Positions 1 through 64,000 of a stretch of 64,000 nt of DNA are shown piece by piece. The stretch is from Sclerodactyla briareus (Eukaryota; Echinodermata; Holothuroidea; Dendrochirotida; Sclerodactylidae), in contig JAODTK010005856.1 in NCBI GenBank assembly GCA_026419785.1, forward strand, positions 434,001 through 498,000, written 5' to 3'. Numbering within the stretch: position 1 is the stretch's first letter; every line of letters begins with the position of its first letter. The translations under genes were made by a program, and so were the position numbers. The notes below the pieces were generated by a model. It saw only the letters and a list, made by a program, of their open reading frames with translations. It ran no database searches and had not been told where the DNA came from.

Positions 1-31
1 AAAGAGTTGCAGTGGTCCATGCGAGAGGTGA

Positions 32-245
32 CTAAGCCATTGACCAATATTTGGTTGCGTCGTTGGTCAGGAAAGGTATTATCTGGCTGATATTCCGGAG
101 GCTGGCGTACCCAGACCGGCACTGCTGTTTGACCTGTCGGGCCATACTGAGGGTCGTGTCAAATGAAACACCAAGGCCTCTGGCTTCTGACGTCGGTGTG
201 ATTGTTGATTCACCAACAGTAAACGATATATATGTTATCGATGTT
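32..245 (-). mobile_element. LINE reverse-transcriptase fragment, cut by the window edge
   Basis: Read on the minus strand, this stretch contains a motif (ITPTSEARGLGVSFDTTLSM) followed by a Cys and then LRNISQI. This is the pattern seen after the catalytic core in reverse transcriptases of the Jockey/CR1/L2 type. The similarity stops near 245, where unrelated repeat DNA begins, and the element would continue below position 1. No complete ORF, catalytic YADD box or endonuclease is visible, so it is a dead fragment. The family is recognised from motif pattern only; the exact clade is not assigned. Confidence 0.65.
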
Positions 246-315
246 CTTCTGATTTGTTTTAGAGGAAAAGACAATGAGACAATTATAAAAAAAAAAAAAC
301 AATTCACAAAGGTTA

Positions 316-885
316 ATAATGGAGAATGGAAAACTGTAGGTCCAAACGACCCCATTTCAATACGATGTTCCTGTGTGGAGTTATTGACCTTCGAAGTTTG
401 GGCATTAAGCAGAGAAATTGGGGGAGAATCCCAATTGTGCAATAACGCATGACATGAAACATATATAATAATATGGACAACACAGGAAATTATGTTATGT
501 ATTTTTTTGTTTCATTTTGTTGAATAAGTCAACATTCAAAAGTAGTTCTGTTACCTTTCTCTAGCACTGAAGTAACCATTGACAACTACCAACCCACAGC
601 AATCCTAGCCTCATAGACTAAAAGTTTTTTGAAGTGAAATTAATGTTTGAATTTCAAAAGAAAACAAAGAATGTTTGCAGGGCCATGCAAGTATCATATT
701 ATTTATTATTGCATGATGGGATGCCTTTCCATCTTGTGCAATACACATGCTTCATGATGCACAAACTTCAAAGGACTATAACTCCACATGGGAAATTTCA
801 TATGAACTTCCCGTTTGACTGACGCGTTCAGTTTTTTTATCCAGCTATTATATCAGCCCCTTCATCAATCATCCTGCAGTTGTTC
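316..885 (+). mobile_element. Dispersed ~600-bp repeat (MITE-like), copy 1
   Basis: Similar throughout its length to 29570-29945 (+) and to the reverse complement of 36738-37345. Shared landmarks are GGAGAATGGAAAACTGTA near the left end, ATTAATGTTTGAATT in the middle, and CCTGCAGTTGT at the right end. The left terminal repeat is not recognisable here; it adjoins the truncated LINE, so the copy may be 5'-truncated. No coding potential is seen. Confidence 0.7.
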
Positions 886-1173
886 TTTAGGGCCAATCCT
901 CAGAGTCACACCTACCAATAAATAATTTTTCTGGTAATGTTCTCACGCTAGTTTGGCCTAGTGAACTTCAAGCCAAAAAGTAACTAGATTGAAATGAATC
1001 TTGTATCTTTATTTCCTATTTCCTATTTTATTTGATGGTGCTTGCTGTAGGCAACGTGCAAAACTTGTTTCATAGGGGCACTTGTGTTAGCAGTCAATGG
1101 AGCGAGCCAAGAAAATTTTGATATTTCACTCATTTGTGAGTTTGTTGCCACCAAATCCTAATATTTTGTTCTT

Positions 1174-1955
1174 AGCATTCTACTTCACATAAAAATGGCA
1201 GAAATTCTTATTGAAATTTGATTTTCCAACTCAAATGAAGCCGTTTTTCCCGATTGCCGTAACGCAGCTTACCATGAACCACTGTGAATATTGTTCTGCT
1301 ATTTGGGACCCATATCACAAAACTGATATTCACAAGCTGGAAAGCATTACAAACACAGCGGCCGGATTTGCTGTTGGAAACTACTGCAAGGATTCGAGCA
1401 TTTCCAAAATTCTGAAGGACTTGGAATGGGACACCCTCCAGAATCGTCGAGTTGTATCCAGATTAACCACAATCTATAAAGAGACCCATGGAATTATTCC
1501 AAGCAATATCAGTACTTTTCGGCAGTCCTCAGGCGCACCCAGACGTCACCAGACAAGACAGACCGGGGACTTCAAGTATAACAGGATAACCACAAATAAA
1601 GCCTGCTCTACAGGTATTCCCTATACCCGAGATCTATACCCGAATGGAACTTGTTAGACATTGACATAAGAAATGCCCCTAGTATCAACTCGCTTAAATC
1701 AAAACTGGGCACCATTGATCTAAAGTGGCTCTCGGCTGAAGCCCATTTTGACATTTGATTCGTGTTTGGCTCTTGGTTGCCCACGTACGCGATAACCAGT
1801 ATGGTGTTTGTACGTGTGAAGGATACAGATACAGATACAGTGAAGGCTAGGCCGCCATGGAACGCAAATTGAGTCAAAAACCAACAATTGCTGATTTGAA
1901 CTGGAAAATTGGATTTCAATCAAAATTTCTGCAATTTTTATGTGAAGTAGAACAA
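1174..1955. mobile_element. Element with ~60-bp terminal inverted repeats, interrupted by a LINE
   Basis: Positions about 1180-1245 (TTCTACTTCACATAAAAAT, then GCAGAAATT and TTGAAAT) are repeated in inverted orientation at about 1885-1950. This gives terminal inverted repeats of roughly 60 bp with several mismatches. The interior is almost wholly a LINE 3' end. No transposase is visible. It is probably a MITE or a solo TIR element that later received the LINE. Confidence 0.6.
1254..1840 (+). mobile_element. LINE 3' end: C-terminal reverse transcriptase plus (GATACA)n tail
   Basis: The translation has the usual C-terminal sequence of Jockey/CR1/L2-type reverse transcriptases: a CEYCSAIWDPYHKTDIHKLE block, then LKDLEWDTLQNRR, then after a frameshift near 1640 a block reading WNLL..IRNAPSINSLKSKL. 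The coding part ends near 1758. It is followed by a 3' region finishing in three GATACA units near 1818-1836, a typical simple-repeat tail. It lacks the RT core and endonuclease and has at least one frameshift, so it is a 5'-truncated dead copy. It lies between the inverted repeats at 1174-1955. Confidence 0.8.
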
Positions 1956-1984
1956 CAAGAACGAATCATCTTGTTTGAGGGTCG

Positions 1985-2745
1985 GGTCAAAGGTAATCTG
2001 AGGTCAACCTCGTAAAATCTTGCTCGGTCCAATCAAGCTGAAATTTGGTGAGTAGCTTTACTATAGAAAATACAAGAACCCTATCGTTTTTGGTGCAGAC
2101 CTGGGTCATTTTTCGGAAACATGGGCGAAATTGTGTGAAAGTGATATTGGCCAATTTTAGCTTTTGAAGAGAATAACTTGACCCCACGGGGAAGAGGAAG
2201 GGAGGGAAGGGGAACCCAGGGGGGAAGGAGGGAGGAACGGGGGCGGGCCAGGCAGGCAGGGAAGCAGCCGGACAACAAGTCCCAGCCACCTGGATGGATA
2301 AATTCGTGCTTGTCATGTGGGTTCGCCATGATGAATACATGATCCCCATTGTTTTGGGGTCCGGTCAAAAGTCATCAGGTCATTAGAGGTCAAACTCTGA
2401 AAATCCTGTGAAGAGGATAAGTTCCAGAATGCTTGGTCCAATCAATCAAGCTGAAATTTGGCGTGTAGCATTCTTATGGGGAGTTCAAGAAGCCTATTGT
2501 TTTTTGTGTGGACCGGGGATCATTTTAGTGGGAATGGCTGAATTGTGAAGATAATTGATTATTTGGGCCAATTTATAGATTGTGAAGAGCATAACAACGG
2601 TCCCCACCTGGATGGATGAAGCTCGTACTTGGTATGTGGATTCCCCATAATGAATACATTATCCCTATTGTTTTGGGGTCAGGTCAAAGGTCCAGTCAGT
2701 CATCTTAGGTCAGCATAGGTCACAGTCTGCGAACCTTGTGGACAA
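1985..2745 (+). repeat. Satellite family 1 (dimeric ~150 + ~150 bp), + orientation
   Basis: Contains the recurring sentences of the family: a GGTCCAATCAAGCTGAAATT block, a CCACCTGGATGGAT block, CCCCATTGTTTTGGGGTC and GGTCAAAGGTC. The two monomer types alternate, as in the large array at 33950-36260 (opposite orientation). About two and a half dimers are present. A purine-rich (GGAGG)n segment at about 2180-2260 interrupts it. Confidence 0.8.
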
Positions 2746-2919
2746 GGTATGTCCAGAACTCCGGGTCCTATCAAGCTTTTGTTTTGGTGTTTAAACATCC
2801 TATTATCCCATTTGTTCATGTATCTGGTCATAGGGTATATACTAGAAATGATTCAAGGAATCACTAAGCCTTTTGTGGTTATGTGTGGTTATGGTTTACG
2901 TCGTTCCGGACTTTTTTAT

Positions 2920-3770
2920 CATGGATTCAGGTCACTGGAGGTCATTCAACGTGTCCAATTTGCTACTTTCTGCATAATTTTGTAGTTCACTGGATTTTCA
3001 TGAAACTTATGTAGGTATGGCTTACCTTTACACTCCAACAGGATGTAGCTACAGTGGGCAGTGTGGCAGAGAAGGGAACCACAAGGCACTCGGGTAGTGC
3101 ACTCAGTACTCAAGCCAAGATGGGGCCATGCCACCCGGCACTAAAAAACTTGTTCAGTGCTGCACAAATATCGTGGTCACAATGTGAAAACCCATTTTCA
3201 TGTCACAAAATGGCCCCTCTGTTGGACCTGTCTGTGCCACAGTCATGACCTGCTGTGCATCCCCACACGGCACTGTCCATCACTAATTTTTGAAGAAGTC
3301 TGATGCAGAATGTCTGGCACTCAACTACCAACCCTGCTCTCCAACATTTTTTACTTAGACTGGAGGTCATTCGAGTATGTCTATTTGCATTAATTCATTC
3401 CACAAAGTTCATAAGTTTGGAGATGTTTATAAAGCTTGTATGGTGTGGTGGGGTCTACCATTAATCCCGAAACAATTTCAACATTGACTTGAGTCACTGG
3501 GAGTTACAGTATTCAGCGTGTTTAATTTGCTTCCTTCATGCAAATGTTCAAGTCAAGTTTGTTGGATTCCCATGAAATGTACAGTATTAACTGTGGTCCA
3601 CTATTGGTCCTGAGAATTGAATGAGAAAATCAGTCAATGGAAGTTGAATATTGTGTCTAATTTGCATAATTTAGGCAATTTCAGTCATATTTCCACAAAA
3701 TTTATACTTGTTTGGTAGGCGTGGTCAATAATCAGTACTTATGAATTTGAAAATGGTCACTGATTAGTAA
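2920..3770 (+). repeat. Satellite family 2, degenerate ~150-bp units
   Basis: A loosely repeated pattern occurs about every 130-150 bp: GGTCATTCAA, then GTGTC.AATTTGC, then a CCATGAAAT-like block and GTGTGGTC. Examples are near 2935, 3365, 3490 and 3630. The units are strongly diverged. The same vocabulary appears in reverse complement at 22255-22560. No gene is seen here, nor in 3770-4480, which holds ordinary AT-rich DNA. Confidence 0.55.
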
Positions 3771-4479
3771 GCTGTTTCTGTGGAAAGCTAATACCAAAAT
3801 CTGAAAGCAACACATGAATGCCTGGAATTTTGCATGGTGTCTAATAGAAACCACTGATCGTGCAACCAGGCGGGACACTGGGAGTGATCACCTTGTTGTT
3901 TGTTCACTCTCTATAACTCTTAAATGAAACAACTTATGGATGTCTTCGCCTAAGATTTTGTAGAATGGAAAACAAAATCATTAGGCTCATACCAAAGTTG
4001 CTTTTTCCCACTATTTCATGTCGTGAAAGTGCACTTAATACCCTATAGGCGAAGGTTGGGATCTGCCTAAAGTCATGTTTTTTTGTAGAGTTTGTGCAAT
4101 GTGCGCACTTTTCCATGCAAACGGTACATCATATCAAGCTGGCTATGGGCCTATCACCAATAAAATTCTAGTGGCCAATAATACCCGGAAATATACTTTC
4201 GTTGTCAAATTTGAATTTTGATCTTCATTTGTAAAGTGGCTTATGGGCAGAGAGGTCACTCTGTACGTACAGGTAGTGGTCATATCTCATACATAGTGGT
4301 CAATAAATTAGGGGGTCAGTACTTGGTCAATATTTTTCTCACCCACAATTATTTTTTAGGGGTGTGGTAACTTGGGCAGCATGCATATTCCTAGGGGGCA
4401 AGTCACTTTTGCTGTGGGCGATGCTGTTGCATGATGGGATGTATATTTACCTAAGATCATGTACTGTATGTGTAGTCTG

Positions 4480-4770
4480 AGAATTTGTCCGAGCAAAAAA
4501 TGTTCGGTCTGACAGTTGTTCGGGTGGGAATTGTCCAGGGTGGGAGTTTTGCCGAGGTGGCATTTGTCCATTCTCTGGATTGGAATTGGCCGTGGTAGCC
4601 GGTTGTCCGGGGTGCGAGTTGCTCGGGTGCCAATTGTCCGGGTGGAAACTGTCCAGAGTAAGAGTTGTCCAGGGTGCAAGTCGTCTGGGTGGGAATTGTC
4701 CAAGTGGGAATTGTCTGGGTGGTAGTCCTCCAGGGGAAATTATTTGGGTGGGAGTTGTCCCCCATGATCC
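4480..4770. repeat. Minisatellite, ~15-bp unit
   Basis: Variants of GTCCGGGTGGGAATT repeat about 18 times with substitutions and a few indels. Because the unit is a multiple of three, every frame stays open and gives pentapeptide-repeat ORFs on both strands. These are a by-product of the repeat, not genes. Confidence 0.85.
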
Positions 4771-5127
4771 CCATCCATTTCATTCAGGATGGTGGTGAAT
4801 TTGTAAAACTACCCTTGTATGTTTCCCTCCATCTTTTTGTTGACCTACATTGAGTACTGGAGTTCTTTGTGTGTTACACCTTCTATCTCAGGACTTTGAT
4901 TTTTCCTTCCATCATGCAACTACCACGCGTTTATCAACATGAACAAATCAAAGATCAATCTCTATTCTTGGTCTCTCATTTGTGTACCCATCAGAATAAT
5001 TCCTGTGCTTTATTGTGACTTCAGTAATTTTTATATCTGGTGATTTCAAGAGTAATAATAATAATAATATAGCATTTAAAGTGTTTATTTTTAAAGTATT
5101 CATGTATCATTTATGTTTCATATTTAG

Positions 5128-5266
5128 GTGTGCAGCTGGTCTCCATCAAAGTCCCATTCGATACAGTCATCACAGACACTGGTCATCAGAGGCTACACAG
5201 TCGAATTCAGTTGCTCCTAGTTCAACATCTGTACCTGATATTAAGCTCACCTCCAGTTGTGTGAAA
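5128..5266 (+). CDS. ISCA2: ISCA2, internal exon: end of presequence and start of mature domain
   Basis: ISCA2 is the mitochondrial A-type carrier that works with ISCA1 and IBA57 in building 4Fe-4S clusters. This exon follows a TTTAG acceptor and ends before a GTGAGT donor. Its 139 nt are one leading base plus 46 codons with no indel. The first two thirds are rich in Ser, Arg and His (SPIRYSHHRHW), as expected of a mitochondrial targeting region. The last residues, PDIKLTSSCVK, match the first strand of the Fe-S biogenesis domain. It ends in phase 0, as the next exon (RLKEVAG) requires. The exon carrying the start codon was not found upstream; it could be short, lie within the repeats, or lie outside the window. 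Confidence 0.9.
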
Positions 5267-6872
5267 GTGAGTTCTCTTTTGTCAATTTTTTTCAGCAAGA
5301 TTTTCTAGGACACGGTGGAGGATGCTGTTGAAGATTACTTCAAAGCTAGTATCAGTTATGGCCCCTTAACTGGAGGAGAAATGTCCAAATATCCTTGACC
5401 GTCAAATTGTAAAAACAGCTAGTTCCCCGGGTAAACCCTCTCATTCATAAACCTGATATGAATCAGCCTGGCTATTCTCCTCTCTTCAAACAAGCAGGTT
5501 CCAACCACACTGACTCTTTGGCGATGATCTTTCTGAGCATGTGGAGGATTTGGATGAGAAGCAAAATACAGAACTGCAGTAATGCGTTCTATCAAGGGAA
5601 AGTAGCTAACTCCTTGGTACAAAAGAAAGACCGGCAGGCAGACTGAGAAAATTTTTGAAAACACTAATAAACTCGCTCTCCAGTAATGTTCAAGTAATGT
5701 AATATAGTTCTATGGTTTTTAGATCGTGTACAGTCAAAATTGTGTTGCATACCTGTGAATTCACAGATCCGAGATATGCGGCAAAATGCCCATAGCGAGA
5801 TAATAGCGAGATAATCATCTACTGACATCACCAGGTATAAACGAGAGCTAAACCCTGTACAAAGTCAATTCATTCTTTCTTGACATCGCGTATCAAACTT
5901 TTCAAATAGGTTATGTACTATTTCCTTCCAGTCAGCACAGGAGTTTTGAAACAATTTCATCAAAAAAAATTATCTGTGCAAAAAAAAATTGCCACACGTG
6001 CACCCTACCCTAGAAAACAGAGAAATTTGACTGAAAGAGCTTAAGGATAAGCCCTTCAGTGTCACTGTGTAGCAAATAACATTAGGTCACTGTGCATACA
6101 CACGCTGATGTCACGGCGAATCAATGAATACGTTTTCACAGTTTAGTCTACAGTATACTTGTATACAATGAATTTATGACAACTCTTTCAAACATGTGTG
6201 CATGTACCACAAGTAAAAGGGTACACAACTGAAGGTATGTGCTGCTTCAATTTTTATCAAACATGAGGCCAAAGTTGCTTCGAAGATCTCACATTACCTG
6301 AACGTATCATGAAATAACATAGAAATATCAGATGAAAATTTACCTGATTCGAAGTTGGATTTTCATTCTATGAATAATGGTGAGTGAGAGGTAATGAGCC
6401 TACCAGCAGCTCTTCTTCTCGCACCCAAGATGACAATTTTGAATGGCAAAATGCATTTCCTCCTGCAGGTCAAGTTGAATTATCTTGATGATTGGTCTGT
6501 GTTCTCAGTTAATAAATAATTGTGGTATCTGTTAGCTGTTTAGGAATTTATGGTCAAATAGAAATTGGAAAAATGTCTGACTTCCAGAACTGCTCAGCAT
6601 GTACACATATCAATGTTGTAAGTGCCTTGGTGGAGCAGAATTCCTCCTATCATGCACGTGTTCAGTTTGAGCTTCTGCACCGTTGCTGCTCTTGTCAGTC
6701 TGTCAACACCATCTGCCCGAAGTAACATTGGACCGTTGGTAAAGCTGGACATTATTCTTGCCCCCTCTGCAACGACTTCAACTTCACTTTGGATAAAGTA
6801 TGTTGCTTTGTTCCAGCACTGTTGAACTGTTTTTAAAGTACCATGTACTGTTCTTCTTTCTTCCCTATTCAG

Positions 6873-6989
6873 AGGTTGAAGGAGGTCGCTGGAGATGACA
6901 AGATGTTCCTCCGAGTGACAGTGGAGGGAGGGGCTGCTTGGGTTCCAATATAAGTTTGATCTGGATCAGAACATGACAGAGGAGGATAA
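6873..6989 (+). CDS. ISCA2: ISCA2, internal exon with first cluster-ligand cysteine
   Basis: Flanked by a CTATTCAG acceptor and a GTGAGT donor. It reads RLKEVAGDDKMFLRVTVEGG and then, after two missing bases within about 10 nt, GC.GFQYKFDLDQNMTEEDK. VEGGGC.GFQYKF is the ISCA2/IscA signature whose Cys (Cys79 in human ISCA2) is one of three conserved cluster ligands. The observed length is 117 nt. Adding the two missing bases gives 119, exactly the length needed to go from phase 0 to the phase-2 donor. This supports a functional exon with sequence errors over a pseudogene. Confidence 0.93.
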
Positions 6990-7289
6990 GTGAGTAAATA
7001 GATTAATTGAGGCTTATATTGAAGACATGGTCATTTTGATATTTTGATGTGTTGTGTCTTTCCCAGGCTGTGTGCAATCAAAATGGATTTTAGTGTTTGC
7101 ATCGAACATTTTTCGATTATTACTCCAGCCCCTCCTCCAACAGTTCCAACAGTTTGTTGTCAGTAACTCCTCAAATGGACAATGGTCTATGAGTGACCCA
7201 ACATATTTGGAACTCCCGAGGTAATTTCTGCCTGCCATAAGAGGCAACAAAAAAGGTTTGCTCACTGTTTCATCATCATATTTGTTTTA

Positions 7290-8545
7290 ATATCTGTTAT
7301 CCATGTTGACATGGGTTAGATGGACACAAGTGACTCTCTTCCAAACACATCTGTCCCATGCAAGACCACAAGACTAATACCCTTCTCCTGTGAGTCTGTC
7401 TAGACAACCTCATTCCAAGTCTTTCTGGGTCCCCCTCGACCTTTAGAACCAGCTATCCCTAAATATCTGCATTTACTAACCCAGTTAGCCTCCTTCATCC
7501 TCTCTATGTGAGCAAACCATCTCAATCTTCCTCTCTGCACACAATCACTAACCTTACAGAGCCCAAGCCTATTCCTCAGCTCTTCTGACTATGACCATCC
7601 TTGAATTCACACGGACAGGCCCACGCACACACATATCATTCCTATTCTTGTTTCCGGAGATGAATCAACCCTGACCCAACCCAGGTTTCACTACCATACA
7701 GAAGTACCCCTCGTCCTAACACAGGCCCAAACAACCTACCCTTAGTGGACAAAGGGAGCGTTCTACTTGTTAGTAAAGGCAAAGCTCTCCAAATTTCTTC
7801 CAAGCAATCCTGACTTTGGCTGAGACACTACTATCTGCACCAACACTACCACTAACTGTGTCACCAAGATATCAAAACTCCTGCACAACCTTTAATGGTC
7901 CTTCAATCTCACTATTCTCTACATGGTTACTGCACGTCTTGTATTTGTACTGGAGATTTTCCTTCAATCTATGCCTAATACCACTACATATCTTGTGAAC
8001 CAATGCTTGCCAATGGTACAGAAATTAGAATTACTACCAACACCCTCCCTAAAAATTGAGCAAGGAGACCTACCAGTCTCTGCTGAACTATCAACACTGC
8101 ACCAACTAATCAAAGCTTCAGTTTTCTCAGTGCTAACTAGTAGCTCCTCTGACTGCATGCCTCGTCTCCAAGTATTAAATTTATTGAATAAGCTCATCCA
8201 GGGACTCGTCGACCAGAATCATCCACATACATTTCAAAGGGAACCAGTTCTAAAATCCTGAGACAAGGCTCCCAACACCATAATGAATAGCAGAGTCAAA
8301 ACTGAACCCTGATGGACAGTTTGGACACAACCTTTATTTTAAACTCAATGCTAAAAGTACTGTTAACCCTAACAAGACTATGAGTATACATAGATTGGGC
8401 CACTTGATAGCCATTCATCAACACCTAACTTTCTCATAGACCACTCCACTGGGTACTCGATCAAAAGCCTTTTTCCGAGTCAACAAATGCAATGTAAATC
8501 CCCTATAGCCCACCTACTTATTTAAAATGACCAGCATTCTACTGC
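7290..8545 (-). mobile_element. Degenerate LINE: reverse transcriptase core to C-terminus
   Basis: Lies in the last ISCA2 intron, opposite to the gene. On the minus strand, from high to low coordinates, the recognisable pieces are: a DSEKAFDRVPSGVV-like block near 8440-8480; a YVDDS relic of the YADD catalytic box near 8200; NTWRRGMQSEELLVSTEKTE near 8130-8180; a GVGSNSNFC.....HWFTR.VV.GI zinc-finger-like block near 7980-8040; and GPRKTWNEVV near 7425-7450, the usual C-terminal motif. This order (RT, small Cys/His block, GRPRKTW-type tail) belongs to a non-LTR retrotransposon group common in aquatic invertebrates. It carries many stops and frameshifts and is inactive. Confidence 0.8.
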
Positions 8546-8884
8546 CAGATTAGTTAGCCGACTAATGTTGCACAAAGCGTTGCTTGATGATGATGTAGAA
8601 GACATCTTGTGAATCAAAATTCACTGATCAACATTACATGTACCAATGGAATAGAAAGAAACCTACGAATATGATTGATTGTCTCGCTCTCATGGTAACT
8701 GACTGTCACTGAGCACAATTTCATTATTTGGTGGAGTCATTAGAATGGATGGAACATCATATACCATTCTTAGTGTTAATGCGTGTGGGAGGTCCCTGGT
8801 TAATTCATTTCTGAGACTCTTGTCACGCCAGATGAATGGTTACCATACCAATGTCAGATGAATAATTATCACGGCACTGCCTGA

Positions 8885-9345
8885 TCGCTCGGTTTCTTGA
8901 GGAACTTTGGTCAGTACTTGAACCATTGGCAGAAGGAAGCAAACTTTCTAGGTTCAAAATCCAGCATCCACCAACCTGTTCCCCAGTGGCTTTATTTTCA
9001 GTTACAATGGGTTAGGTCGTTGGTCTTTGCTATGGTTCCACTGTAATGCAGTGGGACTCTGGGGTTTGTTACAGGATATTTGCGATGTCTTGTCTGTTGG
9101 CTGTGAGCATCACGTTGAACTTGAACTTCCTTTCCTTGCCCCTCCAGTGCTGGAAGTGGTCGGGTAATCTGGAGTTGGTTTACAAAACAACCCCCTGCCT
9201 CAATATCATCTGAGCATCTAGGTCAAGAAGAGAAGCCTGGAGGTTGTACTTCCGGGGTGCTCATTCACAGATCATACAAACCAAGAGTTCCTTGATAGCC
9301 TTAATTGGCTTCCTGAACCGGTAAAATTCGAATCAGATTAAACTT
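8885..9345 (+). mobile_element. tRNA-derived SINE, older copy
   Basis: Matches the better copy at 42775-43270 along its length: a B-box-like AGGTTCAAAATCCAGC near 8952, GGTCGTTGGTCTTTGCTATGG, TTGGCTGTGAGCATCACGTTG, and the end TTAATTGGCTTCCTGAAC near 9300. The A box is eroded. It sits in the last ISCA2 intron, just before the final exon. Confidence 0.75.
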
Positions 9346-9482
9346 AGATACAATCTGTCCTCTGTAATTTGAGGATTTGTTCTGCAAAACTTATAGTTAC
9401 CTAATTGCAGGTCTGGGCAGGAGATGGAAGGTTTTCTCAAATATTTCATAGAATTTCCTGATTTTCTTTTTTGTCATCCCAG

Positions 9483-9654
9483 AGTTTTCGAAAAGGAGGG
9501 TGCCAAGGTGGTGGTGGACGAGATGTCCCTATATTACATCCGGGATCAACGATAGACTATCACACAGAGCTAATACGATCGTCCTTCAGATCATCAATAA
9601 CCCAAAGGCTGATAATGGCTGCTCTTGTGGGGCATCGTTCCTTTCAAGTTATGA
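9483..9654 (+). CDS. ISCA2: ISCA2, last exon with the C-terminal Cys-X-Cys
   Basis: Follows a CATCCCAG acceptor and supplies the third base of the split codon from the previous exon, giving DK|VFEKEGAKVVVDE. Further motifs are GSTIDYHTELIRSSF and QIINNPKADNGCSCGASF, the ISCA2 C-terminus. The GCSCG cysteines correspond to Cys144 and Cys146 of human ISCA2. One base is missing after YYIR and one in SSFQ, so raw ORFs change frame twice. Human ISCA2 ends six residues after GCSCG. Here the likely stop is the TGA at 9652-9654, if another small indel lies in the CTTTCAAGTTATGA stretch; without it the frame runs on for about 60 codons with no homology. Confidence 0.92.
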
Positions 9655-9839
9655 GAAGAATATGGATACGACATACCTATGCATGTCCAAAAGGGGATTG
9701 ACCATGCTACCGAGAGTTCACAAGCCTATGAGACTAACTTCCTTATATTCTTTTATTATTGAGTGCTATATGGTTATGGTTTCTGCTGGCATTGAGATGG
9801 TTTTATCAGTCTCCTATTGGGAGCATCATTCCTCATGAA

Positions 9840-12780
9840 TGGTTTTGAGACAATCAGCTCCTGAACTGATGGGTGGTAGTGTTGTCATGCACAAACAAAA
9901 AATGTGATGGAAACTTTATACACTACATATTTCTTGGTTTCCTTTATGAGGAGTGGAAGTGGAGTATCACACAGCATCTTGCTGAAGAGAAAGTTCATGT
10001 TCCAAGTGCAAATTGTGAAAGGAGCTGTATAACATCTTTATTGAGTAATATGTATTCATGGTTAATATAGAGATTGAGTACCCGGACAGCATGGTTAAAG
10101 GGGGAGATCTCCAGTCAATATTTGACTGCATTCCTGGTCATACCAAAGAAAAAGAACCTTCTGTTGATGCAGGTGATACTCTGTCTAAGTAGGCTACCAG
10201 TGTTGGAAAATCCACTGCTTTTCAAGGCTGGAAAAATTGGTGGGTGCCATACACTAGCTGATACAGGTTCGGAGGTAATGGTTAAAAATGCATTAAAGGC
10301 CAATGGTATGTGATAGTTTCCTTTTTAAAGTAGCAACAGATGAAAGAGTCCCAAACCCCAAATTGGGAGGTTCTGGCTTGTTGCCTTGTTGAGTTATTTC
10401 AATTCATTTGAAGGAATTTAAGGGATGTATGACATCACAGGGGGAACAATTCAAAGGGTGCCCATGGACTCTACACAGTAAATGGTGCTTTTGCGACATA
10501 AAAGAAAGACAGAAATAGGCATTCCATGAAAAACATAGAAGAAACCCAAAACATGAAATACAGCAATACTTCTAACAATGACTAGAGTGACCATGATGGC
10601 ATGGATTAAAAGGTTAAGGTTCCCTTTTGTTTGAAACTTTCCTCAGCTGGATTGGAATTCATTTGGTATGCCTTTCCACTAAGAAAACCCCACTTTTCGC
10701 CCATTTTTCGGATTTGAAAAGTGTCTCTAGTTCAGTTACATTTACACTAATTCAGTACCATCCAACTTCAGGATTTTCGCTCATAATTATTAAATGAGAG
10801 TGAAACTCCCATGATACCTAATGTCTTTTTTCTGGTCACTCAATGGATTTTGTCTAATCTGACAATTTAGCTGCATCAGTTTTGAGTGGACAAACTGTAA
10901 TTTGAGACACGTAATGTGGGTCTCACACTAAAAATAAACTGATATTTCAATCATATCTTGATTTTTTCTTAAAGTTTTGTAATCATTCTCCCAATCACAC
11001 ACATGGAACAAGACAAATCAGTGTTACTGATTATTTTCTGTTGTGTATTAGTTTGAGGACAAATATGAGAAGGAAAAGACGAGTATTTTTCTGGTTCTTT
11101 CCATGTTAACATGAAATGATAGAAGGCTTAACTTGTTTATTTATAGCGAAATCCATTTTCTAAAATTTGCTGAAATGTAACATGAGTCATGGTGGAATTG
11201 CCCTATTCACTTGGAAGTGATTGAGATCATTCTTCATAAATTTGTGAACAATTTTGTGGGTTTTTACTCAGATCCCATCTGTAGTTCATTCGTTACATGG
11301 TTTTCAAAAAGTTTGTTTTACATTGACTTTGTATTACAGAGGATCCCGTGGTTCCCCCTGTGATGTCCCGAGGTGAATTTTGCGATAGCTGATTGTGTAA
11401 ACTGTATATATAACATTAAACTTGCTGATGTGGCATTAAAATATTATCCAATCAATTATTATACAAAAATCAATATGATTAGAAAGGTTCTAGACTAACA
11501 CACCAGGGAATAGGATGTTCATGAAATTTCATCTGGTGTCGTCACTTTGCATTACTTTGTACAAAACTATTAGAGATGTTTATTTCACAAGGCTGATTGT
11601 GTGATCTGTGTGCCACTGCCGTATGCTTCGTTCGGGATCTTCGGTGGGTACTCCTGTTGCTTGCAACATCATGGTGTGAGATTATGTTGTTACTTTCAGA
11701 AGAATTTTCTTAGCCTACCTGCATGAAATAACTTCATGTTTGAATCTGTCAGACCAGTAAGATTTTCAGCATTCCGTAATGTTTTTTGAAGAGAAAATAT
11801 CCTCTTGCAACACCAGGCAAGATTTGAATGGAGCCCTTTGTGTGACATCACAATGGAAACCATCCCACAGGGTGTCTTACATTTTGAGGCACTATATTGA
11901 TCTGCTGTTGCTTGTTGACTGCATGGGTCATGATGGGGAGGGTAACATGACCTCTAGTATTGCATTAAAAAACGGGATTCTGCCAGTGGGAGGTAGAGGC
12001 CTCCCTCCTGATTGGGGGAGCCATGATCTCCTGTCATGGGAGAATTTGAGGGGAATTGAAATGGAGATATCTAGGGCCAGCCCCTATAGAGAGTGTGTCC
12101 CCAAAACTTTGTCCAATCTGTTAACATTAACAAGGCCCTAGAACTGAGAGGATACCACATAATGCATATGTTGTTGATTCACCTATTTACCAACATTTAT
12201 TTGTGTCATCGAAGTGAACATCTTGGAGGATGAATCCCTTTATTTTGGTTTAATTTATCAGGTTGGGTGAATAGTGTTTCTAGAATCCCCAGCCATTGGT
12301 TGTGCCTGTATACTTGATCAAAAATTGGTATGAAATTCTGGATTCATATATGGAAAAGAAATTATTTATATATATAAGTGCAATACTTGAAAGTTCCAAA
12401 GAGCTGCAAACTACTCCCAGTCAAGTTGGTGCAAAATCAGTAATTATCGAATTTTGACAAATGTGGAGGAAATTGATGCAATTTTGCAAATTTGCTTGCC
12501 TGGTATCTATTTGTCACAAATCTATAGGCTTGGTTTTGCAAAATTAATCACAACAACACATAGAGCAGTCTAGCAGGCATCCACTGCAGTAATTATGCAG
12601 AGTGCCTCATTACATAAAGAGCAAACTGCATCGACAACTAGTGTATGCCTTCCAGAGCAGTAGTGTATTCCGTGGAGAAAACAGTACGAGTGCTATAGCA
12701 CTTCTGAAAACAAGAAAGTTAGGGGCACACTCTGTGTAGAGCACTTAGCTGCAGGGTCGTATGATCTTGACATCTCAGCC
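9840..12780. other. Intergenic DNA beyond ISCA2
   Basis: AT-rich sequence without convincing exons, repeats or RNA genes. It should include the ISCA2 3' UTR, whose end I cannot place. One short open frame at 10058-10192 is listed separately. The 120-codon frame at 11779-12141 (+) has no recognisable motif, and I do not support it as a gene. Confidence 0.5.
10058..10192 (+). CDS. Short open frame of 44 codons, unidentified
   Basis: Runs from ATG to TAG and begins MVNIEIEYPDSMVKGGDLQS. It is rich in Asp, Glu and Lys with few Cys or Trp, and its composition looks more protein-like than neighbouring frames. I recognise no family. A GGTGATAC in its last codons could be a splice donor. It lies about 400 bp past the ISCA2 stop on the same strand and may simply be 3' UTR. 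The evidence is weak. Confidence 0.2.
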   Translation: MVNIEIEYPDSMVKGGDLQSIFDCIPGHTKEKEPSVDAGDTLSK

Positions 12781-12785
12781 CTAGG

Positions 12786-13490
12786 CTACCTGTTTTTCGA
12801 TTCCTTGATGAAGTCAGAGGAATCTATGCAGTCATGAATGTGTGTGTGGTGTGTGTGTGTGATGCCTAGCCTTGTTAACACGATAACTCACCCGCTTGAC
12901 GGATTCACGTTCATACTTTGTATATGGGTTCCCCATAAGGACTACATGATCCTCCTATTGTTTTGGGGTCAGGTCAAAGGTCATCTGAGGTCAGAGAGGT
13001 CAAGTTTGAAAATCTTGTTAACACGATAAGTCCAGAATGCCTGGTCCGATCAGGTTGAAATTCGGTATGCAGCTTTCTCATGAGGAGTACAGGAACCCTA
13101 TTGTTTTTGGTGTAAATAGGGGGGGCAGGATTTGAGGGGAAAAATTGGGAGGAAATGTGAAAAATGATAATTTGGCCCATTTTTAGTTGTGTAAACACGA
13201 TAACTCAACCCAACCTGGAAGGATCAAGCTCAAACTTGTTATGTGGTTCTATAATGAGTAATGATCCCTATTGTTTTGGGGTCAGGTCGAAGGTCAAGAG
13301 TAGGTCAATCTGAAAAATCTTGTCAACACGATAAGTCCAGAATGCCTGGTCCGATCAGGTTGAAATTCGGTATGCAGCTTTCTCATGAGGAGTACAGGAA
13401 CCCTATTGTTTTTGGTGTAAATCGAGGGTCAATTTGTGGGGGAAATTGTGAAAAATTGATAATTTGGCCCATTTTAGCTCGTTAACACTC
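12786..13490 (+). repeat. Composite element, family 1: stem-loop, TG microsatellite, dimeric satellite
   Basis: Starts with a stem-loop (GATTCCTTGA ... TCAGAGGAATC) near 12800-12830, followed by CTATGCAGTCATG and a TG tract at 12838-12862. Tandem monomers follow. B-type monomers start AACACGATAACTC and A-type start AACACGATAAGTCCAGAATG. The A monomers at about 13020 and 13325 are nearly identical for 90 bp. The two types also align to each other through ACACGATAA, CCTGG, GATCA and CCTATTGTTTTTGG. The same layout occurs at 16150 (+), and reversed at 31810-32580 and 33950-36390. Confidence 0.85.
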
Positions 13491-15330
13491 GGTGCAAAAC
13501 GATTAGCTGAAGAGCTCAGCAGCCAGGATAAACCATCATGTGAGAAAATGCAAGACATGTTCTCCTCCTACCACGTTGAACAGCATTCGAAATAGCTGGT
13601 GTTCGCATTGCGAAAATCTCAAATGATGCAAGTCTCAACACTTTTGGACCTGCATAGCACTCGTGTGTATACACAAAACTATAGACAGCATACAGGTTTT
13701 GTACAATTCCCTCCGTAAATTGCTACAACGTACCGGCACTATTTCCAACGCGACTCCTACAATTTCCGTAGCACAGTGGCGGATGTTCGTCATAATGATT
13801 GTTGTAATAGCTGCAAAGCTGTTGGGGTGTTCAGGAATTTTTGGTCGAAGGGTCCCCTTCGCCCTCTGGCCCGTTTTATGAATACACACAATGGTACTTG
13901 AAATGATTCTCTTCCCACAAGCTTACAATTGATTTTCTTTCCTTTTTTGCAAGATTACTGCTATGGTTTTTCGGGAGTAGTCATTACAGTGTTTGCAAAT
14001 TTCTGGCTCCATCCCCAGTGTGGCCCAATGGCCTTCATTTGAAATCATGTCTAGTGATGCTCTACTAACCATACCTTTGGGTTGTTCATGATTTTTAGGT
14101 GGGCTCAAGGTCCCAAATGCCATATGACATCAATGTTGCTCAATCTTACTTCTCATTACATACCATGGACGTCTACTGTGGGTCACATTGGCCACTATGT
14201 TAGGAATATTAGGGATTGACTTCTGAAAAAAGGTATGAAAAAGAGACTACGGTTTCATGTTCGACTCATGATGATTTTCATATTTTGGTGTCCCCTTCGC
14301 ATATGGCACCTTCTAATGTCTATTATTTCTTATGACATATACATTTTCCCCCAATTACTTAGTCAGTTTTTGAAAGCATTACCCAATAAATTCCTTCATT
14401 ATATAGCATTATCAGATCTCTTGTGGCCGAAATATTTAGTCTGGCCTTATTGTGAAGGGAACACCCAGGGATTTTCCTCAAAATAGCTCTGTTTGACCCG
14501 ATTTTGATTTTGATTCAGTTAGTAATTTTGTATAACAGCAAAACATAATCACTGAAATGACATGGAACTGGTGATGCATCTAATGAATCGATAATGAGAC
14601 ATATACGCACTGGCCCCTCATTTTGGATGAACCATTAAGGACTGCTTTGTCATCTAAAGAGGTTTTACAGCTTAGACGAGTGTGGTTGGAACTGGGGTTA
14701 GCTCAGGGTCTTTTCAATTCATTGATCTCGGTAAAATTAACAAAGGAGCTATTTATATTCATGTTAGTTTTTGCACTAATAAACATGCAAGACCATGACG
14801 TTTCACATGATTTTTATAGCTACTCATAAAGGATTGTTATGATGACCCCCCCCCAATCAACACTACACAAAAACAAGGTGTAAAACTTCGGAGCTGAATA
14901 CTTGTCTAGCTCCCAAACCCCATTATTTAGTTCCTAAAAAGCTCTACTAACTTGTCATGTCAGCCTCCTGTGCTCTCTTTTGGCAGCACTTATTCCTCCA
15001 ATCCATGGAAATGATACGAGGGACATTACCATGACTCCCCACGCCTCTCTTGTGAATGACAACTAGTGTTTTTTGTGCAAGATCTAGAGAGGAAACCCTT
15101 TGGACCCACTCACTGTACAATGTTTACACTTTTACCTAATGAAGGAGACAGGAGAGGGACACTCACCTGACGGGGGAGAGGGGGGCGCCAACTAACATTG
15201 CTGTGGACATAATTTGACCCCACACTTCCATCGCTTCCTGACTGGATGCTAGAGAAGCATGAGCAATCTTTAACAGTAAACATGTGAGCAGACTGCTCCC
15301 ACGATGTCTGAATTTCTCATGATTGGGGGC
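13490..15330. other. Non-coding stretch, no feature recognised
   Basis: Several open frames of 60-85 codons occur on both strands (for example around 13640-13890), but none shows a domain, splice pattern or repeat. A short poly-C run lies near 14848. Confidence 0.4.
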
Positions 15331-15334
15331 GTCA

Positions 15335-15510
15335 CGTCAGTCAGGAGACCTGTCCATGAAGGAGCGATTAGCTCTGTCGCAGAGCTCCAGACTTTGATCC
15401 GAAACAATCCAGTATTTGAATCCCACAGCCCGCAGTCTTTTCCGAGTGCCCTTAATGGACAAGGAGGCATGTCTCCTCAACTGTCCCACGTTACCCAATG
15501 TAATTTGTGT
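15335..15510 (-). mobile_element. Second SINE-like family, copy 1
   Basis: The minus strand aligns with 30090-30270 (+): AGGAGACATGCC, then GGGATTCAAA (B-box-like), then GGATCAAAGTCTGGAG and GCTCT. The GGGATTCAAA box and upstream AGC-rich segment suggest tRNA ancestry, but no cloverleaf can be folded. The 66-codon frames on both strands here are by-products. Confidence 0.55.
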
Positions 15511-16149
15511 CTTTGAATAGTATCTATCCTGTGAAGATGCACTCCTACTGGGAAGTCACGATGATTGGCGCACTGAAATGTGTCGGGATGAACAAGAAAG
15601 AGTGCGGCTATATGAATATATCAGGTGTGACATATCCATGATCGTGGGTAAAATATCGGAACGCTTGATCATGCCGAAAAAGTGCTATATAGCACTTAAA
15701 TAATGTAACATTGGGTAACTAGTGGCACCAGCTTTGCACCTCCCCTGAGGCGAAGTCATAGAGAGACCCTTGGTGATCACCTGTTGAATTAACCCATCGG
15801 ATGGTTTTGGCGACAAACTAATCAAATGGCATGTCATCAGCCTATTTAAATTGTTAATTTATGTTTTGAGCTTGTAAGATTACCGATGGACTGTGGCACC
15901 GGAGAAAAGACTAAATCTTTTTTTTTTCATGTCTCAACAACATATCTTTTTTTCCAGCCGCAATGTCAGTTTGGTCCAGGCAACAGAAACTGGGGAAAGG
16001 GTCTAATTTGAACCATATGCACAATTTTTATTTTTGGTTTCTGTGAATCCAGTGGGTCGTGGTCTGCCTCCTTTCCCCATGTTTTAATTTGCCAGTTTTT
16101 GCAAACCTCCATGTTTTGCCTGAATCTCAGCGGAGATGAGTTGACTGCT

Positions 16150-16560
16150 AGTGCTAGATTCCTCCTTGACGAGTCAGAGGACTCTATGCAGTCATGACAG
16201 TGTGTGTGTATGTAATGTATGTACGCGGCTGTTAACACGACATCGACCCCACCTGAATGGATGAAGGCTCATACTTGGTATGTGGTTTCCCCATTCCATG
16301 ATGAGTACCTAAACCCTATTGTTCTGGGGTCGGTAGAGGTCATCAGAGGTCAAGTCTGAAAAACTTGTGAACACGGCAAGTCCAGAATGGTCCAGTCTGA
16401 TCGGCAGTACAGGAACCCTACTGTTTTTGGTGTGGGTCAGGGGTAATTTTAGTGAAAAATAGAAATAAGGAAAAGTCGATATTTTGGCCAATTTTGGCCT
16501 GTGAAGCCATGATTTTGACCCTACCTGGATGGATGGGATGAAGCTCATACATTGTAGTCA
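16150..16560 (+). repeat. Composite element, family 1, short copy
   Basis: Contains the terminal stem-loop (GATTCCTCCTTGACGAGTCA), CTATGCAGTCATGACAG, a TG-rich tract at 16199-16225, then about one and a half dimers with the standard blocks GACCCCACCTGAATGGATGA and CCCTATTGTTCTGGGGTC. It appears 3'-truncated near 16555. Confidence 0.8.
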
Positions 16561-17019
16561 ACTTGAACAATCTTAAAAATAACGCACACGTGAACTATCA
16601 TTTCCATATTTTCTACATATTCTGAGTGAAATGAAGAGCTTAGAGTCGCGCTCTTTGACTATTTTGTGAAAGTAAGGCACTGTGAGCACTTTGAATTGAC
16701 AATGACCCACATTTACATGACCAGCTGAGGTTATCAGGGGTCGTCTGCTTGAATGCAGTTATGGCTATTGCCTATCAAAGACAACAAAATCAATCATTTT
16801 GTTTCTGCCGCTATCAATGGTCATCAAACATCCCATGTCAGGCTTTCTCTCATATGACATTATTTTACAATATCCTCGGATTGACACACTGTTAAAATAC
16901 CACTATATATATAACCACATTGAATAGTTCGTCTAATTTTACAGGAATGAAGACAGCCCCAAACAAAAACCCTAAGATGCAGGATATAGCACACGAGTAG
17001 CCTATCAAAAACATGATGA

Positions 17020-18060
17020 CTACTTGTGAAATTGAATAGGATAATTGCACTTCTAACGGCAAAAATACAAGGTTAAGCATATTTTATACTTCTATGTGTA
17101 CATATGTTCCATGCTAGAGATGACTATAGGGTAAAATACAGGCTTTAGTGCACACATGTGACCAATCATTATAGTGATTAATCATCCCTCAAAAATGTTC
17201 CTTGCTCTTGCTCCATATCCTCACAATATATCTACTGTACTGAATGTAGCTACTGTGCGGTATATTAAAGACTAATGGTCATGTAAACCGATTTGCTTTA
17301 TACTGCTAAAGGTGCAATGGTCGTGTAACAGCTTTGCTTCATTCATACTAGCACAGGTTGCCAATGGGCCTATCAAAACCCACACCCAAAATTTGGAAGT
17401 TTCTAGCATAATGTCTTGAGATATTCCATTATTTTTTGTCAAAATTTTGAGTACTCTACGACATACGGGGAACGGTTGAAGGCCGCACATCTATAACAGA
17501 AAGAACAAAAAATGTATTGTCCTGTCATATTTACTGACCATGGCCCTTTAGTGCATCCCAAAATAAAAAATTATATAACCTAACTTGTGAATTTAAGGAT
17601 ACGGCTATTCTACCAGCAAAAATGATGGTTCCATTTTTTCATACTTCTTATGTGTACATGCTAGAGATGACTTATAGTGTAAAATATAGGCTTTAGCACA
17701 CAGGTTGATCCAATTATAATTATAGACTCTTAAATTTCCAGGATATGCTCCATAACACCACAATATATATAGGTACTGGATATTAGCATTGTGAGTGGAT
17801 TACATTGCATCCAAAATTGAAGCCACATAATACTTGAAAAATTGAATGGGATCGGCCATTCTAACCAGCAAAAATACAGTTGCCACGCATCACTCTTTAT
17901 ACCTTTTATGTGTACATGATGTTTAACATAATAATGTAGGGATGAGGAATTAAGTGTAAAATACAGGGCTTTAGCCACACAGGTGATCCCCAATATTATA
18001 TGACTCTTTATTTCAAGGGTTATGTTCCTTGCTCTCAATTCCATAATTGTGCAGGTGGGT
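17020..18060. repeat. Tandem repeat, ~270-bp units, about four copies
   Basis: The landmark GTAAAATACAGG followed by GCTTTAG recurs near 17131, 17680 and 17952. A second landmark, TTCTA.C.GCAAAAAT, recurs near 17050, 17605 and 17865. Spacings are about 270 and 550 bp, so the array has four units, the second strongly diverged. No coding potential is supported; the longest minus-strand frame here simply follows the repeat. Confidence 0.65.
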
Positions 18061-18413
18061 AGTAATAAATGCACCATCGAATTGATTAAAAGTTGATTTT
18101 TTGGCAAATCAAAACCATTGTGGACAAGAAAAAACAAATTGATCGAAAATCGAACAATTTGGGCTTGCCATATTTGCATTGAAAAATTAAAGTACCATGC
18201 TTTTCCACAATATTGATATATGATTCACACAAGATGGGGTTAAATTTTCTTTCTAAACCTATTGAAGAGTTCACTCTATTTTTAGCACAGCACTGATAAT
18301 AGTGGAGAATACTATGACAAATAGCATTTTATCTATTATTGGAATGCTATCTCAGATAAAAAAATCATAACTCATCTACTTCCCCCACACAACAACAAAA
18401 ACAAAGATAATAT

Positions 18414-18478
18414 CAAAAAAAAAAACCCCCCCCAAAAAAAAAAAAAATAAAAAAAAAAACAACAAAAAAAAAAAAAAC

Positions 18479-18509
<31 letters not shown>

Positions 18510-18563
18510 ACAAAATAAAAAAAAAAAAAAACAAAAAAAAAAAAAACAAAAAAAAAAAAAAAG
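18414..18563. repeat. A-rich low-complexity tract
   Basis: About 150 bp of adenines broken by single C, G or T residues roughly every 10 bases, with a C8 run at the left. A second C9/A17 run lies at 18760-18785. On the minus strand it produces an artificial poly-Phe/Leu frame. Confidence 0.9.
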
Positions 18564-18789
18564 TACTAATTGACATAATGAGAATGAAAAAGGGGAATGT
18601 GAGGGTTACTGGTTTATGTACAAGACATGGAAATAACATGAAGTGAAGCTGGAAAAAGCTATTGGTTTCAGGAGTTACACAAATTATATTACACATGCTG
18701 CAATGATGAAAATATGTAGGCATATTTACCGACCCGCACAACCCTCCCAAATAAATCCCCCCCCCCCAAAAAAAAAAAAAAAAATTCAC

Positions 18790-21700
18790 AATAGCTTTTG
18801 TAGAACATCTAGAAGATTTTATTAGGCCCCCGCTACGAAAACTAACGATTAGGGCCGGTTCTCAATAGAATAGGGATCATGGTACAATACTGTGTTCGAC
18901 TTCTTTGAATAACTGCTAATAACATTTTAAAATGTACATTAAAAGCCTAAAATAAGAGCCGACCAGGTCGTGCTAAGTTTGTCCCTCCTTCCCTGATTGT
19001 AATAGTTTATGAAGCACAGAAGCATTGCGTTTTGTAATCATAGCGGATTTGCCCAATAACCCCCCCACAATAACTTCCAACAACTTACAAAACTAATGGG
19101 GTTCTTTCACTTGGTCAAAATCTGGAACATGACTCAACTAATTTGAAAGTTATGATGCTTGCAATCAAACCATTATCATGCAATTTGCTTGTTTGCATTT
19201 CGAATTGTTTGCTTTCAAACAACTTATGTCAGCTATCGGTAATGATGATCGTAAAACAAGGCTTGAGCAAAAGGCACAGAATGTTCAATGATTAATTTCC
19301 AATATTTACATTTTTCATGAGAAGCATTGAGGAATGGAATAGAAAAAGTATGAATCTCCTAGCGAAAGCCACTGCCGCAGATGTCGACCTGCAATGGCAA
19401 CCTTTCACCCTAATTGATATAATATTGTGTGCATATACAAGAAGGCCAGAATTACATTATCAATTTAGGGGTAATTATAGGATTTGGAAACGACATACAA
19501 ACTATTTTTGATAATGATTTTTTCATGGAAGGCAACCATAGGTATATTGCACAAGAAGGAATTGGAAGAAATGCTTGAATGAAGAATACAATTAGAATCA
19601 CTGCAATATACACATAGTACCATAACTGTGTGAGATTTTAAAGTTGCGTGCAAAATGGTGCCAAGGAATTACACAAAAAGAGCATCATTCTGGATCATTG
19701 TTTTTAACACAAAGATCAAAGTTCAAGGTTTTTGGCCAAGTCTTAAAATATGGCATTACATACATAACAGTCCTTCATGGAATAAAGGTGTAGAAGTCCT
19801 CCATGTCCTGCCCTTTATCAGTGCATGAAGGGTCTGAATGCAAAAGAAAAATCATTTAATGTACATCAAGAGAATTGGGAATCCTTCAAACTTCTGTCGA
19901 TAAAATAAACGACATGCTGTTTAGTGACATAACGGTAAGTCATTCAATGTGCACCATCAATGTGCACCAGAACTGGGAGTCTTGCATGGAATATCAACTC
20001 TCGTAGATATGACAGTTATGAAAGTGACAATGTGGTGCAACCAGATCATCTTTTAAACTGGAAAAAGATGAAAAGAGAAACATTCAAAATCCCCACAACC
20101 CAAATTGCGATTCTGTCATGTTCCCTGTGGAGTATCTATTTTACTGGAATGGTTCGCCCTAGCTTGATGACTTCACAGATGCGATGGCAAAGGTCGCCTA
20201 TTGACTTTACACAGTAAAATGTTGATATTTTTGAAACTATTACAGCAGGAGAACAATTTAAGAGGCAAAATTGTCTCGATCACCCAGCTAACGAGAATGG
20301 TCCGTGTGTGCAAAAACAGTTAGCCAAAAGTTCATTGGAACGAAGTTTTATCGACTATCAGTGATGATATATACCGTATCGATACAAATGATATCGACAG
20401 CTGCAGTTAGAGTCACTATCATGAAAGGACAAAGACATCATGATTTAGTTATATCAGTCTGAATGCTGCGAGACCAAGCACCATCTTTAAATCACTCAAG
20501 ACAACTATAAATTGATATATGTTGTACCCAACTCAACATTTGATCTTATATGAAAGCAAAACACTGGCTAACAATTGTGCATGCTTATTGCCGAGGATTT
20601 GTCCGAAGCCAAGTAGCAGAACTATGACAATTAAGGGCCTCAAGCGCAGTATTATTCCAAACTCTATGGTAGGCTGAGAAAAAGACATAGTACATAGGGT
20701 AGGACTCCTCCATAACAGTCATCAACCTACAAACAAGTTAAAACAAGGAGCTCTTATAATAATGGAGAGAGAGAGAAATCAGACCGCGTATTGTTGTTGC
20801 TCGTTCATTCCCGACGCACCATAAACACGAAGTGAGTAGGCGCCCGTTGTGTTATTACTACGAAACTCCAGTACAACATGTCCGGGCTTGAGTAAAACAC
20901 TAGCAAAGAGGAATAAATGTAGATAGTGGAAGGCAGGATCTCGATTTCAGACTAGAAACTACCCTTTCTTGTAGGGAGACTAATGTGAAAAGACCTCATG
21001 CTGACCCAGTCTGTTGTATGAAAGCTGAGATACTGGATTAGCTGAGGGGCAGAGGGCTAAATATGGGATCAAGAGGTAGTACATTGCTAACACCCTCACT
21101 CAAGGGCTGTTTTTATAGTTTATAGTGGGGACCGATCGCACAATGAAACTCGCCACTGAATCATATCAACGTGTAACAGACAACTTGGTCAGATGTAATA
21201 GTAACTCCATTAATTACAATTTCTTTTTTATAGGGGTCTATGCAAGCTTAACAAAGCATACCCTCCAAGTCATGTTTTCCATTTATAGTATTGCTTGTAA
21301 AATTTGCAAGTTTACTCTACAAGAGTATACATGCGTTTGTAATGTGTTAGCAACACAATCGAGCCATTCATGTGGCACCAAGCAATGTCGGTAAGCAATT
21401 CTCTCCACAACCCTCTGACCCACTCTCTATTAGATGTAAGTTAGTGTAGCTTCAATGGAGCACACTTATTAAAGAGGGAAGACAGCAATGGGGAATTTGG
21501 AGAAAACAAATCCAACAACAAAATTTGGATTTATTTCATGGGGTTATGGTGTATTAGGAGGTGGATGTTAGATTGTAGGTCAATAAGACATGCAGAAGAC
21601 TGGAGGATCAGCTCTATGCAGTCATTGACATACGAATGGAAAAAAAACATGAATCAAACTAGCTTAGTTGTCAATGTAGGCAAAAAATTCAGGACAAGAC

Positions 21701-22250
21701 AATTTGGGGTATATATTTGTATTAATTCCAATGACCGAATTTGTAGTTTAGAGGATTCTGAGTTTACTTATCAAAGAGTGGTTTGATTGAGCACGAGCAC
21801 ACTATGAATTATTTCCACGTCTCCTGCATTTAATTCAATATATGGACTTATTATTCTTCAAGAGAATCAAGACGTTTACACGCCATCAATTTTTGAAAAA
21901 ACTGGGCAATTGACTATTTACAGATAATATTAACAGTGCTCGAATCACATGGCTTGTGTAGTTATACTCAGGGCATCCCGTCTTGCCATTTCTACCAGAC
22001 ATATCTGAAAAATGTTCCCGACCATATGTCTAGTGTGAAAAGTAAGCACCGCCCCACTCTAATTGTGCGGCTGCAGTTATTAACATCACTCCTTCAGTGC
22101 TGGTAAATGGGCAAAGAAATAATTAAAAAGTGGGTTCTCGAAACCGCTAGTCTCGCTATTTCAAGATCAGAGAGTTTTCTGATGCAGTATTTATTAAGTA
22201 TCGACCACCTTGATCTGATGGGTGACTATCAGTGGATTTTGTTGTTGTTC
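18790..22250. other. Intergenic stretch, nothing recognised
   Basis: AT-rich DNA with scattered open frames below 90 codons. I see no splice-bounded coding segment, RNA gene, or repeat matching another part of the window. Confidence 0.4.
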
Positions 22251-22254
22251 ATGA

Positions 22255-22690
22255 ATATCTAACTAATTCCAAACATATGCATTTAACATATGCAAAATTC
22301 GACACCTTAAATGACCTTCTGTGACCCTATCCTACCTTCAATTTGGTGGACCAAACTGGTTAGCACATCCAGTTCTGAAAAATTAGCAGACTTTGACCAA
22401 AATGGCAGAAATTATGCAAAAATAGACATCCACAAATGACCTTTGATGACCTCGTCTCTTGTCATAAATTTATAGGGACTGAATATTGACCATGTCCACC
22501 GAGTGTTGTGGAAAATCCCACAACTTTGCAATTTTGCATAAATATGCAAGATAGGATAATTAATTAGCTAATTTAGGCTGGAAATCTATCAATTCATCTA
22601 CTGGCACACACACTACACACAAACAACATACACCGGCCATAGTGACCACAAAGTCTCCTCCGAATTCATTCAGGCGAGAACAAAAACGAA
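22255..22690 (-). repeat. Composite element, family 2: satellite, CA tract, stem-loop
   Basis: Diverged units (ATGCAAAATT, AAATGACCTT.TGTGACC, GACCATGTCCACC) are related in reverse complement to 2920-3770. They are followed by a CA-rich tract at about 22605-22632 and then a stem-loop, TCTCCTCCGAAT TC ATTCAGGCGAGA, running into ACAAAAACG. The order satellite, CA tract, stem-loop, A-rich end is the same as in family 1, with different sequence. Confidence 0.6.
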
Positions 22691-22699
22691 TAACTAAAT

Positions 22700-23917
22700 T
22701 ATTATTATTGTGTCATTTTGTTGCTACAAGCCTCCCTACAGTAGGTTGAATAAAGTAATACGTTTCCATCTTATTCATTCAGTTAGGCTGTCGATGGAAT
22801 GGGAATGGGATAGTCACATGGTTATTCTAATTAGGTCACTAGATCAGGGCAAGAATGGTTTGGAATTTGGTAGTCTCTAGAGTGATATGCCATATTATTT
22901 CATCTGTGCATCATATTGTTAGGTTCAATCAACTCCTACATAAAAAAAATTACTAAAAAACACTAACGTACATATCTTAATATATTTCAACTGAAAAACT
23001 AAGCTTCCTTACAGTAAAATGCTCTCCCTATGTTATGTGGATGCTCTGATGGAATGCTAAGGACATGAATAGCACTAAAATTAACCAATACAAGGAATGA
23101 TAAGACAGCCAACAAAGTTTACAACAAAGGACTGACAGTCCGTCAACAATGCAACTGTTCTTCATGCTGATGCCATTAGGGTCTTTGCCAAAATGTTTGA
23201 TAAGGAGTTTTTGTTAATATTGGAAAATAGGCTTAAGTAATAAAGCTGGGCATTAAACTTGGGTCTTCATATTGCCAGACCTTGACCGATTGCCTCACAT
23301 TCTTGACATGACCCGGAGACATACTTCCAAGGCTAGTGACCCTGAGTCAGTCGAGCAAGCCTCGATTTATGCCCACACAGGTTCGCATAGGTTGTAGTGA
23401 ATCGGGGAATATTGGACAAAAATTGCCATACACCTCTTGATAGTTGACCAGAGGCAGACCGTGGCATTTGGTCTAAATGCACTAGCCCCTTCCTAATATA
23501 GCCCAATGGACCTCGCCATTCCAGCTGATCTGCCCCAGGAGATCTTTCTTAAATTCAAGCCGTTAGCGATTGTTGTAATTGTTGTAATGGTATTTTGTGG
23601 TAACAGGTGAACCTTGGAAAACAATGGCCATGCAGGCCGGATGAGGCCTGCAAATGTTCAAGCCACATGCAGCATAGCCCTTGAAGAATGACAATCCCCC
23701 TTTTCTTCTGAAATCGACGTCATTCAAAAGTTTTAACCCTTCTAACAGATGAGATAGTCATTTCCTCCTAACGACTCAGCCTCAGAAATTTGGGTCTGAG
23801 AGCAGGCCCTCTGAAGGTCCAGTACTGACCCGCAAGCATTCCTCGGGCCCAAGAAGGCAACCAAGATTATTCAAGGCACGATCACTGCTGGTTCTTCAAA
23901 GTCTTGGCTCTTGTACC
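22700..23917. other. Region after the formin stop codon
   Basis: Non-coding; it should contain the formin 3' UTR because the gene is on the minus strand and ends at 23918. No clear polyadenylation signal was located. No repeats shared with the rest of the window. Confidence 0.4.
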
Positions 23918-24007
23918 TCAGACAACAACTGGTGGCGATGAGCTAACTTCAGTACCTTCTGAGAGTTTGTCTGCATCCATGCTCTTCTGCTTCAACAGCT
24001 TGGATTT
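23918..24007 (-). CDS. Formin (FMN/cappuccino type), last exon with stop
   Basis: Preceded on the minus strand by TTTCTCTCTCTTCAG, a strong acceptor. Its 90 nt are exactly 29 codons plus TGA and need no correction. It reads KSKLLKQKSMDADKLSEG and ends SSPPVVV. It joins in phase 0 to the previous exon's basic segment, giving a Lys/Arg-rich tail after FH2. In FMN-group formins a basic C-terminal tail (the FSI region) binds the KIND domain of Spire; I infer that role here from position and charge. Confidence 0.88.
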   Translation of the reverse strand, partial: KSKLLKQKSMDADKLSEGTEVSSSPPVVV

Positions 24008-25485
24008 CTGAAGAGAGAGAAAAAACATTCTGGTCTAAAATGCAAAAAGGGTATGTACTTGGCTGTAATGCAAGGAGGTTACGTTGAACACAAAAAATAT
24101 AACAAAAACCTAGTACAAGAGCCTACTGAAAGCACTAGAACTCCAGGTTTATAATCAGTTAAGTTGTGATTTTCCCAATTCCAATGGGAGCTTGACAAGG
24201 CATGTCCCCTAAATGTCCCAAATACTCACATATGTATAGGTCGAGACTTTGTATGGTGACCTGTGAAAGTAGCGAGTGCCATATGTTGTGGCAACCTCAT
24301 TAGAAGTCCAAGAGAGGGGACACTATAAATGACACAATGGTGAAGTACATCAGAATGTGAACAGCCAGAGGGGGGCATTTACTCTACAGGACAGTATGAA
24401 TGTTGCCAATGGCCAGGGGTAATAAATTGTGGAGTGTTCAAGATGTGGATTTCCCAGGTAACACACTACTCGAGTTATCATGTTAACGAGCTCAATTTTT
24501 CAAATTTTTCAAATTTTTCCTCAAAAAATGACCCCACGGTTCTACACAAAAAAAAAAACAATAAGAGTTCTGAACTCCCTAAGAAATTGTAAACTGTATT
24601 TACTGATTGGACGGCATGCTGATGTCAACTTACTAGACGAGTAGAGAATGGACATTTCACAAGCTGACAGAGGCAGAGCAGAATGACAGCCATACTCATA
24701 TCAGGACACTTTTCTTCCTATTTGCAGTAAGGAATACCGAGGTTCACTTACATTTTTTTCTCAGGGATTTCTGCTCCCATAAATATGAACCAATGATAAC
24801 CAAGTTTTCTCATAGGTGGAATGATACCGAGGACAGTCAGTAACAGTCCTGACAACATCCATGAAAAGCTATCAACCCCTCTAGAGTTCAGTCTGCAGTC
24901 GATAAGATGAATTCACCTTAGCTCAGATGGGGCCAATGTCTCGAACTATGTCCTATTCGGTTTGCGAACATAGATATTGGTTCCACAGAGGCAAAAAAAT
25001 ATATATGAATGAAAGTGAACCAATAATGAATGGGCAAAATAGGCACATATACCAATGCATGTACAGACACGTATCACGTATCTTCCTCAGAAAGCAATAT
25101 CAACGACAATATTGCATGGGCTTCTGCAATTTTAAGGTCTTTCCGCATACACTTATAGGGTTTTCTCTGCAACAAGCGTTCGTTTTCATAAATATGTGAT
25201 TGTCAACATCCATCCCGGAACATGCAAAACACAGGGGATTCCCCGCCTTAGCTGATACGATACAGTGGACATAGCCACAACTGGATTAAGAGGTTGAAAC
25301 TGACGTGGAGCTTGCTGATACAGAACACCAAGGAAGACCTAGCAAAGATTCTCAAGACTGGAGTCTGGACCTGCAACTACAGATCACATTATCTGGAATG
25401 ACTAGTGAGAGCTGCAATGAACATTCTCATCCACAGGAGTGGAATATGGTTGTGTCCTCAGAGATAGAGAACCTCTGTAACTTAC
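24008..25485. other. Last formin intron
   Basis: About 1.5 kb of AT-rich DNA with no recognised repeat. Open frames on the plus strand at 24927-25199 and 25305-25517 show no motif. Confidence 0.5.
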
Positions 25486-25571
25486 CAGTCCCCCAGCCTT
25501 CATTGACGATTTCCTGATTGAGGATCTCTTGCTATCCAAGCGTTGTTCCACCATCGTTCATCACGCTTAAT
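25486..25571 (-). CDS. Formin, basic tail exon
   Basis: Bounded by an ATACCCAG acceptor and a GTAAGT donor. It reads IKRDER, then after one missing A, MVEQRLDSKRSSIRKSSM and KAGGL. With that base restored it is 87 nt, or 29 codons, phase 0 at both ends, matching both neighbours. The Lys/Arg/Ser-rich run is what follows FH2 in FMN-group formins. Several Ser next to Arg could be phosphorylation sites (inference). Confidence 0.85.
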
Positions 25572-26339
25572 CTGGGTATGGATTGGAAAAATATAGAAGA
25601 GGCTCTAGGCACAAAAAAAAACTAACAGAGGTTAGTAACTACAGTACTACACAGCTTGGGAGAGATTGAAATACCCATTTTGTATATTGTATTTGAAAAC
25701 CATGGTCTCCAGTAATGTGATATACTTTATTGATTTTTCACTATTCTTTTTTATCTCGGATTACCGGAAAAAATTGAGCTCCCCCGATTTTTTGCTCCAC
25801 ACTCCTTTAAAATAGCGATTTTTAAAGTTTAGAATGCTATACTCCAACTCAAACCATGCGAAAAATATAGATTTGATAGAAAGGTCATTGTGCTTGGTTG
25901 TAATGGAGAAAGGTGTTCCCAGGCGACAATGGGATTAAGATCAACCTAAATTTGCAAATGCTAAAATAAGCTTCCTAAAGTTTTGCTGGACACATTTATG
26001 ATTGTTCTGCACCTTTTTTTTATGTGGTAGTTTGTTTTGACACGAGGGACCTTTTTTTACCCAATCATATAAAAAAATTTACCTACCACCCCCCAAAATG
26101 GTCAACTGGTGGAGTAAAAAGGCCAATCCTCTTCTAGAATTTCTCTTCACTCTTGATAATTTCAATTTCCCTCATTGCTATCATGAAAAAATATTCCCAC
26201 TCGTCAACTAAAAATACTAGAATATAGCTTTAAGCATCTACCTAATGAGGTGTAGTTTATTTAGCGAAACTTTCTTTTACCCCAGTTCACTGACCAAGTT
26301 AATCAGTATCATAGACATCACATGACCACTACAAATGCA

Positions 26340-26620
26340 GTGTTGAGAGCCAGAGCTGGTACCCATTCAAGTTCCGAAGTTTTGTGGTATGGAAGCGCAT
26401 AATAGCTCAACTGAAAAGTAGTATCCTTTTTGGCACAGTGGTCTCCACTTCCTTTGATATGGTCACCCGTCTGGGAATCGACCTGCAGTGAATTTCGCAG
26501 AAGTTGCAAGGAGCTTACAGTCTGGCCGGCTTGCGTCCACCACAAGCGGCGCCGTAAGCATTGCAGCTTGAACATCTTTATAGTGTTATGTAGGCTTCAT
26601 TGTTCCTGGGTCCGTAGAAT
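26340..26620. repeat. Dispersed repeat shared with 28640-28900
   Basis: Shares CTGGGAATCGACC, then GTGAATT, AAGCTTAC or GAGCTTAC, then GTAAGCATTGC, TGAAC, TTTATAG and GTAGGCTT with 28750-28890. Located in a formin intron. No terminal repeats were identified, so the class is unknown. Frames of 78-85 codons here are not supported as genes. Confidence 0.6.
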
Positions 26621-26733
26621 TCAAATCGAAATCTATCAAATTTTTTCCATAATAGTCTTAAAATAACAGACACTTTATCGCTCTACTATACCACAGCTAA
26701 TTTTTACTAGTACTCAAATCCATATGGTGATAC

Positions 26734-26882
26734 CTTTGTTTGGCAGCTTTCTCTCAGTTCTTTCTTCCAGGAAACTTTGAGTCCTGATGAAACGCCTCCC
26801 CCGAGAAGAAGTAGTTCAGAGTGATCTCCTTCTCGTTGGCCGTTGAGGTTTGACGTGGTAGTACTTCACTAGATCAATGAAC
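26734..26882 (-). CDS. Formin, C-terminal FH2 exon
   Basis: Starts after TTTTGCCTGAAG and reads FIDLVKYYHVKPQ, then NEKEITLNYFF, then after small indels WEAFHQDFKVSWKKELRE, and ends before GTATCA. This is the last part of FH2: helices carrying a V.YF..KP-like and a D(F)K..WKKE-like motif are typical of the family. Three or so one-base errors are needed to read it through. The acceptor phase does not quite agree with the previous exon as written, so an error near that junction is likely. Confidence 0.88.
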
Positions 26883-26963
26883 CTTCAGGCAAAAGAAAAT
26901 ATACCCCAAATTTTATCCAAGTTACTGCGACACCCTCAATGGTTTTGGCTCTCGTAACAATAC

Positions 26964-27048
26964 TTTACATTCCACGTCACTGAGAGTGAAATTTCCAACA
27001 AGCAGTCTTCCCTTCTAGCAGTGAAGTAGTGGTCAAGTGTTGTGAAAA
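26964..27048 (-). CDS. Formin, FH2 exon (alpha-helical linker before KYYHVKP)
   Basis: Acceptor CTCACCTCTACAG and donor GTATTG. It reads FTTLDHYFTARREDCLLE and, with one A restored, NFTLSDVECK. Placement fits: in FMN-group proteins this stretch of helices directly precedes the V.Y(F/Y).(M/V)KP motif, which begins the next exon. Identity is modest, and the assignment rests mainly on position, splice signals and length. The acceptor and first ~25 nt are duplicated just upstream (27050-27125). Confidence 0.65.
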
Positions 27049-27258
27049 CTGTAGAGGTGAGTTGGGAGAAGATTGAAAGTAGTGAAGTGTTGGAAAACAA
27101 CTGTAGGTGAGTTGGAGGGAGAAGCATGCGAGATGGCCACACAAAATGCTACATCCACACCCTTAAAATATACCTTATCGGGTTCCTCGGCCCAGATTTT
27201 TATTCGTTATTTATTGCATTCTGGCTGGCACTATTAGGGAAACTTCTTCATTTCTTAC

Positions 27259-27318
27259 TGGACTGCGTTCAAGTGGTCCTCAGAGGATCTGTATCACCGT
27301 GAGACCCTAACTCACATC
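27259..27318 (-). CDS. Formin, short FH2 exon
   Basis: A strong acceptor (TTGTCTCATTTGCAG) and a GTAAGA donor enclose 60 nt. One frame gives YRSSEDHLNAVQ preceded by a Cys-Glu and VSR segment. This resembles the CE..V..VSS.EH..PF part that follows the lasso-distal helices in FMN1/2. One stop must be removed by indel correction. Support comes mostly from splice signals and order. Confidence 0.6.
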
Positions 27319-28348
27319 CTGCAAATGAGACAAAGAGTGCAATCGTGTGATGAAAGATATATTGGAAAATTTGAGTATCAACATACTTATAGGATTAATT
27401 TATTATATTATTATTCCCTTTTTATGGTGGTGGTATATTGCAGCTCGGCTCCATGCTTCCCTGTTGCAGATGTTTGTATAGGATACAATTCTAATGATAC
27501 ATAATCTTCGGGTTATGTAGCTTTCCTGAAACCATTATTGAGATAACTAAACTAGCCATATTGAGTTTTAGCCATTGTGAAGATGGGCGTCTGTGGGAGA
27601 CAACAATGTTTCTCGAGCAAAGTTAGCTTCAGCTGCCGATGTCTTACACCTAGTTTTGTAACCTATTGGTTTATCTTTTCAGATGGTGAATGCTTAATCT
27701 GATTTTCAGGTGCTCCGCTTTTTCTCCCCATTATTTCAGGGCGGGAGGTGGAATAATAGCTATCAACCAACCCTTGATGTTCTCTCTTAAGTTTCCTTGA
27801 TGTCCCCTCCCTTTTTTCAATATCTTCAAACTTCATGTGACTGGCTTGGTCTATCTGCCTTGGCTCTGGGAGTGGGTAATGAGACTGGCTCGCTTCTAAA
27901 TCCTGGGAAGGAAATCATGAATGTAATGTATAGTAAAAGAAAGAAAGGAATATTCTACTGCTGGACACCTTTAATTTGCCTACAGAGATGGAAAATAGAC
28001 TAATAGAATAGTATATCATATGAAACTAGCAGACAAGCAGCAAGGACTGCTACTGGTATATGGGGCTTTATCTGATCGATTGATTAGATAAAAATTGATA
28101 ATGAAACAAAAACATGGTAACATAGTGTATGTAGGACATGGTGCATTATGTAGATCAGTAATGTGGTACATAATGAGAGACTTCCCATGTCAGACTGCAA
28201 GGGACGGGTTGTACAGACCACAATACCTGGCATCAACCCGGCAGAGAATGGTATCTTGCAAGTGTCGCATATGCAGGGATAGGATTGGATCGCCTAGCTG
28301 AGAAATGAACAAGATGTATGTGAGAAGTCCTAATATTGCTTAAAAACC

Positions 28349-28560
28349 GGCCTCACACTGCAAATTTCTCTTCGCCAGGCCCCACCTGCGGAGCCCTTGC
28401 GGTGGGACAGGCCGCATTCCTCGCGAACCTCCAAGTGTGAGGCTATGACCGCAACACCATACCCACTGCGATCGGGCCAGACTGGCCGCAAAGTCCGCAT
28501 TGTTTGCGGCGGATTTCGAATGAGTGCCGCAAGGCCCAAATAGTTTTGTGAGTGGCAAAT
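28349..28560. mobile_element. GC-rich MITE-like inverted repeat
   Basis: GCCTCACACT at 28349-28358 is repeated in inverted form as AGTGTGAGGC at 28432-28443, giving a ~95-bp palindromic unit. The flanking ~200 bp are unusually rich in CpG compared with the AT-rich surroundings. No transposase. The target-site duplication was not resolved. Confidence 0.45.
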
Positions 28561-28639
28561 GAATCGGAAGTATGGGCAGATAGGAGGCGCGGAATAGCTT
28601 GACTGAAAATAGCATCTTTTTTGCTATCAGTGGCCCCCC

Positions 28640-28900
28640 AACTTTTCTTCAACCTAATTCTTCAAACGACACTATGAACAGACTTTGAAATGAAAGAATC
28701 ACGTTTTTCTCTGTCGGAATCCTCCACTGCGTGTTCAAAACAATACAGTCATTTCTGGGAATCGACCGCACGTGAATTCAAGGAGTAGCAAAGAAAAGAA
28801 GCTTACGGTCACCGCTTGCGGTCACCGCTTGCGGTCACCGCACGCAGCGACTGTAAGCATTGCGGCATGAACTCCGTTTATAGGGTGAGGTAGGCTTAAG
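28640..28900. repeat. Dispersed repeat, second copy, with 13-bp tandem insert
   Basis: Related to 26340-26620. At about 28804-28845 it contains GGTCACCGCTTGC repeated three times, absent from the other copy. Lies in the formin intron. Confidence 0.6.
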
Positions 28901-29569
28901 TCGGACCGAAGCAGGTTATTTATGTTTTCGGATGTAAACTCCTCTTGATCCGACTACCAAACACTCTTATGATGGTGAAACACACTCTTAAAAACACCTT
29001 ATTTGAACTGAAAAACCATATAGAAGAAAGGTAATTTCCATCCCAGATAACCAAACGATATTGGCAACCAAAAAACCAGCAGAATATATGGACCTATTTG
29101 AAAGAGACACTGTCAAGTCCAAAATGAGTGACATGAGGTAAGTATGCTACAGGGAAAGTAAGTATCCTTTGACAGTTGGTCTGATGATGATTATGGATTT
29201 ACACTGATATGTTTGATGATGACAAATTTTAGATGTGGGGGATAATATTAGTATTGCGGTAAGTGCAGAATAGAATATTGATGTGTGGAACGATTCCAGA
29301 ATGAATCATATGCTTAATCTCGGCAAAGCTCCTTACGGACGATGTGAATGTTCTGACAGTAATCCGAAGAACTCACGACCCAAACAGTGGAACATGAGGA
29401 AATGGAAATAATAAATGTTCTGATTGATAAAATGCTTGATCTTGACTGTCAAAATCGGACTGTGTTTGTAAAACGTTCAAGGACCATTAATGGATGAGAC
29501 CATTCTATGATGAGCGTCTTACAAGATAAATGCAGGCTTGGGATTAACAAACAGAATTTGATGGAGAAT

Positions 29570-29945
29570 GGAAAACTTTATCTATAGGTCCAAACCCCAT
29601 TCAATACGATGTTCCTATTGGAGTTATTGGCCTTCAAAGTTTTGTGAACGTGAATGAAATGTGAGAAAAGTGAAATTAATGTTGTGTATATTTTCAATAG
29701 AAAACAGGAAGTTTTGCAGGGTTGTGTGATGGGATGAAAATATGACATCATTTATGATGCATGTGGGAATGCCATTTCGATCTTGCCCATACACAGCTTC
29801 ACAATACACAAAAACTTCCAAGACTATAACTCCAGAACGAAAAAGTCCTTTTTATGAAACCTCGTGTTTGGACTGACGCAGTCAGTTTCTCAGCTATTAA
29901 ATTAGACCTGTATAAGTCACCCTGCAGTTGCCCTTTCAAGATCGG
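29570..29945 (+). mobile_element. Dispersed ~600-bp repeat (MITE-like), copy 2, internal deletion
   Basis: Matches 316-885 and the reverse of 36738-37345: GGAGAATGGAAAACTTTAT at the left, AGTGAAATTAATGTTG in the middle, and CCCTGCAGTTGCCCTTT at the right. About 200 bp of the other copies are missing between roughly 29640 and 29660. Confidence 0.75.
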
Positions 29946-30089
29946 GTTCATAGTCTTTATTCAAGCGAGCGCCTCTCACACCGACTAGCAACCTAATCCC
30001 ATGGGTCATGGTAACTGATGAAGAAGACCTCAACGCACACACAGGGTGCACATTTTCCCACTACTCCAACCAGACAGCCAACGCAGCGG

Positions 30090-30270
30090 CGCCTACCGTT
30101 CCGTACCTCGTTGCTTTGTACCATTTTTACCACGTGGGTGGTAGGGTGGTTAGCGTGTGGAGGAGACATGCCTTGTCTAACAGCACTGCGAAAAAAGCTT
30201 GCAGTGGGATTCAAACTCAAATCTATTGATCTAAAGTCCGGAGAGCTCTCACGACGAGATTAAATTCTGC
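30090..30270 (+). mobile_element. Second SINE-like family, copy 2
   Basis: Contains GTGGTTAGCGTGTGG (A-box-like), GGAGGAGACATGCCTTG, GTGGGATTCAAAC (B-box-like), then ATCTAAAGTCCGGAGAGCTCT. It aligns with 15335-15510 on the opposite strand. tRNA origin is inferred from the two promoter-like boxes; no cloverleaf is intact. Confidence 0.55.
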
Positions 30271-30649
30271 CCTTCAATTATCTCTCGTTTTTAAAGCAAA
30301 AATTATTATTCAATTATGGGCATTGCCCTCCCCTGCCAAGTGTGTATGTTTTTGTTGGTGTGATAGTAATACGTACCTCCTGGTACCTCTCTCCAATCCT
30401 CACCTTGTCTCAAAATCATTCTACCTCTATTTGTTTGATGTAGGTTGATGTAACAAACTCCAGGAGTGTAACACGTGTATCCTGTGACGAGTAAAACAGA
30501 TTTATTGACAGAATTTATGGCTTACAAAGGCTGCTGTTTCCTTTATCACTAGTATGAACACTGAGTGTAATTTTTGTTTACACTTGTCTACACTTTTTTT
30601 TGGTCTACAAGTGCAAAATATATTTGAAATTGATTTTTTCACATATTAG

Positions 30650-30829
30650 TTTGAACCAGAAAGCCAAAAAGCTAGTGAGTGATTCCTTGAATCTTTCTGG
30701 CAACCTAAAGCCAGACACAAGAACAAATGGAGGATTGTACCAGTCATTATGGGGAAACCAAACGTATGACAATTTCCCCAATTTCCAAACCAACCAATAG
30801 GGTGCCTAATACTCTTGATAAGATAGCCT
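30650..30829. repeat. Dispersed repeat shared with 33765-33930
   Basis: Shares GCCAAAA.GCTAGTG, GATTCCTTGA, ACACAAG, TATGGGG or CATGGGAAAC, CCAACCAA, and ACTCTTGATAAGAT with the second copy, in the same orientation. It ends exactly at the target-site duplication of the element beginning at 30831. Confidence 0.6.
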
Positions 30830-30830
30830 A

Positions 30831-31753
30831 CTAGGGATGCGCGGTACTGATGATTTGCGAAACGGTAGTACGATGCCTTGGCACTTGGATCGGTTTGTGG
30901 GGTAGCGAGTATTCAGTATGTCAGAAAAAAATCAGGGATCATTATGATTACTTGTTGATACTGTACAAAACCACACAGCTGTGTATCACCCACTGTGACA
31001 CTAGAAATTGACCGCCCCAACTAACCAGAGAGACTGTAATTTCCTCACATGTTTAAACTAACAATGGACACCTCGCGCCAACACTGCCCGAACATCGATC
31101 GAGCGAGGCAGCTGAAAGTTGATGGTACTATCTTGACAGAAAAATTCCCATGATGATAGAAAATACAGTTGTTTTTTTTTTTAGTTTGCCTCAAATTTCT
31201 GAAAATATTGAGCAATTTCAATTTTACTTGGGCGATATCCTCAGGGCAGATGAGCGGAATTCCACGCAAGTTGGAATTATCATGATCGTATCAATTTGCC
31301 CAGTGTATGTAGGAGAAATTTATTTTTTATTTAAATGGAATACTTCGTGTATGAAAACAACCACGGAACTAACGTTGGTCAGTCGATCACACGATACTTG
31401 ATAATTAACGGGGAATGACACTCAGTCTTTGAATTGGTCAACATTGATTTACTGACATGTGAAGCGAAGGAATGGTTATTTTAGTACTAGAAAATTCATT
31501 TCTATGAAAAAACATTTGATAATAGGTAAATTTAATTGCTGGAAACCATTGATGTGCGCGCGGGGCCCGACGGAAATTGACACCTAAGTACAAGCACCAG
31601 TGATTTAGCCAGAGAGAAAGTACCGGTTTTAATTTAGGCCAGCTTACCGGTAATAGTACTTGTGCATACGGCCGTCGGTACTGCGAGTACCGGTGCCTGC
31701 AGCCAGTACGGTAACTAACGTGCATATAACCGGTTATTAACCGCGAAACCCTA
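30831..31753. mobile_element. Probable non-autonomous hAT-like element
   Basis: The left end reads CTAGGGATGCGCGGTACTG; the right end, in reverse complement, reads TAGGGTTTCGCGGTTAATA, giving imperfect short terminal inverted repeats. Flanks are ATAGCCTA (30823-30830) and ATAGCTA(A) (31754-31761), an approximate 8-bp target duplication. This combination fits hAT elements. The ~920-bp interior has no transposase; its right part is rich in ACCGGT and CGGCCG palindromes. It sits in the formin intron. Confidence 0.6.
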
Positions 31754-31809
31754 ATAGCTAACATTATTTTCAAGGATGTCAGGGCTTTAACCTCTGTGAC
31801 CTCCGAAAA

Positions 31810-32580
31810 AATCGGGTTCAAATTTTTAACCCGATCGGACATCCTTTCTGTATTATCGTGTTCACAACGGTTTCAGACTTTGACCTCTGGTGATTCAGAT
31901 GACCTCTGACCTGACTCCAAAATAATAAGGTTCATGTACACATCACGGGGAACACCATCCACGTCTGAGTTCACCCTCCGGTGGTGGGCCGAGTTATCGT
32001 GTTCACCAAAGCTACGCCAAATTTGCAGAATCACACTTGACTTTTCCTCCATTTTGTTTCACAAATTTTATATTTTGACAAACTTCAACCCCCGACCTAT
32101 CCAAATAATGGGTCCCTGTACTCCCCATAAGAGAGCTACACCCCAAATTTCAACCCGATCATACCAACCATTCCTGGCTTATCATGTTCACCATGGTTTT
32201 TCTTTTTTTTCCTCTCATTTTCTCTTCTCGACCAAATTTCACCCTGACCTAATACCAAAAACATAGGTCCACATGTACTTCCTCATAAGAAAGCTCACAC
32301 TAACTAAATTGACCCGATCATCAAACCATTCTGGCTTAATCGTGGTCACATGGTTCATACTTTGACCTCTGGTGACCTCTGACTGACCCAAACAATCGGG
32401 TTCCTGTACTCATCATCGGGAACCACTGAGCTTCATTCCGTCCAGGTGGGGTCTATTCATCGTGTTTACAAGCCTGCGTTACATACACACATACATACAT
32501 CACACACACACACACACACACACACACTTCATGACTGCATAGATTCCGCTGACTTTGTCAAGGGATCAAAAAGGCACCAT
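31810..32580 (-). repeat. Composite element, family 1, reversed copy
   Basis: From left to right: A and B monomers in reverse complement (GACCTCTGGTGA, TCGTGTTCACAA, CCAGGTGGGGTC), a CA tract (about 32495-32526), CATGACTGCATAGATTCC, then the stem-loop ending GTCAAGGGATCAAAAAGGC. About two dimers are present. Confidence 0.8.
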
Positions 32581-32752
32581 CTCTATATAACACTGAGTGG
32601 AAATCTTGTCATACACGCGAGTCATGAGATATATTTGAAGATGAATGTTTCTACATATTTCTTCTGGAGAACTGGCTCTAATCTCCCTGAATCAGTGATG
32701 TAAATTACAACAATCGTTCGCTGAAAAGAGGGGTTCATAGAAGTTCACTCAC

Positions 32753-32829
32753 TGAGCTTTTTGACATCCTTTAATTTCAGCCAGGATCTCTCGAGACCAA
32801 ACCATCGGCCTGACCTCTTGTTCTGTTAC
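32753..32829 (-). CDS. Formin, FH2 exon with GNRTRGQADG motif
   Basis: Bounded by a TACCTGCAG-type acceptor (reads CTGCAG|GTAACAG) and a GTGAGT donor. It begins NRTRGQADG and continues G.LEI LAEIK DVKSS once one missing and four extra bases are allowed for. The first two bases complete the glycine codon split by the previous exon (MNG|GNRTRG). The observed 77 nt equals the expected 74 plus the net three extra bases. The GNYMN.G..TRG.ADG motif is the most conserved block of FH2. Confidence 0.92.
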
Positions 32830-33123
32830 CTGCAGGAAAGAGTATAACATTGTAACTAGTGTAGTGCTTGTGAAAAAAAAAATGACATAAACAATGCCAC
32901 ACAACAATTGTAAGTGGCTGATTTCATTCAAAGTCAGTCAGTATAAGTGAAAACTTTTATTTCAGATTGCAATCAGATTGCTTTGGAACTAGAACCGATG
33001 ATGCCCAGCTCTCATTTGGAGTTCCAAACTCTCTTTGTTTGTGTCATCTACAATAATTGTTTTGAGTCCAATGCTGTCACGAGAGAAAACCAAATGAATG
33101 TCCGTCCCCTTGAGTTTCAGAAT

Positions 33124-33141
33124 GGGGGGGGGGGGGGGGGG
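33124..33141. repeat. Poly-G run (G18)
   Basis: Uninterrupted guanine run in a formin intron; able to form G-quadruplexes and likely to be unreliable in length. Confidence 0.9.
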
Positions 33142-33764
33142 TTAATTTTTTCTTTGCAGTCCATAAATCTGTCTCCATATCTTCTTATAATTGTGTCCAT
33201 CCCCTTTCATTCAGGTTCACCAGCTCTGTGACAGAGATTCGAAAGAAGTCAATTTGCATTGGCTTTGCATGAAGCATGATGTCATAAGACATTTGTTGCA
33301 ATAGTAGGTCTGTCCTAGCATGCGCTGGCTTTATACCTGTACTAAAGCCTAGCCTTCACCACTTGAGGCCTATGCTGTTTTTTTAGCTAGCGCGAAGCGG
33401 TAACTTTCTGTTCAACTTCAGCTTCTGACAAGATTGCATCTCATTTAATATAAACCAAAAGACCAATTATGCAGGGATAAGAAGAAAGGTTTAGCAACTC
33501 ATTCATTCCCCATAATTGGTTGTTTGGCAGGTGAGAAGTACCAAATATTTAACCCGGAATCGTCCAGAATCTCCACAACTAACTGCTTTCAAGTTTTGTG
33601 GTTGGTGTTTGAGTTGCCATTCTAAAGATATAAATAATCATGCAGATTTTCTATAGTAATTTTCTTGCAATGTGCCCATATGAATAATAGATCGCCAAAA
33701 TGAGCCCTGATTGGCAACACTCTGTTTTTAATAAAACTCTGTTTCAAACAAGACTAGGCTGGGA

Positions 33765-33930
33765 CACCAGGAAAGCCAAAAGCTTAGTGATTCCTTGACT
33801 CTTCTGACAACACCATAGCCATACACAAGGACAATGGGAGAGGAGCTTATCATGGGAAACATATCGCTACAATTTCCATTTTTTCCCAACCAACCATAGG
33901 TTCTAGACTCTTGATAAGATGGCTACACAC
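33765..33930. repeat. Dispersed repeat, second copy
   Basis: Second copy of the repeat at 30650-30829, about 75% similar by eye. It directly precedes the large satellite array. Confidence 0.6.
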
Positions 33931-33949
33931 TTAATTTCAGGATTTTCAG

Positions 33950-36390
33950 GACTTGGCCTCTGGTTGACCCCAAAACAATAGGGTTTCTGTACTTCATCAT
34001 GAACTCGGACATGGACCCCAAACAATAGGTTCATGTACTCATAATGGGGAAACTCAAATACCAAGTAGGAGCTTTATCCCTCTAGGTGGGGTCAAGTTAT
34101 CGTGTTCACAAGCCGAAATGGGCCAAAATATTGACTTTTCACAAAATTTTTCTATTTTTCACGAAATTTCACCCCCGACCTAAACCAGAAACCATAGGGT
34201 TCATGTACTCACCATAAGAACACTACACACCAAATTTGAACTGATCGGATCAGATATTCTGGACTTATCGTGTTCACAAGGTTTTCAGACCTTGACCTCT
34301 GGTGACCTCAGATGACCTCTGACCTGACCCCAAAACATAGGGTTCATGTAATCATATGGGGAACAGACACATACCAAGTATGAGACTCATGCCTCCAGGT
34401 GGGGTCAAGGTTATCGTGTTCACAAGCCGAAATGGGCCAAAATAGTGACTTTTTCACAAATTTTTCTTTTCATGAAATTCACCCCGACCTTACCAGAAAC
34501 AATAGGTTCCATGTACTCCCCATAAGAACGCTACAAACCAAATTTGACCTGTCAGACCAACCATTCTGGACTTATCGTGTCACAAGGTTTTCAGACCTTG
34601 ACCTCTGGTGACCTCAGATGACCTCGAACCTGACACCCCAAAACAATAGGGTTAATGTTACTTCAGTTTATGGGGAAACAACACATACCAAGTATGAGCG
34701 TCATCCATCCAGGTGGGGTCAAGTTATCGTGTTCACAAGCAAAATGGGCCAAAATATGACTTTTCACAAATTTCTAATTTTTCACAAAAATTCACCCCGA
34801 CCTTACCAGAAACAATAGGGTTCCTGTACTCCCCATAAGAAAGCTACACACTAAATTTGAACCTGATCAGACCAACCAATCTGGACTTATCATGTTCAAC
34901 AGGTTTTCGACGGGACCGCTGGTGACCTCAAGATGACCTCGACTGAGCCCCAAAACAATAGGGTTCATGTACTCATCAGGGGGAACACCACATACCATAT
35001 GAGCTTCATCCATCCAGGTGGGGTCACGTTATCAGGTTCACTAGCCAAATTGGCCAAATTAATAACTTTTCAAAATTTCCTATTTTTGACCAAAATTCAC
35101 CTATGACAGATACCAGAAACAATAGGCATCCTGTAATCCCCATAAGAACGCTACACACCAATTTTGCACCTGATCAGACCAACCAATCTGGACTTATCAT
35201 GTTCAACAGGTTTTCGACGGGACCGCTGGTGACCTCAAGATGACCTCGACTGAGCCCCAAAACAATAGGGTTCATGTACTCATCAGGGGGAACACCACAT
35301 ACCATATGAGCTTCATCCATCCAGGTGGGGTCACGTTATCAGGTTCACTAGCCAAATTGGCCAAATTAATAACTTTTCAAAATTTCCTATTTTTGACCAA
35401 AATTCACCTATGACAGATACCAGAAACAATAGGCATCCTGTAATCCCCATAAGAACGCTACACACCAATTTTGCACTCTGATCAGACCAAACATTCGGGA
35501 CTTATCCTGTTCACAAGGTTTTCAGACTTGACCTCTGGTGACCTCAGATGAACCTCTGACCTGACCCCAAAAACAATAGGGTTCATGTACTCACATGGGG
35601 AACAACATACCAATATGAGCTTCATCCATCCAGGTGGGGTCAAGTATCGTGTTTAACAAGCCCAAAATTGGCCAAATTATTAACTTCCAATTCGCCTATT
35701 TTTGACCAAATTCACCCCGACCTATACAAGAAACATAGGGTTCTGCTACTCCCCATAAGAAAACTACACACCAAATTTAAACCTGATCAGACCAAAAAAC
35801 CATTATGGACTTATGTGTTCACAAGGTTTTCAGATTGACTCTGGTGGCTCCGATGACCTATGACCTGACACAAAACAATAGGGTTATGTTACTCATCTGG
35901 GGACACACATACCAAGTATGAGCTTATCATCCAGGTGGGGTCAAGTTATCGTGTTCAAAGCCAACATTGGCCAAATTATTAACTTTTCACAAAATGCCCT
36001 ATTTTTGACCAAAAATTCACCCCGACCTAATTACTAGAAACAAAGGGTCTGTACTCCCTATAAGAAAGCTACACACCAAAGTTTAAACCTGATCAGACAA
36101 ACACTTCTGGGACTTATTGTGTTCACAAGGTTTTCAGACAGTGACCTCTGTGACCTCAGATGACCTCTGACATGACCCCAAAACACTAGGTTCAGTACTC
36201 ATAATGGGGAACACACATACGTAGTATGAGCTTATCCATCCAGGTGGGGTCGGTTATCGTGTTCACAGCCAGCGTTACTACACACACACACAAACCACAC
36301 ACACGCACACACACACACCACACACACACTGTGTCGACTGCATAGATTCCTCTGACTTCGTCAAGAGAATCAAACAACAGGTGTGATTTT
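33950..36390 (-). repeat. Composite element, family 1: large array, about eight ~307-bp dimers
   Basis: The block CCAGGTGGGGTCA recurs near 34085, 34396, 34711, 35020, 35322, 35630, 35932 and 36240, a period of 302-314 bp. Each unit holds two diverged ~150-bp monomers, both opening on TTATCGTGTTCAC. The array ends in a CA tract (about 36270-36330), then GACTGCATAGATTCCTCTGA and CTTCGTCAAGAGAATCAAA, a stem-loop. It occupies the intron between the formin GNYMNG and GNRTRG exons. No ORF is supported. Confidence 0.9.
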
Positions 36391-36737
36391 CTCCAACTAT
36401 TACAGTCCAAATTAGGATTGTAAGTACCCAACTTTACACTAAGTAAAATTTTAACATTGCAGTGGATTGGAATGTCCTTGAATGATTTCTGAAGGTTATA
36501 GAGGCTGTGTAATCGGAGGGAGAAGTTGGGGGCATGAGGTGGCGGATTTCGTCCCAATGGGAAGTGTGCTACAGCAAAATGTCTTCTGATACATGACTAG
36601 TCTGTCCCATCAACAGTCAGTTTGGGGAATAGAGTTTTCCTCCTGTTACTAATCAAATTAGAGAGAGTGAAATGTTGATAATGTTCACCCATTGGAAAGC
36701 ACTGCTGCCTACCAGATGGTCTCGGCTACTCCCTTAC

Positions 36738-37345
36738 AAGCTTTAAAGGACTGACAGGATGGATTATACAAGGGCTAATTTAATCGCTGGATAAAAAATG
36801 AATGCATCAGCCCAAACCCGGAGTTCATAGGACTTTCCCGCTATAGTTATAGTAATTTAAAGTGTGTGTATTGTGAAGCTTGTGTATGCGCAAGATCGAA
36901 ATTGCATCCCATCATGCATATGAATGATGTCATACTTTTGCAAACCCTGCAAACATTCTTTGTTGTCCATTGGAATTCAAACATTAAATTTCAATTCGAA
37001 AAGCTTTTAGGTCCATGGGAGAGGATTTCTGTAGTGGGTTGGTAGGTGTGGATGGGCTATTTGGTGAGAGATACAACAGAAATCATGCTATAATGTTGAC
37101 TTTTCAACAAATGAAACAATCAATACTCAATAAAATCATATTTCTGTGTTGGTCCATGTGTGACGGTCATGCATTATTGTGCAATTAGGAGTCTCCCAAT
37201 TCTCTGCCTAATGGCCAAAACCTTGAAGGCAGAACTCCACATAGGGACCTCGTATTGAAATGGGGGTTAGACCAATAGATACAGTTTTCCATTCTCCACG
37301 TATAACCTCTGTTGTATCCAAGCCTGCAGTTGTCCTTTAATGCCC
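36738..37345 (-). mobile_element. Dispersed ~600-bp MITE-like repeat, copy 3, with both ends
   Basis: The best-preserved copy. The left end TTTAAAGGACTGACAGG and right end CCTGCAGTTGTCCTTTAA are inverted repeats (AGGAC core). Flanking TTAA at both sides is compatible with a TTAA target, as in piggyBac-type MITEs, but TTAA could equally be part of the terminal repeats. No coding capacity. Confidence 0.7.
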
Positions 37346-37798
37346 TATTACCATAGTTTGGTTCGGGAAAAGGTTACTAGAATGTCTTGGAAACAATACA
37401 GCATAACTCATTATATAAGTATATCAGGCATGGCCCCTATTCAGTAGTGAAAGATTGCTTGTTTGGTATGATCCGTGATTGGTTGGATACAATTTGTGCT
37501 GAAAAGAGAGAAGTATTCATCTCTGGTTTCTCAATAGTTGGTAGGTCCCGCAGATGAAATTCACCAACATTACGTGAGCTATTAACACGTAACTACTTCT
37601 CGAGTCAAGCTATGAACTGCAGTGTTGCTGAGCTTGCTAGGATTGTACCAGTTTACGCAAATTCAGGTTGCACTACACTATTATTACTTCATTTCAATTT
37701 TGCTTGCATAAAGATGAAATACTGATAGGATTGTTTAATGACATATTAAAGTAAAATATAATGTCAGAATGCAATCTACACTGATAATGCACACTTAC

Positions 37799-37871
37799 CA
37801 CCATTCATGTAATTGCCAAAGGCCAAAATTATTGACAATAACTTCCGGAGTCCTTCCCCATTCCTAAGTAT
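37799..37871 (-). CDS. Formin, FH2 exon with ILAFGNYMNG
   Basis: Acceptor TGTTCACAG, donor GTAAGT, 73 nt with no indel. It reads ILRNGEGLRKLLSIILAFGN, then YMNG, and leaves one base (G) for the next exon. LAFGNYMN is the hallmark of FH2, the domain that forms a ring dimer on actin barbed ends. The phase-0 start matches the preceding exon exactly. Confidence 0.96.
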
Positions 37872-38584
37872 CTGTGAACAAATTAGAAATATTGTTGTTG
37901 AAGCATTGTTGCCATGTTGAGATTTTCATTCACTTTGGGGAACTTTGAGGAACCTATGACATTCTGGGGGAATAATGTGGCGGCACCACATAGCCCTCAC
38001 AGGAATGCTACCATTTGCACCATGATAACAGAAAGACAAAAAAAAGGTATTCATAGCAAATGAGAATGAGATGAATTTTCAATATATTGTGAATGATTTG
38101 TAGGTTTTATTCGGATCCCATCTATAGTTTGTATGAATATCAAACTGTACTGGGAGATTTTCCATTGTAACATGCGAACGTCGCCTTCACTTTTCCGCTA
38201 TTTCTACCGGACGAGAATACCTCTGTAAAGAACTGAACAATACGCAACATACACCAGAAAAAATTCACCAACAATTATCAGAATCCAAATAATGTGCAAA
38301 GAAAATATGCATTCTGCCATTCCCCCCCCCTACTGATCGAATTGCTCACTATGAGACTCCGTGTCTCTAATTCGCGCCATTCGAACAACCGATCTACGGC
38401 ACCAGTCAGTGGTCAGTGATGACATCGATAAAAGATAAATGATAAACATCCAAATAATCTGTAAGATGAACTTCCCCCTATCATCAACACTAGTTAGCAC
38501 TACTGACCAACAACCAAGGGAAATACACAACTCCGAAAGTTTTTTTTTTTTTAGTTTCCAGAATGGTGGGGGGGCGTGACCATG

Positions 38585-38890
38585 CATAATAATAACAATA
38601 ATGAATTATATTTTTTAATAGCACGTGATACCAAGTTTCTAAGGGCTTCACAAATGGAGCCTGCAAATACAAGAATTACAGGAAACGTTCCCCAGCTGTC
38701 TCTTAACAAATGGCACAGAATAAGATTTGCATTCACGAATGTGAATCGGAAGCTTGTTCCATAGAGCATTATCGCGATAGAGGAATGTGCGACCACCATA
38801 GCCAGTCGTAGTTAATGGCCCACAAGCCACGATCCCACTGTAGGTGCTCATGGCGGTAAGGAACGGAGAGTAACAGAAGTTACCCAATGA
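38585..38890 (-). mobile_element. LINE 3' end fragment with TTA-rich tail
   Basis: The minus strand carries the extreme C-terminal motif of Jockey/CR1/L2-type reverse transcriptases: a GYGGRTFLYRDNALWNKLPI block, then HIRECKSYSVPFVKRQL. It ends near 38600 in a (TTATTA)-like tail. Everything upstream is missing. It is inserted in a formin intron, in the gene's own orientation. Confidence 0.8.
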
Positions 38891-39338
38891 ACAGGTGAAA
38901 TGCTGTTGCTATGTAACAGGATCCAGATTGTATACACATCTAAATACCTGTTTCCTAAATCAGTTATCTCATCACAGTGCACCATGTGATAACAGCTAGA
39001 CTGCATGAGCACAGTAAAATGTATGCCAACAAATTTACTTTCAATTAGAAGTCATGCAGCCGCACACAGGGTGTCGCCATATAGCGAGAAACTATATGCC
39101 TCATTCATTCAATAAATATGAAGAAGATACATTGGAGACACTTAACACCAAATTAACAATTGCGACCGGGACACAGTTTTCATCTAGACAAACCATTAAA
39201 TAATATATTTCAAGACGTGACTGGGTATTTTCCAGTTTATCGATGATAAGGAGCAGTGCAGGCATCGGTTGAACCATTGGCCTATGGGCTAATGGCCTAT
39301 AGGCCTATCGATGCCCTGCCTGGAAGAGATAGTACTAC

Positions 39339-39468
39339 CTCTATAACATTCTGCAGGATATTGATGCGGTGTGTGATGTCTGTTACTTGCTCCTCATTGG
39401 TTGACTGGTAGGTGATACAGAAGACCCGATCGGCAAACTGTGGTATCATCGACACTTCATGAAGGAAT
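39339..39468 (-). CDS. Formin, FH2 exon (FLHEV..IP.FADRVFCI)
   Basis: Acceptor CACTCACAG, donor GTAGTA. 130 nt are one base plus 43 codons, with no indel. It reads FLHEVSMIPQFADRVFCITY and later THRINILQNVIE. The FL.EL..IP.F..R..C..F sequence is characteristic of the FMN group. The first base completes the Gln codon begun in the previous exon (PEQ|FLHEV), and the end is phase 0 into ILRNGEG. Confidence 0.96.
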
Positions 39469-39825
39469 CTGTGAGTGAAGGGGACCGTTTCAACACATTG
39501 AGAATGCACATTTTTTTCAGCCGAACCTTAATGAGAGAAACCTAATGGCTACAATAATGGAAGCAGTACATAGGCAGATTCTCCCTTTCCCCCTCCCCCA
39601 GACAGGCTACACTGGGGAGATCAGTGCAAAAAATAAAGGTTACAAAAAGTTCCTGAAGCATACAGAGATAAAAAAGAGGGAGGAAAGCTACAGAGAAAAG
39701 GTATGAAAATAGTAACATTGAAAACAGGAGATGCTGATATGGCAGTGGTTTATATGCGCACCCTCCTCCCCCTCCTTGTTACAGCAATCCTGCTGGGACC
39801 CCTGGAAGATGTGGGGTAAAACAAA

Positions 39826-39940
39826 GAGCTAGGTAAGAATCATCACATTCACAAACTGATGATGTCATCAGGAAAAAAACAGATAGGTAAGAATCATCAC
39901 ATTCACAAACTGATGTTGTCATCAGGAAAAAAAAACTAAC
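39826..39940. repeat. Two-copy tandem repeat, ~60 bp
   Basis: GGTAAGAATCATCACATTCA followed by CAAACTGATG and TGTCATCAGGAAAAAAA occurs twice in a row with one or two differences. It is intronic. Confidence 0.85.
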
Positions 39941-40763
39941 AGCCCCCCAGGATTGATGACCCAAGATATGCCGCTGATCCATTTGTAACATTTTGGTTTG
40001 TCTAGTAATGCCAACAGGCTCAAGGCACTGCTTCGCTGCTCATGTGTGGCATCACAGACCGTAGCGCAAAATTAATACATCAGGTCATTTTTCGAGCAAT
40101 TCCATCTATAAGTTAGGCGCACTAAACTTGCAGTGTCAGATATCTACTGAGATAACATTGTGCTAACAATTAAAGTCTGTGTTACCTAAGCAACTGCAGT
40201 GCCCCTGCCGCGAAAACATTCAATGTAAAATTTGTACAGGAGAAAAAGGTTTTGACGACTGCTTCAATCACAAAATATCAGTCTTGCATAAATAGACAGA
40301 TGTTGAAGACGAAGATCTTGCTCTCTGTGGACTTTCAACCTGCCATGTGATTCCAGCACAAAATGGTTTGGGGATAGAATTGCAACACATTAAGTCAATG
40401 GGGCTAGTGGACTTCATCAGAACACATCCTACCCATAATACAGTGCAGTGCACCACAGTAATTGCAATAAATGAGGTCTATGCACAATGGCAATGTGTTC
40501 CATTGGAGGAGTGTTTTGGCATGACTGTACCGAAAAATTAATTGTACCCGGGGCGGGTGGGGACCCGAATTTACTCCCTCCCTCCCCTCCCTCCCCAAGG
40601 ATGCTATAGGATTCTCTGGGTCCCCACAGCTGGGTTGGGGCCTGGGGGTGGGAGAGGTTGGTGGGCATTCTGACACTATCCCTGTCTGCCAAACAAGGTT
40701 TCAGGAGGGACATGCCTCATACTTTCTTAGATCTTGAAAACTATATTGATGCGAGTAACTTAC

Positions 40764-40841
40764 TGTTCTGGTTGTCGAGGTCGCAGCGCCATCCTTCTTC
40801 AAGTGGTTCTCAATCAATTTAAGTTCATCTTTCTGAGGTCT
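40764..40841 (-). CDS. Formin, FH2 exon (RPQKDELKLIENHL..DLDNPEQ)
   Basis: The acceptor is TTTTTTTTAGAG or TTTTTTTTAG; the former (exon end 40839) fits the phase better. The donor is GTAAGT. It reads PQKDELKLIENHLKKDG and, after one or two missing bases, DLDNPEQ. This corresponds to the EN..Q.DEL..I segment and LDKPEQ of FMN1/2, directly ahead of FL.EL. The last two bases CA join the next exon's A. Confidence 0.92.
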
Positions 40842-42774
40842 CTAAAAAAAAGAAGAAACAGGGGATAGGTGGAACATTTTTTCTCCATCTGTTATATCTT
40901 TCCTTCTTAGATAATTGTCTACAACCTATTTTTTTTCTTCAAACACTTCTATGCCAATCACTGTTGGATGGGGAAACTGAAATATTTGTGACGAACCCAA
41001 TAGCCGTAGTTATAATGATACTAAGATTCTCAGAGCCAAAATCAGTGATGTGATCAGAAAAGATTCCCTCTGAAGTGAAACACCAATTAATTGGGTAATG
41101 AACCGCAGGAAGCCTAATATCCTCCTGCTTCACAGCTCTCTCCCGGAGTGTCTGAGATGCCAATATGCCAGGTGTGTCTGCTCAATTAACCAGAAGGTTT
41201 GGCTTGAACTCTAACACACTCCATTGAATCAAACATTTATGAGAATAATTTTCAGTCATTGAATTTGACAGACTGACAGAAAGATGGGTAACGCGTGTTA
41301 CATGATGTCACCGCGGTTTGACTATGTACAAACCTGGATCTGAACTGGAGGAAGAAAAAGGCCTACGTATCAGTGGTAAACGGTTTCAGTCATTACTTTA
41401 CTCACGCTGTTGAAGGAATTTTTCCTCTGCGATTTCTTCCCCGGAATTTGACCAAGAGTGGCCATCTGACAGCCCCGAATACCCTCTCCCCCCTCCATTC
41501 CAAAAAGAAAAAATTATATATATTGGACTCAATGGAATTCATTTTTTGAAAATCGGAAATAAAAAATGAATAAAAAAATGAAAAATAAACAAATCAGTGT
41601 TGCAGAATCGAAGTGATTGGAACAAATCCGCCCGAAACCGTCTCCTGAATATTTTTCACAGAAATTATATGTTTGATTGGCTTACTGAATGCCATATATC
41701 TAAAATCTAAATGACATGTGGAACAATAACCAGGTGTTTCTCACAAATACAGAATGATATCAAGGTGCCGTCACACTGTAACAATAACTATAATAAAATT
41801 TATCGCTCACACACAATCCCGAGAACGCTAGTCACACCATGAGCTTCACCACCCTCTCAAAAGTGCGGGGGATATGGCCACATTTTTGAAATTTTTTACT
41901 TTTGAAATGTTAAAGTCATGGTAGCATTGTCAAAGGGGGGGGGACATGTTCCCCCCATCCCCCACCTGTTGACGCCCATGAGTCACACATAAACGATAAC
42001 GATGAAATGTGAATCAACCAGTGAGATGGATTTGGAACGATAAACCTTTTGACCATCAGGAGAATGTTTACATTTGACATCACAGCTTTATTCAGCTCCC
42101 AACCGCCGTTATCCTGGGCTTCCATCACTTCAGTGTGGATGCACCAATTTTATCATTATCTTTATAAAGTGTTACTGGGTCTTTAATCTTGAGGATGGGC
42201 ATCCTTAACCTGATCATTGTCTGAAAACTTCAGGATTATCCAAATAAAGTTGTAAAATATTGGAATGTAAATTATTCCTTACACAACAGAGCCAGTTCTA
42301 CAGTATATACAATGCCCTGCTATGCCTATACAGGCTGATTGTTTAATAGCATCAATTGTCAACCTCATCAATTTAGCTGTCTGTTTTTTAATCCACTACC
42401 CAGTTTTGACCTTCTAACCCTATTGTTATTTTTTTGGGGGGGTTAAATCTAAAACCCATCATCATAAACTATTATAAACAAATGAGAGCAAGTTGACTGC
42501 ATTTGGGCCAGGAGGGGGACTAGGTGCCTGGCGACTGGACAAGTGGTTTAAAGCCATCCTGAAAGGGGTTGGGTCCATGGGTAGAATGGAGGCATAAGTG
42601 GATCCCCGTGAATATTGGACCAGTTTTTAATTGATAATTTTTGTGAATAGGACATATTCTGGTTTGCCTGATGAAATTCAGGAATGGTTGGGTTAGAAAT
42701 AATAATTGAGACAAGAGTCCATGGGGTCTGTGGTTTGCTGAATTTCTTGACTTACCTAACTAAGGCAGAAGAAT

Positions 42775-43270
42775 GGTAGAGTGGTATCGGTGAACTTTAC
42801 AACCAAAATATTCCGGGTTCGAATTCCAGCGGTCACCGGACGATTTTTTCCTAGGTGGCTGCACTTGCAGTTGTGATGGGCGAGGTCTTGGTTTTCACTC
42901 TATGGGTTCCGCTGTGATACAGTGGATTTTCTGGGGTCCATGGGATTTGTTTACGGATGTTTGCAATAAGACTCGTATGTCGGCTGTGAGCAGTCACGTT
43001 GAACTTTGACTTCCGCTCCTAACAGGTTCCGAGAAGTTGTGGGGGGTCGGGTCCTTGACCTTTCACTGATAGTCCTTTCGGAGGGGACGTAATTGCGTTC
43101 CCGGGAGCAGTTGGGATTGGTTCCAACATCCCTCCTTGTTTTATCACTGATCACTCGTCGAGAAGAGAGCGAGTTATCGCGGTGCTCATCCACGATCAAT
43201 ACGGCCAGGTTCCTAGATGAGCCTTAATTGGCTTCCTGAACTCGTAGAAATCTAATCAATCAATCCATTT
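42775..43270 (+). mobile_element. tRNA-derived SINE, best copy (~490 bp)
   Basis: Head: TAGAGTGGTATCGG (A box) and GGGTTCGAATTCC (B box) about 35 bp apart, as in RNA polymerase III internal promoters. Body: TGGCTGCACTTGCAGTTGTG and TCGGCTGTGAGCAGTCACGT, among others. 3' end: TTAATTGGCTTCCTGAACTC and an (AATC)n-like tail. A diverged copy lies at 8885-9345. It is in a formin intron, opposite to the gene. Confidence 0.82.
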
Positions 43271-43436
43271 AAGTCTGGTGATACTTAGTGTCACCCCTCC
43301 CCCCCCCCCCCCACAGAGTCCCATCAGTTCTAAATGTTCACACAGTAATACCTAAGGGAAAGAGGCATATAGGCAAATAGGTGTGGAGAATGTCTCTCTC
43401 CTATGACACTCATTGAATTTAACTTGGCGATCTTAC

Positions 43437-43585
43437 CATTTCATACAAGCCTGTAGGCTCTCTAGATCCACTACAGAAAGATCTATCTTGAGTATTGCTT
43501 GATGGAGGTCACACATTTCAACATGGAGGCTGGACATGAATATACCAACTGCCTGGGAGCGCTTACTCTCCAGTAGTTTGGCTAC
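43437..43585 (-). CDS. Formin, FH2 exon ([14 protein letters not shown])
   Basis: Acceptor CTGCCCACAG, donor GTAAGA. It reads [20 protein letters not shown], then [17 protein letters not shown] and [19 protein letters not shown] and SVVDLE..QALYE are diagnostic of the FMN/cappuccino group rather than DAAM, DIA, FHOD or INF2. Its last codons (LYEN) are blurred by a missing T and A. The acceptor and first 40 nt are duplicated 133 bp upstream. Confidence 0.95.
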
Positions 43586-43785
43586 CTGTGGGCAGAACAG
43601 TCACAATGTGAGATACATAACACAACAAAAGCAGGAACAATGCAACCCTTCATAGGCATTGTTCAGGTTCTTAGAAATCAACTGCCTGGGAGCGCTTACT
43701 CTCCAGTAGTTTGGCTACCTGTGGGCAGAACAGTCACAATGTGAGATACATAACACAACAAAAGCAGGAACAATGCAACCCATCA
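43546..43785. repeat. 133-bp tandem duplication across a formin splice acceptor
   Basis: 43546-43651 is repeated exactly at 43679-43784. The upstream (distal) copy carries a complete acceptor and the first 40 nt of the KRSQ exon, then breaks off without a donor. Confidence 0.9.
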
Positions 43786-44361
43786 TGAGCATTGTTTGTG
43801 CACAATGGCAGAAGGTCCTATTGTCTTTGGTATGACCATTTCATGAATTTTGGTATACCAATTCTAAATTACCACTTTAATGGAGGGGGATTGAAAAACT
43901 ACAAATCCAACACTATAGGCCTCTGGGTAAGGCAGTAGTCATGCCAGGAGTAAAAATGAGTATGAAATTTGCAGGATGACATCAATCCACAGCATAAGAG
44001 AATGCTAACAAATTGTTGATTTTGTCTAATGGTCAGTCAGAATTCCAATAAAGTTCCTCATCATGAAAATATGTCAATGAATGGCATCTGCAGAGCATAA
44101 TTGCGAAGTCCCACCTAACCGCTCTCTTATACCTAGCAGGGTAGCAAAGATAACTGTCTTGAGGGGGGAAAGGGTGATTTGAGAGTCAGTATTCCCTAGG
44201 AAAGATCCTCATGATTGGCATAACTCTCCCTTTTCGGTATAAGATGTTGATTTATTACCTCTAAGACACGCAATTGGTGTAATACCTGTGTATGTACAGC
44301 ATTCAAATTTCCGATGAACGATGTGTACATATTCCTGGTCATTTGGCCATGAGATGGAGGA

Positions 44362-44405
44362 GGGGGGGGGGGGGGGGGGGGGGGGGTGGGGGGGGGGGGG
44401 GGGGG
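44362..44405. repeat. Poly-G tract, 43 G with one T
   Basis: Almost pure guanine run followed by GGTGGTC. It creates poly-Gly/poly-Pro frames on both strands that should not be called genes. Strong G-quadruplex potential. It is intronic. Confidence 0.9.
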
Positions 44406-44469
44406 TGGTCTGCCGGCGCAGAACCTTCCTATGCATAAGTCCACTGCTGTATCATCGCCTGTTGTATCA

Positions 44470-44640
44470 AACACACAATTGGTACAGCGTCTGCCTTCCA
44501 CCCAGAGACCAGGGTTCGATTCCCAGTCTGTCATAATGAGAACTTTAGAAATGGTACTGCTGCCTTCTCGCAGGGCGCTCAGCATGAGGGATTGGAGCAG
44601 GACTAACGAGGTAGCCCTTTGGCGAGTTGCCATCTAATTA
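44470..44640 (+). mobile_element. tRNA-like SINE head or tRNA-Gly relic
   Basis: AATTGGTACAGCGTCTGCC, then TTCCACCCAGAG and GGGTTCGATTCCC, resemble the D arm, anticodon arm (loop CTTCCAC, TCC) and T arm of a tRNA. The acceptor stem and 5' D-arm side are missing, so it is not a working tRNA. About 120 bp of unrelated tail follows, as in a SINE. No second copy is seen in the window. Confidence 0.5.
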
Positions 44641-46041
44641 CCCCCAGTCCACACATTTAGGTATTGCCCCAGAGGCATTACCTTATTCCGCGTACCTGGT
44701 GCAGGATTCACAACCGACAATAAGATGCATTAACCATCCTGCTCTACAAGTATGTGCCCCCCCTCCCCCCCCCCCCCCAAAAAAAAAAGGTCTTCAATAG
44801 AATGTAAGCCTGCAGAACATGTAAGCCTGGCAGCCATCAGCCCTTCAAGGACCCACCCTGTATAGCGCAACCTAAAACCCCATAACCCAACACTAGGAAC
44901 ATGCAAGAACTCTCCCTCCTCAGCTGATTATATCAACAATGGGTTGTGTAACTGAAGCCTGAATCACTTACTCCCATTCACTAACAGTTGACCCATAAAG
45001 GTTAACTATTTGCTTGGGTGGGTGTCCCTTGAGCCCTACAGTCATGAACTCTGGCGTACAACTTTGCTTGGGACTAACATAGGGTTCAAACCATCAAGGG
45101 TAGGCTTGGATCAATGACTAAAATGCCATTGTGTCATGGCTCTGAAATTGATTCGAACAGCCTGTTTATACCCAAACTTGTCAAAGAGACTACTAAAGGA
45201 AGGATTCCAACATTATTCCACAGGAATATTATCTGGTCTTGTCCTTAGAGGCAATAAATCATGAACGTCTTGAGCTTGAGTAGCATGTTTCCCCTTTTTT
45301 TTTTACACCTGGGATCAGAGAGCCATATTCCTGTTAGGTATCAAGAAAATTAGGTATGTTCACCAAAAGTATTCACAAAATGTATTCCCTCACCCGGAAT
45401 GACGTGCCCCCCCCCTCCCCACTGGCTTGGCCACTGAGACTATGTGGCTACTATCTCTGAAACTATGCTGAATGTTTTCTCATAACTGGGTGGTCCCTAT
45501 ACATGCAGAGTCATCAACCATACAGTCCAACCCAAATTTCCACAAAAGTGCACTACCAACTCATAGCTCTCCTCTTTGGTAATTCATGTTACCAATTTGA
45601 AGCAGTGCAATGTTACATCTTGATATACACTACATATGATACTGCAAAAATGAATGAAATGATCCCCAAAGTTGTTTGACCTCAACCCCTGCATAGCACA
45701 TACATACCATAGTCATTATAATACGTGATGATCGACAAATGCTAACAACCAAATTAATCTGTTTTTGAAGCATTCAAAGTAAAGACGAACATCCTGGAAC
45801 CCTTTTGACTCAGTAATCATTTTTGCAAAGTTCTGTCATGTTCCATTGAAAGACGCTGAATGAGCAGCTATTTGAAAAATTGTCTGTCTGGAGCTCCACG
45901 ACTGAGAGTTTGATTCTCAACCATTCAAGCTTCTTTTTTTATCACTCTCAAGACAGGAAAAAAATTGCGAATTTGGTTGCGTCCCCATTTATTTTTGTTC
46001 CCAATGTTTAAAACTTCGGCCCACAACAAACCCCCTCTGAC

Positions 46042-46177
46042 CTTCTTTGCTTTGGTTTTTTTTTATTGTGTCTGACAGAGCTTTCTTCTTCTTGGTGATT
46101 GTTTTCTTTGCGAATAGATCCTCAAACTCCTCAATGTGAAATCCGTCTCCTCTAGGTCCCTCCACAATATGCAACGC
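46042..46177 (-). CDS. Formin, FH2 lasso/linker exon (EEFEDLFAKK)
   Basis: The likely acceptor is TTGGCGACAG. It reads ALHIVEGPRGDGFHIEEFED, then LFAKKTITKKKKALSDTIKK. The EFE.LFS......KKK.LS(D/E)T. pattern is the post-lasso linker of FMN1/2. The donor may be GTCAGA at 46041, which is weak. The A9 run near the end is probably miscounted, which explains why the phase into VAKLLES is off by one. An in-frame extension upstream (FIRMFSRFWRQ) is probably intron. Confidence 0.88.
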
Positions 46178-47317
46178 CTGTCGCCAAAACCGCGAAAACA
46201 TTCGGATAAAGTTTGTGACATCCATTTGTTTTACCCCACTGCCTCCAGTGCACTCCTTTATCGGACCTCTCAAGGTTCCTTATAAAGAGCTAGAGAATGA
46301 CAGGTTCAGCTCTGGGTAACAAGCACGCGACCACTCAATGGCTGCGAGTTACATGCATCAAAATTGTCCAGGTGGATTGAAATGAAATGTCCAGAACCCT
46401 CCTGTATGGATATTCATATGCAATTACTTAGCTTTTCCCCCACTCCGTTTGCAGTTAACTCACCTAATAGCCACTGGGATCTGGCATATTCTTTCTCCAG
46501 CGATGGCCACTACTGACATTCTGTTCATGCCAGCCTTCACATAAACGTCGCAAAGAGGGATCTAAGTGCGACATTTTTTTTTCACCTCTAGGGATCGTTT
46601 TTTGAGGACTTTCGTAGTTTAGTAGTTGGTGGTAGCGCAATAACTTGATATTCCAGACTAATGTCCTGTAGGGGATCATATGCCCCTACCCACTAGGCTA
46701 CATGAAGAAGGACAGCCGAGATATCGGGAAGTTTGATGGAGGTGGCGGTGTACCAGGAAAAAGGAAAATGGGGTAAGATAAACGGAAATTTGGATGAAAC
46801 TAGTAATAATGAGGTCACAGGTCCTACTCCAACCCTCAATATCGCCTACCACGAGGGTAACCAAGGACCATGCTAGCTGACATGGGGCACATTCAGGAAT
46901 GACCCTCACACCATGTGGCAGCCCGCTACAGCGCCCCCCCATTTGTTCCTCACTGTTCCCCAATTAGCCCCAATAGGGACGAGTAGAGATAAATGCCTCC
47001 CCAGGGTATTACATACTCAAACCCAAACCTCTGGATTATGAACGAACATGCTTACTGCTCTTATCACTAGAGTACTACAATCCAATAATTATACAGCGCT
47101 GCTACTGTTAATTACTGCCTACTGTGATATTAAAAACACACTTCCAAGTATTATCAGTTTTTTCAGAACTGGCCTATGACCTGTAGGCACTCAGGCCACA
47201 TTAGGCAGTGTCGTGTTTATCAAGCGGGCCGACATGCAGCTTGCAGACAATCTTCATTATTGATCTCCAGCAATAATGTACTCCTCTTACCTAATAAATA
47301 TGAACTTAGAGACTCAC

Positions 47318-47690
47318 TTGGGTCAAGCCTCTTCTTGGATTCCAGTTTATGGAAATTGATCCTGCTCAGTACAAGCTTTTCATGGGAACACCAGGCTCCA
47401 CCATGGCTTTGGAGGTCCTTCTGTGTGTGGGTAGTAACTGCCAAGGCATTGGTGGTGCGGTGGTGGTGGAGTTAAGCCACCCATGACAGGCGTTGTGGGA
47501 GGTGGTGGAGGGCCACAGCCAGTTGGTGGAGGGGGAGGAGTTGGGGGAACAGGCCCTGGAGGGAGTGGTGGAAGAGGAGGGGGTGGTGGAGGGGGTGCCT
47601 CACCAGCGGGGCAGGAGGGGGAATTTTATTGCCAAATGATGGTGGCACCGGTATAGATCCAGCCCTTTCCATTCCTTTTTGAGTCCCATG
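47318..47690 (-). CDS. Formin, exon with FH1 proline-rich region and start of FH2
   Basis: The minus strand from about 47680 reads GSIPVPPSFGNKIPPPAP, then several proline runs separated by Gly, Leu or Thr (about 47470-47600), the profilin-binding FH1. After small frameshifts comes GSYYPHTEGPPKP, then EPGVPMKSLYWSRINFHKLE. PMK.LYW.RI is the start of FH2. The exon ends KKRLDP before GTGAGT. At least four one-base errors break the ORF, one turning the Trp of LYW into a stop. The 5' boundary is uncertain; the frame is closed by TAA above about 47725. Confidence 0.93.
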
Positions 47691-47857
47691 TTCACACTCA
47701 TTGCTACATGTGATTCCTTATTGCCTGTTTGACCAGATACCAATGTTTTCCTGAAGTCTGCTCATCTGTAATTTAGTGTCTGGTGATTTCAGCTTTCTCA
47801 ATCGTCAATATGGGGCTTGTAGATGTTGGCGGTTTGAACCCTCACCCTGTCCCGTAC

Positions 47858-48001
47858 CTACAGCTGTCACAAGACAGATCTCCTGATGATCTGGATTCAG
47901 AACCAATCATCCTCCCTCTGATTCTTCGCCTGATTCTCTAGCAGAACGACCTGGGCTGCATGCTCTCCTCGAAGATTAAACACTGCTAGATCATGATTAC
48001 T
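47858..48001 (-). CDS. Formin, exon before FH1 (VFNLRGEHAAQV)
   Basis: Acceptor CTACTTTTCAG, donor GTACGG. It reads SNHDLAVFNLRGEHAAQVVL, then LENQAKNQREDD, then one frame change and ESRSSGDLSCDSC. An F.LRGEHA.Q...LE coiled segment occurs just before FH1 in FMN1/2, so the order fits. The charged, heptad-like middle suggests a short coiled coil. Confidence 0.75.
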
Positions 48002-48124
48002 CTGAAAAGTAGAACAATTTGGAGTTACTTGTGCAGAACATTTCTCTTTATTCCTTACTATCACATGTAGTGATATAGCGTATTATGCTGTTTAACAAGT
48101 GCGTAATAATTGCCTTTTTCTTAC

Positions 48125-48213
48125 CAGCAACGTGGTACTGCATGATTCTCTGACTCCAGGACAGGTAACAAAATTCTTAATTATTTGTCGGCACAAGCTC
48201 TTTCAATTTCAAG
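48125..48213 (-). CDS. Possible formin N-terminal exon
   Basis: Very good splice signals (TTTTTCTTGCTCAG and GTAAGA) enclose 89 nt that begin LEIERACADK and end LESENHAVPRC, with a TAA between that needs an indel to remove. No clear homology, so it is included mainly on splice context and collinearity with the exons downstream. Confidence 0.4.
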
Positions 48214-48639
48214 CTGAGCAAGAAAAAGAGGAGCCTGTGTGGTAATGAATGTCATAAAACTAGTGTAAAACACCAATACATTCTCAAATTTGAAAGTGTT
48301 TGGAAAAACTACACTCCTAATAATAATGAACTAGTCTTATATAGCGCAAACTGCAACAAAAGAGTTGTCAATGCGCTTTACGGATGCTGAGAGTGCAGTG
48401 GAAATATTAGAACTGGGAAAAAAGAAAAGTTTTCAGACAGGTCCTGTGTTGACTCTGTGTGTGTAGCAAATTATGTGAATGGCTGGAGTACCAGTTTTGA
48501 TAGCACAAAATGCAATGATGAGAAACTAATAGTCGATATGCTGAGGAACAGCCAACCAGTGTAGCTCTTTCAGACATAACACAACAGGTTTCTGAAGTGG
48601 GACTCATATCGAATACCACAATAAGTACCACCTGACCCA

Positions 48640-48830
48640 CAAACACACTAAGAGTAATCTAACTAAATCTGTAGGCGGAGAAGCATATTTGCAGATTTCC
48701 AGTTTTTCGCACTAATAGCTCAATATGCCATTTTGACTATTTCAATCCCTGAAACCCCAGTATAGTCATAAACACTGACCAGTCACTGGTGGTAATCCAA
48801 CCCTAATCTGTAGAAGAAGAAGTACTGCAT
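48640..48830. repeat. Satellite family 3, short array
   Basis: Blocks AATCTGTAG, GCA.ATTTGCAGATTT, AATAGCTCAATATGCC and CCCTGAAACCCCAGTATA recur with a ~150-bp spacing and match 49540-49990. Confidence 0.65.
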
Positions 48831-49539
48831 ATTCTCATCTCATCAGTCCCGAAAGGGATAGTGTAGTCAGTTGCCATTTTTCAACTATATTCACTGTTGC
48901 TATAATAACAACTTGGTGGTTAAGAACTACCCATTAAGGTGTGTATCGTCTATGGCGGGTGCCTATGGGGGCTGGATGGTCCAGCAGTGAGGCTGCGAAT
49001 CGAAAAGGTAGCAGTTAGCCTGTGTGTACACGTATGTGTGTGTAGTGAGTTCACGTGTCAATAAGATTTCAATGGTTTTTCGAAAAATATCTTCTTCTTT
49101 CACTATTTTTGAAGATATTTGCTGATTACAGGGCTGAATGATTTCCAAACTTGGTAACATGGTGAGGAGGACACAAATACAATTATTTCCATGCATCAAG
49201 CTGAAAATTACCAGAAATGTGGACTTTGGGAGGGAACCTGATTTCTACAGAAAAATGTAAAACATTGTTGTTTCTTCGATATATTAGAGATCGGAAGAGG
49301 TGAGTAGTATGGAATTTTAGAACAAGGTACAATGCAAAGAAAGATAAGGTTTTCCCAAATCTAGGCTGGAAAGTCCGGAAATTCTATGAAAATAAATTTT
49401 CTGGAAGAAAACTGCTGTTTTCAGACATATTTTGATAGATTTTCACCATTTGCAACTTGCAAGGTAATGGAGATGGAGACAACTAAAAGTTTCATGGTTT
49501 TCAGGGATGCTGATGAGATCCTGCAACTCGGGGGAGTGC

Positions 49540-49990
49540 TATCGTGTTGGTTTTAACATAACAGCTCAATATGCCTCTTTAATGACCTTGAATCCCTGAA
49601 ATCCCCAGCCAGCATAGCCGGGATAAACACTAACCAAGTAAGATGGTTATCCAAATTAACCTGTAGAACAGAAGCATTTTGGAGATTTTTGCAGTCTTTT
49701 ACATAATAGTTCATCATGCCCCCTTCAATGAACTTAAACCCTGGAATTCCCTGTACACCTGGTAGGTGTTCCACTGCCAGGATCATTATAAAAATGATTG
49801 AGTTGATGGCAAACCAACCTAATCTGTAGGAGAGAGGCATTCCAGATATTTTTGCAATTTTTAACATATTAGGTCATATGCCCCTTTGATGACTTTGACT
49901 GATCCCTGATCACTAGTTCATAACAAACACGACCAATTATGATGTATCATCCAACCAGAGGAGCATTTGCAGATCCCCCAAAAAATGGCC
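49540..49990. repeat. Satellite family 3, about three ~150-bp units
   Basis: ACATAACAGCTCAATATGCC near 49556, TACATAATAGTTCATCATGC near 49700 and AACATATTAGGTCATATGCC near 49862 mark three units. Each is followed by a CCCTGAAAT-like block and a CAACCTAATCTGTAG-like block. A TG-rich tract lies between this and the 48.7-kb array (49018-49045). The 104-codon minus frame here is a repeat by-product. Confidence 0.7.
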
Positions 49991-50972
49991 TATTTGACCT
50001 TTAACCTTGAAGATCATGACCTCGACCCTTGAACTTGAGGAGCCTGAGAGGTCGAGGAGAGGATTTCCATGGGCCGACCGATGAAACAAAATAAAAAAAC
50101 AAAGGAACGGAAATTTGAGAGCCAAAGACGTGGCAACAGTATGAGGTACCTCGATCGTAGATAGTTTCAACGTACAAGTAAAATGCAGACAGATGATAAA
50201 TCGATTGTTTCCAACCTTGGTTTTAATGTGTGTAATTTACACCCAGTGGACTAACTGAGCAGACAGAATATTGGTACAATTAACAAGCCCCTGAGTATCA
50301 AGAAGTAACTCATACCCAAGGGGGGGGACTAGACTATGGAGAGAATCCCATCAAATGCGTTATCCTATACTACCAGTACCCAGTAACAATGGTTGGCAGG
50401 AGGAGTTGCATGAGTTAACAGCTAATTACCCTGATAAAATATTGCATTCTCTCAAGCTTAGTGTCAGTGAACAAGGAATATTTCTTATCGGTGGTAACAT
50501 GGGTTTCCAACCCCATCTAACCCAAGTATGAATGACAAGTAGGTGTTAGTTTCCTAGAGCAGTTGCTCCCAACCTGAGGCACATCAAGTCACCCCTATAC
50601 TAGATTGCCAACCATCCCTACATTCAACCAGGATCGATGCTACCGCAGAAACTGATTATTCCCCTGAGGATATTAAGTCATTAAACATGAGACAACGAAA
50701 CAGGCAAATCTATTCATGTGTGGGCACCTTGCATTCCGGACAAGGGCCCAGGTACTGCTCTGACTAGAAGCCAGAAGCCCATATATTCCTTTTGACAACA
50801 TGTTGAACATTTTGAACGGTAGCTCAGTGATGTGAGCATGAAATAAATATTTGATTCGAACTAGTTCAATGGTGCACCTATGAGATGTCACTCGGACTAT
50901 ATATGTAGTACAATGAAGATTGCATGAAATGCTATTACCCCTATGGCCCGGAATATGACTGGTGAGCCTTAC

Positions 50973-51024
50973 CTGTAGTTTGTTTATGCTGTTTCTGGTG
51001 TTCTTTCTTCAGTTCCAGAATTAT
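50973..51024 (-). CDS. Possible upstream formin exon, coiled coil
   Basis: Minus strand ILELKKEHQKQHKQTT before a GTAAGG donor: a charged, Leu-spaced helix typical of coiled coils such as those N-terminal to FH1. No good acceptor is seen within 60 bp upstream, so the 5' end is unknown. It may belong to the formin or be chance. Confidence 0.35.
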
Positions 51025-51029
51025 TGTTG

Positions 51030-54000
51030 GTGATATGAAATGAAATATAAAAAATACCAATACCAGTAATATCATAAGTTTTCCTATTAACAAGAAGGAT
51101 AATTTATAGTAAATATAGTTTTGTGGAATTTCCCGTAAGTCACCTCAGGCAAGTACAACATCCAAAAGGCTCCGAAGAAAACTACTTCAAACAAATCCCA
51201 CTAACAAATGTTATGATTTAGGTTTCAAGATATTCACACAATGTTGTTCATCAATTATGAAGCTTGACCGAGTATATGAAGAAATATCTAACAATTGGCA
51301 AGCCATAAAATACAAAACGTAGGAATAAATATAGGATATATTCTCAAGTGAAACAGGTGTCTCAGTAATCTGTTGGATACACACAGTGGAAGATTCCCAC
51401 GCACATTGAAAGCATTCCGATGGTAACCGACAAATTGTTGAGCTGGCAGGCCAAGACATGCAGGGGCCCTTTCCAGCCTGAAGGATGTCAGTAATGTCGT
51501 CAAATAGCCGTCTTTATCTCAACCAGCTTATCTTATAACCTCCCCATTCATTAGAACACTCCGGTCGGCCCAAACAATGGACTGGGTTTAACCCGCGGTA
51601 CTATAATCTCCCTATGGCGGCAGTCAATTTTGTGACGGCCACAAGAGTCAGATCTGATTACGCAAAACACGAGAACCGGCCTCCTTTCATGCAGGGTTCT
51701 GGAGAATCAGATCTCGGAGAACACACCAGTCCTATTGACTAGGTGTCCAGTTTATAGGCCTCTGGACAAATCAACACTATTGACCCATCCTCTGGGTCCT
51801 GTATCATTCTGTGCAGAGGCAGTCTGTCTACAGCAGGAGTCAGTCACAGGGTTATCGAGTTCATTTGTGCTAGAGTTGACATTAACAGGCAAGGAACGAC
51901 CATAGCCCTTAGGTACCATGAATGCGTAATGGATAACACACTTAAGACACATCATGTAGCATGAAAAGACAGAAAAATGGTGAGGAAAATGTGCTCAGAA
52001 GCTATGACTGGATTTGCCCTTAAAATTCTGCTGGAATGCCTTTTGGCGTTGTATCGGTACAACTACACGCAATTTGCGCAACTTGTACGCAATACCTAGC
52101 CACCAAAAAATTCTCGTATAAGCCTAAGCTGGAGCCTAACTCCAAAATCGGCAAATTGTTTCAGCTTCTGACTGTTTCCATCGTTCTTTAATTAGTCAAA
52201 TCACAATTTTTTTTGCACGTAGAAATCTGAGTATCTTCTTGTAACTGTTATATTACTTCCTGAAGAAAAAAAGTTGATTTAGTGGAATGTCCGACTCAGT
52301 TCCAAATGCGGCAAAAATTGAGGGGGGGTTCAAATAAAAAAATTACGATTTTGTTATTCTTTACATAGTTTTCTGAATTTTCACCGTACATGGCCCGTTT
52401 AGGTTCATTTTGAAGAGCGTGCGGAGGTGTTCTAATGTAGTATTATCATTAGGATCGGAGTCAAACAAAGGGAAATATGTGCAGCCAGAGGGGGATAGTG
52501 TGCAAATTGAGGAGGACCATGCTTATAGTGTTACTCTGCAAAGAGAGGAATAAAAACTTCACAGAAAATGCTCCAAACTAACGTCACTGTCTACAACCCA
52601 TGGTTCACTATAATAGATAATGATATGGGGGAATTTGTTAAACTTTGTGTTCGAAAGATGTTCGGAAAAGATGTGCCAGGCGAGTTTTGAAAGATTGATT
52701 TCAGCTATTGTTGTATATATTATAAATATTATTATATTATGTGATATATATCATCACACTGCAACTGTGTGAAATCCAGAGTGGATGGAGGATCTTACCC
52801 CGAAATAGAAACAGGATAGTCAATGAATGCAGATGAGTTGAGCACATTTATTTCAGACATAAGAAGGTTGGGGGAATGCACATGAAAGCTGTAACTAATT
52901 TGCCCCCGATATCTCCGAATAGAGAGACTCCTTTGGGCTTTTTAGATATAGTCGTATACTCAATGAGCAAAAGAAACACTCAAACTTTCGAAGAATGCAC
53001 TAAATAGCCAGATAAAAAGCGTATAGAACTGGAGGATCTGGACCAGAACCAACACCGATTGTCACAAAGCGTCACTGCCTCTTAGGCTATAATCGTCAAC
53101 GTAAACAGCAAGAGAAGAGAAACAGTAAGCAGCGGTTGTTTGTTTCAGTGTTACATTCCATGCATATGTAATACAAATGTAACCACAGAAGTTAAACACA
53201 CCTGCTAAATGAAGACAAAGCAGCAAATTCTTCAGAAAACTTCAAAAGGAAAACAGTGGATGAACCACTTCCCTTTAGGAGTTGAACAGAGATGGCGGAA
53301 CAGAACAATGGTGATGATCGGGTGCAGTGGAGTGATGGTTACACCATGGGTATGCCATGCCCATCATCATGGGTCAATAGCAATGATTGATACCCTCTGT
53401 TTGATTCAACAAAGCTACATAGATTAGGACCAATCTAGGGGGATTCACTTCAATCAGAACAATTTTGTCACAGACTAATTGGCGTTTCCCAAAGACAACT
53501 ATAATTAAATGGGTCTCGTGGGAGAGTTACAAATTTCAGGGTCTCTGGGGATGCGATATAATATGAGAGTATTGAGTAAAATATTGCACATAGGTGTAGC
53601 CTTGTATTCCAGGCATGCTACAAGTAGTTCTGCTGTAACACGGTAAAGACACAAGTACTGATTAAGTATAATAGGAATAATGTTTTTGTAAATGTGGGGA
53701 AAGGAGCAGGGTGAAGGTGATTTAAACATTGCAGATATGCCCATATAAATTGTCAATTTATTCACAATACAAAATCACAAGAACTAAAGGAGTACAGGCA
53801 ATATTCTATTACTATAGTAGCTAATTTAAAGGGGACCAAGGGACAAGTGAGCTTGAATGCAGTTATTCTCAGACTATATCAATTGAGGAAACTAGACACT
53901 GATTTTCCGATAGGTTCATAAAAATATTGCCGATTTTGCGTATATTTACAATGTCGAGTTGGTAGCGTTAGCCACCCGATATGATTATATGTCTTTATGG

Positions 54001-55700
54001 CCCAAATGTTACCCACGTAAAAAGGGGCATGAAATTATACACCAAAGAACCAAGTTTTGTTCAGCCATCAACGGAGGAAAATTGATGGAATTGTAGTATC
54101 GTAACCACAACAGGAGAAACAAAAGAAAGTCAGAGAAATCCAAAATTAAAAACACACCAAAATTAACGTCAACACTCACTACAAGAACCAAAAAACGTTA
54201 GGGTTTTCGCAATTGAAGCTATAATGAATCGTGATGAAATGAAGGATTACATAGTGTCAAAACCAAATAGCCTAAAGTTGGATTGTGCATTGAAAGTTTT
54301 TCCCTTAATATTTATTACAATTTTCAATATGCTCATATGAGCAATGGAAAAACATCAACACATGGCAGCCGGTAAGGTTCGGAATAAAAGTTAACCACCC
54401 AAGAGAAATGCCTGAAGTTTGGTTTGACTAAAGATGGTGAAAGTCAAGGTTGCAAATAAGTAGCAACTGTGAGAGTAATCAATACAGGTTTCACATTGCA
54501 TCATTCATCACAAGAAATCATAACGCATAACATAATGATGCCGCATAGGAACTTCACCATCATCGTAATCAAAACCCGCCTCATTGCTTTAGGTGATGGG
54601 GACTTTTGCCGGGAGTGTGTGCATTCCTCGAGTCGATTCTGGAGCATTCACTCGACTTGAAAACCTGACAGTTCAGAAATTAACAGAGATCCGCACAGTC
54701 GTTTAAGGTATTTCATTTGAACCACCAAAATTCTGTAGAAGCTCTTTTCCCGTCAGGATACAGTACACCTATAATAAAAAGAGCATTCTGTCTATGATGA
54801 ACATGTTGCTAAAGGGTAAACAAGGGTAACGATTGTCAGTCTTCAGATTGTTAAGAGTCAATACAGACCATATCAAGGTTCAGTATGGGCATGACAAGTG
54901 GTGACAACAAGCCCCCATCTTCCGCATCTCTTTTCAATGCCCCTGTTTCCTTATTAGGCGTACCGGTGGGGGAGCGAATCCCCCCCCCTCCCTTAAAGAA
55001 GAAATATGAAATGAAATGATGGAAAAGGTTGGCTCAATAAATGACAAAAAATTCGGAGAAATTATGGGCAGAAGGAAAGGCAAAGTGCCAAAGAAGATGC
55101 TCAAATTTCTGCTGACTGGCCAAATTTTTATCAACTGCCCGAAGGAAGTGGAGCAAAATTTTCATGCTCATGCAAATGTTATAATTAGGACAAAAATCTA
55201 TGCCCCCCAAATTTGTTGAAGGGTCCCGTACACCTATGCTTTATCCTGGTTTTAAAAATGGAAGTACAATACAAGAAGTATGCATGCAACAATAAATTAC
55301 CTGTTAACTTCACCTCTCCTTGTCCACCATTGCCTGAATTTAAATTGAAAGAGACCAAAAAATACAGATAAAAAAGAAGACACAATAGACAAATGGGGTG
55401 GCTGCCAAAAAAATGATTGGATCTGAGATTATCAAGATTCTGGAGACATGCAACCTCCCCTCAATTCTGGACAAGCTCCCATTGACCAAAACATTTCCAC
55501 ACAGTAATTCATGGAGGATATTGACATATGCCCCCCCCCTCCACACAACAACTTTAAGAGGGTGTGAGATCATGCAAGCGAGAAATGTAATCCCGCCAGA
55601 GCCAGTTAATTCTTGAAAGTTTTCAGATGACTGCAAAAGTGATATAAAATGGACATGAAAGAATATCAAAGGCAATCTATGTATTATAATGAAATTTCAA
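51030..55700. other. Non-coding stretch, no secure feature
   Basis: AT-rich DNA with an AT-palindromic patch near 52715-52755 (TATATATTATAAATATTATT). Open frames below 90 codons lack motifs. A 32-codon frame at 53292-53390 is treated as a finding. If the formin has further 5' exons, they could lie here. Confidence 0.35.
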
Positions 55701-55705
55701 ATCAC

Positions 55706-55990
55706 CAAACACAGCTATGGTCACAGTGAAAGTTAACATAGTGATATCATAGAGGAATGATACCCTCCAGAAACCACCCTAAAAACCATTACATGGCTCT
55801 TCAATTTTACAAGGTTATTCACTAATCAGGAATAACATAACATGCCCATATGCACCCTGAACAGGGCATCGGTCACAGTGAAGTTAACACAGTGACTATA
55901 CATTAGAGAATGAATACCCTCCAGAACACCCCAAAACCATCCATGGCTCTTCAATTTTACAAAGGTTATTCGCTATTCAGGAATAATGCC
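55706..55990. repeat. Two-copy tandem repeat, ~155 bp
   Basis: GGTCACAGTGAA.GTTAACA, ATACCCTCCAGAA, CATGGCTCTTCAATTTTACA and TATTC.CTA.TCAGGAATAA occur in the same order at about 55720 and 55872. Confidence 0.85.
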
Positions 55991-56499
55991 GCTAACTGGA
56001 TTGACGTCAAAGAAACGTTTCTCCTACATGCACCTACCATTTTTGTGGCGGATTGCCACAGTCACAAACCTGATGCCAAATATTTGCATGTAAACCATAC
56101 CGTGATAGCTAACATGGGCAGTACCAGGGGATGGTACCATCAATATTATTCAAACAGAATATGCTAATTGAATATTGCTTCTTGGGAAATATACTGCACG
56201 TCTGTCTACTGCATGTCTGGTAATAGCAGAGATGTTCCAGCTCCAAACAAGTAGCAATGCTTTGCACCACATAGGTACGGGATCCTGGTGCAATGCTCAT
56301 GTAGATCCCTTGCCCCACCCCTCTCCCATTGATTGGGGATCAAGGACCACCTCAGTGTTCTTCAGTCCATGGTTGATCTCATCGGTTGGTTTCTGTGGTG
56401 GCCTGCATGTATCAGGCAGCTGGGGTGGGGGACTGGGGTTTGACCTTTGTACCTGTCAGCAAGTACATTGTCTCTGGCTGCAAGAATGACAGAAGGACA

Positions 56500-58880
56500 T
56501 GGAGATGAATTAGGGGTAGAGAATCTTCTCAAAAGCATTATCAGTATGGCCTCCTTCTATGATTAGAACTGTCACAAAGAGATGAGAATTATCCCAGTTG
56601 TTTTCACCAGTTATAATGATGAGTATGGGGGTGAGGGGAATCCGCCAAGTTTTGTCTTGGTTTTCGCAAGAGGGTTTCTTAAAGATTTTTCTAAAGATTA
56701 TAAGCTGATCTTGTATCATACTGCCATGTGTATGCACAACACACCTCATTCATATCATTCACGCTTGGGACTTGGCAGGTTTTAGCAGTATATGTATAGC
56801 CTAATGTTGCATTCGAATAGCAAAGTTATTGCGTTCAGATATTGCATCCGTGTAAACAGTATATGATTAATTGATCACAATCAGCCCAAATTTGAAGGCA
56901 ATGATATTATCTCACCGCAAAGTCTATGCTTATTGCTTCATCAAATCAAAAGTGAATTGACCATTTTTCTCATATAATAATTTATGAATCAGGAGATCCA
57001 AAAGTGTCTCACTGTACTCTAAAACTGGGTTATTTCCAATCTCGGAAGAGATGATTCTAAAATGTACACCACTCCACAAGGTATTGTATTGATTACCTTC
57101 AGTGAAATTCTAGTACGAACAATGTGGGAGAGGTCGTAACAGTCTTATGACCACTAAATGAATTATGCAGTACATATCAACACAAGAAGTTATGGAATCA
57201 ATCATTTGTTAAGCCGAGCCTGTTAGACCGTGGTAACACCACAGTTCATAAGAATGTAGTTTAAATGTACGACAACTTCATAATTCCGATACATCAGATA
57301 GTAGGAGTGAGGTCATCGCGAAGGTGCGTCGTAAATTTGTTTGTAGATGACGACCCCTCAGTTAATGAATGATGCACAATTCTTTGACATTAACCAACTT
57401 GTAGACCCGCTTTTTATATCACTTTCTCTTTTTTTTTCTCTGCGTTTTCAGCTTTATGACTGCAATTTAAGGAAAGTCATGCTCGTCAAGTGATAAGGCA
57501 CAATTTTTGACAATGAACAAATTGTAAGAAGCTTTTCATATTGCTTGTTCTTTTTTCCAGCTTCATAACTGACCATTTAAGGAAAGTGGATTGCACATGG
57601 TGAGTCACATTGATATTAGACAATGACCCACATTGACTCACCACGCACAGGGGGGGTATTGGGAAAAATCAGGCAAATGACATCATAAATGTATAGGTGC
57701 CATTTTTATTAATCGGGACCCAATGGACGGTTTAGGGACAGGGCAGTTTCGTCCAACCCAATATGAGAATAGGGGATGGGGGGAAATCAGGATGTGTTGA
57801 AATTATCAGGTATACAAAACAAGTTATGCTGGGTCTGGGGCAGATATGGGGGTACATTGTAATGTGTGACCCAGAATACATTAACTTCAACACATTATCA
57901 CACCAGTTAAGTTAGTTCTATGGGGGGGAAAGGCAGGGGACTAATCTCTCCCAGTTCTAAATGTTCCTGAATATTGTCCATGGGAATGCAGGAGGAAAAT
58001 GATAACGCCTTGAATTAGATAGTAATTTAACACTTTCTCCGACATCCCGGATTTGAACTATCTGTGTTAGGCTCTGCACGAGCGATGGTAGCGCTTCTCT
58101 GCTGCTGGTCCATCCTAATGAACTCTCCTGCAATTATGTTTCTACAACCGTACCTGCCCCCATTATTACATTACCTCCACGTTCAGTCCAGGGATGTCGC
58201 CCTGGGCGCAGAGGCTTCATTTATGTCAGCACGTATTCTCTTCAGGAGCAACTAAGAATCTCTCTGTGAGATTTCAAGCCACACTTGCCCTCCAATTATA
58301 TCGCACAAAATCCACCAGAACAAAACCTTCACACAGTATAAGAAGTAATCAAAGACAAGTTGGTGTAACTTTATAAATGGGGAGGACCATGTGACTAGAG
58401 TGCAATCTCATCGTATTATACGATAGGTGGTAAAACTCTCGCAGTAATCCAATGCTCCTCTTTCATAATCTACGAAAATACAGGACAGTAGTCTACGTAC
58501 TGAAGCTTCCCTTTGCATACGCAACTTACTGAGCCCATGTGGGTAGGCGTTTGTAAATAGGGTATGTGGAAATTAAGCTTTTCATTGTGACGGCTACTTG
58601 TACACACCAGAATCAAAGATCAAGTACACAGAGAATCGGTTGTGCAGCACATCACACTGGGAGTATATGAATTATGCCACTGAAATACCTAACCAGCTAT
58701 TTACGTGATATTTAACTGCGGACAAAGGTGGGATTAAATCTCGAAACCACTCTAGCAGAAACTGCTGGGCGTAAAGTGATTACTCATTACCAAACATGGC
58801 ATAATAAACCTATTTAGATTACGACACCATGTCGCTAATTCCTCGGTGATGGTGACATCAGTCACGGACTCATGGTACAT
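56500..58880. other. Mostly featureless stretch with one diverged duplication
   Basis: A diverged tandem duplication of about 115 bp lies at 57385-57600 (TTGACA.T.AAC.A..TTGTA, then CAGCTT.AT.ACTG, then ATTTAAGGAAAGT, twice). Otherwise I see no gene or repeat I can support. Confidence 0.4.
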
Positions 58881-58889
58881 TACTCTAAT

Positions 58890-59930
58890 TATATATACTC
58901 GATTACAAAGTCATGACAACAGAATGCGATTGGACTACCATAAACTCCCCTGAGGGGTATCAGCAGATTGTCGCGAAGGTGAAAATGCTTTCCTTTCCAG
59001 GTCTCCCTTATCCATGTGAGACAGGCCGGAATTTTCACAAAATATGATAGGTTGATAACTACTAACAACATTTATACTGGATCACAAAGTACAAGACAAA
59101 ACAATGCGATGACTCCATTAACTCCATTGAGGGTTATCTGTGTAAAAGGTGTAGGAATGCTTCATTCTCCACATCTCCATTATTCATGTAGGACAGGCCA
59201 GGATTCACACTAAATCCTATAAGAAGGTTGATAACTACCAACATATCTACAGTGTAATAACTAGAATTTCTTTTCTCTTCAATAACTCAACCGTACAACA
59301 CCGGAACAACTGTCAGTCAATGAGGTTCCAACACAAGTTTACTCCTATGTACCACAGGGGTCCTGCATGCATCAAACATGTACAATACTGCTTCCATGTA
59401 CACAGCACTTTGTACCAACAACTAAAAATAACGTGAATATGCCCTGAGTGAGATCCTCATCCAGCAAATTCATCCACACATGACAAGGCCTGATAAAATC
59501 TGGCAATACATATACAGGCATACATTGCTGGCAATGAAAACTTCTCCATTCTCCATGAGACGGGTCGGATTTTACCCCAAATCTGTTAAAAGGTTGATGA
59601 CTATCAACACATCTACAGTGTAAATCTTTTTTGAGTGTGATTTTCTTCAATAAATCGAACCGGTACGAAACACTGGTAGCAACTGTCAGTCATGAAGGTT
59701 CCAACACAAGTTTACTCCTATGTACCACAGGGGTCCTGCATGCATCAAGCCTGTACAATACTGCTTCCATGTACACAGCACTTTGTACCAACAACTAAAA
59801 ATAAAGTGAACATGCCCTAAGTGAGATCCTTATCCAGCAATGATCCACACATGACAAGGCCTGATAAAATCTGGCAATACATATACGGGCATACATTGCT
59901 GGCAATAAAACTCATTACTCATAACAACGC
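58890..59930. repeat. Complex tandem duplications (~190 and 373 bp periods)
   Basis: GGTTCCAACACAAGTTTACT and the ~300 bp after it, nearly identical, occur at 59324 and 59697 (period 373 bp). A second motif set (AGGTTGATAACTAC.AACA, then TCTCC.TTAT.CATG.GA) repeats near 58985, 59160 and 59540. The two sets interleave, suggesting successive duplications. Confidence 0.85.
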
Positions 59931-61259
59931 ATCAATAACTTAATGAGCTGAATACACCCCTGTGAATTTCTTGATTGGCAAATTGCCGGCAACATGACGG
60001 CTGTTTTCCCCCCCCTGAGATAATTGGTTTTACAGTACTAGGAATAACCCAAGTAGAACGTGGTTTTTCATCTGTCAACAACGTCTAATTCATGACATCT
60101 TTTAATCAGCCAGTGTAAAGTGCATTCCATCCTTCTTGGCTCACAACGGGGCATAACATTATTATTAAAGGGGCTATTCTCCTATATTCCAGACAGTGGC
60201 GTAGCCCGCCTTCCAAGTCAGACTAATCTTCACAATTTGGAAAAAAAAATCCGACGGTTCCCCTCCGCTGGAAGAAAGTTTGAACGGGGGGAGGGGGGTG
60301 ACCACTAACTTCATGAATCCTCATACCTCACAATATCTCAACAACATCACCGCCTCAAGCCCATTTTGGGCCCACTTACTCTCGCAATTATTCAATCCCT
60401 TCCCACATTACTGGATTTTTAAGGTTTTTTTCCACTAGTTTTTTCTCCATTTCTCTCGTTTTTTTTCCCTTCCCCTTCTTCATTCCTTCCCGTTGATAGT
60501 TTTCAGGGGGAAGTGGCAGGGAATGTCTACTAACTTTTGTGGGGGAATCCGAACTTGTACCTCAACCACAATATCCCATAACCCTTAAAGCCATTTTGGG
60601 CCACTTCTTCGTGCAATAAGGCCTATTTCATTCATTTCAATTCATTCATACTTTACTGGAATTTTCCGTTTTTTCCACTTTTTTTTTCTTTTGTTTGTTT
60701 TCCTTTTCCCCTTCTCCTCCTCCTTATCCCCTGTTTCTTCCATTTTCCCGTGTCGAACCTTTGTCGTGGAAAAACTGCCCCCCTCTTCCCTGGCTAGCCC
60801 ACTGATTCCAGATCATGTCTTGGTATGATTGTAGATCATGTGTGAGTATAAACCTTTCTCAGTCCATGGAGGCCAGATGAACCCTTGCAATGATGATTCA
60901 ACTCTACAAGTTCATCAGACAGCATCAATGATCGCGTGACCACACTGGACAGCTGCATCAGGAAGTTTGTCAAACTCATCTTATCCATTTTCCTGATCTC
61001 CATATACAGGGCCCCTCTTTATCAGCTCATCATGAAAATCACTCCTGTCTCAATTTCAGTGAAATAATCTCATGATCGATGATAGCAAAAGACAGGGGAT
61101 GTGTATCGACATTGCGATAAATAAAAAAGAGATGATCGAATAGATACCTTCAGAGACAAATAATGTAATAGTACTATTCATCAAGGTAACATCTTATAAC
61201 AGGTGGGCTACACCTCAGGTATTTCTTGCACCCGGTAGCCAGCAGGGGGTGTAATGAAA

Positions 61260-62560
61260 TATGGGATGGTGACACTCGGGTGATATAAGCACTGAGTATT
61301 ATAGGGGACACTTCTTCAATGCTGATCATGAGCCAGTATAGTGACACTCCTTCAATAATGAGCAGTATAGTGACACTTCTCCAATACTGAGCACTGAGCA
61401 GTATATTGACACTTCCTCAATACTGAGCACTGAGCAGTATAGTGACCCTTTCTTTAATACTGGCATGAGCAGTATTAACGTGAACTTCTCCAATACTGAG
61501 CACTGCACAATATAGTGAAACGTTTCTATACTGGCACTGAGCAGTATAGTGATACTCCTTAATACTGAGCACTGAGTAGTATTCTATGAAACTTCTTCAT
61601 TTACTGAGCAGTTATAGTGACACTTCTGTGATACGAGCATGAGAAGCATAGTGACACTTCTTTAAAGAAGGAGCACTGAGCAGTATAGTTGGACACTGCT
61701 TTAATACTGAGCTCTGAGCAGTATAGGACACTTCTTTAATACGGAGCAGTGATAGTGACACTCTTTAATACTAGCACTGAGAGTATATGGACACTTCTTA
61801 ATACTGAGCAGTAAGTATAGAGACACTTTTATCAATACTGAGCAGTTATAGTGACACTTCTTTAATACTTAGTACTGAGCAGTATATTGACACTTCTTTA
61901 ATACTGAGCAGTATATTGAAACTTCTTTAATTACTGAGCACTGAGCAAAACTTTTTTAACATTCTCTAATATGAGCAGTATAGTGACACTCCGGTAATAC
62001 TTGCACTGGAGGCAGTATAGTGAACACTTCTTCAATACTGAGCAGTATATTGGACACGTCTTTAAATAATGAGCACTGAGCAGATATTAACATTCTCTTA
62101 ATCTTGAGCAGTATATTGACCTGCTTTATATGAGCACTGAGCAGTATATTGACACTCCTTTTATTTAGCACTAGCAGTTATCTTGATAATTCCTCAATAC
62201 CGAGCACTGAGCAGTATATTGACACTTCTATATGAGCACTTTGAGGCGTATATTGAACTCTTTCTTTATATGAGCCGATACTAACACTTCTCTAATATTG
62301 AGCAGTATATGGACCCTTCCTTAATACTGAGCAGTATATTGCACTTCTTACTATTTAGATGAGCAGTCTCTTGAGACTTCACAAATAGGAGCAATGGAGC
62401 ATATATTGACACTTCTTATATTGAGCACTGAGCAGTATATTGACTCTTCTTTAAAACAGACCTAAGCAGTAACATTGACACATTCTTTAACCGGCACTGA
62501 GCAGTATATTGACACTCCTTTGATACTGAACAGAACGGAGACACTTCTTCAAAACTGAGC
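61260..62560. repeat. Minisatellite array, ~36-bp unit, roughly 35 copies
   Basis: Units read AATACTGAGCACTGAGCAGT followed by ATAGTGACACTTCTTT, with frequent one-base indels and some shortened units (about 20-25 bp, lacking the AGCACTG part). ATACTG and CAGTAT in each unit are complementary, so single strands can fold into serial 6-bp hairpins. The minus-strand dodecapeptide-repeat frames (SIYCSVLSIGEV type) result from the 36-bp period. Confidence 0.92.
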
Positions 62561-62569
62561 AGAAGTTCA

Positions 62570-64000
62570 CATGCAGACAGTGGAATACATATTGAAACCC
62601 AGAGTACTTCAACGTGTGAGCATCAATAGTTTCCTATAACTCCTTTCATACAGTATATATAGACAAGGTGATTACATGGTTGAATGAACAAGAAATGTTT
62701 TGCAGTTGATATCAGGAATATGATTGCATCAATTGGATTCTTCACTTCATTTTACTCACTGAGTATTTCTTATCACAGTCCATGGTATCCTTGTCTGTAA
62801 AACAGCATGTCTAAAAGGGGGGGGGGGGGGGGGGGGTCCGCTTCATAGGGTCCTGAATCTGTTTTGTTTTTTTCAAATTAAAATGCAATATATTTTGCTC
62901 CCCCAATTTGATTTAGGAACTATCCTCGACATTTTGGAAACAAAAACTGGCTCCCACCTGGTTTTTATTGCTAGTTACTAGTACTGGAGACACTTATAAA
63001 CACACAGGGGCATGTTGATCAACATCAGAGATAAACCTATCATCCTACAATTGGGGGCTTGCAGATTCCTACCGCATTTGATGCATGGTTGCCCCAGGGA
63101 GTATGCCATTTTTCACATACCATAAAAACCTCATAAACACTCGACACCACCATAGCCAGCTGTGAACAGTTCTATAGTGACGTAGGTCGGCGTTACAAGA
63201 TGCCTCATATTGTTCATGTGATTACTGAAGCTTTTTCGACGACCCTAAAAACTCCTGACCAATAACTACAGTTGCCATACTGACTCCCCATATGAGCTTC
63301 AATGCTAGGCTGTCTGTCATGGCATTTGTCACCCAATTTCGATGGCGGCAATAGGGAATGCCTATGGTGAACGAGTTGTTACTTCAATACCGTACACAGC
63401 CAGTTTTCCTGTGTCTAGAAATCCCAACTAGGCGGGTGGGACCGCCGGTTGGTAAGCCACAATGATGTGACTGGCTAAACTGCGTCAACTTAGGAATAAC
63501 TATGGCCTTAGAAACGGTGATGAACCATTGAAATTCCCGATTGCAGGGCTCACATAGCAAATGTGACCTACATAAGCAGGAGCTTTGCTGTAAGTACTGA
63601 AGCAATGGATAGAGGGTGAGGCTGAGGCCGTACAATCAGATCGCAAAACAGAATCAGTGTAATTTTTGCCAAAACCCCCCGTTATGGCAATTTATAAGCG
63701 ATTTGTTGCACGACTTTTACCACTAACTGTGAGGCCCTCGCGAGCTGAGTACTTCATTCCAAATTATGCCAGCTGAAAACTCCACCAAGCTTCTAGGGAG
63801 CTTACAAGGAAGTGTGGTTTAGATAGAAATTCTTATGAGGCCCTACCGCAAAGCTCAAATGATCGTGGCGCAAAAGTATAGAGTAAGATTTCTACTAAAA
63901 AACACTTCCTCAAAAAGCCTAAAAAGTTCCTAATCGTGAAGATGACTTTACCCAAAAAACCTTTTTGGGACAAAAACACGTCAGAAGTCGGTCTCTACAT
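62570..64000. other. Right edge: G20 run, otherwise nothing recognised
   Basis: An uninterrupted G20 run lies at 62817-62836. The rest is AT-rich sequence with no supported gene, including the 83-codon minus frame at 63384-63635. Confidence 0.4.

Follow-up and report, generated by a model that had tools for sequence, protein, structure and literature searches.

The closest described systems come from oysters and flies. The Cg_HINE elements of Crassostrea gigas (Vojvoda Zeljko et al. 2020, PMC7492417) are reported to form clusters that each hold between 140 and 1,397 arrays, and the account of DINE-1/HINE elements and Helentrons by Thomas et al. (2014, PMC4067079) describes a group for which an autonomous partner is known and cites the sea urchin Tsp transposons (Cohen et al. 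1985) as DINE-1-like elements with tandem repeats. Bivalve elements of the Pearl/BIV160 type are described as carrying tandem repeats of ~160 bp in short arrays (PMC5139131, PMC11136912). Pearl and similar elements were first called MITEs (PMC7492417, PMC4067079), and in oysters the array has been annotated as satellite, with the ends left unclassified (PMC11136912).

The window analysed here, a 64,000-nucleotide stretch of Sclerodactyla briareus DNA, contains repeated blocks that appear to be degraded copies of a non-coding transposable element, with a short satellite array held between two fixed ends. Reading inwards from the left, a T-run is followed by GATTCCTTGAC-GAA-GTCAGAGGAATC-TATGCAGTCATGACA-(GT)n and then the array; GTCAGAGGAATC is the inverted partner (IR) of GATTCCTTGAC, and the two could form a short hairpin with a 3-base loop. 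The internal unit is 307 bp long and consists of two diverged ~150-bp monomers, the number of units varying among copies. The right end carries GTCAAGGAATC, which repeats the 11-bp subterminal sequence GATTCCTTGAC of the left end in inverted form, then an AAGCC-TTTT-GGCTT palindrome with a 5-bp stem and the terminus CTGGTT. All of the testable structural marks of HINE are present in the consensus, each of them in part of the copies, and the family very probably belongs to the non-autonomous Helentron-type (HINE) transposons. Because it so closely matches the elements described from oysters and flies, it counts as a new family within a known type, unremarkable in its general plan and sharply delimited in its details, and our literature search returned no description that we recognised as this family. 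The elements known to move satellite DNA through genomes thereby gain a well-bounded family for which both termini and empty sites are available; repeat annotation would otherwise tend to label the array as satellite and leave both ends unclassified.

With Cg_HINE, as described in PMC7492417, the family shares a 5' subTIR of 11-12 bp, a complementary IR after a short gap, a microsatellite, a central satellite-like array in fixed orientation, a right flank that holds the 3' subTIR and a palindrome, insertion into T-rich sites with no duplication of the target, and occurrence in both orientations. The microsatellite is GT here, whereas several Cg_HINE have GTCY-like units, and the 307-bp dimer of ~150-bp monomers compares, by layout, with Cg_HINE consensus monomers of 138-181 bp (PMC7492417). 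Common to this family and DINE-1/HINE elements are the subTIRs, the inverted partner near the 5' subTIR, the microsatellite, the optional tandem repeats, the 3' palindrome, the TT or T-rich target and an unclear number of terminal Ts; the distance from the 3' subTIR to the end is 38-60 bp in the mite families of that account and 23 bp in the copy that we call D (PMC4067079). The bivalve Pearl (CvA, CvE, CvG), DTC84 and BIV160/Cg170 elements are, by description, likewise modular with fixed flanks (PMC5139131, PMC11136912). Viral contigs gave no exact match to the left or right motif, to a satellite motif or to a stretch of the unit, phages gave none either, and a 16-base satellite motif was absent from the literature text searched. 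Among genome contigs a 20-base satellite motif matched once, in Pseudoalteromonas, which is about the chance level estimated from the size of the collection. The GACCCC motifs may resemble those of bivalve Pearl/BIV160-type satellites.

Within the window, a 20-base left-end motif matches four times with at most three mismatches (at 12815 and 16175 on the minus strand and at 32532 and 36335 on the plus strand), where shuffled sequence gives a mean of 0.01 matches (100 shuffles), and each match leads into a CA/GT tract, beyond which lies satellite of one family. The satellite unit is found by nhmmer at all four places and also at 1970-2803. At 34014-36271 Tandem Repeats Finder reports a 307-bp unit repeated 7.3 times, and aligning one half of this unit to the other gives a local score of 71, where the highest of 1000 shuffles reaches 35. 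The preliminary description had proposed just such a layout shared by four or more places in both orientations, with a dimeric satellite in units of ~307 bp, and all of this holds. In the four window copies with a left end the array has an identical orientation relative to that end and starts in an identical register. As the order from hairpin to array is that of the published Cg_HINE left flank, the hairpin marks the left side of the element, and a right end carrying an inverted subTIR is to be expected. The stem-loop noted earlier is a fixed end, with a hairpin formed by the 5' subTIR and its inverted partner rather than a 3' terminal hairpin, and the 3' end is on the satellite side. The four places had been located correctly and their extent had been set too short: the right end lies outside the satellite, and the elements therefore run past the earlier coordinates, to 33766 in copy D and 30654 in copy C.

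Copy D (33766..36371, minus strand, 2,606 bp) is complete. Its left end (36345..36371, minus) comprises the 5' subTIR at 36371-36360 and the IR at 36356-36345, with TTT just outside, and is followed by a (GT)n microsatellite ((AC)n on the plus strand) at 36280..36329 and by an array of seven 307-bp dimeric units plus part of another at 33939..36272, both on the minus strand. The units, as split here, are 66-90% alike, and two neighbours are 98% alike, ungapped, over 300 bases. The right end (33766..33923, minus) directly adjoins the array and holds a worn monomer remnant, the 3' subTIR GTCAAGGAATC at 33799-33789, an AAGC..GCTT palindrome at 33785-33773 and the terminus CTGGT. Copy C (30654..32567, minus) is complete but interrupted, with its left end at 32567 and its right end at 30654-30827 (3' subTIR core at 30681..30690, minus), parted from its own array by ~0.93 kb. 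The interruption is an insert (30829..31757, minus) with inverted ends TAGGG(T/A)T(T/G)CGCGGT, flanked by TTAGCTAT and GTAGGCTAT, for which copy D supplies the uninterrupted sequence, or empty site. We take this nested insert to be a putative hAT-like element.

The other window copies are incomplete. Copy A (12799..13490, plus) has a left end with its hairpin at 12799-12824, a GT tract and ~2 units, and copy B (16157..16560, plus) has a left end, a GT tract and ~1 unit; right ends for these two were sought in the window and not found. Copy E (1970..2879, plus) lacks a left end and consists of an array at 1970-2803, after which comes a right end with its 3' subTIR core at 2853-2862. The satellite of copy E is broken up at 2188-2285 by a G/A-rich stretch unlike its surroundings. 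Beside copy E lies another repeat (1165-1965), ~800 bp between 72-base inverted repeats that are 82% complementary, with an open frame at 1193-1654 that by eye resembles the C-terminus of a non-LTR retrotransposon and has no Pfam hit; the element of locus L016 has inserted into this repeat. In the 91 of 252 window frames of at least 60 aa that were scanned with Pfam there are two weak hits (FH2 and PRIMA1, best E 0.0008) and no transposase.

Beyond the window, the left motif has 1,899 matches with at most two mismatches in the 319-Mb assembly (952 forward and 947 reverse), compared with 1 + 0 for its reversed control, and the right motif has 2,147 (1081 + 1066), compared with 17 (7 + 10) for its control. 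The genome holds roughly two thousand copies. For the structure of the ends we aligned 29 left and 25 right ends, from 20 fetched copies, one further locus and the window copies. The fetched loci L010-L029 come from the first 100 places listed of the 1,899 matches and were chosen for the room around them on their contigs; all are exact motif matches, which biases the sample towards better-preserved copies. L003 was also used, and L002 and L004-L009 were left out because they overlap with L010-L029. Both sets align to sharp edges, and the flanks of the sampled copies differ. The consensus is TTTTT|GATTCCTTGACGAAGTCAGAGGAATCTATGCAGTCATGACAG on the left (n=29) and GTTGTCAGAAAGAGTCAAGGAATCACTAAGCCTTTTGGCTTTCTGGTT on the right (n=25).

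On the left, the 5' subTIR GATTCCTTGAC of the consensus, whose 11 bp fall in the range of 11-15 bp for HINE elements, is present within one mismatch in 16 of the 29 ends and the IR GTCAGAGGAATC in 25, and (GT)5 or longer lies beside 20, with satellite units between the ends. On the right, the 3' subTIR GTCAAGGAATC is present within one mismatch in 19 of the 25 ends, the consensus palindrome AAGCC-TTTT-GGCTT is exact in nine and in a looser form in 12, and CTGG stands at the edge in 15, with T as the next base in 14 of these. After 22 of the 29 left ends a right end is what comes next, on the same strand and no more than 6 kb away, giving lengths from 265 to 5,352 bp; the longest pair, L026 at 5.35 kb, probably spans two worn copies. 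Among the seven unpaired left ends are L029:455 and L003, with little or limited downstream sequence, and copies A and B. Two variants of the ends seem mostly to go together, to judge from simple sequence patterns: both ends could be scored in 10 of 21 elements and eight of the 10 agree, three of them CACGTCG-like with GACAGAAAC and five CATGA with GTCAGAAAG-like ends, with L012 and L028 disagreeing.

The three right ends in the window align with one another over ~85 bases and share a stop at TGGT. The core TCAAGGAATC occurs exactly at 2853 (plus), 30681 (minus) and 33789 (minus), besides the left end of copy A at 12799, and in all three right ends this 10-base core of the 3' subTIR is the exact inverse of the copy A left end, a match reached by 1, 0 and 1 of 5000 shuffles and by 0, 1 and 10 of 5000 random 16-mers from the window. 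If one mismatch is allowed, the window holds 7 matches to the core where 6.5 are expected, which is no enrichment. As for folding, the left hairpin of copy A is clearly better than its shuffles (z -2.1), the values for B, D and C are -1.0, 0.4 and 1.2, and the three window right ends fold no better than shuffles (z 0.2, -0.8 and -0.4). With moderate confidence, the inner part of the right end may be read as a worn remnant of a satellite monomer, still in register; the remnant score is reached by 4 of 500 shuffles for copy D and by 15 of 500 for copy C.

Insertion takes place beside a T-run, and the target is not duplicated except for Ts. Directly before the left end there are at least three Ts in 20 of the 29 copies and at least four in 18, compared with 3.1% and 1.2% of random sites (n=10,964), and nine of the 29 have fewer than three. 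The longest T-run in the 22 bases before the anchor was rejected as a biased measure, as 13% of random stretches reach four Ts. To look for empty sites, we joined the two flanks of each of the 22 pairs and searched them against the fetched loci and the window. This gave eight spanning rows from seven queries; three of these queries, L012 and the two L013 elements, had hit their own flanks and were set aside, and the length and chimera of the second L013 element were excluded from use. An empty paralogue across the junction remains for four of the 22 queries. That of the L016 insertion lies in the window at 1837..1962 (minus), 81% alike over 129 bases with the junction at TTTT, and the other three are neighbouring copies of host repeats within the same locus, 72-84% alike: L028 in an adjoining host repeat (two rows, 75% and 72%), and L015 (84%) and L019 (74%) in repeats of their own loci. 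All four have Ts at the junction, then C or G, with no target duplication, and the filled sites hold 2-4 more Ts than the empty ones, counting both sides.

The mobility of the family is supported by these empty sites together with constant edges on both sides and motif matches on both strands, as the preliminary description had supposed; it had asked whether a constant edge on the satellite side and empty insertion sites exist, and both are present. It is hardly credible that a local satellite was scattered by ectopic recombination, with its flanks common through segmental duplication. Unit number does vary, and near-identical neighbours such as those of copy D are usual in satellite arrays, but the edges are constant at ~2,000 places on both strands, flanks differ among the sampled copies, and the empty sites refute this account unless they are deletions. 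A cut-and-paste MITE, a terminal inverted repeat transposon carrying tandem repeats, is very improbable: an 11-bp inverted repeat is present at both ends, but the right one is subterminal, the outermost bases GATTCC and CTGGTT are not inverted, and the four empty sites have no target duplication beyond the Ts.

A relationship to Helitrons, already suggested in the preliminary description, is upheld by the constant edges on both sides, the ~2,000 motif matches on both strands and the four empty sites. Within that relationship, a derivative of canonical Helitrons, with a CTRR end, A/T insertion and a terminal hairpin, appears unlikely. The CTGG and following T of the satellite-side 3' terminus do fit CTRR, an end that the preliminary description had not seen, and a palindrome lies just inside; it directly adjoins the CTGG edge here, against ~11 bp inside CTRR in canonical Helitrons. 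There is, however, no 5' TC, as had been observed before, the left edge of the consensus being T-run|GATTCC. The left flank is a T-run and not A, and the empty-site junctions are not A/T, and the A-T insertion point that the preliminary description proposed to look for gives way to insertion at a T-run. PMC4067079 ascribes subTIRs and a left-end inverted partner to Helentrons but not to canonical Helitrons.

For a HINE family, a plausible scenario is that the Rep/helicase of an autonomous Helentron, supplied in trans, would recognise the ends of the element, that one strand would be copied by rolling circle starting from the left end and stopping at the right-end palindrome, and that the product would be pasted into T-rich DNA. 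The satellite array would be passive cargo, growing or shrinking by unequal exchange or slippage. We infer both the enzyme and the rolling-circle movement from the Helentron family. A Rep/helicase between matching element ends was not found in the stretches examined, which contain Rep-like and helicase-like fragments only. The PF14214 (Helitron_like_N) profile has at least three matches at two places in the assembly. One of these, the C2413 frame (L033:4098-5076; Helitron_like_N, 3.2e-9), is continued in another frame and lies on the same strand 1.2 kb to the left of a full element copy, outside the left-right pair; since no matching ends enclose it, we regard it as a hint rather than as the partner. 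A search with the protein of this frame found only itself. Endonuclease-like words can be seen by eye after the Rep frames at L033:4098-5076. The PIF1 profile has at least one match, with two stops inside, and no left or right ends were found in its 3.3-kb locus. These Rep-like and helicase-like pieces may be relics, may contain introns or may have been disrupted by assembly errors.

A more complex arrangement is seen at L013:953-6567, where two elements with similar end variants abut head to tail as CTGG-TT-G(A)TTCC, with one base absent. The corresponding two-T junction pattern occurs at 12 places genome-wide (at most three mismatches; control 0), of which, by eye, five are a right end against a left end, including one, C207, with the right motif beside it, and four have host-like T-runs. 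A five-T pattern occurs at nine places (control 0), which are mixed, one being the host flank of L016. Since L013 and about five similar places have abutting CTGG-TT-GATTCC, the two terminal Ts may belong to the element, and insertion side by side would give the same junction. A fresh concatemer at L013 was considered and is not established, because the neighbours are 77% alike and each is closer to L010; one copy inserted into the terminal TT of another explains the junction equally well.

In the right-end consensus, a stem can form between CAGAAA, which precedes the 3' subTIR, and TTTCTG, which follows the palindrome, and the palindrome AAGCC/GGCTT shares part of its bases with this stem. 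It is conceivable, although quite unlikely, that the competing stems act as a termination switch, in which failure of the inner hairpin would lead to read-through and to head-to-tail copies joined as CTGG-TT-GATTCC. If so, one end would govern both single insertion and the growth of concatemers. Were the head-to-tail copies rolling-circle products, they would provide natural circle-junction sequences for a class in which terminal Ts are hard to assign.

Among the various other repeats in the window, we note a dispersed repeat in three copies (306-880, 29519-29940 and 36750-37312), 71-83% alike and in both orientations, a strongly worn minisatellite at 61288-62532 with ~30-36-bp units around TGAGCAGTATAGTGACACTTC, and a 15-bp tandem repeat in 7.7 copies at 4603-4721.
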